A DNA stretch of 38,617 bases. It comes from an uncultured bacterium (GTDB lineage: Bacteria > Acidobacteriota > Thermoanaerobaculia > Multivoradales > J023). Below, piece after piece: positions 1 to 38,617 of this stretch. The stretch covers positions 1-38,617 of the forward strand of contig CALFAM010000024.1 of the NCBI GenBank assembly GCA_937948815.1, given 5' to 3'. Position numbers and translations under genes: made by a program. How positions within the stretch are numbered: the first letter of the stretch is position 1; every line of letters begins with the position of its first letter. The notes below the pieces were generated by a model. It saw only the letters and a list, made by a program, of their open reading frames with translations, ran no database searches and was not told the origin of the DNA.

Positions 1-1
1 G

Positions 2-1006
2 GACACCTTTGCGAGCAAGGTGCGCACCGGTACCTGGAAGGAACCGATCTGGCGCCCGGACTTGCAAGGGGGATTTACGACCGGCGACTACAAGCGGCGG
101 TTCTACGCGGTCAACGGGCACCCCTTCTTCAAGGAAGAGCACAACCCGAAACGACAGATCGAGCCGATCGGCACGCAACTGCCGGTGCCTCGTTTCGTGA
201 TGGCACAGGGCGAGGTTGTGCGCTTCCGCATGCTCAATGCGACATCGGACAACCTGATGCCCATTGTCGTCGAAGGGCACGAGATGCATCTCATTGCACT
301 CGATGGTGTGAACTTCCCCGAAGTTCGCACGGTTCCAGTGCGGAACGTTCATGGGTGCTACGGCGATCAGCAGGTGCTCTTGGCTTCGGCCAATCGGGCA
401 GAGTTCTTGATCCAGGGCATCGCCACACCCGGTGTCTACCGCATTCAGCAGCTTCAGCAGAGTCAGCAGTTTCTCTATAGCGAAGCGAAGACCATCGCCG
501 AGATCGAGATCACCGACCAGGTCAAGCAGATGGCGCTGCCCACGAGGCTGCCCATTCCCACCCGTCACTATCCGCTGATCAAGCCGTCCGAGATCCGCAG
601 GCGGCGCGAGGTCGTTTTCTCAGGACAGTTCCAAGGGCCGAAGAACCCCATCGTCGGTCTCGACTTCATGATCAATGGCACGCTCTACCACGAGGATGAC
701 GTCAGTGAGCGGTGGGTGACGGAGGTCGGTGCCGTCGAGGAATGGGTGCTCAAGGTGCCCGACGCGGGTCACGGCGGTACCGAGGGCCACCCTTTCCACA
801 TCCATGTCAACTCGTTCGAAGTGGTTTCGATCGGCGGTGTCCGCCAGCCGCCGGGGACCATCCACGACACGATCTGGATCAACAAGAGCAGCGACGTGGT
901 GATCCGAATGCGCTTCCGGGAGTGGAGCGGGAAATCGGTCTTCCACTGCCACATCCTGCCGCACGAAGATACGGGCATGATGAAGAACTTTCTCATCCGG
1001 GGATGA
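2..1006 (+). CDS. Multicopper oxidase, C-terminal part (5' end outside window)
   Basis: The reading frame is open to the left edge, so the true start lies upstream; an internal GTG at 20 is not a convincing start. The C-terminal third carries the copper-site signatures of multicopper oxidases: HPFHIHVNSFEVVSIGG supplies type 1/3 and 2 histidines, and HCHILPHEDTGMM supplies the HCH tripeptide with the type 1 cysteine, the following His and an axial Met. Enzymes of this family oxidise phenols, metals or other substrates while reducing oxygen to water, usually in the periplasm or outside the cell. The substrate cannot be told from this fragment. The stop codon lies inside a short inverted repeat (CTCATC at 992-997 with GATGAG at 1002-1007), which might help termination before the convergent nuclease gene. 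Confidence 0.9.
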   Translation, partial: DTFASKVRTGTWKEPIWRPDLQGGFTTGDYKRRFYAVNGHPFFKEEHNPKRQIEPIGTQLPVPRFVMAQGEVVRFRMLNATSDNLMPIVVEGHEMHLIALDGVNFPEVRTVPVRNVHGCYGDQQVLLASANRAEFLIQGIATPGVYRIQQLQQSQQFLYSEAKTIAEIEITDQVKQMALPTRLPIPTRHYPLIKPSEIRRRREVVFSGQFQGPKNPIVGLDFMINGTLYHEDDVSERWVTEVGAVEEWVLKVPDAGHGGTEGHPFHIHVNSFEVVSIGGVRQPPGTIHDTIWINKSSDVVIRMRFREWSGKSVFHCHILPHEDTGMMKNFLIRG

Positions 1007-1045
1007 GGTCGCGAATCGCGCTGTGACGCCGCGGGCGGTGCGCGG

Positions 1046-2794
1046 CTAATCGAAGCCGACGATCACTGGATCGTGATCGGACGAGCGGAACGGATCGGGC
1101 CGGTATAGATCGGCCAGATTCTCGACGCGGTAGTCGACCGCGCGTGATTCGTCGGCGTTGATGTGCCAGTACGCGGCACCGGTGGCGCGGGCGGCGAGGG
1201 CGGGTGTGGCGAATGCATAGTCCAGGCTGCCCGCCCGTCCGCGGTAGACGAATGAGTAACGCTCGTCTGGCTCAATGAATCGCTCGGTCAGATCGATCAG
1301 CCCGCCTTCGCGCAACGCGACGATGGGGTCTTCGGCGCCGTAGGCGTTGAGGTCGCCGACCACGAGAACATCGTCGTCACCGCTCGATCGCTGGATCCCT
1401 TCAACCAGGTCGAGCATCCGCCGGGCCTCGCGAACGCGCAGGTCGTTCCAGCAGCCCTGGCCATCTCGCTGGTCTCGGTCCGGACCCGTAGCATCCCGGC
1501 ATCCGCCCTTCGACTTGAAGTGCGCGGCGATGACGCTGAAGGTGCCAACGCCTGGGTCGGCGTCGGTGCCGGCCTGGAAGGTCTGCGCAACCGGGGGACG
1601 ATCGCGATAAACCGGGTCGCCAAGGACCTGCATGGCGCCAACCGTCTTCACCCGGTCGTCGCGATAGATCAGGGCGACGCGGATGTCGTCTTCTCCGACC
1701 TTCTTCAGCGCGTCGCCGGCGATGGCATAGGACCGCTCTGCCCCTTCGTTCAGGCTGGTCACCAAGCGGCCGAGCGCGGGGCCGCCGTTCTCGACCTCGA
1801 TCAGTGCGATCACTTCGGCGTCGAGGGCGCGGATCGCCGTCACGATCTTGCGCTCCTGGCGATCGAGCTCCTCGGCGTCCCGAGCGCCCCGCTGCCCAAG
1901 GGTCGTAAAGAAGTTGAGCACGTTGAACGCTGCCACGCGCAGCGACCCGCTGACGACCGGCGGCGTGTCCTGCCGCAGGTTGACCGGCGTGACGGCGATT
2001 GCCTCGGTGGGGTGCAGGGCGTAGCCTGCTTCATCCTCGACCACGACACCCACGAGAGACGAAACCTCGTCGCCGACGCGCGGAGGGCGTCCGTCCGGCA
2101 GCAGCAGGACGCCGGGTGCCGGTTCCGCGCGGCTGCCGTCGTCGACCGCGAGTCGGGAGGGCTCGGCGTGCACGACCTGGCTGCCGGCCTGGTCCGCGGT
2201 GCTGTTGGTGGGCGTGTAAGGTCGCGCGCCGCGCGCGAACTGCCAGCGTCCGTTCCGGCCCAGGGCGTACGTGTCGGCCACCGCGAGGGGCCCGTCCACA
2301 TGGATCAGCATCCCTTCGAACCTTTCCAGGTCGTCCTCCTCTCCGGCAAGCAAGAGGCGGCTGGTGACGTTGGCCGCGCCGCAGCGCGCCACCGTGGAGA
2401 CCTCCGTCAGGGCGGTCATGCCTTCGATCTCGGTCACGACCCCGGTCACGCGGACGCGATCGCCGACTTCCGCGTCGGTAGCCGTGGTGGCAACGAACAG
2501 GCCGCGGGAAGCGCTCGGCTCGCCTGTCTCGGTGTCCTCATGCGTCTGGAGAAACAAGCCCCCGAGGGCGTCGTTTCCGACGAACGACGCCGCGACCACG
2601 CCCTCGACCTCGACCGACGCGCCAACCATCGGACTCGTCGGGCCGGCACCTTGAATGGCGGAGATTGGCTCGGACGGGGTGCCACATGCCGGCAGCGTGC
2701 CCTGGTGCGTGCAGGCTTGGGTGGTGAGTAGCAGGGCGATGAACAGCCAGGACAGGACCGACGGTGACGCGGATTGCGGAACGGTGTGTCGCAT
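1046..2794 (-). CDS. ExeM/NucH-like extracellular endonuclease/exonuclease/phosphatase-fold nuclease
   Basis: A 582-residue protein with an N-terminal hydrophobic signal ending near Cys28 (possible lipoprotein, although the lipobox is imperfect). Residues about 35-280 form a beta-rich OB-like region of the kind that precedes the nuclease domain in ExeM/NucH proteins. The C-terminal EEP domain shows NVLNFFTTLG, ALIEVENGG (catalytic Glu), AAHFKSKGG (His), VVGDLNAYGAEDP (Asp, Asn), SLDYAF and the terminal SSDHDPVIVGFD (Asp-His). The family degrades extracellular DNA for nutrients or biofilm control. The first ATG in frame places the signal peptide correctly; no strong ribosome-binding site is visible. 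It is convergent with the multicopper oxidase and divergent from the exonuclease gene. Whether DNA or another phosphodiester is the substrate is inferred from the family. Confidence 0.88.
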   Translation of the reverse strand: MRHTVPQSASPSVLSWLFIALLLTTQACTHQGTLPACGTPSEPISAIQGAGPTSPMVGASVEVEGVVAASFVGNDALGGLFLQTHEDTETGEPSASRGLFVATTATDAEVGDRVRVTGVVTEIEGMTALTEVSTVARCGAANVTSRLLLAGEEDDLERFEGMLIHVDGPLAVADTYALGRNGRWQFARGARPYTPTNSTADQAGSQVVHAEPSRLAVDDGSRAEPAPGVLLLPDGRPPRVGDEVSSLVGVVVEDEAGYALHPTEAIAVTPVNLRQDTPPVVSGSLRVAAFNVLNFFTTLGQRGARDAEELDRQERKIVTAIRALDAEVIALIEVENGGPALGRLVTSLNEGAERSYAIAGDALKKVGEDDIRVALIYRDDRVKTVGAMQVLGDPVYRDRPPVAQTFQAGTDADPGVGTFSVIAAHFKSKGGCRDATGPDRDQRDGQGCWNDLRVREARRMLDLVEGIQRSSGDDDVLVVGDLNAYGAEDPIVALREGGLIDLTERFIEPDERYSFVYRGRAGSLDYAFATPALAARATGAAYWHINADESRAVDYRVENLADLYRPDPFRSSDHDPVIVGFD

Positions 2795-2881
2795 GCATGG
2801 AGCCTACCTGCGACGCGATCGTGGGTCGAGGGGGCCAGCCCACGCCGTCGTTCGACGCAGACCCGCGGTAGAGTTCGCGGC

Positions 2882-3772
2882 ATGAGCACGCCAAGCACGG
2901 TCTATCTGGTCGACGCCAGTCCCTACATCTTCCGCGCCTATTTCTCGATCAAGGGCAGCATGAAGGCACCGGACGGGCAGCCGGTGAACGCGGTCTATGG
3001 CTTCGCGAGCTTCGTGCTCAAGATGCTCACCGAGACGGAGCTCACCCATGTGGCCATGGCCTTCGATCGCAGCCTGAATACCAGCTTCCGCAACGAGGTC
3101 TATCCTCCCTACAAGGCCCAGCGGGAGCTGCCGCCGCAGGAGCTCGAAAAGCAGCTTCATGCGTGTGAGGCCTTTGTTCGGGCGCTCGGAATCGCAACCT
3201 ACATCGACGACCGCTATGAGGCCGACGATCTGATCGCCGGTGTGCTCCGCGGCCTCCCCGAGGCGTCGACCGATGCGGTCATCGTCAGCTCTGACAAGGA
3301 TCTCGCTCAGCTGGTCGACGGCCGCGTCAGTCTCTGGGACTACGCGCGCGACATCCGCTACGACGAGGAGAAGGTCGTCGAGAAGTTTGGTGTGCGTCCC
3401 ACGCAGATCGTCGACTACCTGGGACTGGCGGGCGACGCCGTCGACAACATTCCGGGCGTCAAGGGGGTCGGGGCCAAGACGGCGTCGTCGCTGCTGGCTC
3501 ACTTCGACGATCTCGACGCCCTCTACGCCGATCTCGATTCGGTTGCCACGGTTCCCGTGCGCGGCGCCAAGAGCCTGGGCGCCAAGCTCGCCGATCAGCG
3601 CGAGCAGGCCTTTCTCTCCCGCCAGCTCGCCACCGTCGCGTCCGACAAGCCCGCAGGCGTCACCCTCGATGATCTGGCCTGGTCCGGCGCAGACCGGGCT
3701 CGCCTCGAGCCACTGCTCGAGAATCTCGGCTTCGAGCGCATGGCCAATCGCGTGCCACGCTGGCTGAGCTAG
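2882..3772 (+). CDS. Free-standing 5'-3' exonuclease (PIN/FEN-like, Xni/Pol I N-domain type)
   Basis: A 296-residue protein matching the 5' nuclease domain of DNA polymerase I without the polymerase. Metal-binding acidic motifs are seen in order: VDASPYIFRAYF, MAFDRSLNTSFRNEVYPPYK, YEADDLIAG, SSDKDLAQLV and GLAGDAVDNIPGVKGVGAKTA, the last being the helix-3-turn-helix DNA-binding element. This family removes flaps or RNA primers, or acts as an auxiliary flap endonuclease. The start is the ATG at 2882, which puts the first catalytic Asp at residue 11; upstream in-frame sequence is arginine-rich and not family-like. The stop codon directly abuts that of the convergent glycosidase gene with no base between them. 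Confidence 0.9.
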   Translation: MSTPSTVYLVDASPYIFRAYFSIKGSMKAPDGQPVNAVYGFASFVLKMLTETELTHVAMAFDRSLNTSFRNEVYPPYKAQRELPPQELEKQLHACEAFVRALGIATYIDDRYEADDLIAGVLRGLPEASTDAVIVSSDKDLAQLVDGRVSLWDYARDIRYDEEKVVEKFGVRPTQIVDYLGLAGDAVDNIPGVKGVGAKTASSLLAHFDDLDALYADLDSVATVPVRGAKSLGAKLADQREQAFLSRQLATVASDKPAGVTLDDLAWSGADRARLEPLLENLGFERMANRVPRWLS

Positions 3773-5758
3773 CTAAGCCTCGGTCGACTCGAGAACACGC
3801 AGCGCGGATCGAAGCTCCGAGAGGGCGTTGCGGAGGCCGCCGGGGCGGTTGCGCTGGCGCCAGAGGGTGCGGCGCTGGTCGATGGCGGTCCGCAAGCGCG
3901 CGGCGAGGGGTAGGCGTTCGCTCGGTGGCAGCGCCCTCAGGTCGGCGGTCTTGCCAGCGCGGAGCCGCGCCATGCCGAGGTCGCAGGCGAGGGTGAGGAT
4001 GTCCACCGTCCACCGCGCTTCGCGCTGTGCGAGCGCATCGCCTCCCGGTCCGAGGTCGGCCAGTGCCCCGCCGGCTACAGTGACCGCCTCGCGGGACGCC
4101 GTCAGGGTCTCGATGGTCATGCCGGCATAGCGATCATGGTCGAGGTCGTCGTGGGCGCTTGCCAGGAGATGGAAGAGTGGCGAGCCGTTGAATGAACGCG
4201 CCCCGGTCGTGCGGTAGGCGTTTCCGAGCGAGCAGACCACCTCTCCCAGGCCAGCCGCGGACCCACTTTGCTCCGTATCGAAGGCATGGAGGTCGAGCAG
4301 CGCGGCGAGTGGCAACGCATCAGGCGCCCGGGCTCGCGTCGTGTTCCAGCTGAACTCGACACCCGCGACCAGACCCGGGAAGCTTGCGACCCAGGGCTGC
4401 AGGTGGCCGCGGTCCCCCCAGTCGCAAATCAGATAGCCCTCGGCTTCCGATGCTTCGCCCGCGAGCGCAGCACTCGCGAGGTTGTGAACCGCGTTGTGGG
4501 TGCGGCCCGCGAAGGACAGCCAGCTGCTGGTCCCGGGGCAGAGATAGAAGGGGTGGCCGCTGGCCCGGAAACGCTCCGCCTGATCGGCAAACGGATGGTC
4601 CGCCTCGTAGCCCCAGGCGAGCACGGTCACATCGTCTGGCAGATCGCCGATCCGCTCCGGCTTCTCCAGCACGATGTCGCCCCACATCTGGATGCGTCGC
4701 CCGTGCCGGTCCGCGAGGTCGCGAATCTGGCGCACAAAGTCGAGGTAGACCGAAGACTTGCCGCGTTCCTCGCACACGTCGGCCGTTCGGCATTGGCCGA
4801 GATCGAAAGTCTCGTCCAGACCGACATTCAGCTTGTGGCTTGCGAAGCAGGGCAAGAGCTGCCCATAGAGGTCGTCCAGCAGCTTCAGCGTCCCAGGATC
4901 GGTCGCACAAAGACTGAACGGCTCCCGGCGCGCGCTGAACGGATGCTCGATCCCCTCGGGGCATTCGGCGAGCTGTCGGTAGGGTTCGTGGATCAGCCAG
5001 CGGTGAAAATGGCCGAAGCTGTTCTGGTTGGGCACCAGCTCGATGCCCACCGCCTGGCAAGCAGCATCCAGACGTCGAATCTGCGTCGGCGTCAGCGGGC
5101 TCGACCCTTGCCAGACACGCTCGTGACCCTGGTAGGCGAAGGTGTGCTCCATGTAGAGCTGAAGCTGGTTGATCTTCCAGTCGGCGAGCCGCTCGATCAG
5201 CCCCTCGAGGGTGGCCAATGTGGGGACCTGGTCGCGGCTCACATCGAGCAGAACACCCCGGCACGGGAAAGCCGGCCGATCTTCCACCTCGAGTCCAGGT
5301 ATCCGCCAACCTTCGCCGTCCGCCGGGGGGACGAGCGCCCCACCGGGCGCCCGCCCAGATCGAGGGTGCAAGCGCAGCCACTGCCCGAGCGTCGCCAGGG
5401 CGTGAAGCAGGCCGGCTTCGTCGACCGCTTCTGCCCGCGCGCCCGACCCATCGATGCGTAGCCGGTAGGCCTGGCGGTCGCGTGGATCGGAGGGGGCCGA
5501 TGCCGAAGATGTCAGCCGCAAGGTAGTCGCAGATCCAGCGGCGACCCGTACGCCTGATCGCGCCAAGATGCGCCGGGCCCGGTGGCCCAGGCGGCGATGG
5601 TCCACATCGGTAGCTTCGATCTCGAGCCGAACGGTCGGTGAACCGTCCGAAGGGCCCAACGACCAGCGGTCTCGTCGGCGTCGGGCCGATCGTGGGCGTG
5701 GCAGGAGGCAATCGAGAGGGTCGATCCGCGAACCTTCACGGGAGATGGGGTCACGCAT
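3773..5758 (-). CDS. GH20-like glycoside hydrolase (beta-N-acetylhexosaminidase family)
   Basis: A protein of about 661 residues if it starts at the ATG at 5758. The N-terminal part (about 40-150) resembles the small alpha/beta domain that precedes GH20 barrels. The barrel region carries LNVGLDETFDLG, where D315-E316 match the Asp-Glu acid/base pair of substrate-assisted GH20 enzymes, and aromatic-rich strands such as MWGDIVLEKPE and FSWN that would line a sugar pocket. No signal peptide is visible, so it looks cytoplasmic and may trim imported N-acetylhexosaminides. The chosen ATG shares a CATG with the start of the divergent dehydrogenase gene and its AGGA is only two bases away, so a downstream start remains possible. 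The exact substrate is not determined. Confidence 0.8.
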   Translation of the reverse strand: MRDPISREGSRIDPLDCLLPRPRSARRRRDRWSLGPSDGSPTVRLEIEATDVDHRRLGHRARRILARSGVRVAAGSATTLRLTSSASAPSDPRDRQAYRLRIDGSGARAEAVDEAGLLHALATLGQWLRLHPRSGRAPGGALVPPADGEGWRIPGLEVEDRPAFPCRGVLLDVSRDQVPTLATLEGLIERLADWKINQLQLYMEHTFAYQGHERVWQGSSPLTPTQIRRLDAACQAVGIELVPNQNSFGHFHRWLIHEPYRQLAECPEGIEHPFSARREPFSLCATDPGTLKLLDDLYGQLLPCFASHKLNVGLDETFDLGQCRTADVCEERGKSSVYLDFVRQIRDLADRHGRRIQMWGDIVLEKPERIGDLPDDVTVLAWGYEADHPFADQAERFRASGHPFYLCPGTSSWLSFAGRTHNAVHNLASAALAGEASEAEGYLICDWGDRGHLQPWVASFPGLVAGVEFSWNTTRARAPDALPLAALLDLHAFDTEQSGSAAGLGEVVCSLGNAYRTTGARSFNGSPLFHLLASAHDDLDHDRYAGMTIETLTASREAVTVAGGALADLGPGGDALAQREARWTVDILTLACDLGMARLRAGKTADLRALPPSERLPLAARLRTAIDQRRTLWRQRNRPGGLRNALSELRSALRVLESTEA

Positions 5759-8309
5759 GGTCCTACACGGTAGTACCATTGCGGCGGTGGCGTCCAATCC
5801 CGATCGTGCTCGGTCTTCTCACCCGCTCGTAGCAGCCTTCACGGCGTTCGTCGCCGAGAAGGTACCCTTTGCCCTCGAGCCGGCACGCCGCGCCCTCGAA
5901 GTGGCGCTCGCCGCGGCAGAAGGCACGTCCGGTCCGCACACCGAGGATGCGATCGAGCGACTGCGACCCTTGGTTGCACAGGTTCTTCGTCGGCGGCTGG
6001 CACCCGAGATCGACGGGCCGCTGTTTGCGGACACACTCGACCTGGAGACGACGCCCGGCGTCCCACTCGCCACGCGCATGGCAGCTGCCGTCGACGAAGT
6101 CGTCGACGCCTGTGACGGCTTCTTGCGCCGCAAGGCCATCATCGCCTCGCTGAGCCTGGAGGAGCGTCGCGAGGCCTTGCACGGCATGATCGTCACGCGC
6201 GCGCTGGACAACCGGCTCAAGAAGCAGTTCGCCTCGGGGGAGATCCGGTTCGACGGTCGGGCGTTTCAGGGCAAGGGCTTCCGATCCCTGGGGCAAGAAG
6301 CGATCTACGCGGCCTGCTTGCGCCTGCGCCGTGGCCGGTCGTTCGTCGGACCACGGGGCTGGCGGGGTGATGTGGTGGCGCCGTTGATTCGCGATCTCGG
6401 CGCTGCCCTCTCCATGTGCCCCGAGCCCGACATGGTTCGCCGCGTTTTGCGCGCACAGGCTGGCAAGGCTGGACCGCCCACTCACGGGCGCGACTTCCAC
6501 TGGGGACGTCCGGACCGCGGCGTGCTGCCGGCTGCCGCGCCGCTGGCCATCGCACCGGCGACGATCGCAGGCGTGGCCTTCGCCATGGCCGAAGAAGGGG
6601 CCGGGCGCGTCGCCGTTGCCTTGATCGGTGAGGGTGGATCTTCTCTCGGCGAATGGCACGAAGCGATCAACGCCTGCGCCGCGCGCAAGCTCCCGGCTGT
6701 CTTCGCCATCGAGAACAACCAGACCGCACTGTCGACACCGGTCCGCGAACAATCCGCCGTCCGCTGCTTTGCCGACAAGGCCGTCGGCTATGGCATCAGT
6801 GGCGTCACCATCGATGGCACCGATCCCGATGAAGTCTTGGCGGCCTTCACCTGGGCGGCGGAGCGGGCGCGAGCGGGTTTCGGGCCGACCTTGATCGAGC
6901 TCGTGTCGATGCGCATGTGTGGGCATGCCCACCACGACGACGCGCTCTACCTGGGCTTGGAGCCAGCACTCGGGTGGGACTACCCTACACCCGCTGCCGA
7001 AGGCTACGTCGACCACGATGCGTGGCAGCACTGGGCAGCGCGAGACCCGATCCGCTGCTATTCCCAGCGGCTGCTCGACGAAGGTCTCGTCCTCGAAGAG
7101 GATCTCGGGCGCTGGCGAAGCGACGCCGAGGCGCTGGTCGAGCGGGAGGCCCAGGCGGTCTGCCAGGATCCCTGGCCGGGGCCGGAGACCCTCGGTGAGG
7201 GCGTCTGGGCGGAGAGATCCGTCATTCGACCTCCACCTCTCGCCGACGCCCCACCGGCGCACGTAGCGGCGGATCCCGGATCGGGCGACCTACCAGCGGT
7301 CACGCCGGCCTCGCCCTTCGTCGGCGATGGCGAAACGTTTCTCGCCGCAATTGCCCGCGGCATCGGCGACGCGCTCGCTGGTGATCCGCGTACCTTTGTC
7401 TTCGGACAAGACGTGGGTGGGCGTTACGGCAATCCGTTCCGCTTGCTCCATCCCCTGCTCGAAGCGCACGGCAACCGCATTCACAACGCGCCGCTTGCCG
7501 AAAACGCGATTCTCGGCATTGCGGTGGGTGCGGCATTGGAAGGCATGCGGCCGATCGTCGAAGTGCAATTCAATGACTTCGTCGCGTCGGGGATGAATCA
7601 GCTCGTCAACAACGCCGCCAAGATTCGCTATCGATGGGGTGGCCAGGTGCCGATCGTCGTGCGCTTGCCTTGGGGTGGCCTGCGCAACGCGGGTCCGTTC
7701 CACTCGCAATGCACCGAGGCCTGGTTCTACCGCACTCCGGGACTCAAGATCGTCGTGCCATCGACCCCGGAGGACGCCCGTGCCTTGTTCGCTGCGGCGG
7801 TCGCGGACCCGGACCCCGTCTTGTTCTACGAGCACATCGCGCTCTACCGCGATCCGCGCATCAAGCAGAAACTGGACGAAGGTCCTCCGGCGCCTCTGCA
7901 GCTGGGCCAGGCTGCCCTGCGACGCGCCGGGGACGACCTCGCGATCGTCAGCTATGGGGCCTACGTCCACATCGCTTTGCGCGCCGCCGAGCGCCTGAAG
8001 ACGGAGGACGGCGTCGCGTGCTCGGTGCTCGACCTGCGCTGCCTGGCGCCGCTCGACGAGGCGGCCCTGATCGCCGTGGCCCGTCAGTGCGGCAAAATGC
8101 TGATCGTCCACGAGGATGCGCAACGCGGATCGGTCGGCGAGAGCCTGGCGGCCATTGTCCAGCAACGTGCATTCTCATTTCTCGACGCGCCGGTTGGCGT
8201 ATTGGGGGCGCTGGACACGCCCGTTCCCTATTCGCCCTCGCTCGAGCGTGCCTTTCTCATTTCAGAGGATGACATCCTCGCGGCCGCCCGCGCGCTGGCA
8301 GCCTATTGA
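5757..8309 (+). CDS. Fused E1 alpha/beta 2-oxoacid dehydrogenase (thiamine diphosphate enzyme)
   Basis: An 850-residue protein that joins both E1 subunits in one chain. After an unusual N-terminal extension of about 130 residues comes the alpha-type half, with SLGQEAIYAACLRL (about 178) and the thiamine diphosphate motif GEGGSS...NNQ (about 291-319). From about residue 523 the beta-type (transketolase pyrimidine-binding plus C-terminal) half follows, with FVFGQDVGGRYGNPF, APLAENAILGIAVGAALEG and VQFNDFVASGMNQLVNNAAK. The E1 reaction decarboxylates a 2-oxoacid (pyruvate or branched-chain) and passes the acyl group to an E2 lipoyl domain. No E2 or E3 gene lies in the window. A GGGAG at 5740-5744 precedes the ATG; GTG at 5787 is an alternative start. 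It is followed after 27 bases by osmC. Confidence 0.9.
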   Translation: MVLHGSTIAAVASNPDRARSSHPLVAAFTAFVAEKVPFALEPARRALEVALAAAEGTSGPHTEDAIERLRPLVAQVLRRRLAPEIDGPLFADTLDLETTPGVPLATRMAAAVDEVVDACDGFLRRKAIIASLSLEERREALHGMIVTRALDNRLKKQFASGEIRFDGRAFQGKGFRSLGQEAIYAACLRLRRGRSFVGPRGWRGDVVAPLIRDLGAALSMCPEPDMVRRVLRAQAGKAGPPTHGRDFHWGRPDRGVLPAAAPLAIAPATIAGVAFAMAEEGAGRVAVALIGEGGSSLGEWHEAINACAARKLPAVFAIENNQTALSTPVREQSAVRCFADKAVGYGISGVTIDGTDPDEVLAAFTWAAERARAGFGPTLIELVSMRMCGHAHHDDALYLGLEPALGWDYPTPAAEGYVDHDAWQHWAARDPIRCYSQRLLDEGLVLEEDLGRWRSDAEALVEREAQAVCQDPWPGPETLGEGVWAERSVIRPPPLADAPPAHVAADPGSGDLPAVTPASPFVGDGETFLAAIARGIGDALAGDPRTFVFGQDVGGRYGNPFRLLHPLLEAHGNRIHNAPLAENAILGIAVGAALEGMRPIVEVQFNDFVASGMNQLVNNAAKIRYRWGGQVPIVVRLPWGGLRNAGPFHSQCTEAWFYRTPGLKIVVPSTPEDARALFAAAVADPDPVLFYEHIALYRDPRIKQKLDEGPPAPLQLGQAALRRAGDDLAIVSYGAYVHIALRAAERLKTEDGVACSVLDLRCLAPLDEAALIAVARQCGKMLIVHEDAQRGSVGESLAAIVQQRAFSFLDAPVGVLGALDTPVPYSPSLERAFLISEDDILAAARALAAY

Positions 8310-8323
8310 TGACAACCACCCTC

Positions 8324-8329
8324 AGGAGG
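8324..8329 (+). promoter_or_regulatory. Strong ribosome-binding site deciding a GTG start
   Basis: AGGAGG sits seven bases before the GTG at 8337 and supports that codon as the start of the OsmC-family gene, for which no nearby ATG fits the family's N-terminus. Confidence 0.75.
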
Positions 8330-8336
8330 GGTCCTG

Positions 8337-8813
8337 GTGGCAAAGTACTGGGCAACGGTTTCCTGGTGTCGGAACGAGCAAGCGTTCGTCGATAACCGCT
8401 ACAAGCGACTGCACGCGTGGTCGTTCGATGGCGGCGCCGAAGTCGCGGCGTCTTCTTCCCCCCACGTCGTACCGGAGCCGTACTCTGATGCCTCGGCAGT
8501 CGATCCCGAAGAGGCATTCGTCGCATCGATCTCGAGCTGCCACATGCTGTGGTTCTTGGCCCTTGCAGCCGAAAAGAGCTTGGTCGTCGACCGGTACGAA
8601 GACAAGGCCTTCGGCCGGATGGGCAAGAACGATGCAGGCAAGATTGCGGTAACGCGGGTCGTACTATCGCCTGCCGTGACCTTCGCGGGCCGTTCGCCGA
8701 CCGAGGATGAGTATGCGGCCATGCATCACGCGGCGCACGAAAAATGTTTTATTGCCAACTCGGTCCGTTCCGAGATCACCTGTCAGCCGACACTGATCGA
8801 CGCGGGTTCGTGA
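8337..8813 (+). CDS. OsmC-family peroxiredoxin-like protein
   Basis: A 158-residue protein of normal OsmC length. The two redox cysteines of the family are present: one in VASISSCHMLWFLALAAE on the central helix and one in HEKCFIANSV near the C-terminus. OsmC/Ohr proteins reduce organic hydroperoxides with thiol or lipoyl-dependent recycling in the cytoplasm. It lies 27 bases after the fused E1 gene and one base before the next gene, so the three are probably one operon. Because Ohr-type enzymes can be recycled by lipoylated dehydrogenase subunits, the pairing with E1 may be functional, but this is inference. The start is GTG with a strong AGGAGG. Confidence 0.88.
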   Translation: MAKYWATVSWCRNEQAFVDNRYKRLHAWSFDGGAEVAASSSPHVVPEPYSDASAVDPEEAFVASISSCHMLWFLALAAEKSLVVDRYEDKAFGRMGKNDAGKIAVTRVVLSPAVTFAGRSPTEDEYAAMHHAAHEKCFIANSVRSEITCQPTLIDAGS

Positions 8814-8814
8814 C

Positions 8815-9297
8815 GTGTCTACCGAGCTTGGGGACTACCGGTATCGCGGCGCGCGTGCCATGGTCCTGCTGCACGAGCGCAGCCTGCGAAGCTTCGTGGC
8901 CTGCTGGCAGCGGGCCCGTGCTCGAGGACTGACGCTTCCGAAGACCGACGATCCGGCCTACCAATCGCTCGATCGCCTGCTTGGGCACGTGCTGTGGGCT
9001 GCTGCGAGCTACATGGAATGGATGTGTGAGTCCCTCGACTTGCCGGATCCTGGCTTTCCAGCGCCTCCTCCGCTCGAAATCCTTGCCGAGCAGGCGGATC
9101 ACCACCTCGAAGCCGTGATCGATGGCTGGCGTCAGCCGCTCGCCACGGTCACCGAGGCGCGCGCCGACGCGGTCGAGCGTCCGTCTCGATGGGGCGTGAC
9201 CTACGGCATTGACGCCATGCTCGAGCACGCGGTGATGCATCCGCAGCGGCATCAGTTTCAGCTCGAGGAGCTGATGGGTGCCACCAGCTCCTCGTAG
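8815..9297 (+). CDS. DinB-like four-helix-bundle protein
   Basis: A 160-residue, largely helical protein. LLGHVLWAAASYMEWM in the first half and MLEHAVMHPQRHQFQLEELM near the end place His residues as in DinB/YfiT-type metal-binding bundles. Proteins of this fold include bacillithiol or mycothiol-dependent transferases and many of unknown reaction, so no specific function can be given. The GTG start lies one base beyond the OsmC stop, which indicates translational coupling. It could instead belong to a related uncharacterised damage-inducible family, but the spacing of the histidines favours DinB. Confidence 0.65.
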   Translation: MSTELGDYRYRGARAMVLLHERSLRSFVACWQRARARGLTLPKTDDPAYQSLDRLLGHVLWAAASYMEWMCESLDLPDPGFPAPPPLEILAEQADHHLEAVIDGWRQPLATVTEARADAVERPSRWGVTYGIDAMLEHAVMHPQRHQFQLEELMGATSSS

Positions 9298-9330
9298 CGA
9301 CGACTCCGTGCGAGCTCGCGGACGGTGTGA

Positions 9331-10974
9331 TCAGTGCCGGATCACGATGTTGTCGTAGGCGAGTGTGCCGAAGGCACTCGCGAAGAGCGCCTTGCCGCCC
9401 AGGCGAACGAGGCTGGTGCGATGGCCGGCGTTGGACAGGGCGCTCGCTTCGGTCACCAGCTGGCCATCGACCCACAGTCGCAGCGATCCGTCTTGCGTGC
9501 GGCTGCTCTGGGCTGAACGCCATTCGAGGTCGATGCCATGCACGGCGTCTGTGATCGGTACATCCGGTCGAGTGACCCAGGTACCATCGTCTTGGCGTAC
9601 GATCGTCCGAAGGGCGTAGCCTGTGCCCGAACGTGCCAGGCTGACCCGCACGATCGAGCCTGCGGAGCTGTCACCAACTTCGAGCAAGAGAATCCGTCCA
9701 GGAGCGCTGATGCCCACAGCTTTCGGATCGAGGTCGAAGCCGACACCCACCTGATCCAGCGCGTTCAATGCGGCGGTGACGAATCCACCCGTTTCGTGAC
9801 CCGCAAGGACGACTTGCAGGCCGCCTTGGCCGCTGATCGCTGCCTGGGCGGCGCCGGGCGCCAGCCAGATTGGGGATTCCTGTCCCAGCGGCGCGAGACT
9901 CGAGCCCGGTTCGAAACTGTTCTGGAAGAGGATCTGCCGGCGCGCCACGCCGAACGTCGAGCCGATCTCAATCTCGTCGAGGTGGAGCGTGCCGCCAGAC
10001 GCATTGGTTGGAGAGAGTAGGCCCAGCCGCGCTTGATTGCCGACTGCCGCAACAGCGAGATCGAATGTGAGGCTGCCGACCAGCTCGTCGTCGAGCCAGA
10101 GCGATGCACCGGCGTCTCGCGATGCGTTCTCCGGCCACCAGATGGCCCGCAGCTGATGCGGAAGCGCGGTGAGCCCGATGCTGACCTCGGCCCGGTCTCC
10201 TGTGCTGGCGTAGGGTGATGTCAGCATCAACGTCTGGACCGAGTCCTGGACCTGGAGTGTCACTTCGGCCACAGGGTTGCCGAGCGGTCCGGCGGAGAGC
10301 AACACAAACTCGCCATCCGGAAGGCCGGGTAGGTCACCGGGATGCGCCGGAGGCGGGTCGGGAAGATGAAAGGTCACCTGTGCCCCCGAGCCCTGCTGAG
10401 ACTCGTCTCCTGTCGAGGGAATACCGCTGCTGTAGGGCTGCACGTAGGCATCTGTGATGAATGGGATCGTGAGGGCCAGCCCGCGGGTTCCGACCAGCCC
10501 CGCCGCTTCGGTGGTCGAAGCATGTCCAACGGGTGCCACGGCTTCGAGCGCACTCCCGAGGGAACCAGATTCGAGGTCGCTTTGATGGACCACACTGAGC
10601 GCGTCATGCGCTTGGAGAAAAACCATTGCCGTCGAAATGATGCAGCTGTCATTCGGCGTCTCACATAGCTCAGTCGAATAGGTGAACTGGTCGAAGCCGA
10701 TGGTCCAGAATGCTTCCGTCGGTGTGTAGATGAGTCCATTGAGCTGGGCATGGAGACTTCCATACCGTGGATTGGTAAATGACCGAAGGCCGGAGGGATG
10801 CCCTGCGTCGTATCGCTCGAGTGAATGGAAGGAGATAGCTTTGCCTTCTTGTCCGGGATAGACCAAGACGACGTCATCGTATGCTTGTACCACTGCGAGC
10901 ACGCGCGCTGGTGTGCTCGCGGCGAGCAACAAGGCGGGAATCATCAAAGAAATGAAAAGGTCTACTTTCATCAT
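9331..10974 (-). CDS. Secreted beta-sandwich (LamG/Ig-like) protein of unknown function
   Basis: A 547-residue protein starting at tandem ATGs (10974 and 10971) behind AAGGA. A Sec signal peptide occupies about residues 1-27. Residues about 30-115 look like an Ig/cadherin-like module (aromatic strand pattern with GLIYTPTEAFWTIGFDQFTYS-type spacing). Two similar jelly-roll modules follow, each with a tryptophan strand and a short L-W-L/V-D-D/G-E/Q-L-V signature (SLWLDDELVGSL and RLWVDGQLVTEA), separated by LFQNSFEPGSS, a motif that resembles the FESG-type linkers seen in secreted proteins of related bacteria. No catalytic motif is visible, so a binding or surface role is most likely. It is divergent from the TPR kinase. 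I do not recognise a named family. Confidence 0.7.
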   Translation of the reverse strand: MMKVDLFISLMIPALLLAASTPARVLAVVQAYDDVVLVYPGQEGKAISFHSLERYDAGHPSGLRSFTNPRYGSLHAQLNGLIYTPTEAFWTIGFDQFTYSTELCETPNDSCIISTAMVFLQAHDALSVVHQSDLESGSLGSALEAVAPVGHASTTEAAGLVGTRGLALTIPFITDAYVQPYSSGIPSTGDESQQGSGAQVTFHLPDPPPAHPGDLPGLPDGEFVLLSAGPLGNPVAEVTLQVQDSVQTLMLTSPYASTGDRAEVSIGLTALPHQLRAIWWPENASRDAGASLWLDDELVGSLTFDLAVAAVGNQARLGLLSPTNASGGTLHLDEIEIGSTFGVARRQILFQNSFEPGSSLAPLGQESPIWLAPGAAQAAISGQGGLQVVLAGHETGGFVTAALNALDQVGVGFDLDPKAVGISAPGRILLLEVGDSSAGSIVRVSLARSGTGYALRTIVRQDDGTWVTRPDVPITDAVHGIDLEWRSAQSSRTQDGSLRLWVDGQLVTEASALSNAGHRTSLVRLGGKALFASAFGTLAYDNIVIRH

Positions 10975-11261
10975 TGCGTTCCTTCTTGGATCAGATTGTT
11001 GAGGGTCTCCGACACAGGTGATCGATGGATTGAAGTTCGACAGATGGGCCGAGTGAAGTCGCTGATCGCCTCGGAGTGTCCTGATGTGGGTAACACAGAA
11101 CATGCTCCATCGACGGGCATGGCCGTGGCTGAAACGCTGTGGCGGGGCGAGCAGTGTACACTAGCAATGAAGCCTAATCGGACCCTGCTGGCCGCCGATC
11201 TCGAGCCGGATGATGGCCAGAAACGCGGAGCGCTTCGATCACTCCGCCCTAGGTTATTTTC
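10975..11261. promoter_or_regulatory. Divergent promoter region between secreted protein and kinase, with AGTGTACACT palindrome
   Basis: These 287 bases separate two outward-facing starts and must hold promoters for both. A perfect 10-bp palindrome, AGTGTACACT, lies at 11153-11162. The core GTGTACAC also occurs at 25771-25778, just upstream of argS. I cannot assign -35 and -10 boxes with confidence. Confidence 0.4.
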
Positions 11262-14200
11262 ATGCCACAACCGATAACGCGCCGGAGCTGGCGCCGCGCG
11301 CGGCAGATCTTCGAGGATGGGCTCGACCTGTCGATCGAAAAACGTGAATCGTTCATTCGTGATCGCTGTGCGATGGACGCTGCACAGGGCGACGTTGCTG
11401 TGCGAGACGCGGAAGCGCTGTATGCGCGGATTCGCGAGCTCTTTCGCTGTCACGACGAGGCGCAGGGATTCATTTCTTCTCCGGCGATCGTTCGCGAGCC
11501 TGTTCTCGGCGCGACCGGAGCACCCCTGAGCCCAGACGAGTCTTTGCTGGTTGGCACCACACTCGGTACCTACCGCTTGAACCGGGTTCTGGGCCAAGGT
11601 GGGATGGGTGTCGTCTTTCTTGCCGAACGATCGGACGAGTCCTATCGCAAGCGTGTTGCGATCAAGCTTTTGCGCGCAGGCGGTGTCCAGGGTGCGCTCG
11701 CCGAGCGCTTCCGCACCGAACGTCAGATCCTCGCCGATCTCGAGCATCCGAACATTGCCAAGCTTCTCGACGGTGGTACCGCCGCCGATGGGCGCCCCTA
11801 CTTGGTGATGGAGTACGTCGACGGAACGCCGATCGACACCTACTGCAACGATCAAGATCTCGGTGTTCGCGCACGCCTGGAGCTGTTCGTCAAGGTCGCG
11901 GGCGCCGTGGGCTATGCCCACCGTCAGTTGGTGGTGCACCGGGATCTCAAGCCGTCCAATATCTTGGTCGACTATCAGGGCGAGCCGAAGCTCTTGGACT
12001 TCGGCATTGCCAAGCTTCTCGACGGGGCGCCGGTCGCCGCAGTCGGTGCGCCGACCGAGCTCGGGCAGATGTTGATGACGCCGGAGTATGCCAGCCCGGA
12101 GCAGGTCAACGGTGAGCCGCTGAGCGTCGTCTCGGATGTCTATTCGCTCGGCGTGGTTCTCTATGAGCTGCTTGCCGGCCGCGGCCCGTATCGTCTCGAG
12201 CGTCACCGCCTGGAGGATGTGGTGCGGGCGGTTTGCCAGGCCGAGCCGCCGCGACCGTCGAGCGTTGCCATGATGCCGCAAAGCGGAGACGCGCGCGCGC
12301 CGGCGGTCGGGGTGCCGGGCGATCCCCGCCGCCTGCGGCGCCAGCTCCAAGGAGACCTCGACGCCATCGTGTTGCAGGCGCTGCGCAAGGAGCCGGAGGA
12401 GCGCTATGCGTCGGTCGACCGGCTGGTACTGGACATCGAGAATCAGCTCGCGGGTCGGCCGGTCTCGGCCCGCCGCGACACGCTCGCCTACCGATGCGCC
12501 AAGTTCGTTCGCCGGCACCGATTGGCGACCGCTCTGGGCGTGACGATCTTTCTCGCCATGTCGGGCCTGCTGTTGACCCTCGCCTTCCAGCGTCAGGCAC
12601 TGTTGCGCAAGCAAGAACAGCTCGTGAAGCAGCGCAATCGCGCTGAGTCCGTGTCGGGCTTCATCGTCAACGTATTCGCGATGCCGGATCCGACGCGGTC
12701 GCAGGGTGAGCAGGTCACGGCCCGTGATCTGCTCGATCGCGGTGTTCGACAGATCGAGACCAGTCTGGCGACCGAGCCGGGCGAGCGTGCGGACCTGTTG
12801 CTCACGATGGGGCGCTCCTACATGAACCTCGGGCTCCTCGAAGAAGCGGAGCCACTGCTCTCGCTGTCGATCGAGATGCTTCCGGCAGCGCCACGGGTCG
12901 ATGCCGAAGCCGGGGCGCGTGCCAAGGGCCTGCTTGCCCTCGCCAAGCTCCACTCGCTCGCCGGTCGTTATCAGCAGGGGCTCACAGCGGTCGAGGAGGC
13001 AGTGGGGCTGCTGCGGAGGCAGGTTCCGATCGACCGTCGACTGCTCGCGCTTGCCTTGGCTCGTTGGGGGCGAGGGTTGGAGCGAATGGGCGATCACGGC
13101 GCTTCCTCGGTGTGCTTCCGCGAAGCGCTGGCCCTGTCGCGGGCCGAAGGACACGGGCCGACGCTGGCAGCGGTGCTCGACCGATTCGCCATGCTCGAGA
13201 GCGAGCGCGCGGCGTTCGCACGTGCGGAAGCGATGTTTCGGGAGTCCATGGACCTGTGGGTCGAGCATCGCGGCACCGGCTCGCCGGAGGTGGCGCTGGC
13301 GCGCAACAACCTCGGCCTCGTCCTGACTCGGCGAGGGGTCTACGCGGAAGCCCAGGAGCAGTTGGAGGCTGCCGAAGCGGCCCAAGCGTCGCTCTACGAC
13401 GATCCGCACCCTCATCTGGCGACGACCCTCGGAAACCTCGGCTTGCTGTACACCGCCACAGGGCACTTCGACAAAGCCGAAGCGGCATTCGAGCGCGCGC
13501 TTTCCCTCGGCCGCGCGGCCTACCGAGGTGACCATCCGACGCTCGCAGGCATGCTCCACAATCAGGCGGATCTGGCGGCCGCGCGCGGCGACGATGCAAC
13601 CGCCGAGCGGCGCTACCGGCAGGCGCTCGAATCGCGGGTCGCGCTGCTCGGCGAAGGTCACCCGGATGCGGCGGCCACGCTCAACAACCTGGCCCGCATG
13701 CTGCGCACGCAAGGCCGCAACGACGAGGCGCGCGTCGCTTTCGAGAAGGCGCTTCGCTGGAGCATCGAGCAGTTGGGCGAGCAGCATCCGCAGGTTGCTG
13801 CCGTGCTCAACAATCTGGCCGAGATCGATCACGCCGAGGGGGCCCTGGAGCAAGCGGGCACGCGCTATCGGCGAGCCCTGGCGATCGGTCGGGCAACGCT
13901 CGGCCCCACGCATCCCGATCTGGCCGGACCGCTCCACAATCTGGCCGCCCTCGAGCAGAAGCTCGGGCACCTCGAAGCCGCTGAGCAACGGTACGAGGAA
14001 GCGCTGGCGGTGATGACGACGAGCCTCGGCGAGGACCACCTCAACGTGGCCATGACCCGCACCAGCCTTGCGTCGCTGAAGGAGAAGCGAGGCGATTCGG
14101 TGCGAGCCGAGACGCTGAGTCGACAAGGGCTGGCGCGCTTCACCGAGCTGCTGCCTGCCGACAATCCCTGGGCCACCTCGGCGCGGCGAATTCTCGCGCG

Positions 14201-14390
14201 TAGTCTCCAGGCACAGGGCCGTTTCGCGGATGCCGAAGCGGTGCTCGTGGACGCGCGGGATGCGCTGACCGCCGCGCGCGGCGCCGAGGCAGCCGGCACG
14301 GTCCAGATTGTCGAAGCTCTGCGCGCCCTGCGTGAAGCGCGCGTTGCGGCAGAGCAGCCCTCTAGCGATTCGGACGCCGAGCAACGATGA
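11262..14390 (+). CDS. Ser/Thr protein kinase with transmembrane segment and C-terminal TPR repeats
   Basis: A 1042-residue protein. An N-terminal helical region (1-95) of the type common in these kinases precedes a complete kinase domain: glycine loop LGQGGMGVVFLAE (110-122), VAIK lysine 135, HRDLKPSN with catalytic D228, DFG D247 and APE-like PEYASPEQ. A single transmembrane helix spans about 421-442, followed by TPR units from about 505 to 1010 with repeated N-N-L-A/G-x-L and A-E-x-x-Y/F helices. The kinase half should be cytoplasmic and the TPR half extracytoplasmic or membrane-proximal. Family knowledge suggests signalling through phosphorylation of cytoplasmic partners. The ECF sigma gene begins 36-84 bases downstream, so the two probably form one regulatory unit. 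ATG at 11262 has only a weak AGG. Confidence 0.93.
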   Translation: MPQPITRRSWRRARQIFEDGLDLSIEKRESFIRDRCAMDAAQGDVAVRDAEALYARIRELFRCHDEAQGFISSPAIVREPVLGATGAPLSPDESLLVGTTLGTYRLNRVLGQGGMGVVFLAERSDESYRKRVAIKLLRAGGVQGALAERFRTERQILADLEHPNIAKLLDGGTAADGRPYLVMEYVDGTPIDTYCNDQDLGVRARLELFVKVAGAVGYAHRQLVVHRDLKPSNILVDYQGEPKLLDFGIAKLLDGAPVAAVGAPTELGQMLMTPEYASPEQVNGEPLSVVSDVYSLGVVLYELLAGRGPYRLERHRLEDVVRAVCQAEPPRPSSVAMMPQSGDARAPAVGVPGDPRRLRRQLQGDLDAIVLQALRKEPEERYASVDRLVLDIENQLAGRPVSARRDTLAYRCAKFVRRHRLATALGVTIFLAMSGLLLTLAFQRQALLRKQEQLVKQRNRAESVSGFIVNVFAMPDPTRSQGEQVTARDLLDRGVRQIETSLATEPGERADLLLTMGRSYMNLGLLEEAEPLLSLSIEMLPAAPRVDAEAGARAKGLLALAKLHSLAGRYQQGLTAVEEAVGLLRRQVPIDRRLLALALARWGRGLERMGDHGASSVCFREALALSRAEGHGPTLAAVLDRFAMLESERAAFARAEAMFRESMDLWVEHRGTGSPEVALARNNLGLVLTRRGVYAEAQEQLEAAEAAQASLYDDPHPHLATTLGNLGLLYTATGHFDKAEAAFERALSLGRAAYRGDHPTLAGMLHNQADLAAARGDDATAERRYRQALESRVALLGEGHPDAAATLNNLARMLRTQGRNDEARVAFEKALRWSIEQLGEQHPQVAAVLNNLAEIDHAEGALEQAGTRYRRALAIGRATLGPTHPDLAGPLHNLAALEQKLGHLEAAEQRYEEALAVMTTSLGEDHLNVAMTRTSLASLKEKRGDSVRAETLSRQGLARFTELLPADNPWATSARRILARSLQAQGRFADAEAVLVDARDALTAARGAEAAGTVQIVEALRALREARVAAEQPSSDSDAEQR

Positions 14391-14474
14391 GCCGCGCCCA
14401 GGCGTTGTGCGATCGGTAGCGCGCGCATGGCCGACTTGAAGGCAACGCCCCGAGAGGCGATAGGCTTGGGGCTG

Positions 14475-15050
14475 ATGACGATCACGCCGAACGATTCTCC
14501 GCGCGACATCACCACCATCCTGAGTGGCTGGAACCGTGACAGCAAGCTCGCGCTCGATGAGCTGATGCCGCTCGTCTCCGCTGAGCTGCGTCGTCGGGCC
14601 AGTCGCCTGTTCGCGTCCGAGCGCCGCAACCACACGCTCAGCCCGACGGGCCTGGTCAACGAGGTCTACCTGCGATTGGTCGATCGCCGAAAGGTGGGGT
14701 GGGAAGGGCGTGCGCACTTTTTCGCCTTCGCTTCGCGGACCATGCGTCGCATCTTGGTCGAGCACGCACGTCAGCGGGCGGCCGAGAAGCGAGGCGGTGG
14801 CGCGCGCGCGATAACCCTCACCGCCTCCCTTGCCTCGGCCGAGCCGGATCTCGATCTGCTCGACCTCGACGAAGCGCTCGGCCGGCTCTTCGATCTCGAT
14901 CCCGAACAGGGGCGAATCGTCGAGCTGCGCTTCTTTGCCGGCCTGTCGATCAAAGAAACGGCAGCGGTCCTCGAGATCGGTGAGGCCACCGTGGTCCGCC
15001 GCTGGGCCAGCGCTCGCGCCTGGCTCTACGGGGAGCTCACGGCGAGCTAG
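14475..15050 (+). CDS. ECF-type RNA polymerase sigma factor (Sig-70_X6-like)
   Basis: A 191-residue protein from the ATG at 14475; an upstream ATG at 14427 would add 16 residues but family members normally begin a few residues before the ITTILSGW helix. Sigma region 2 covers ALDELMPLVSAELRRRASR and SPTGLVNEVYLRLVD, with FFAFASRTMRRILVEHAR in the core-binding and -10 recognition helices. Region 4 covers ELRFFAGLSIKETAAVLEI and VVRRWASARAWLYGEL, a helix-turn-helix for the -35 box. No anti-sigma gene is nearby; the TPR kinase just upstream is the likely controller, as in similar sigma-kinase pairs. Target genes are unknown, but the adjacent secreted-protein genes are natural candidates. Confidence 0.9.
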   Translation: MTITPNDSPRDITTILSGWNRDSKLALDELMPLVSAELRRRASRLFASERRNHTLSPTGLVNEVYLRLVDRRKVGWEGRAHFFAFASRTMRRILVEHARQRAAEKRGGGARAITLTASLASAEPDLDLLDLDEALGRLFDLDPEQGRIVELRFFAGLSIKETAAVLEIGEATVVRRWASARAWLYGELTAS

Positions 15051-15057
15051 CTTCGGG

Positions 15058-15093
15058 CCCGGCGGAGCGCCCGTGGTCGCGAGGTCCGCCGGG
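15058..15093. terminator. Candidate bidirectional terminator, 9-bp perfect inverted repeat
   Basis: CCCGGCGGA (15058-15066) pairs with TCCGCCGGG (15085-15093) across an 18-base loop. It fills the 53-base gap between the convergent sigma factor and cysteine-rich genes. There is no T-run on either side, so the assignment rests on position and stem strength only. Confidence 0.4.
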
Positions 15094-15103
15094 AGTGGCT
15101 CGT

Positions 15104-15469
15104 TCACATCGAGGGACCACCCGAGCAGACATCGCATCGGTAGGTGATCGACGTGCTCGAGGAATAGGGGTTGGCGGGCGGTGTGCCGGTCCAGGAAGAC
15201 GCCACGCACGAGGTCGAGACGACGTTCATGGCGCACGGAATGCAGCTTGGATTGCTGCTTGCGGCGTTTTGAATCGCATTGTTGCGCGCTGCGATCCCAG
15301 CCTCCGCGCAGCTCGCGCCTTGGCCCGATCCGGTGGCACTGTGGACCGTCGAGCTGCAGGTTCCACAAGGGCTACCGTCCGCGGGTGCGGGCAGCAGGGC
15401 CACGCCGATTCCGATTACGGCACACGCTGCTGCGATGGCCAGCCAGCGGGTGAATTTCGATCCGTTCAT
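15104..15469 (-). CDS. Small secreted eight-cysteine protein A
   Basis: A 121-residue protein starting at the ATG at 15469, seven bases after AAGGAG. A Sec signal peptide (about 1-32, ending near PADG) is followed by a mature part of about 90 residues with cysteines at 35, 38, 54, 76, 79, 88, 112 and 115: three CxxC pairs and two single cysteines. Small residues (Ser, Ala, Gly, Thr) dominate between them and the chain ends in CSGGPSM. The same pattern occurs in the paralogue directly upstream. The even cysteine count and export signal suggest a disulfide-bonded extracellular or periplasmic protein; zinc or other metal binding through the CxxC pairs is an alternative. I do not recognise the family. 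It may share a transcript with protein B, 146 bases upstream. Confidence 0.7.
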   Translation of the reverse strand: MNGSKFTRWLAIAAACAVIGIGVALLPAPADGSPCGTCSSTVHSATGSGQGASCAEAGIAARNNAIQNAASSNPSCIPCAMNVVSTSCVASSWTGTPPANPYSSSTSITYRCDVCSGGPSM

Positions 15470-15615
15470 TCGTTTCTCCTTGATGAAGTGCTTTCGTCGA
15501 GCACCCCGGGGCATTGCATGTGGCGGAGCGAGTGCTTCGTCTGGCCACGGGGCGCGATTCCGAGTTCTTTGGCGTCGAACGGCGACACTTTCGATCACTG
15601 TTCGTGAATCTCGGC

Positions 15616-15975
15616 CTACATCGGTGGCCCGCCGCCCGAGCACGATTCACATCGGTAGGTGATCGAAGTGGTGGCCGAACGCGTCAGGCTCGGCCAGTTG
15701 ATGGCGTCGGAGCAGAGCGTGCTGGTCTGGGTGATCGAACAGGGGATGCAACCGCTCGGGCTGCCAGCGGCGTTGCCGATCGCATCCGCCAGCGCTGCGC
15801 TCAAGGCCTGTGTGCAGGTCGCGCCCGTGCCAGCGCCCGACGCGTTCCGCAGCGGGCCGCTACACGAGGTGCACGACATTCCGTCCGCTCGGGTGGGGAG
15901 TAGTCCTTGGCCCAGGATCACCGCGCAGAGTGCTGCGACAAGTGCCAACCACGGCGCGATTCTTCGCCCATTCAT
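15616..15975 (-). CDS. Small secreted eight-cysteine protein B (paralogue of A)
   Basis: A 119-residue protein starting at the ATG at 15975, four bases after GGGAGG. After a signal peptide (about 1-32) the mature cysteines fall at 35, 38, 54, 76, 79, 88, 109 and 112. The first six positions are identical to those of protein A; only the last loop is three residues shorter. Shared short motifs are GCIPC/SCIPC, TSITYRC and CSGG. The two proteins differ at most other positions, so this is an old duplication under cysteine-framework constraint and not a recent copy. The function is unknown; export and disulfide bonding are inferred. A promoter is expected in the 173 bases upstream, before the aminotransferase stop. 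Confidence 0.7.
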   Translation of the reverse strand: MNGRRIAPWLALVAALCAVILGQGLLPTRADGMSCTSCSGPLRNASGAGTGATCTQALSAALADAIGNAAGSPSGCIPCSITQTSTLCSDAINWPSLTRSATTSITYRCESCSGGGPPM

Positions 15976-16111
15976 GAGGCCTCCCTGCAGCCGCAAGAAG
16001 CCAACGAGCACGATTGCTACTGGCTGAGGCGCGACGCCGTGCCGCGCGTGCGGCGACTGCAGGTTCTCTGGCGCTGAACACGACCGTTTTCGATCAGGGG
16101 TGCCGGCGTGA

Positions 16112-16139
16112 GGCCGCGGGCCAGGATGTGCACGCGGCC
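16112..16139 (-). terminator. Candidate terminator after aminotransferase gene
   Basis: GGCCGCG (16112-16118) and CGCGGCC (16133-16139) form a 7-bp stem with a 14-base loop beginning about ten bases after the aminotransferase stop. It has no T-run, so it might act with Rho or be incidental. Confidence 0.3.
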
Positions 16140-16148
16140 GATGGTCGA

Positions 16149-17405
16149 CTATGCGATGTCGGCGGCTGCGCTGGCACGCAGGAAGTGGAGAACCCGCTCG
16201 ACGTCTCGCTTCGTGTGCCAGCCGTGAAACGCGATACGGAGGTAGCCCTCGCGTACGGAGGGGTAGATCTTCTGCCCCATGGCCTGGCTCAGCAATCGAT
16301 CCATGCCTTTCGGGCCACGATCACCATGGTGCAGTGCGATGATCGAGCCGAGGCGCCCTGCGTCGTGCAGCTCTCGAAGCCGCAAGGCTTCCGAGCGCCA
16401 ACCGTCGAGGGTCTCGAGACCGTCGATCAAGGCCGACGCCAGCGAGGCGATATGGCGCTGGATCGCCTCGACGCCCGCTCGGGCGAGCATGTCGAGGCTC
16501 TGGTGGAATGCGACGGCCGAGACGAGGTTCGGCATGCCTTGCTCGAGACGGGTGCCGTCCGTAGCCCAGTCGCGGTCGGTATCGGTCGAGGGGCGGCTGA
16601 AGTCCATGGCCTGTTCGACCGAGAGCCACGAGCCACCGGGAACGATCTCGCGGCGGAATGTCCGATCGGTCCACAGAATGCCGAGCCCTTGGGGTGCGAG
16701 CAGCCCTTTGTGGCCGCCGGTGGCGAAGGCCGATACGCCGTCGAGCTGCGGCACACGGGTGCCAGCGCCCTGAATGCCGTCGACCACCAGTGCCACTCGC
16801 TTTTCGGCGCATCCCCGGGCAAGCCGCTCGAGATCGAGCACGATGCCGTCTTGGAAGCGGACCCAGCTCACGGCAAGCACCTGGGTATGCGGTCCCAAGG
16901 CGGCGAGCAGCCGCTCTTCGGGATCGATGTCCGCCCGGGGTGGCGCGGACTGCCACGCCGAGGTGCCGTCTTCGTGCCCGTCCCAGAGCGGGACCTCACG
17001 CAGGTTGACGCCGCGCGCGGCGAGTGCTTTCCACGGCCAGACATTGGACGGAAACTCGCCTCGTGGCAGCACGATCTCGCCGCCACCGACCGCGCCGCGA
17101 TGGTGCCACGGAAACGTCTGGGCAATGGTTACCAGGCCCGATGATGTCGTCGGCGTCAGCGTAATGTCGTATGGGTCCGCGCCGATCACCCGCGCGGCCG
17201 CCTCGCGGGTGCGCTCCGGGATGGCCTGGAAGTCCTCGCGCCAGCGAAGCTTCCACGGGTGTGTCTCGCGCGGCAAGAAGTCGACGACGGCGTCCGCTGC
17301 CGCCCGAGGCACCGGACCTTCCGAGCAGTGCATCAGCCACAGGACTTCGTCCGGATTGTCGAAAAGGGCGGCTTCGAGAGGCGGATTCGCGGGTAGGCTG
17401 GTCAT
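16149..17405 (-). CDS. Class V PLP-dependent aminotransferase (cysteine desulfurase/selenocysteine lyase-like)
   Basis: A 418-residue protein from the ATG at 17405; longer in-frame starts would run into the divergent tag gene. Fold-type I features are seen in order: an N-terminal MHCSEGPVP substrate loop, TPTTSSGLVTIAQTFPWHH near the cofactor phosphate site, LVVDGIQGAGT with the pyridine-binding Asp, and AFATGGHKGLLAPQG with the Schiff-base Lys. The C-terminal YLRIAFHGWHTKRDVERV matches the small domain of the class. Cysteine desulfurases, isopenicillin-N-epimerase-like enzymes and kynureninase-like enzymes share this architecture, so the reaction is not settled. No catalytic Cys loop of the NifS/IscS type is obvious, which argues against a classical desulfurase. 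Confidence 0.85.
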   Translation of the reverse strand: MTSLPANPPLEAALFDNPDEVLWLMHCSEGPVPRAAADAVVDFLPRETHPWKLRWREDFQAIPERTREAAARVIGADPYDITLTPTTSSGLVTIAQTFPWHHRGAVGGGEIVLPRGEFPSNVWPWKALAARGVNLREVPLWDGHEDGTSAWQSAPPRADIDPEERLLAALGPHTQVLAVSWVRFQDGIVLDLERLARGCAEKRVALVVDGIQGAGTRVPQLDGVSAFATGGHKGLLAPQGLGILWTDRTFRREIVPGGSWLSVEQAMDFSRPSTDTDRDWATDGTRLEQGMPNLVSAVAFHQSLDMLARAGVEAIQRHIASLASALIDGLETLDGWRSEALRLRELHDAGRLGSIIALHHGDRGPKGMDRLLSQAMGQKIYPSVREGYLRIAFHGWHTKRDVERVLHFLRASAAADIA

Positions 17406-17516
17406 CGACCGCGATTCTACGGGAGCCACCACCGTGATCGCGCAGTCCGCGGTCATCCGGCGCCGCGATGACCCCGAAGGATTGGCGGACCCATTGACCG
17501 AGAGGAGAATCCACGC

Positions 17517-17537
17517 ATGATGGAGGCTTGCCCATGA
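17517..17537 (+). CDS. Six-codon leader ORF (MMEACP) overlapping the tag start
   Basis: ATG at 17517 lies nine bases after AGAGGAG (17501-17507) and opens a six-codon frame whose TGA (17535-17537) overlaps the tag ATG as ATGA. The GGAGG used by tag (17522-17526) lies inside this mini-ORF. The arrangement would couple translation of tag to that of the leader. Whether the leader is translated is unknown; both elements could be coincidence in a purine-rich stretch. Confidence 0.35.
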   Translation: MMEACP

Positions 17538-18097
17538 CGACGAATCGCTGCTCCTGGTGCGGAGAGGACCCACTCTACGTGGCCTACCATGACGAAGAAT
17601 GGGGCGTGCCCGTGCACGATGATCATCTTCTCTTCGAGCTGCTTTCGCTCGAAGGCGCGCAGGCCGGCCTTTCCTGGATCACGATCTTGCGGAAGCGCGA
17701 GGGATACCGGCGGGTCTTCGAGGGCTTCGATCCCGTGCGTGTGGCGCGCTACGACGACGCCAAGATCGATGCCCTGATCACCGATCCGAGCATCGTTCGG
17801 CATCGCGGCAAGGTCGCGAGCGTGGTCAACAATGCGCGCGCGCTACTCGCGGTTCAGGAAGCGTTCGGTTCCTTCGATCGCTACATCTGGGAGTTTGTAG
17901 ACGGTGCGCCGATCCGCAACGCATGGCAGGACCTCGACCAGGTCCCTGCCACGACGCCGACCTCCGAGGCGATGTCGAAAGACCTTCGGCGTCGAGGCTT
18001 TCGATTCATGGGGCCAACGACCTGCTATGCCTTCATGCAGGCCGCTGGCATGGTCAACGACCACGTGGTCGGCTGTTTTCGCTACAAGAAGCTCTGA
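17534..18097 (+). CDS. tag: DNA-3-methyladenine glycosylase I
   Basis: A 187-residue protein of the normal size for Tag. It begins with RCSWCGEDPLYVAYHDEEWG, giving the N-terminal zinc-binding Cys and His, continues with LLSLEGAQAGLSWITILRKR, which carries the conserved base-recognition Glu, and ends with MVNDHVVGCFRY, giving the second zinc-binding His and Cys. The enzyme excises 3-methyladenine from alkylated DNA to start base-excision repair. The ATG at 17534 follows GGAGG by seven bases. The gene is divergent from the aminotransferase and its last 16 bases overlap the convergent unknown gene. Confidence 0.95.
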   Translation: MTTNRCSWCGEDPLYVAYHDEEWGVPVHDDHLLFELLSLEGAQAGLSWITILRKREGYRRVFEGFDPVRVARYDDAKIDALITDPSIVRHRGKVASVVNNARALLAVQEAFGSFDRYIWEFVDGAPIRNAWQDLDQVPATTPTSEAMSKDLRRRGFRFMGPTTCYAFMQAAGMVNDHVVGCFRYKKL

Positions 18098-18837
18098 GCT
18101 GCAGCGGGTAGCGCGCCGAACGGCGGATCTTCGAAGCGAACGTCCTCGTGTCGCGGCTCGTCGCGGCCGGGCGTCCGTGCGGTGGTGCGGCGTCGGTGCG
18201 GCGCGGCCGGCTCGTCGATCGGAATGTCGATCGAAACGGGCCGGGACGTGGTCGCCAGCCAGGTGCGAATCAAATCCCCGAGGGCTCCGTCGGGATGATC
18301 TCTCGCCAGCTCTTCGAGGGTCTTGGTGGCAAGGCGACGGCAGATCTGCATGACCTCTGGAGAGACGATGGCCAGCAGCCTGGCAACGGAGAAGCGAAGC
18401 ACGCGGCACTGCTGGGCGAGCAGCTCGGTTGATGCGGAGCCCGCAAGCTTGTCGTGGACGAGCGCCGCGAAGGCGGCAGCGATTTCGTATTCGCCGTTGG
18501 CTTCGAAGGCTTCACGCGGCGCGTCCACGGGATGGCCGATCGTGCGAGCGTAGCGCCGCTGGTCGAGCGATTTTCGAGCCAATCGGCGGCTGGCGAGCGT
18601 CGAGAAGTAGATCTCGACGCGACGACGATCTCCCGACTCCATGTCGAGCAAGTACGGGTCACCCTCGACCAGCTCAGCCTCGGGGCGGACCCTATCGAGC
18701 ACGTGTCGTGCAAGCGCCGTGGAGTCGCCATCGGCCATCGTGGCCAGCCAGAAAAGGCGTTCGTAGTGCGCGTCCCGCTCGAGCGACTGATCGGATGATG
18801 AGAGGAGCGTTGGGGGTCGGGAGAGGACGAGCGTCAT
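18082..18837 (-). CDS. Hypothetical helical protein of unknown function
   Basis: A 251-residue protein. Two adjacent ATGs (18840 and 18837) follow AGGAGG at 18843-18848; the second has a workable five-base spacing and is chosen. Residues about 15-200 are mostly helical and rich in Leu, Ala, Arg and acidic residues, with no signal peptide or membrane segment. The last 50 residues are rich in Pro, Arg and acidic residues and look disordered. No enzymatic motif or known domain is recognised. The strong ribosome-binding site and codon pattern support a real gene. Its 3' end overlaps that of tag by 16 bases in antisense. It stands alone on its strand, with about 290 bases of empty sequence upstream. 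Confidence 0.65.
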   Translation of the reverse strand: MTLVLSRPPTLLSSSDQSLERDAHYERLFWLATMADGDSTALARHVLDRVRPEAELVEGDPYLLDMESGDRRRVEIYFSTLASRRLARKSLDQRRYARTIGHPVDAPREAFEANGEYEIAAAFAALVHDKLAGSASTELLAQQCRVLRFSVARLLAIVSPEVMQICRRLATKTLEELARDHPDGALGDLIRTWLATTSRPVSIDIPIDEPAAPHRRRTTARTPGRDEPRHEDVRFEDPPFGALPAAAQSFL

Positions 18838-19129
18838 CATGGCCTCCTGGTAGATCGTGCGAGCCGCGGCCAGCCGGCCACGGAACTGCCGTGTACGTGC
18901 TTCCCCTACACAGGTCCCAGGACGCGGTGTTTTGTTACAGCCGATCTTGGCGTTGAGGCTTCCCGTCGGTGGATCGGGCCCAGTGGCTGGGCTGCGAGTC
19001 CCGGATCCCTAGCCGATGCTCAGAGCCGTGATCACTCGATGGGGATGGTTCGAGTCTTTGAAGGGTGTATCTATGGCTCTGGGGCCGTGTCCCGGGCCTG
19101 GGGGAGCCGCTGCGGGAAGGTGCAGGCGA
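18838..19129. other. Intergenic stretch without a recognised gene
   Basis: These 292 bases lie between the unknown 251-residue gene and the alpha/beta hydrolase stop. They must hold the promoter of the former. A short hairpin, GCCCAG (18978-18983) with CTGGGC (18987-18992), could serve as a terminator for the hydrolase but has no T-run. I see no tRNA, convincing small ORF or known RNA. Confidence 0.5.
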
Positions 19130-20092
19130 TCAATCGCCTTCCGTGGAAACCGGTGGCGGCGCTTCGAGGAGAAAGGCACGGGCGTCCCGAGACGTGACCT
19201 CGGGCAACTCTTCCATCGGCACGTGGCCACCGTTGTCATAGATGATCAGGCGAGCGTTCGGAAGGCTCTGCTCGAAGCGCGCGGCCACGGCCACCGGGAT
19301 CCACGTATCCTGGGCGCCCCACTGGATCAGCGTCGGCTGGCTCACGTTGGGTAGATCGGCTTCCCGGTCCTCCCAGGTCGCGTTGAGGCGGTCGATCATG
19401 GCATCTCGATTGCCCTGCCGCAGGAGCATTCGATAGTGGCGCTCGATGAGCGGCGGTGTCACCTTGCTGTCGTCGACGTAAACGTCGCGAAGACCCTGGG
19501 CAATCATGGACTTGGGTGTTACGCGGCGCAGGATCGACCGGGTGAAGGGTACCTTCCCCGCATCGAGCACATTGACCGGCCGGCCGTCGATCGAGGCATA
19601 GCCCGCGGAATCGATCAACACCAGGCGGCGCACGCGCGTCGGGTGGTCGAGGGCCAGTCGCCAGGCGACATGGCCGCCGAGCGAGTTACCGGCCACGTCG
19701 GCGCTCGAAATGCCCAGATGGTCGAGGAGGGCTTTCGTGGTCTGGACGTAGCGCGTGATGCGGTAATCACGATCCTGGTTGGGACCGGTGAGACCGAAGC
19801 CTGGCAGATCGAAGCGGATGATCCGAAACGAGCTGCCGAGCGCTTCGACCCAGCCGTTCCACGTATGCAAGGACGCGCCCGTGCCATGGAGCAAGAGAAG
19901 CGGCTCGCCGTCTCGTGGCCCTTCGTCCTTGAGGTGAAGGCGGGCGCCATCGATCTCCAGGAACTGCGAGGCTGTATCAGCGTACTCGGCTTCCAGGACC
20001 TCAGCGGGCAGATCGCGCCGATAGTTGACGGCCAGGAAGCCGCAGTTCATGAAGAAGAAGGCCAGTAGCAGAAGCGCGGCGAGCTTGCGCAT
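19130..20092 (-). CDS. Membrane-anchored or secreted alpha/beta hydrolase
   Basis: A 320-residue protein with a hydrophobic N-terminal segment (about 4-24) that is either a signal anchor or a signal peptide. The hydrolase fold is complete: oxyanion loop LLLLHGTGASLHTW, nucleophile elbow GNSLGGH, acid in WGAQDTWIP and catalytic His in NGGHVPMEE. The family includes esterases, lipases, C-C hydrolases and haloperoxidase-like enzymes; the sequence does not single one out. It lies downstream of the MATE exporter on the same strand with a 146-base gap, so co-transcription is possible but not shown. The three-base stop is embedded in GGCGATCAATCGCC, a short dyad. Confidence 0.88.
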   Translation of the reverse strand: MRKLAALLLLAFFFMNCGFLAVNYRRDLPAEVLEAEYADTASQFLEIDGARLHLKDEGPRDGEPLLLLHGTGASLHTWNGWVEALGSSFRIIRFDLPGFGLTGPNQDRDYRITRYVQTTKALLDHLGISSADVAGNSLGGHVAWRLALDHPTRVRRLVLIDSAGYASIDGRPVNVLDAGKVPFTRSILRRVTPKSMIAQGLRDVYVDDSKVTPPLIERHYRMLLRQGNRDAMIDRLNATWEDREADLPNVSQPTLIQWGAQDTWIPVAVAARFEQSLPNARLIIYDNGGHVPMEELPEVTSRDARAFLLEAPPPVSTEGD

Positions 20093-20238
20093 CGATGGTT
20101 CTCACAGGTTGGTGGTGGAGATGTCCAGCCGACGCCACGGCCGACCAGACGCGCCCGTGCCAAGCGTACTATGTGCGCGTTCCCGGGCGAGCTGATGGCG
20201 CGCGCGGTCGCGGGGTCGGTCGGAGTCTGTCCCGCCCG

Positions 20239-21615
20239 TCAGTCTTCGATCACGACGATGGCGGCGATGTCGCGTCGGAACGTACGCACGATGCGAATCA
20301 GGAAGAGTACGGCAACGCTCATCAAACCCGCGGTCAGCCCCCACCACAGGCCTTGGGGGCCGCGGCCGAGCCCAAAGGCGACGTAATAGGCCAAGGGAAG
20401 GCCCAAGAACCAGTAGCCGACCAGGGCGATGACGGCGGGAATCCGTGTGTCGCCAGCGCCACGTAGAACGCCGGCGCCCACCACCTGAATGCCGTCGAAG
20501 ACCTGAAACAAGGCCGCCACCGGGAGCAAGACGGCCGCCAGTGCCGCAACGTCCGCGGTGTCCGTGTAGAGCCTTGCGAGCTGGCTCGGGGCGAGGGCAA
20601 AGGCCAGCGCCGAGAGCGTCATGACACCACCGCCGACTGCCAGGCACACCAAAGCCGCGCGCCGCGCGCCGGGCATGTCGCGACGGCCGATGGCATTGCC
20701 GACCCGCGTCGAAGCCGCGCCCGCGATGCCCAAGGGCATCATGAACGACAGTGCGGCCAGGTTGAGTGCGATCTGGTGGGCAGCCAGCTCGCGGGCGCCG
20801 AGCTGACCCATCATCAGCGCGACGGTCATGAACAGCCACATCTCGAGCGAGACCTGGACACCGATCGGGAAGCCGAGGGTCAGGAGCTGGCGGTAGCCGC
20901 GCAGCCGCAGATCTGCCAGCTTTCGCGCCGGCCACAAGGCGGCGAAGCGACGCCATTCGAAGGCCACGAGCAGGAGGAGCATGCTCCAGCGAGAGATCGA
21001 TGTGGCGAGGCCCGAGCCTGTGACCTCGAGGCGCGGCATGCCGAAGTGGCCGAAGATCAAGCCGTAGTTGGCGACCACATTGAGCAGGTTCGAGATGACG
21101 ATCGCGAGCACCGCGGAGCGAACGATCGACATCGCTTGCAGGGTCTGCCGGACGACGACGAAGAGCAAGAACGCGGGGACGCCGGGAATCAGCGCCTGAA
21201 GGTAACGGCCAGCCGGGCCGATGACCTCGGGCTGCTGGCCGAGCAGCCGGAGTACGGGGCGCAGATCGATCATGCACAACGACACCAGGATCGACAAGCC
21301 GAGGGCGCTGACCAGTCCACGCTTGAGGTGCGTGGCCACGCCGCGGTCATCGCCGGCCCCCCATGCCTGGGCAACCAAGGGATCGAGTGCCATCAGGATG
21401 CCCATCGGCAGGGTGACCAGCCCGAACGAGACGCCGGCGCCCAGGGCGCCAGACGCCAGGGCCTGCGCCGAAACCCGACCCAGCATCATGGTGTCGACCG
21501 TGGACATCAACATCATCCCCAGCTGCACCATGATGACTGGCGCGGCCAGGGCGGCGACTGCCCGCACTTCCCTGCGCAGCGGCGAACGGTCAGGCGATAG
21601 GCTGGAGGAAAGCAT
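20239..21615 (-). CDS. MATE-family multidrug/cation efflux transporter
   Basis: About 458 residues with some twelve predicted transmembrane helices in two similar halves. Typical MATE segments are seen: APVIMVQLGMMLMSTVDTMM in helix 1, DPLVAQAWGAGD after helix 2, and in the second half AAHQIALNLAALSFMMPLGI followed by TRVGNAIGRRD. MATE proteins export drugs or metabolites in exchange for Na+ or H+ across the inner membrane. The ATG at 21615 gives a short N-terminus that is typical for the family; an upstream ATG at 21654 is possible, and neither has a clear ribosome-binding site. It is divergent from the DUF2207 gene. Confidence 0.92.
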   Translation of the reverse strand: MLSSSLSPDRSPLRREVRAVAALAAPVIMVQLGMMLMSTVDTMMLGRVSAQALASGALGAGVSFGLVTLPMGILMALDPLVAQAWGAGDDRGVATHLKRGLVSALGLSILVSLCMIDLRPVLRLLGQQPEVIGPAGRYLQALIPGVPAFLLFVVVRQTLQAMSIVRSAVLAIVISNLLNVVANYGLIFGHFGMPRLEVTGSGLATSISRWSMLLLLVAFEWRRFAALWPARKLADLRLRGYRQLLTLGFPIGVQVSLEMWLFMTVALMMGQLGARELAAHQIALNLAALSFMMPLGIAGAASTRVGNAIGRRDMPGARRAALVCLAVGGGVMTLSALAFALAPSQLARLYTDTADVAALAAVLLPVAALFQVFDGIQVVGAGVLRGAGDTRIPAVIALVGYWFLGLPLAYYVAFGLGRGPQGLWWGLTAGLMSVAVLFLIRIVRTFRRDIAAIVVIED

Positions 21616-21650
21616 GGTGGGTGTGCTCAGGCGGGGCGAGGCGGAACGAA

Positions 21651-21663
21651 GCATAGGGTATGC
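21651..21663. promoter_or_regulatory. Operator-like dyad between MATE and DUF2207 genes
   Basis: GCATA-GGG-TATGC is a perfect 5-bp dyad with a three-base centre in the divergent intergenic region, 36 bases upstream of the chosen MATE start. A repressor site is possible; nothing in the sequence identifies the regulator. Confidence 0.25.
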
Positions 21664-21736
21664 GGAGGAGAGAAGCGAGTTGCAGGCGACACCGAAAATT
21701 GCGAGTGGAAACCGGATTTGCCCGGCGCGCGGGCCG

Positions 21737-23695
21737 ATGCGCGCACTGCTGCTGGCGACGAGCTTGTGGTGTCTGATCAGCACGGAAGCGCTCGCTCAGC
21801 GTACGCTTCACTGGCAGGAGCTCGCGGTTTCCGCGCGGCTGGATGCCGAGGGCCGTCTCCATGTCGTCGAGCGCCACGCGGTGGTCATGAGCGGCGACTG
21901 GAACGGCGGTGAGCGGTTCTTCAACTTGAACATGGGGCAACCGTTTCGGTTCTTGGGTGTACGCCGGATCGATCCCGATACCGGCATGGTTCGTGACCTG
22001 CCCCGCGGCTCACTCTCGACGGTTGACACGTGGAATCTCCGTGGGCGCGCCCTGGTCCGCTGGCGCAGCCGCCTCCCGGAGGATCCTCCCTTTGCTGAGA
22101 CCGTGCTGATCCATGAGCTCACCTACGAGCTCGATGAAGTGGTTCGTGCGCGCGACGGCGGGTTCTTGCTCGATCACGACTTTGCCTTCCCCGACCGCGT
22201 GGGGAGCATCGAGCGGTTCGGGCTCGAGCTGACGCTCGATCCGGCCTGGAAGCCGAGGGCAACGCTTCCCCACCAGATGGAAGCGCAGGCCCTCGCACCT
22301 GGCGAGAGCTTCCCGGTCACCGCACTGTTCGACTACCGAGGCCCGGGAAGCCCGAGTCGGGCTCTCGCTGTGCCGGCCCAGTGGCCTGTTTGGCTCACCT
22401 GGTTGCTCGGCGTGGTTGGCACGGTCTGGCTCTACCGGCGATTTCTCGAAGGCGAGCGGCCGCTCGGACGGCTGGCGCCACCGCTGTCCCACCGCGAGGT
22501 CGACGAAGCGTGGCTCGAAACCGATCTCTTTCCCTGGCTCCCCGAACAGGTCGGCGCGATCTGGGACCAGAAAGTCGGGCCACCGGAGGTTGCCGCGGTT
22601 CTGGCGCGGCTGGTGGCCGAGGGCAAGCTCGAGAGTCGCATCGAGAAGCGAGGCTGGTTCGGTCGCAAGGTCATGGTGCTCGACCGCAAAGTGCCACTGG
22701 CCGAGCTCGATGGCTACGTCGGCAGGCTGGTCCGCAAGCTGTTCTTCGACAAGCGCCGCACCGTCGACTCGGATGCGCTGCGCGAGCATTACAAGAAACG
22801 AGGTTTGAATCCCGCGGCCATCTTGCAATCGTCACTGACCCGAGCGATCGGGTCGGTGAGCAAGCGGCGCCGCATGCCGCCGCTGCCGGTGAAGCCATGG
22901 GTGCTGATTCTCGCGGGCTTCGCCTTGGTGCTGATCGATCCCCTCTTGCGGACGAAGCGCGTCGTTGCCGACCTCGGCGACGGCGTGACGGATGTCCGCG
23001 TCGTCTGGATACTCCTGGTCGGACTGTTCGCGGCATTGGGTGCCATCTTCGGAGGGCTGCTGGCGCGGCGCGTCGAGGTTCACCTGGCCTCTGTGCAGCG
23101 ATTGGCAATCTGGCTCCCCGTGATGGCGCTGGGCGCGCTGAGCTCTTTCGGTCTCCTACAGCTCTTTGCACGCCACAATGTGTACTTCGGGTTGACCGCG
23201 GGTCCGGTTGGCCTCGCGGGAGTCACTTTGCTGACCCTCGGGCTCCTGGCTTTCTGGCTGAAGCTCGCCCGTGCACAGCTGGACAAGCGTGGTATCGAAG
23301 TTCGCCGCCGACTGGCGGCGATTCGTGCCTGGTTCGCGCACGAGCTGCGACAAAAGGAGCCACGCCTCGACGATGCCTGGTTTCCCTACCTCTTGGCCTT
23401 GGGGCTCGCGGGCCCTGTCGAGCGGTGGTTTCGGGCCTTTGGCGGCGCGGATTCGGGAGGTCTCGCGGGTAGCGGTGCGTTTGGCAGCACGACCGCTTCC
23501 GCGGGATCGCGATCCGCGACATCGTGGACGGGGGGTGGCGGCGCCTTCGGTGGCGGTGGCGCCACCGCGTCCTGGGCGGCAACCGCCGCCGGCATCGCCT
23601 CGGGGGTATCGCGCGGCGGCTCGGGGAGCGGAAGCTCGAGCAGCAGTGGCGGCAGCAGCAGCTCGACGGGTGGCGGCGGTGGTGGCGGCTGGTAA
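21737..23695 (+). CDS. DUF2207-family membrane protein
   Basis: A 652-residue protein from the ATG at 21737. A signal peptide (about 1-21) is followed by an extracytoplasmic DUF2207 domain with the typical LDAEGRLHVVERHAVV and GDWNGGERFFNL strands. A transmembrane helix near residue 220 leads to a cytoplasmic winged-helix-like region (about 240-370), then four more helices to about residue 530. The C-terminus is a low-complexity Gly/Ser tail ending in a run of glycines and Trp, as in other DUF2207 proteins. The molecular role of the family is not established; a transport or signalling role has only been guessed. The reading frame is open for 172 codons upstream, but the signal peptide fixes the start. 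Confidence 0.88.
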   Translation: MRALLLATSLWCLISTEALAQRTLHWQELAVSARLDAEGRLHVVERHAVVMSGDWNGGERFFNLNMGQPFRFLGVRRIDPDTGMVRDLPRGSLSTVDTWNLRGRALVRWRSRLPEDPPFAETVLIHELTYELDEVVRARDGGFLLDHDFAFPDRVGSIERFGLELTLDPAWKPRATLPHQMEAQALAPGESFPVTALFDYRGPGSPSRALAVPAQWPVWLTWLLGVVGTVWLYRRFLEGERPLGRLAPPLSHREVDEAWLETDLFPWLPEQVGAIWDQKVGPPEVAAVLARLVAEGKLESRIEKRGWFGRKVMVLDRKVPLAELDGYVGRLVRKLFFDKRRTVDSDALREHYKKRGLNPAAILQSSLTRAIGSVSKRRRMPPLPVKPWVLILAGFALVLIDPLLRTKRVVADLGDGVTDVRVVWILLVGLFAALGAIFGGLLARRVEVHLASVQRLAIWLPVMALGALSSFGLLQLFARHNVYFGLTAGPVGLAGVTLLTLGLLAFWLKLARAQLDKRGIEVRRRLAAIRAWFAHELRQKEPRLDDAWFPYLLALGLAGPVERWFRAFGGADSGGLAGSGAFGSTTASAGSRSATSWTGGGGAFGGGGATASWAATAAGIASGVSRGGSGSGSSSSSGGSSSSTGGGGGGGW

Positions 23696-23735
23696 GTCGC
23701 CCTGGTGGCGCCTGGCGCGAACGAAGCGCCGTTGC

Positions 23736-25760
23736 CTACATCTGTTCCAAGACGGGCACGCCGAGCAGCTCGGTGAGATCGATCAGGCCTTTGCGAAAGA
23801 TCTGAAAGCCGGCCAGTCGGACGCTTCGCAGATCGGCGTTTTCCTCGTCGAGAATGCGGTGCCGATGGTAAGCGTGGTGGAACTTGGCTGCCAGGTCGAG
23901 GGCGGCACGCGCGATCAATGACAGCTCGAGGCTGCTCGAGCCGCGTTCGACCGTTTGCTGAATCTGAGCGGCCTGCAGCACCAAGTCCCACAGATCGTCT
24001 GCCCACAGCTCGGAGTCGAGCTGAGCGAGGGCCTCGAGGTCGACCTCCGATGCCATGCCCGCGGCGTCCAGCTTGTGCCGGATGTTGCGCTCGCGCACCA
24101 AGGAATACTGCAGGTAGGGACCGGTCTCACCTTCGAACGCCAATGCCTCGTCGAGGTCGAAGGCGATCTTGCGCGTGGTTGTTGCCTTGACCATGAAGAA
24201 GCGTAGCGCGCCGATCGCCACGGCACGTGCCCGTGCGGCGAGCACGTCCGGCGCCAAATCGCTGTAGCGTTCGCGAATCTGCTCGGCGCTGCGTGCCTCG
24301 AGCTGATCGAGCAGGTCGTCAGCCTTGACGCCAATGCCCTTGCGTCCCGACATGTCGAGGGACTTGCTCTGGTCATCCGCGTCGGTCAGGAAGCCGAGCT
24401 GGCGTGCCGTGCCGGTGGACAGGGACACGAATTCGTAAGCGAAGTGCACGGAATGTGCCGCAGCGTCCGTATGGCCGAGTGCCTCGAGGCCGGCCCGGAC
24501 GATGCGCTGCAAATAGCTCTGACGTGCGTCGATGACGTTGATCACCCGATCGCCAGCACCGAACGCGGGGTGCTCACGGACCGGATCGTCGGTGGTCGTC
24601 TGCCACAAGACCGCATCTTCGCCCGGATCGGTACCGGCAACCGGCGCGTCTTCCTGGCGCGGCGCGCCGCCAGGCCACGGCCGATAGCCGAAGTCCCGGC
24701 CGAGCAGGCCGAACTTCCAGAGCTGATAGGCGATGTCCTTGCCGACGTAGGTCACCGTTCCGTCGGAACGCACGATGACCTTGTCGGGATCTTCGAGGCC
24801 GGCGAACTCTTCGCTGCCCTGAAGTGGCATGACCCAGCAGCCTTCATTCTTGCCATCGGCTTCGAGCCGGATCGCACCGGCCGACTTCAGCTTCTCGAAG
24901 GCCACCGTGAAGAAATCGAGGCCGAGAATGTCGCTCTCACGGGTCAGGACGTCGTAGCCGACGCCGATGCGCGCCATCGTCCTCAGATGGCGGTCGACGA
25001 TCCTGCGGGCGACCAGGCGACCCATGGCGGCGCGTTCGCCCTCGCCGCTCTCCAAGGCATGAAGCGTCTGACGACGCAGCGCCTGGCGTTCCTTGTCTTC
25101 TTCGAACCACTGCCCCACCTGGCTGTAGACATCCCAGCACAGGTAGTCGAACGGCTCTTCCGCGGTTTCGACGTCGGCCAGCGACCACCCGCGCACGTCG
25201 ATGAAGCCGACGACGACGTCGGCAACCTGGACGCCGGTATCGTCAATGTAGTTCTGAGTCTCTACTTGGTGCCCGAGTCGGCGCAGCGATCGCACCAGCA
25301 CGTCGCCGAGCACGGCATTGCGCAAGTGGCCGATGTGCGCCGCTTTGTTCGGGTTGATATTGGTGTGCTCGACGATCACCTTGGCGGGCGTCGAGGCGCC
25401 GTTCGGGCCTTGGGCTGCCACCGCCTCGTCCATGGCCGAGGTGGACGGATCGTAGAGGGGCTCGCCGAGCAGGCGTGCCGCCACGGCAGAACGGTCGAGA
25501 AACACATTCAGGTAGCCGGCACCTTCGATGCGGACGCTCTTCACCGGTGCCGGGAAGTGCAGTCCGTCGAGAAGCTCGGTCGCGATGTCGCGCGGCTTCT
25601 TGCGCAGCTCGCGGGCCAGGTGGAGCGCAGCGGGGAATGCCAAATCCCCTAGCGCGCGGCGTGGCGGAATGCTCACCACGGGCGTGTGTTCGACGTTGAA
25701 GACCGAGCGTATTTGCGCGGCCAGACAACGGGAGAGCTCGGCCTTCAATCCCTTCAGCAT
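23736..25760 (-). CDS. argS: Arginyl-tRNA synthetase
   Basis: A 674-residue class I synthetase. An N-terminal ArgRS additional domain (about 1-90) precedes the catalytic core with VEHTNINPNKAAHIGHLRNAVLGD, shortened here to its AHIGHLRN HIGH motif, and ETQNYIDDTGVQVADVV. The signature loop reads KSLDMSGRKGIGVKADD in place of KMSKS, a known kind of variation in this enzyme. The anticodon-binding helical domain has GPYLQYSLVRERNI and ends in LGVPVLEQM. It charges tRNA-Arg and is essential. ATG at 25760 gives the MLKGLKAEL start; ATG at 25781 would add seven residues and neither has a clear ribosome-binding site. A 140-base gap separates it from the divergent macrodomain gene. Confidence 0.95.
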   Translation of the reverse strand: MLKGLKAELSRCLAAQIRSVFNVEHTPVVSIPPRRALGDLAFPAALHLARELRKKPRDIATELLDGLHFPAPVKSVRIEGAGYLNVFLDRSAVAARLLGEPLYDPSTSAMDEAVAAQGPNGASTPAKVIVEHTNINPNKAAHIGHLRNAVLGDVLVRSLRRLGHQVETQNYIDDTGVQVADVVVGFIDVRGWSLADVETAEEPFDYLCWDVYSQVGQWFEEDKERQALRRQTLHALESGEGERAAMGRLVARRIVDRHLRTMARIGVGYDVLTRESDILGLDFFTVAFEKLKSAGAIRLEADGKNEGCWVMPLQGSEEFAGLEDPDKVIVRSDGTVTYVGKDIAYQLWKFGLLGRDFGYRPWPGGAPRQEDAPVAGTDPGEDAVLWQTTTDDPVREHPAFGAGDRVINVIDARQSYLQRIVRAGLEALGHTDAAAHSVHFAYEFVSLSTGTARQLGFLTDADDQSKSLDMSGRKGIGVKADDLLDQLEARSAEQIRERYSDLAPDVLAARARAVAIGALRFFMVKATTTRKIAFDLDEALAFEGETGPYLQYSLVRERNIRHKLDAAGMASEVDLEALAQLDSELWADDLWDLVLQAAQIQQTVERGSSSLELSLIARAALDLAAKFHHAYHRHRILDEENADLRSVRLAGFQIFRKGLIDLTELLGVPVLEQM

Positions 25761-25900
25761 AGTCGGCGGAGTGTACACCATGGGTGGCTTGGAATCGGTG
25801 GGCGCTTCGGGGGGCGTCACGCGTGCCGCGATTCGGGAAAACTGGACGTCTCTGATAGGATTCCTGCTCGGAAGCGTCATGTCTAGGAGACTGCGGAATC

Positions 25901-26443
25901 ATGGATGGAAGGAAACTATCGATCCAGTTGGAAGGTACCCAACTGGAGTTGATTGAGGGCGACATCACCGACCTCGTCGTCGAGGCGATCGTCAACGCTG
26001 CCAATGAAGATCTGCAGCTCGGCGAAGGTGTCGCGGGTGCGATCCGCGAGAAAGGCGGCCCGTCGATCCAGGAGGAGTGCGACCGCATCGGTCATACGGC
26101 GGTCGGCACCGCGGTCATCACCAACGGTGGCGATCTGGCGGCCAAGCATGTCTTGCATGCGGTTGGCCCACGATTCGGCGAAGGCGATGAGGACCGCAAG
26201 CTGGCCTCGGCGGTTCGCTCCGCACTGGCCCTATCGGATCGCCATGGCCTGCGTTCGATCGCATTTCCGGCCATCTCGACCGGCGTGTTCGGTTTTCCGA
26301 TGGATCGTTGCGCACGAATCATGCTTACCGAGATCTACCGCTACCTGCAGGGTGGCACCAAGATCGAGCGGGTGGTGATCTCTCTGGTCGACGACGCTTC
26401 GTTCGAGATCTTCAAGCGCGAGCTGCGGCGCGGATTCCGGTAG
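25901..26443 (+). CDS. Macrodomain protein (ADP-ribose/O-acetyl-ADP-ribose binding or deacetylase)
   Basis: A 180-residue single macrodomain. The ligand-binding elements are intact: GDITDLVVEAIVNAAN with the Asp and the NAAN loop, LGEGVAGAIREKGG as the first glycine loop, and AFPAISTGVFGFPMD as the second. Members of the YmdB/MacroD type hydrolyse O-acetyl-ADP-ribose or remove ADP-ribose from proteins or nucleic acids. AGGAGA ten bases before the ATG supports the start. It lies 176 bases upstream of the hydrolase-ligase cassette on the same strand; a functional link is possible but not shown. Confidence 0.92.
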   Translation: MDGRKLSIQLEGTQLELIEGDITDLVVEAIVNAANEDLQLGEGVAGAIREKGGPSIQEECDRIGHTAVGTAVITNGGDLAAKHVLHAVGPRFGEGDEDRKLASAVRSALALSDRHGLRSIAFPAISTGVFGFPMDRCARIMLTEIYRYLQGGTKIERVVISLVDDASFEIFKRELRRGFR

Positions 26444-26454
26444 GTACGTTCGCG

Positions 26455-26474
26455 GTTCGGAGTCGGTGCCGAAC
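26455..26474 (+). terminator. Candidate terminator after macrodomain gene
   Basis: GTTCGG (26455-26460) and CCGAAC (26469-26474) form a 6-bp stem with an eight-base loop, twelve bases after the stop codon. It has no T-run. If real, it would separate the macrodomain gene from the cassette downstream. Confidence 0.25.
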
Positions 26475-26619
26475 AGCGGTAGCGGGAACCGAGGCCAGCG
26501 TCTCGCGCCGCGCGGAGTGCCGACCGCGTAACCCGCACAGCCCGGCGCACCCCTTTCACGGTGAGCGGCGCAGGCAACGCACCGAGTCTTCCCAACCGTA
26601 GAGCCGATCCGGATACATC

Positions 26620-27567
26620 ATGTCGACACGACAGGTCGTTCTTCTCGGGCCACAGCGGCTGGCGCCGACCCTCGATCGTGAAATCGAGAACCTCGCGATC
26701 GAGGGATCGATCGCGGCCATTACCGCTGGCTGGCAGGAGCGGGAGGCGGAAGACGACGAGCTGCGGGATCTGCTTGGTGGCGACGTCGTCAACCTCGATC
26801 TTCACCGCCGTGCTGACGCGGTCTTTGCCGAAGACAGCGAGCTCGCTGCTGCGCATCGCGATCGCCAGGACGAGCTGAAAGCCCTGCAGTCCTTCTATCG
26901 GTTTCGGCTCGATCCGGCCCTTGCGCCGGCTCGTGCCCTGCTCGAACGCCGTCGCGGCCCGACCCGCTGGCTGGCGGCCGAGCGTCGAGCCGCGGTGTCG
27001 GCTGTGCGCGCCCTCGACCGTCAGCACCTCTTGCGTGTGGCCGGTATTCATCGTCGGTTCGAAGCACTCTGGCATCCCTGGGAACGCCCGGCGGTGAAGC
27101 GCCATCGGAACGAGATCGGTGAGATCTTGTCGGGCGCCAAGGCGCTCGCCATCGCCGGCGGACACGTTGCCGTACTGCTCAACCGGCTTCGACTCTTCGG
27201 CGTGGCCGAGTTGCTCGGCAACCAGCCCATTCTGGCCTGGTCTGCGGGCGCCATGGCGCTTACCGACCGCGTGGTGCTCTTCCACGACACGCCACCTCAG
27301 GGCGCCGGCAATGCCGAAGTGCTCGAGAACGGCCTCGGTCTCGTACCGGGATTGGTCGTGCTTCCTCACGCCCGGCGGCGCTTGAAGCTCGACAACCCGC
27401 ATCGGGTCGCCCTCTTCTCGCGTCGCTTTCGGCCCGCCACGTGCGTCCCGCTCGACGAGGGCACGCGGCTGGTGATCGACGGGGAGGCAATGCGTGCCGA
27501 GCCGGACACACGCATGCTGCGGCGGGACGGCGCCGTGGTGCCGCTCGACGGCAAGGGTAGGAAATGA
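26620..27567 (+). CDS. Peptidase S51/cyanophycinase-like serine hydrolase
   Basis: A 315-residue protein with the C-terminal half of the type 1 glutamine-amidotransferase-like fold used by peptidase E and cyanophycinase. Visible elements are the AIAGGHVAVLLN glycine turn (177-188), the nucleophile elbow LAWSAGAMAL with Ser208, the GLGLVPG strand, a catalytic-type His250 in LPHARRRL and the LDEGTRLVIDG strand (278-288). S51 enzymes hydrolyse Asp-containing dipeptides or the branched Asp-Arg polymer cyanophycin. Residues about 65-170 form a long, Arg-rich helical insertion that I do not know from either family, so the substrate is probably different. It overlaps the esterase gene by four bases (ATGA) and heads the cassette. 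Confidence 0.7.
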   Translation: MSTRQVVLLGPQRLAPTLDREIENLAIEGSIAAITAGWQEREAEDDELRDLLGGDVVNLDLHRRADAVFAEDSELAAAHRDRQDELKALQSFYRFRLDPALAPARALLERRRGPTRWLAAERRAAVSAVRALDRQHLLRVAGIHRRFEALWHPWERPAVKRHRNEIGEILSGAKALAIAGGHVAVLLNRLRLFGVAELLGNQPILAWSAGAMALTDRVVLFHDTPPQGAGNAEVLENGLGLVPGLVVLPHARRRLKLDNPHRVALFSRRFRPATCVPLDEGTRLVIDGEAMRAEPDTRMLRRDGAVVPLDGKGRK

Positions 27568-28769
27568 CGTCGTCACCGAACACGCACGAGTCGAGGGCGC
27601 CGGAATCGCAAGGCTTCGCGACTGGATCGGCTTCCCGCCTGGCGATTCAGGATTTGATCGCGAGCGGGACACCATCTTCGGAAGCAATCGATGCTTTCCT
27701 CGAAGGGAAGCGGTTTCCCTTGGTCGAAGGGTCGTCGGTGACCTTTGTCTACCGGGGCGAGGTCGACAGCGTGTCGCTCCAACATTTCATCTACGGTCTG
27801 CCGACCTCTCAGCCGTTCGCGCGTGTCGGGAATAGCGATCTCTGGTATCTCACCCTGGAGCTGCCGCCCGAGTCGCGCATGCAGTACAAGCTGAACGTCG
27901 AACACGAGGGGCAAGGGCGCTGGATTCTCGATCCACAAAACCCCGAGCGCGCGTTCGATCCGTACGGTGCCAACTCGGTCTGTCACACCGACGGCGCCGA
28001 GCGGCCAGCCTGGACCTATCCCGATCCCGAAGCGCGGGCCGGCACGATCGATTCGATACGCGTTGCGAGCGATGCGTTTGGCGGTGTCCGCGAGGTGCCG
28101 GTCTATCTGCCCGCGCGCTTCCGCGCCAGCCGCCGCTACCCGCTCCTGGTGGTCCACGACGGCAGCGACTACCGCCGATACTCGGACCTTCAGACGGTCC
28201 TCGATAACCTCATCCATCGGCTGGAAGTGGCGCCGATGATTGTCGCACTGACCGATGCCGGGAACCGGCTCGAAGAGTACGCGGACCATCCGCCCCATGC
28301 TCGCTTCGTCACCGAGGAGCTCTTGCCCGCGCTCGACCAGAGCTTCCCGCTGATTCCCGGTCGCGGCAGCCGCGGCTTGATGGGAGCGAGCTTCGGCGGC
28401 GTGGCGGCACTGTCTTCCGCATGGCGGTACCAGGGCGTTTGGGGACGCCTGCTGCTGCAGAGCGGTTCGTTCGCGTTCACCGACATTGGCGAGCACGATC
28501 GGGGGCCGCTGTTCGATCCCGTGGTGCGATTCGTCAACGCCCTGCGCGACGAACCGGGCCGGCCCGCCGACAAGGTATTCGTTTCCTGCGGCACCTACGA
28601 ACGGCTGATCTACGAGAACCGATCGCTGGTGCCCCGTTTGCAAGCTGCTGGCATGGACGTGCGCTTCTTGGAGGCCCGAGATGGCCATAGCTGGGCCAAC
28701 TGGCGTGATCAGTTGCGGGTTGGCCTCTCGTGGCTGTTTCCCGGACCGCTCTGGATGGTGTATGAATAG
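27564..28769 (+). CDS. Enterochelin-esterase-like alpha/beta hydrolase
   Basis: A 401-residue protein with two parts. Residues about 40-140 form an Ig-like/E-set domain (strands around SSVTFVYRG and DLWYLTLELPPESRMQYKL) of the kind that precedes the catalytic domain in Fes/IroD enzymes. Residues 160-395 are an esterase D-like hydrolase: YPLLVVHDGSDY oxyanion region, nucleophile Ser276 in MGASFGG, and His375 in DGHSWANWRDQL. The acid residue expected in the CGT segment appears as Glu346. Fes-type enzymes hydrolyse ester bonds of catecholate siderophores, but no signal peptide or siderophore gene is present, so the substrate may be a product of the adjacent ligase. ATGA overlap with the upstream gene indicates coupling. 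Confidence 0.85.
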   Translation: MTSSPNTHESRAPESQGFATGSASRLAIQDLIASGTPSSEAIDAFLEGKRFPLVEGSSVTFVYRGEVDSVSLQHFIYGLPTSQPFARVGNSDLWYLTLELPPESRMQYKLNVEHEGQGRWILDPQNPERAFDPYGANSVCHTDGAERPAWTYPDPEARAGTIDSIRVASDAFGGVREVPVYLPARFRASRRYPLLVVHDGSDYRRYSDLQTVLDNLIHRLEVAPMIVALTDAGNRLEEYADHPPHARFVTEELLPALDQSFPLIPGRGSRGLMGASFGGVAALSSAWRYQGVWGRLLLQSGSFAFTDIGEHDRGPLFDPVVRFVNALRDEPGRPADKVFVSCGTYERLIYENRSLVPRLQAAGMDVRFLEARDGHSWANWRDQLRVGLSWLFPGPLWMVYE

Positions 28770-28831
28770 GCAGCCCATCGGGGGCACCGTCCACAGTCAA
28801 CGAGCGGTCCTCGAGGCCCCAAGGAGCTACT

Positions 28832-30085
28832 GTGCCCAATGTGACCCGCAAGATCGGACTCTCCCTCGGCGCGGACCTGTGCTGGCCCATTTGCTTCGAG
28901 GAGATCGTTCAGCGCCTCGATCTCGCGATCCCCTTCGAAGGGGACCGGGTTGGCGTCGAAGTGGAGCGGCTGACGATCGAGCCATTCGATCTCGAGCAGC
29001 CCTGCCGCTATGACGTGGTGCTCGATCGCCTGACCCACTGGTACAACACCAGTCGGGAATGGATCAAAAAAGCGGTCATTCTCGACGGTTTGTACGTGCT
29101 CAACAATCCCTGGACCGTGCAGTCCATGGAAAAGCAGACGTCGTATTGCGCGATGATGCGTCTCGGGCTGCCGGTCCCCAAGACCTGGATGGTGCCGCCC
29201 AAGGAGTACCCGCCTCACGCGGATCTGGCGACCACGCTCGAGCGCTACGCCAAGCTCTTCGACCTCGGCTCGATCGGTGAACGTCTCGGCTTCCCCTTGT
29301 TCATGAAGCCCTACGATGGCGGTGCCTGGCGCGGCGTAAGCTGCATCGAAGACGCCGACCAGCTGCGCAAGGCGTACGAGGAGAGTGGCACCAACGTGAT
29401 GCACCTGCAGCGCGCGGTCGAAGATTTCGATCTCTTCGTGCGCTCGATCGGCATCGGCCCCCAGGTCAACTCGGTACGCTACAACCCGACCGCGCCGCTC
29501 CATGAGCGGTACGAGGTCGCGTTCAACTTTCTGTCCGTCGACGAGCTGTCGCTGCTCCGCGACATGACCCTGACCATCAACAGCTTCTTCGGGTGGGACT
29601 TCAATTCGTGTGAGACCTTGCGCAAAGACGGTGTCTTCCACCCGATCGACTTTGCCAATGCCTGTCCGGATTCTCAGGTGACATCATTGCACTTCCACTT
29701 TCCCTGGCTGATCGGCGCCAAGGTTCGTTGGTCGATTTTCTGTGCTGTCACCGGGAAGAAGATGCGCCAGAACGTCGACTGGACGCCCTACTACGCGATT
29801 GCCGAGCAAGAGCTCCCCTATCGCGAGCGTCTGCGCGCGTATGCCGCGATCGCGGACGAGCGGATGGAGACGGAGCGTTTCCGTGCGTTCTGCGCCGAGC
29901 ATCTCGCGCATCTCGACGAGGTGATGGTCGAGTTTTTCGGGACCGACACCGCGAAGAACGCCGTGCGGAAAAAGGTCGAGGCCTTGTTTCCCAAGCACGA
30001 GATCGAGAAATTCACCGAGCACTTCTGGGGCCTGATCCAGTTCTGGCGCAAGACCGAGTCGGATCGCCTTTCCAAGGCGGGCTGA
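28832..30085 (+). CDS. ATP-grasp ligase-like protein
   Basis: A 417-residue protein. The GTG at 28832 follows AAGGAG by five bases. The ATP-grasp core shows a phosphate/adenine-binding Lys159 in GFPLFMKPYDGGAWRGV and metal-binding residues D273 and N276 in PIDFANACPDSQ. ATP-grasp enzymes activate a carboxylate as acyl phosphate and join it to an amine, thiol or other nucleophile. The N-terminal 100 residues form the usual first alpha/beta lobe, and the last 100 residues are helical with many charged residues. Together with the two preceding hydrolase genes it suggests synthesis and processing of an amide- or ester-linked product. The substrates are unknown. It is convergent with the membrane protein downstream (27-base gap). 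Confidence 0.82.
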   Translation: MPNVTRKIGLSLGADLCWPICFEEIVQRLDLAIPFEGDRVGVEVERLTIEPFDLEQPCRYDVVLDRLTHWYNTSREWIKKAVILDGLYVLNNPWTVQSMEKQTSYCAMMRLGLPVPKTWMVPPKEYPPHADLATTLERYAKLFDLGSIGERLGFPLFMKPYDGGAWRGVSCIEDADQLRKAYEESGTNVMHLQRAVEDFDLFVRSIGIGPQVNSVRYNPTAPLHERYEVAFNFLSVDELSLLRDMTLTINSFFGWDFNSCETLRKDGVFHPIDFANACPDSQVTSLHFHFPWLIGAKVRWSIFCAVTGKKMRQNVDWTPYYAIAEQELPYRERLRAYAAIADERMETERFRAFCAEHLAHLDEVMVEFFGTDTAKNAVRKKVEALFPKHEIEKFTEHFWGLIQFWRKTESDRLSKAG

Positions 30086-30112
30086 CCGCCGCTGGTCTGC
30101 GTGAGGCCCGAC

Positions 30113-31120
30113 CTACTGCTTGACTTGCAGCTCGCCCATGCTGCCGCTGAGGCGCAGGGTGAGCGTCGGATGGTCAGGGTTCTCGGTGGTTTCGTCGACC
30201 CGGAGCTGACGCTCACCCATTGCGACGCTGGCGCGATCGATGTCGATGTTCACGCCCGTCTCGGGCAACCAGAGGCGCGCTTCGCCCATGCTGAAGCTGA
30301 CTTCCACGTCAGCGTCGTTGTGCCAGGTGCCGCTGAGGTCGACCAGGACCTCGCCCATGCCGTGATCCACCTGCACGGACTGCGGACTGGCGTCACCGAG
30401 ACCCCGTAGCTCGACGCTGCCCATCGAGCTGTCGACGACGAAGCGAGACATGGGCACGCGGAGGGGCTCGCGGAACTCGAGAAAGTGCTCACCCATGTCG
30501 AGGTCGAGGTCGACGTCGCGCAACCAGAGTCCGCCGAGGTCGATCTCGGACTGGCCAGTACCGATGGTGCCGACGATGTCGAGCGGCTGGTCCCGTGGCA
30601 CCGTGATGGTCACCCGGTTGCGGCCCTGGCTGCCGCCGCGCAGCAGCAGGCCAAACCAGCCCCCTTTGCTGCCGAAGCCGATCTTGTACTTCCAGGTACC
30701 GTCGCCACGCTCATCGTAAGACTCGGAAAGCTCGAAGGCGCTGGTGTCGTAGTCGGCCTCGACGCGAATCGGCTCGCCGGCGGGGCCCGGTTGAATGATG
30801 AACTCGCCCATGTTGAGGTCGAGCTCGAGCACGCCAGCCCGGACTTCGCTCGGGTCGAAGTCGGCCGGTAGCGGAGCAATGGGGATGGCGGGCAGCTCAC
30901 CGCTGCCAGGCGGTGCGTCGGGAAGCTCGGGGAGGTTGGGCAAGGGTGGCGCAGCCGGCAGCTCGCGCTCGACCGCGCGCTGCTCTGGATTCGGATCGCC
31001 CCAGTCCGTGGTGAGATGAATGGCGCCGAAGAGGAGCCCGACACCGACGAGGGCCGCAATCACCAGCAAGCATCCGGTGCATCCGACCTTGAAGCATCCT
31101 TTTCCTCTGCCCTCGCTCAT
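30113..31120 (-). CDS. Membrane-anchored beta-repeat protein with seven Met-Gly motifs
   Basis: A 335-residue protein; the ATG at 31120 follows AGGAGG by four bases. A cytoplasmic CxxxxCxxC cluster (9, 14, 17) precedes a transmembrane helix (about 17-36), a Pro-rich linker (55-90), and an extracytoplasmic beta domain. In that domain the motif M-G-(E/S) recurs at residues 104, 209, 233, 255, 278, 301 and 328, each followed by a short hydrophobic strand. The layout recalls DUF4097/LiaF-like beta-solenoid domains, but the strict Met-Gly placement is distinctive. No catalytic residues are evident. It is the last gene of a minus-strand run; its ATG overlaps the stop of a possible small upstream gene. 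Confidence 0.75.
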   Translation of the reverse strand: MSEGRGKGCFKVGCTGCLLVIAALVGVGLLFGAIHLTTDWGDPNPEQRAVERELPAAPPLPNLPELPDAPPGSGELPAIPIAPLPADFDPSEVRAGVLELDLNMGEFIIQPGPAGEPIRVEADYDTSAFELSESYDERGDGTWKYKIGFGSKGGWFGLLLRGGSQGRNRVTITVPRDQPLDIVGTIGTGQSEIDLGGLWLRDVDLDLDMGEHFLEFREPLRVPMSRFVVDSSMGSVELRGLGDASPQSVQVDHGMGEVLVDLSGTWHNDADVEVSFSMGEARLWLPETGVNIDIDRASVAMGERQLRVDETTENPDHPTLTLRLSGSMGELQVKQ

Positions 31121-31332
31121 CGCTCCTCCTGGGATTCACCGTCCGCGTGCAGCACGATGGTGTGTCCGGATTCGGTTCGCGCCGCCACCTGTGACGCGCT
31201 CAAACCTACGGCGTCACGAACTCGGAGTTTCGCCAGTCGCGATTCGTCGATCGAGAATCGCCCAACCGACGACTCCGCGGCCTGTCGGTGGACCCGTCCT
31301 GCGCGGGCCGCTCGGACTGTGCACGGGCTCAA
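31117..31332 (-). CDS. Possible small protein linking two genes by stop/start overlaps
   Basis: A 71-codon frame that could start at TTG 31332 (overlapping the TlpA stop as TTGA) and stops at a TGA that overlaps the ATG of the next gene as ATGA. The second half, with GRFSIDESRLAKLRVRDAV, has normal protein-like composition and the region is otherwise an unusually long gap for this operon. There is no ATG or GTG and the nearest GAGGA is distant, so the start is weak. No domain is recognised. It may be chance. Confidence 0.3.
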   Translation of the reverse strand: MSPCTVRAARAGRVHRQAAESSVGRFSIDESRLAKLRVRDAVGLSASQVAARTESGHTIVLHADGESQEER

Positions 31333-32645
31333 GTGCCGGGCACGTCCTCGGCAAGCAAGGAGCCGACCAGGGACTCGAGCTCGGCGACCAGCTTTTCGTG
31401 ATGCGCGCCGGTTCCCGGGCCGGAGAACCCCGAGTGAATCTTGCGCACTCGTCCGTCTCGGCCAATGAAGACGGATGTCGGGTAGGCCACGATGCGATCC
31501 AGGTCTGGCAGCGTCAACGCCGCGTCGGCCTTGTCGGTGGTGCCGCCGGCGAGCAGCATGAGGTAGTCGATACCGTGCCGCTCGGAAAAGCGCCGAACCT
31601 GGCGACGATCGCGTTCGACATTGCCGGTGAACTCGTAGGCCAGGCCGACGATCGCCAGGCCCTGGTCGCGGAAACGGCGATCCCACTCGGCGAGCAGAGG
31701 TGCTTCGTCGTTGCAGTTGGGGCACCAGCTTCCGAAGATGTTGACGATCACCACCTTGCCGGCGAAACGCGGATCTGACTCGGTGACCGTCTGCCCCTCG
31801 AGGTCTGCGAATGCGAAACGGAAGCGCCCTTCGTCGTTGGTCAGGCGCGCCAGGGTCCAGTCGCTCGGAAGGATGCTCTCGTCGGCCTCGGCGGGCCGGG
31901 CGACCCAGGTGGCATGGTAGGTGTCTCGGGACCAGAAGTCGCCTTCGAGCGTGCCGTCTGCCTGGGCGCGCGCATGAAAGAGAAAGGCATGGCTGCCGTC
32001 GAAGGTCGAGAGCCGCAGCAGGCCGTCCTCATAGCTGCCTTCGAGGAAGCGATAGTCGCCGGTCGGCGTCAGGAAGGTGCCGGTCACGTGGTTGCCTTCC
32101 TGGCGAAACTCGCCCTGAGCGGGCTCGCTACCGTCCTCGTCGGTAAAGGTCGTCGCCCAGATGCCATCGACCGACGGCAGCGCTGCGCCATCTCCGCCCG
32201 AGAGGTCGGTTTCCGCGCGGGGGCGGAAGCGGGTGGTGTCGCCGCGAACCGCTGAGAAACCGAGGGTCGAGTTCACGCCGCCTTCACCGGTGCGCCGCCA
32301 CGATCCGCTTATCAAGGCGCCGTCGTCGCTGACCTCGGCAGTGATCTCGGCATCGTAGAAGTCGAAATTCAGCACAACTCGCTTGCCGTCGACTTCTACG
32401 CTGCTGGCCGGCGCGGCTTCTTCTCCCGTGACCATGCCGGCCACCAGACCCTCGCCAGCTTCGTCGATCTTGAGCGCGAACGGCAAGGCGCCGCCAGGCG
32501 ATGCGAGCTCGGCACGCCAGGTACCTGCCAGGGATGGCGTGGGCTCGACGGGTGCGGGCGGAGGGGATTCCTGGCGGCTGCAAGCGTTCGCCAGGAGGAG
32601 AATCAACGACGAGGCGAGGCAAAACGACCGGTCAAACGTGCTCAT
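31329..32645 (-). CDS. TlpA/thioredoxin-like lipoprotein with two N-terminal beta domains
   Basis: A 438-residue protein with a lipoprotein-type signal (hydrophobic stretch ending in ANAC-SRQ, Cys22 or so). Two similar beta-rich modules follow (about 35-135 and 150-250), each starting G-T/I-W and built of alternating strands, like the lipocalin-type domains seen before TlpA domains in other bacteria. The C-terminal domain is a TlpA-like thioredoxin with the redox motif FGSWCPNCNDEAPLL and the cis-Pro region YPTSVFIGRDGRV. It would reduce disulfides or act in cytochrome/oxidative folding in the periplasm. It follows the SGNH gene by 27 bases on the same strand. An ATG at 32666 is possible but adds a poor N-terminus. 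Confidence 0.88.
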   Translation of the reverse strand: MSTFDRSFCLASSLILLLANACSRQESPPPAPVEPTPSLAGTWRAELASPGGALPFALKIDEAGEGLVAGMVTGEEAAPASSVEVDGKRVVLNFDFYDAEITAEVSDDGALISGSWRRTGEGGVNSTLGFSAVRGDTTRFRPRAETDLSGGDGAALPSVDGIWATTFTDEDGSEPAQGEFRQEGNHVTGTFLTPTGDYRFLEGSYEDGLLRLSTFDGSHAFLFHARAQADGTLEGDFWSRDTYHATWVARPAEADESILPSDWTLARLTNDEGRFRFAFADLEGQTVTESDPRFAGKVVIVNIFGSWCPNCNDEAPLLAEWDRRFRDQGLAIVGLAYEFTGNVERDRRQVRRFSERHGIDYLMLLAGGTTDKADAALTLPDLDRIVAYPTSVFIGRDGRVRKIHSGFSGPGTGAHHEKLVAELESLVGSLLAEDVPGT

Positions 32646-32672
32646 GCGCGCATTGTAGTCCGCCAACGTGGG

Positions 32673-34043
32673 CTACTGCACGGTGCTGCCGTCGAACGCG
32701 GGCGCGAGCTCCGCTGCGACGATGCGGCCGATGGCGGTGCCCAGCAGGTCGTTCCCGCGGGTGTTCAGGTGGCAGCAGGTATCGCTGTAGAGGGTTTCTT
32801 CGATGTCGGCAAAGAGTTGTGTGAGGTCGAAAAAGCGTACGCCACGCTCCTGCAGACGGGCCCCTTCGGCGCGAAGGAGCGGGTAGGTGGACTCGATGAT
32901 GCTGCGGTGATGGATGTCCGGGTCGAAGGCTTGCTGCCGCTCCTCGTCGGAAAGAGGCTTGGCACCCGGGAGATATTGATTGGGCTGCAGCACGTGCAGA
33001 TAGCGGACACCGTGGGCGCGGGCGATGGCATCGATCTGGCGCGACGCCTGGCTCCAGTAGTCGACCTGCGCGGCATAGCGGGCCGACCGGTCCAGGTCGC
33101 GAGGGGGTGGTCCTTGAGACTCGAAGCGCCTTGGCGCCTCGGAATCCACAGCGAGGCTGGCGCGCAGCGCGTTTTGGCGATTGGCAAGAGGCTGATCGCG
33201 AAGGCGCCAGAGTAAGTGGCACGCCGCGCTGCGGGTGAAGAGCCCGGAGCAGAGTCGTGTGCGGTGTGCGCGTAGGCCGTCCAGGTAGGCGATCTCACCA
33301 GCCCGACGCTGCTGGTCGACGTCCGGAAGTCCGCCGATCAGGGTACGCCAGTTGACCGGATAGTCGGGCGACAGGCCCGTCCGCAGGTTGTCGAAGGGCA
33401 GGACCATCTCGTTGAAACCGTCGAGATTGATCACGACGTCGAACGGGTCTCCCCTGGCCAGGTGGTGGGCGATGACGTTGAGCTGCTGGGGCTGCTTGTA
33501 GCCGCCCATGGCGAGGCTGGTAACCGGGATCGCCTCGCGCGGCAGGCCGGTGGCCCGGCTGATCTCGGCCGCCATGCGCGACCACCCGCCGAATGCAAAG
33601 TGGTTGGCGACCGAGCCGCCCAAGACGGCGATCCGGATGCGCTTCGCGGTGCCCGGATCGGGGTGTGGATTCTTGCGTGCGAAGAAGCCGTCTTCGGTGA
33701 CGTTCCACCATCGGTTGGCCACGGCTGGGTCGCGGGTGTAGCCGAAGAATGGGTGGACCACGATGCTGCGCTCCGAGGCCGTTGCGGGTCGGGGACGTGC
33801 TTCTGCGTCGCTCGGCTCGGCCTCACTGGGTGTCGCCTCACTGGGTGTCGCCTCACCGGGTGTCGCCTCGCTGGGGTCGGCAAGCACGGCCTGTCGTTTC
33901 GCCGCCCGCTGGGCGTGGTCGCTCCAATGGCCGTCGAGTATCCGCAAACCGACGTGTGCCGAGACCTCGAAGAGGACAACCGCCAGGGCCGTCAGCATGA
34001 GCGTGAAGACGAGCGTGCGACGGCGACTGGATGTGGTGCTCAT
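32673..34043 (-). CDS. Membrane-anchored SGNH/GDSL-like hydrolase
   Basis: A 456-residue protein with one transmembrane helix (about 12-32), a repeat-rich linker (about 55-80) and an extracytoplasmic SGNH domain. Blocks are recognisable: [15 protein letters not shown] with the nucleophile-type Ser, [11 protein letters not shown] with the Gly, INLDGFNEM with the Asn, and [14 protein letters not shown] with the Asp-His pair. SGNH enzymes remove or transfer acyl groups on glycans or lipids. It is 30 bases downstream of uvrA and 27 bases upstream of the TlpA gene. The linker is coded by a 15-bp tandem repeat. The substrate is unknown. Confidence 0.8.
33821..33880. repeat. 15-bp tandem repeat in SGNH linker
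   Basis: The unit CCTCACTGGGTGTCG occurs at 33821, 33836 and 33851 (one mismatch), with a degenerate fourth copy at 33866. On the minus strand it codes a five-residue Ser/Gly-Glu-Ala-Thr-Pro repeat between the membrane helix and the catalytic domain. Copy-number change would alter linker length by five residues without shifting the frame. Confidence 0.9.
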
Positions 34044-34073
34044 CGTCCTAGGGTGCTCATCGAGATGGCGTGC

Positions 34074-34079
<6 letters not shown>
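34036..34079. repeat. Three copies of GTGCTCATCG at exact 17-base spacing
   Basis: GTGCTCATCG is found at 34036-34045, 34053-34062 and 34070-34079. On the minus strand (CGATGAGCAC) the first copy contains the UvrA stop, the middle copy is intergenic and the third contains the SGNH start codon. The seven bases between copies are not conserved. It could be a protein-binding array, a remnant of start-region duplication, or a set of alternative start codons in three frames. Confidence 0.85.
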
Positions 34080-37085
<3,006 letters not shown>

Positions 37086-37366
37086 GGCTCAACAACGTCG
37101 CATTGCTTCCCAGGGCAGCACCATGGCCCGGGCAAGGCTCGACGAGCCGGGCAGTCTATCCGACGTGCAACGAAGTGGCTGGCAGATGCCGGCCCACGCC
37201 CGCGGGCTCCCGCCGCAACCCGAACGTACGAGGCTCGGCACCGGGCAGAGAGCCGCCTTCTTGCGGTGCTTGACGATGGCCCCGTTGACCGTGGCGCTGG
37301 CTCGTTGGGAGGCTTCGCAGGTCTTGCATCGCGGTGCGGCGACACACGATGCACGGCTCGGCGCTC
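37086..37366. other. Intergenic stretch upstream of uvrA, no gene recognised
   Basis: These 281 bases separate the small DUF4177 gene from uvrA on the same strand and should contain the uvrA promoter. Frames across it are Arg/Pro/Ser-rich and lack family resemblance. No SOS-box-like palindrome (CTGT-N8-ACAG) or tRNA was seen. Confidence 0.45.
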
Positions 37367-37564
37367 TCAGTCATCCACGGGACGCTCGAGAAGGACTCGA
37401 AGCGGCATCCAGAGACCAAATTCAAGCGGGAACACCTGCACGACGCGCCAGCCGTCCGATGCTTCTTGATTCAAGGTGGTGTCGAGATCGACCGGTGATG
37501 CCTTGGTCAGGAAGAAGCGTCTTGGTGGGTTTACGACAATGGACTTGTATTCGAATCGGCTCAT
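37367..37564 (-). CDS. DUF4177-family small protein
   Basis: A 65-residue protein matching the DUF4177 pattern: an N-terminal FEYKSIVV strand, a central helix preceding GWRVVQVFPLE and a short C-terminal strand. The family's function is not known; members are small cytoplasmic alpha/beta proteins. The ATG at 37564 follows GGAGGG closely. That ribosome-binding site is one arm of a perfect 10-bp inverted repeat. It lies 154 bases downstream of the penicillin-binding protein gene on the same strand. Confidence 0.8.
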   Translation of the reverse strand: MSRFEYKSIVVNPPRRFFLTKASPVDLDTTLNQEASDGWRVVQVFPLEFGLWMPLRVLLERPVDD

Positions 37565-37566
37565 CT

Positions 37567-37600
37567 TCCCTCCGGATGTCTGGCAAAGCCTCCGGAGGGA
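37567..37600 (-). promoter_or_regulatory. Perfect 10-bp hairpin covering the DUF4177 ribosome-binding site
   Basis: TCCCTCCGGA (37567-37576) and TCCGGAGGGA (37591-37600) are exact reverse complements with a 14-base loop. In the minus-strand transcript the downstream arm contains the GGAGGG that precedes the ATG at 37564, so the folded form would hide the ribosome-binding site. There is no T-run, which argues against an ordinary terminator. Confidence 0.55.
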
Positions 37601-37645
37601 TTACGGCTCTTGGCGGGGATGTAGTCGCCCACGTCGGGGGATTGA

Positions 37646-37662
37646 GGGTTGCAGGACAACCC
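37646..37662 (-). terminator. Candidate terminator after penicillin-binding protein gene
   Basis: GGGTTG (37646-37651) and CAACCC (37657-37662) form a 6-bp stem with a five-base loop, about 57 bases after the PBP stop and before the DUF4177 leader. It has no T-run, so support is weak. Confidence 0.25.
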
Positions 37663-37718
37663 CCAGCAAGCTTCTAACAGCCTTCCTGTGGCCTGGGCGC
37701 TCGCGCGCGGGCACGCCC

Positions 37719-38617
37719 CTAGATCACGCCACTGCGACTGCGCGCTTTGCGACCGCGGATCTTGTCGATCCAGCGCCGGAAGGGGTTGCGGCGCTCTTGC
37801 TGCTCGACCTCGACCCCGGACGGCTGCATCAGGGGGCGACCAGGATGGAAAGGGCAATATGCGTTCGGCAGGTTGCTCTCGGTGAACACTTCGCTGATCA
37901 CCTGCTCGCAGCGATAGGTGGCGAGGGCGCCGGTCTGCGGATCGACGAAGGCGCGCAGGATGCCCGGCGGTTGCTCGAAATCGGCATAGCCACCCGGTGG
38001 GCGCATGCTGTGGGTAAAGCGTGCCCAGATGGGAACCGCCGCGCGGGCGCCGGAGAGTCGGGTCTTGGTGTTGTCGTCGTAGCCGACCCAGACCAGGGAA
38101 ACGCGACTCGGCGCGTAGCCCGCGAACCAGCTGTCGCGGCGACTGTTGGTGGTGCCGGTCTTGCCCGCCAGCCGGTCCTGCAGGCCCTGCGCGCGGACGC
38201 TGCGTGCCGTGCCGACGTCGAGCACGTCGCGCAGGACGTCGGTCACCAGGTAGGCGACTTCCGGGCTGAGCACGGGCTCGGGCGGCGGCAAAGGGCTGCC
38301 ACCGACGGGATTGCCGGTGCGGTCGAAAACGGCCACGAGGCCGTGGAGCTTCGGGCGTTTGCCACCGGCGGCCAGGGTGGCGTAGACGGTGGCCAGCTCG
38401 CGGGGCGTGACTTCCATGGCGCCGAGAGCGAGTGCCGGGTAGGCGTCGAGCTTGGTCTCGACACCCATGTCGTGGGCCAGGTCGACGATGCCGCCGAGCC
38501 CGATGCGCAAGGCGAGCTTGGCCGTTGGCACGTTCAGGCTCTCGGTGAGGGCGGTGCGGGTCGAGATCCACCCTCGATGCTGCCCGTCCGAATTCTTCGG
38601 GCTCCAGCTTCGGCCGT
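37719..38617 (-). CDS. Penicillin-binding protein (class A-type), C-terminal transpeptidase part
   Basis: The frame is open to the right edge, so the N-terminal part (expected glycosyltransferase and start of the transpeptidase) is outside the window. The SxN motif appears as SLN just inside the edge (ALTESLNVPTAKLAL) and the KTGTTN motif at 38145-38162, followed by SWFAGYAPSRVSLVWVGYDD. The catalytic SxxK would lie beyond the edge. The last 70 residues are a Pro/Arg-rich tail ending in RSRSGVI. The protein cross-links peptidoglycan in the periplasm. The layout fits PBP1A-type enzymes. A GTG at 38531 is internal and not the start. Confidence 0.9.
   Translation of the reverse strand, partial: GRSWSPKNSDGQHRGWISTRTALTESLNVPTAKLALRIGLGGIVDLAHDMGVETKLDAYPALALGAMEVTPRELATVYATLAAGGKRPKLHGLVAVFDRTGNPVGGSPLPPPEPVLSPEVAYLVTDVLRDVLDVGTARSVRAQGLQDRLAGKTGTTNSRRDSWFAGYAPSRVSLVWVGYDDNTKTRLSGARAAVPIWARFTHSMRPPGGYADFEQPPGILRAFVDPQTGALATYRCEQVISEVFTESNLPNAYCPFHPGRPLMQPSGVEVEQQERRNPFRRWIDKIRGRKARSRSGVI

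Follow-up and report, generated by a model that had tools for sequence, protein, structure and literature searches.

An S51-fold, esterase and ATP-grasp gene cassette as a candidate module of a multi-ligase set linked to bacterial glycogen genes

What would an uncultured acidobacterium make, or break, with three tightly packed genes for an S51-fold protein, a Fes-like esterase and an ATP-grasp ligase? We addressed this question for a cassette on contig CALFAM010000024.1, of which the whole stretch of 38,617 nucleotides was analyzed (the window). A sequence-only reading had proposed that the cassette holds one maker and two breakers of amide or ester-like bonds, that its product is a small metabolite, a peptide tag or a storage compound, and, as a caution, that the three genes might be neighbors in this genome only.

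The cassette and its three proteins

All three genes lie on the forward strand. From the list of open reading frames and the sequence, the S51-fold gene spans 26620..27567 (315 aa), the gene for the Fes-like CE1-type esterase, EST, spans 27564..28769 (401 aa), and the gene for the ATP-grasp ligase, GRASP, spans 28832..30085 (417 aa, GTG start). The S51 stop and the EST start overlap in ATGA (27564..27567, +), and the gap between EST and GRASP (28770-28831) contains an AAGGAG ribosome-binding site (28821..28826, +) 5 bases before the GTG. The intergenic spaces are hence -4 and 62 bases, and the next gene is 27 bases away. This layout agrees to the single base with the one first described, and the three gene families were confirmed as well: S51 by Pfam and fold, EST by PF00756, and GRASP by structure. 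A macro-domain gene upstream of the cassette (25901..26443, +) was considered as a core member; it adjoins the cassette only within the same genus and was placed outside the conserved core.

Against the Pfam S51 profile, the window protein scored 31.8 bits, above the cut-off of 23.9. Its AlphaFold model (mean pLDDT 93.6) has a predicted PepE/cyanophycinase fold, with Foldseek matches of probability 1.0 to 6nqc, 7c9b, 3en0, and 7uqv and with PepE, cyanophycinase, and pseudo-CphB as the nearest folds, so that the S51-fold assignment is secure. The Ser-His center proposed earlier is present in the window protein, where S208 (codon 27241..27243, +) lies within AWSAGAM, a nucleophile-elbow motif shared by most relatives, and H250 occupies the expected catalytic position. 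Across the family it does not hold: the nucleophile position is Ser in 45 of 52 homologues and Ala or Gly in 7/52, and the expected His is found in 31 and missing from 21. Since both residues vary, the S51 protein need not be a hydrolase, and its sequence-based role as a breaker is doubtful. The family further differs from Peptidase E, cyanophycinase, and pseudo-CphB by a long helical insertion (about residues 61-172) and by an invariant FHDxPP motif, whose H222 was found in 52/52 homologues.

EST matches PF00756 with an E-value of 2.6e-21 (77 bits against a 22-bit cut-off), and the profile of its family matches E. coli-type Fes (2b20) at 5.3e-23. It combines an N-terminal Enterochelin_N-type domain with an alpha/beta-hydrolase, the two-domain layout of Fes, and it shares the invariant Ser, His, and acidic residues of Fes and CE1 esterases, including the ferulic acid esterases 6rzn and 8bbp; S276, H375, E346, and D373 are invariant in 53 homologues. 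Unlike Fes, EST falls far under the NCBIfam Fes equivalog cut-off (93 vs 222 bits) and is linked to glycogen genes instead of siderophore genes. With this cut-off missed and no siderophore families among the shared cassette neighbors examined, we rejected a siderophore role based on the resemblance to Fes. The N-terminal domain (aa 50-150; 27711..28013, +) belongs to PF11806 in 48/48 homologues, with sub-threshold similarity to CBM_20 in 31/48 and to CBM_48 in 21/48, and its best solved-structure match is a glucoamylase starch-binding domain (E 0.0026). On the window EST, the starch-binding CBM48 and CBM20 profiles gave nothing above cut-off, only sub-threshold matches, and hhalign against six GlgX CBM48 domains (E 0.17) did no better than a negative control (E 0.14). 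A starch-binding module was thus set aside as an assignment and remains a hint.

The GRASP sequence scored below the cut-off of every curated profile, including that of RimK (TIGR00768; 20 bits, cut-off 143). By structure it is closest to RimK/ArgX/LysX and also resembles Ddl (Foldseek; 4iwx, 3vpc, 5zk6), and its signature residues K101, K159, E261, D273, and N276 are present in 61/61 homologues. The call of an ATP-grasp ligase therefore stands, and the structure models that had been suggested for GRASP and S51 support both folds. GRASP shares with the RimK and LysX/ArgX ligases the ATP-grasp core and the conserved Lys and acidic/Asn residues; it differs in being only ~16-20% identical over that core, in an added C-terminal helical domain (about residues 290-416, ~130 residues), and in having no known LysW or RpsF partner. 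Shorter relatives of GRASP (~310 aa) were rejected as further cassette members since they occur in a different gene context, beside ligases of the GCS2 and circularly permuted ATP-grasp kinds and without glycogen genes.

A conserved unit within a larger set

The order and strand S51>EST>GRASP are kept in 50 of the 67 testable loci, namely those with at least 3.5 kb upstream, from Acidobacteriota, Myxococcota, Planctomycetota, and others. In a sample of 247 genomes from the phylum, long-form GRASP and this S51 occur in the same ten, a match with a chance of ~5e-18 assuming independent genomes, which they are not. The three genes are thus a real conserved unit. Nothing beyond the initial caution speaks for chance neighbors in a single genome; cross-phylum conservation and exact phyletic co-occurrence rule this out, and we give it a negligible probability.

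The cassette is not self-contained but belongs to a larger set: three further ATP-grasps and a second esterase go with it and are located elsewhere in the window genome. These usual partners are EST2, a second PF00756 esterase, and AG2a, AG2b, and AG2c, which are ~405-aa ATP-grasps of the L-amino-acid-ligase type. EST2 follows the cassette immediately in 54 of 77 loci; in the window genome it lies away from the cassette, and the AG2 ligases are on other contigs. The AG2a profile is closest to the L-amino acid ligase 4wd3 (E 1.7e-23), and the lengths are alike (406 vs 413 aa). In contrast to the L-amino acid ligases (4wd3, BacD, BL00235), AG2a-c are three paralogues that occur together beside glycogen genes, and no antibiotic cluster was seen. 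Within the 247 genomes, true AG2a was found only in nine of the ten that carry GRASP and S51, the tenth assembly being in 1130 contigs. Catalytic residues are invariant or nearly so in GRASP, AG2a, EST, and EST2, and Myxococcota loci add a GCS2-CBS ligase and an FGase-like hydrolase. With an S51 protein whose catalytic residues vary, the description of one maker and two breakers is not supported in its original form.

Linkage to glycogen genes

The AG2 genes have GlgA, and often GlgC, GlgX, or MalQ, as neighbors, and adjoin GlgA (or GlgC and then GlgA) in 8/10 genomes. In the window genome, which has one copy of GlgA, one contig carries AG2b-AG2c-GlgC-GlgA-MalQ (C21), together with GlgP, and another AG2a-GlgX (C333). 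With GlgA in 170 of the 247 sampled genomes, its presence is commonplace in the phylum, and only its adjacency is informative. In 30/80 loci, GlgA and GRASP are no more than about 10 kb apart, with GlgA upstream on the + strand in Myxococcota and downstream on the - strand in Acidobacteriota, and relatives have the whole set and glycogen synthase in a single block, in differing arrangements. The window itself has no glycogen gene close to the cassette, and none lies within about 9-10 kb in 25 of 40 well-flanked loci, including those of Nannocystis. On the basis of linkage and co-occurrence, the set is, with high probability, coupled to alpha-glucan metabolism.

The AG2 genes thus sit inside or beside the bacterial glg operon (glgC, glgA, glgX, malQ, glgP) in the window genome and its relatives; to our knowledge, described glg operons contain no ATP-grasp ligases. 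A survey by Iyer and colleagues from 2009 reportedly covered uncharacterized amidoligase neighborhoods with ATP-grasp, GCS2, and peptidase genes. These neighborhoods likewise join several ligases and hydrolases, and GCS2 and FGase recur in the Myxococcota sets described here; the present set differs in its coupling to glycogen synthase and in its S51-EST-GRASP core. Our literature search, whose reach did not extend to the 2009 amidoligase survey, found no paper on a link between the cassette and glycogen. The enzymes of prokaryotic alpha-glucan metabolism were reviewed in 2024 (PMC11046441), and the part of that review covered here makes no mention of ATP-grasp.

Proposed role and competing explanations

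The best explanation overall, whose chances we put at about even, is that the cassette forms one module in a conserved system of several ligases operating together with the cell's alpha-glucan (glycogen) store. At the expense of ATP, the ATP-grasps would link amino acids, or carboxylates of another kind, by amide or ester bonds. The resulting small unit, acyl or peptide, could be either ester-linked to the alpha-glucan or made and stored alongside it. EST and EST2 would cut the ester. The S51-like protein may bind the end of the peptide or trim it, and one branch of the myxobacteria may have an inactive form. Amide or ester ligation together with ester cleavage is the probable chemistry of the set, while direct attachment of the ligase product to the glucan appears unlikely. 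The earlier guess of a storage compound is a useful lead; the product may be a metabolite, a tag, or a storage conjugate.

The set could instead make a small peptide, or a solute resembling one, that stays free as a nitrogen reserve or protectant. It would then lie beside glycogen genes only through a shared role in storage or dormancy, and the glucan would be left unmodified. This reading is possible, if on the improbable side: AG2a-c resemble dipeptide-forming L-amino acid ligases, GRASP resembles RimK/LysX, many loci have no glycogen genes nearby, and the short GRASP relatives keep their ligase neighbors without them. However, two esterases with intact catalytic residues fit a purely amide-linked peptide poorly, and most genomes have AG2 genes adjoining GlgA, GlgC, or GlgX, in arrangements of several kinds. 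The same esterases are left unexplained under protein tagging, in which the RimK-like GRASP would place amino acids on a target protein, possibly an enzyme of glycogen metabolism, and the hydrolases would take them off again. The closest folds of GRASP, RimK and LysX/ArgX, do act on the ends of proteins or carrier proteins. Beside the cassette, no carrier or acceptor protein that is both small and conserved was seen, and the window gaps are too small for one; we consider protein tagging improbable.

GRASP as a macrocyclase and EST in the role of Fes would give a graspetide-like (RiPP) or siderophore pathway. This would account for the pairing of an ATP-grasp with a Fes-type esterase, and NRPS condensation domains do occur elsewhere in the window genome. 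Such domains are nonetheless missing from 4/10 genomes with the set, the shared neighbors included no conspicuous exporter or uptake gene, and the window cassette, with its spacing and the 27 bases to the next gene, has no space for a precursor gene. GRASP is also 61-75% identical between phyla, unlike a diversifying RiPP ligase, and we consider this pathway very improbable. Equally remote is a cyanophycin-like polymer with S51 as its cyanophycinase. The nearest S51 folds and the storage context favor it, but neither the S51 nucleophile nor its His is conserved, and the cyanophycin synthetase that the sequence-only reading had found missing beside the cassette is above cut-off (TIGR02068) in 0/10 genomes, that is, in neither the window genome (assembly 82% complete) nor nine related ones.

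The glg genes of glycogen metabolism are considered well mapped. Under the preferred reading of a module working with the glycogen store, the four ATP-grasp ligases, together with two esterases and an S51-like protein, as a cross-phylum set tied to glycogen synthase, would represent a missing layer of this metabolism. The layer would be either a chemical change to the store itself or a partner compound that contains nitrogen. In the boldest form of this reading, which we hold to be unlikely, the glycogen of many Acidobacteriota, Myxococcota, and Planctomycetota would carry amino acids or peptides in ester linkage, built and attached by a set of ATP-grasps and removed by two dedicated esterases; if true, the storage polysaccharide of bacteria would have a covalent modification that has not been described before. 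Cultured carriers of the set exist (Nannocystis exedens, N. pusilla, and Paraliomyxa miuraensis), and the set is therefore testable.

Conservation of the cassette and its recurrent neighbors

The three plus-strand genes of the cassette, encoding an S51-like protein (26620-27567), the Fes-like esterase EST (27564-28769) and the ATP-grasp ligase GRASP (28832-30085, GTG start), lie exactly where the sequence-only reading had placed them, matching both the called ORFs and the window sequence. The first two share an ATGA, and 62 bases separate the EST stop from GRASP, whose start is preceded by AAGGAG (28821-28826). Directly upstream is a plus-strand gene for a macro-domain protein of the ADP-ribose-binding type (25901-26443), and the gene downstream of GRASP (30113-31120) lies on the opposite strand. 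The macro-domain gene abuts the S51 start in one same-genus genome (L036, L120) and is missing from the neighborhood elsewhere. The window, one entire contig (C24) of a 6.5 Mb, 82% complete assembly of 371 contigs, also encodes a 1003-aa UvrA-type protein, an ABC ATPase with a UvrA DNA-binding domain (34074-37085, minus strand), and a 1042-aa Ser/Thr protein kinase bearing a long array of TPRs (11262-14390, plus strand).

GRASP relatives occupy at least 558 stretches in the genome collection, and we analyzed the best 80 loci. Among these, S51, EST and GRASP kept the same order and strand in 50 of the 67 loci with sufficient upstream sequence. Carriers were found in Acidobacteriota, Myxococcota (including the cultured Nannocystis and Paraliomyxa), Planctomycetota, Eisenbacteria and one bin labelled Proteobacteria; Acidobacteriota MAGs hold the nearest named relatives of the window GRASP. 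Within 247 genomes sampled from Acidobacteriota, long-form GRASP was present in 10 and S51 in exactly those ten. The chance of this match is 5e-18, a value that overstates the case because genomes were treated as independent. The conservation for which the sequence-only reading had looked to relatives was thus found, in gene order as well as genome distribution. In the GRASP tree, grouping by phylum was far above shuffles, yet without clean clades.

All-against-all ORF comparison over the best 80 loci, with identities assigned by Pfam, revealed further recurrent neighbors: three L-amino-acid-ligase-like ATP-grasps of ~405 aa (AG2a, AG2b and AG2c), a second PF00756 esterase (EST2), which is immediately 3' of GRASP in 54 of 77 loci, and the glycogen genes GlgA, GlgC, GlgX and MalQ. 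Myxococcota and a few others add two more, an FGase-like hydrolase and a ligase of the GCS2-CBS type. Myxobacterial loci typically read FGase-GlgA-AG2a-S51-EST-GRASP-EST2-GCS2, and AG2b and AG2c come farther along (L060, L065, L105). The typical acidobacterial order comprises a divergent AG2a, S51-EST-GRASP-EST2, GlgA and GlgC on the opposite strand, and AG2c and AG2b (L038, L044); L039, binned as Phycisphaerales, has this order too. These varied arrangements argue against a single frozen neighborhood.

The ligase of the GCS2-CBS type, in which GCS2 is joined to two CBS domains, comes after EST2 in the myxobacterial clusters (L096:11996-14074 and similar). A divergent Rrf2-type gene upstream of S51 faces the cassette in four acidobacterial loci and one bin labelled only 'bacterium' (L035, L046, L054, L061, L062), and its product is a possible regulator. 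A Reg_prop/Y_Y_Y/HATPase sensor kinase of ~1025 aa is inserted between EST and GRASP at L099:6875-9952 and L112:6864-9938 (both plus strand).

The set is coupled to glycogen genes. In the source genome, AG2a adjoins GlgX on contig C333, and C21 carries AG2b-AG2c-GlgC-GlgA-MalQ with an alpha-glucan phosphorylase-like ORF (putative GlgP, named from sequence); the GlgA beside the AG2 genes is the only copy. Its EST2 relative, on C133, is more distant (33-37% identity). Of the 10 genomes that carry the set, 8 have AG2 genes adjoining GlgA, or adjoining GlgC with GlgA next. True AG2a occurs in nine of these ten, the tenth assembly being in 1130 contigs, and in no other of the 247 sampled genomes.

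Folds and conserved residues

The S51-like protein matches PF03575 above the Pfam cut-off. Its AlphaFold model (mean pLDDT 93.6) has confident Foldseek matches only to peptidase E, cyanophycinase and pseudo-CphB, and the S51 fold is certain; a long helical insertion spans residues 61-172. Among 52 homologues, Ser occupies the nucleophile position (208) in 45, Ala in 4 and Gly in 3; position 250, assigned by motif spacing as the counterpart of the S51 catalytic His, holds His in 31 and Asp in 17 of them. Asp at 250, partly combined with Ala or Gly at 208, is found in a mainly myxobacterial branch, and His222 of FHDxPPxG is invariant. Since the nucleophile and His positions vary, hydrolysis is not assured, or may rely on another His. 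Two more S51-family genes lie outside the cassette in the source genome (G000:C184:4873-5451 and G000:C362:6458-7015).

EST carries PF00756, and a profile of 53 homologues, in which S276, H375, E346 and D373 are invariant, aligns with Fes (2b20; E 5e-23). In every member the N-domain has a PF11806 match; its matches to the starch-binding families CBM_20 and CBM_48 are only weak, and a profile-profile test of this domain did not confirm the starch-binding similarity. GRASP matches ATP-grasp weakly at the sequence level. Its structure model (pLDDT 90.5) clearly matches RimK, ArgX, LysX and Ddl and has an extra C-terminal helical domain, and the ATP-grasp signature residues are invariant. The closest match of AG2a is the L-amino acid ligase 4wd3.

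Proposed function

All proteins of the set fall in known superfamilies, and none of its own enzymes reached the NCBIfam cut-offs for curated functional families. This gene combination was not found among 5.4 million open-access papers, and a 2024 review dealing with alpha-glucan enzymes in prokaryotes (PMC11046441) says nothing on ATP-grasp in its opening part. The set is an uncharacterised multi-ligase neighborhood with an apparently new link to glycogen.

Taken together, the conserved set holds an S51-fold protein, two esterases and four ATP-grasps; the esterases and ATP-grasps have intact signature residues, which for AG2b and AG2c were checked by invariant columns only. We propose that the ATP-grasps would ligate amino acids or other carboxylates, that EST and EST2 would cleave an ester, and that the S51 protein may bind or trim a peptide end. 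The product may be linked to the glucan, which seems unlikely, or simply stored alongside it.

Many NRPS condensation domains occur elsewhere in the source assembly (G000:C18, C27, C126, C204 and others), with open frames of up to 12,036 aa. Short (~310 aa) GRASP relatives, common in the phylum, occupy a separate ligase neighborhood (L141-L148) with no glycogen genes near any of these eight loci; GCS2 is nearby in 6/8, a circularly permuted ATP-grasp in 3/8 and an EST2-like esterase in 2/8. A ~400-aa protein conserved near short-form GRASP and GCS2 (L142:2890-4077, minus strand; L143:9563-10762, plus strand) is without a clear Pfam family and shows a faint ATPgrasp_ST hint.
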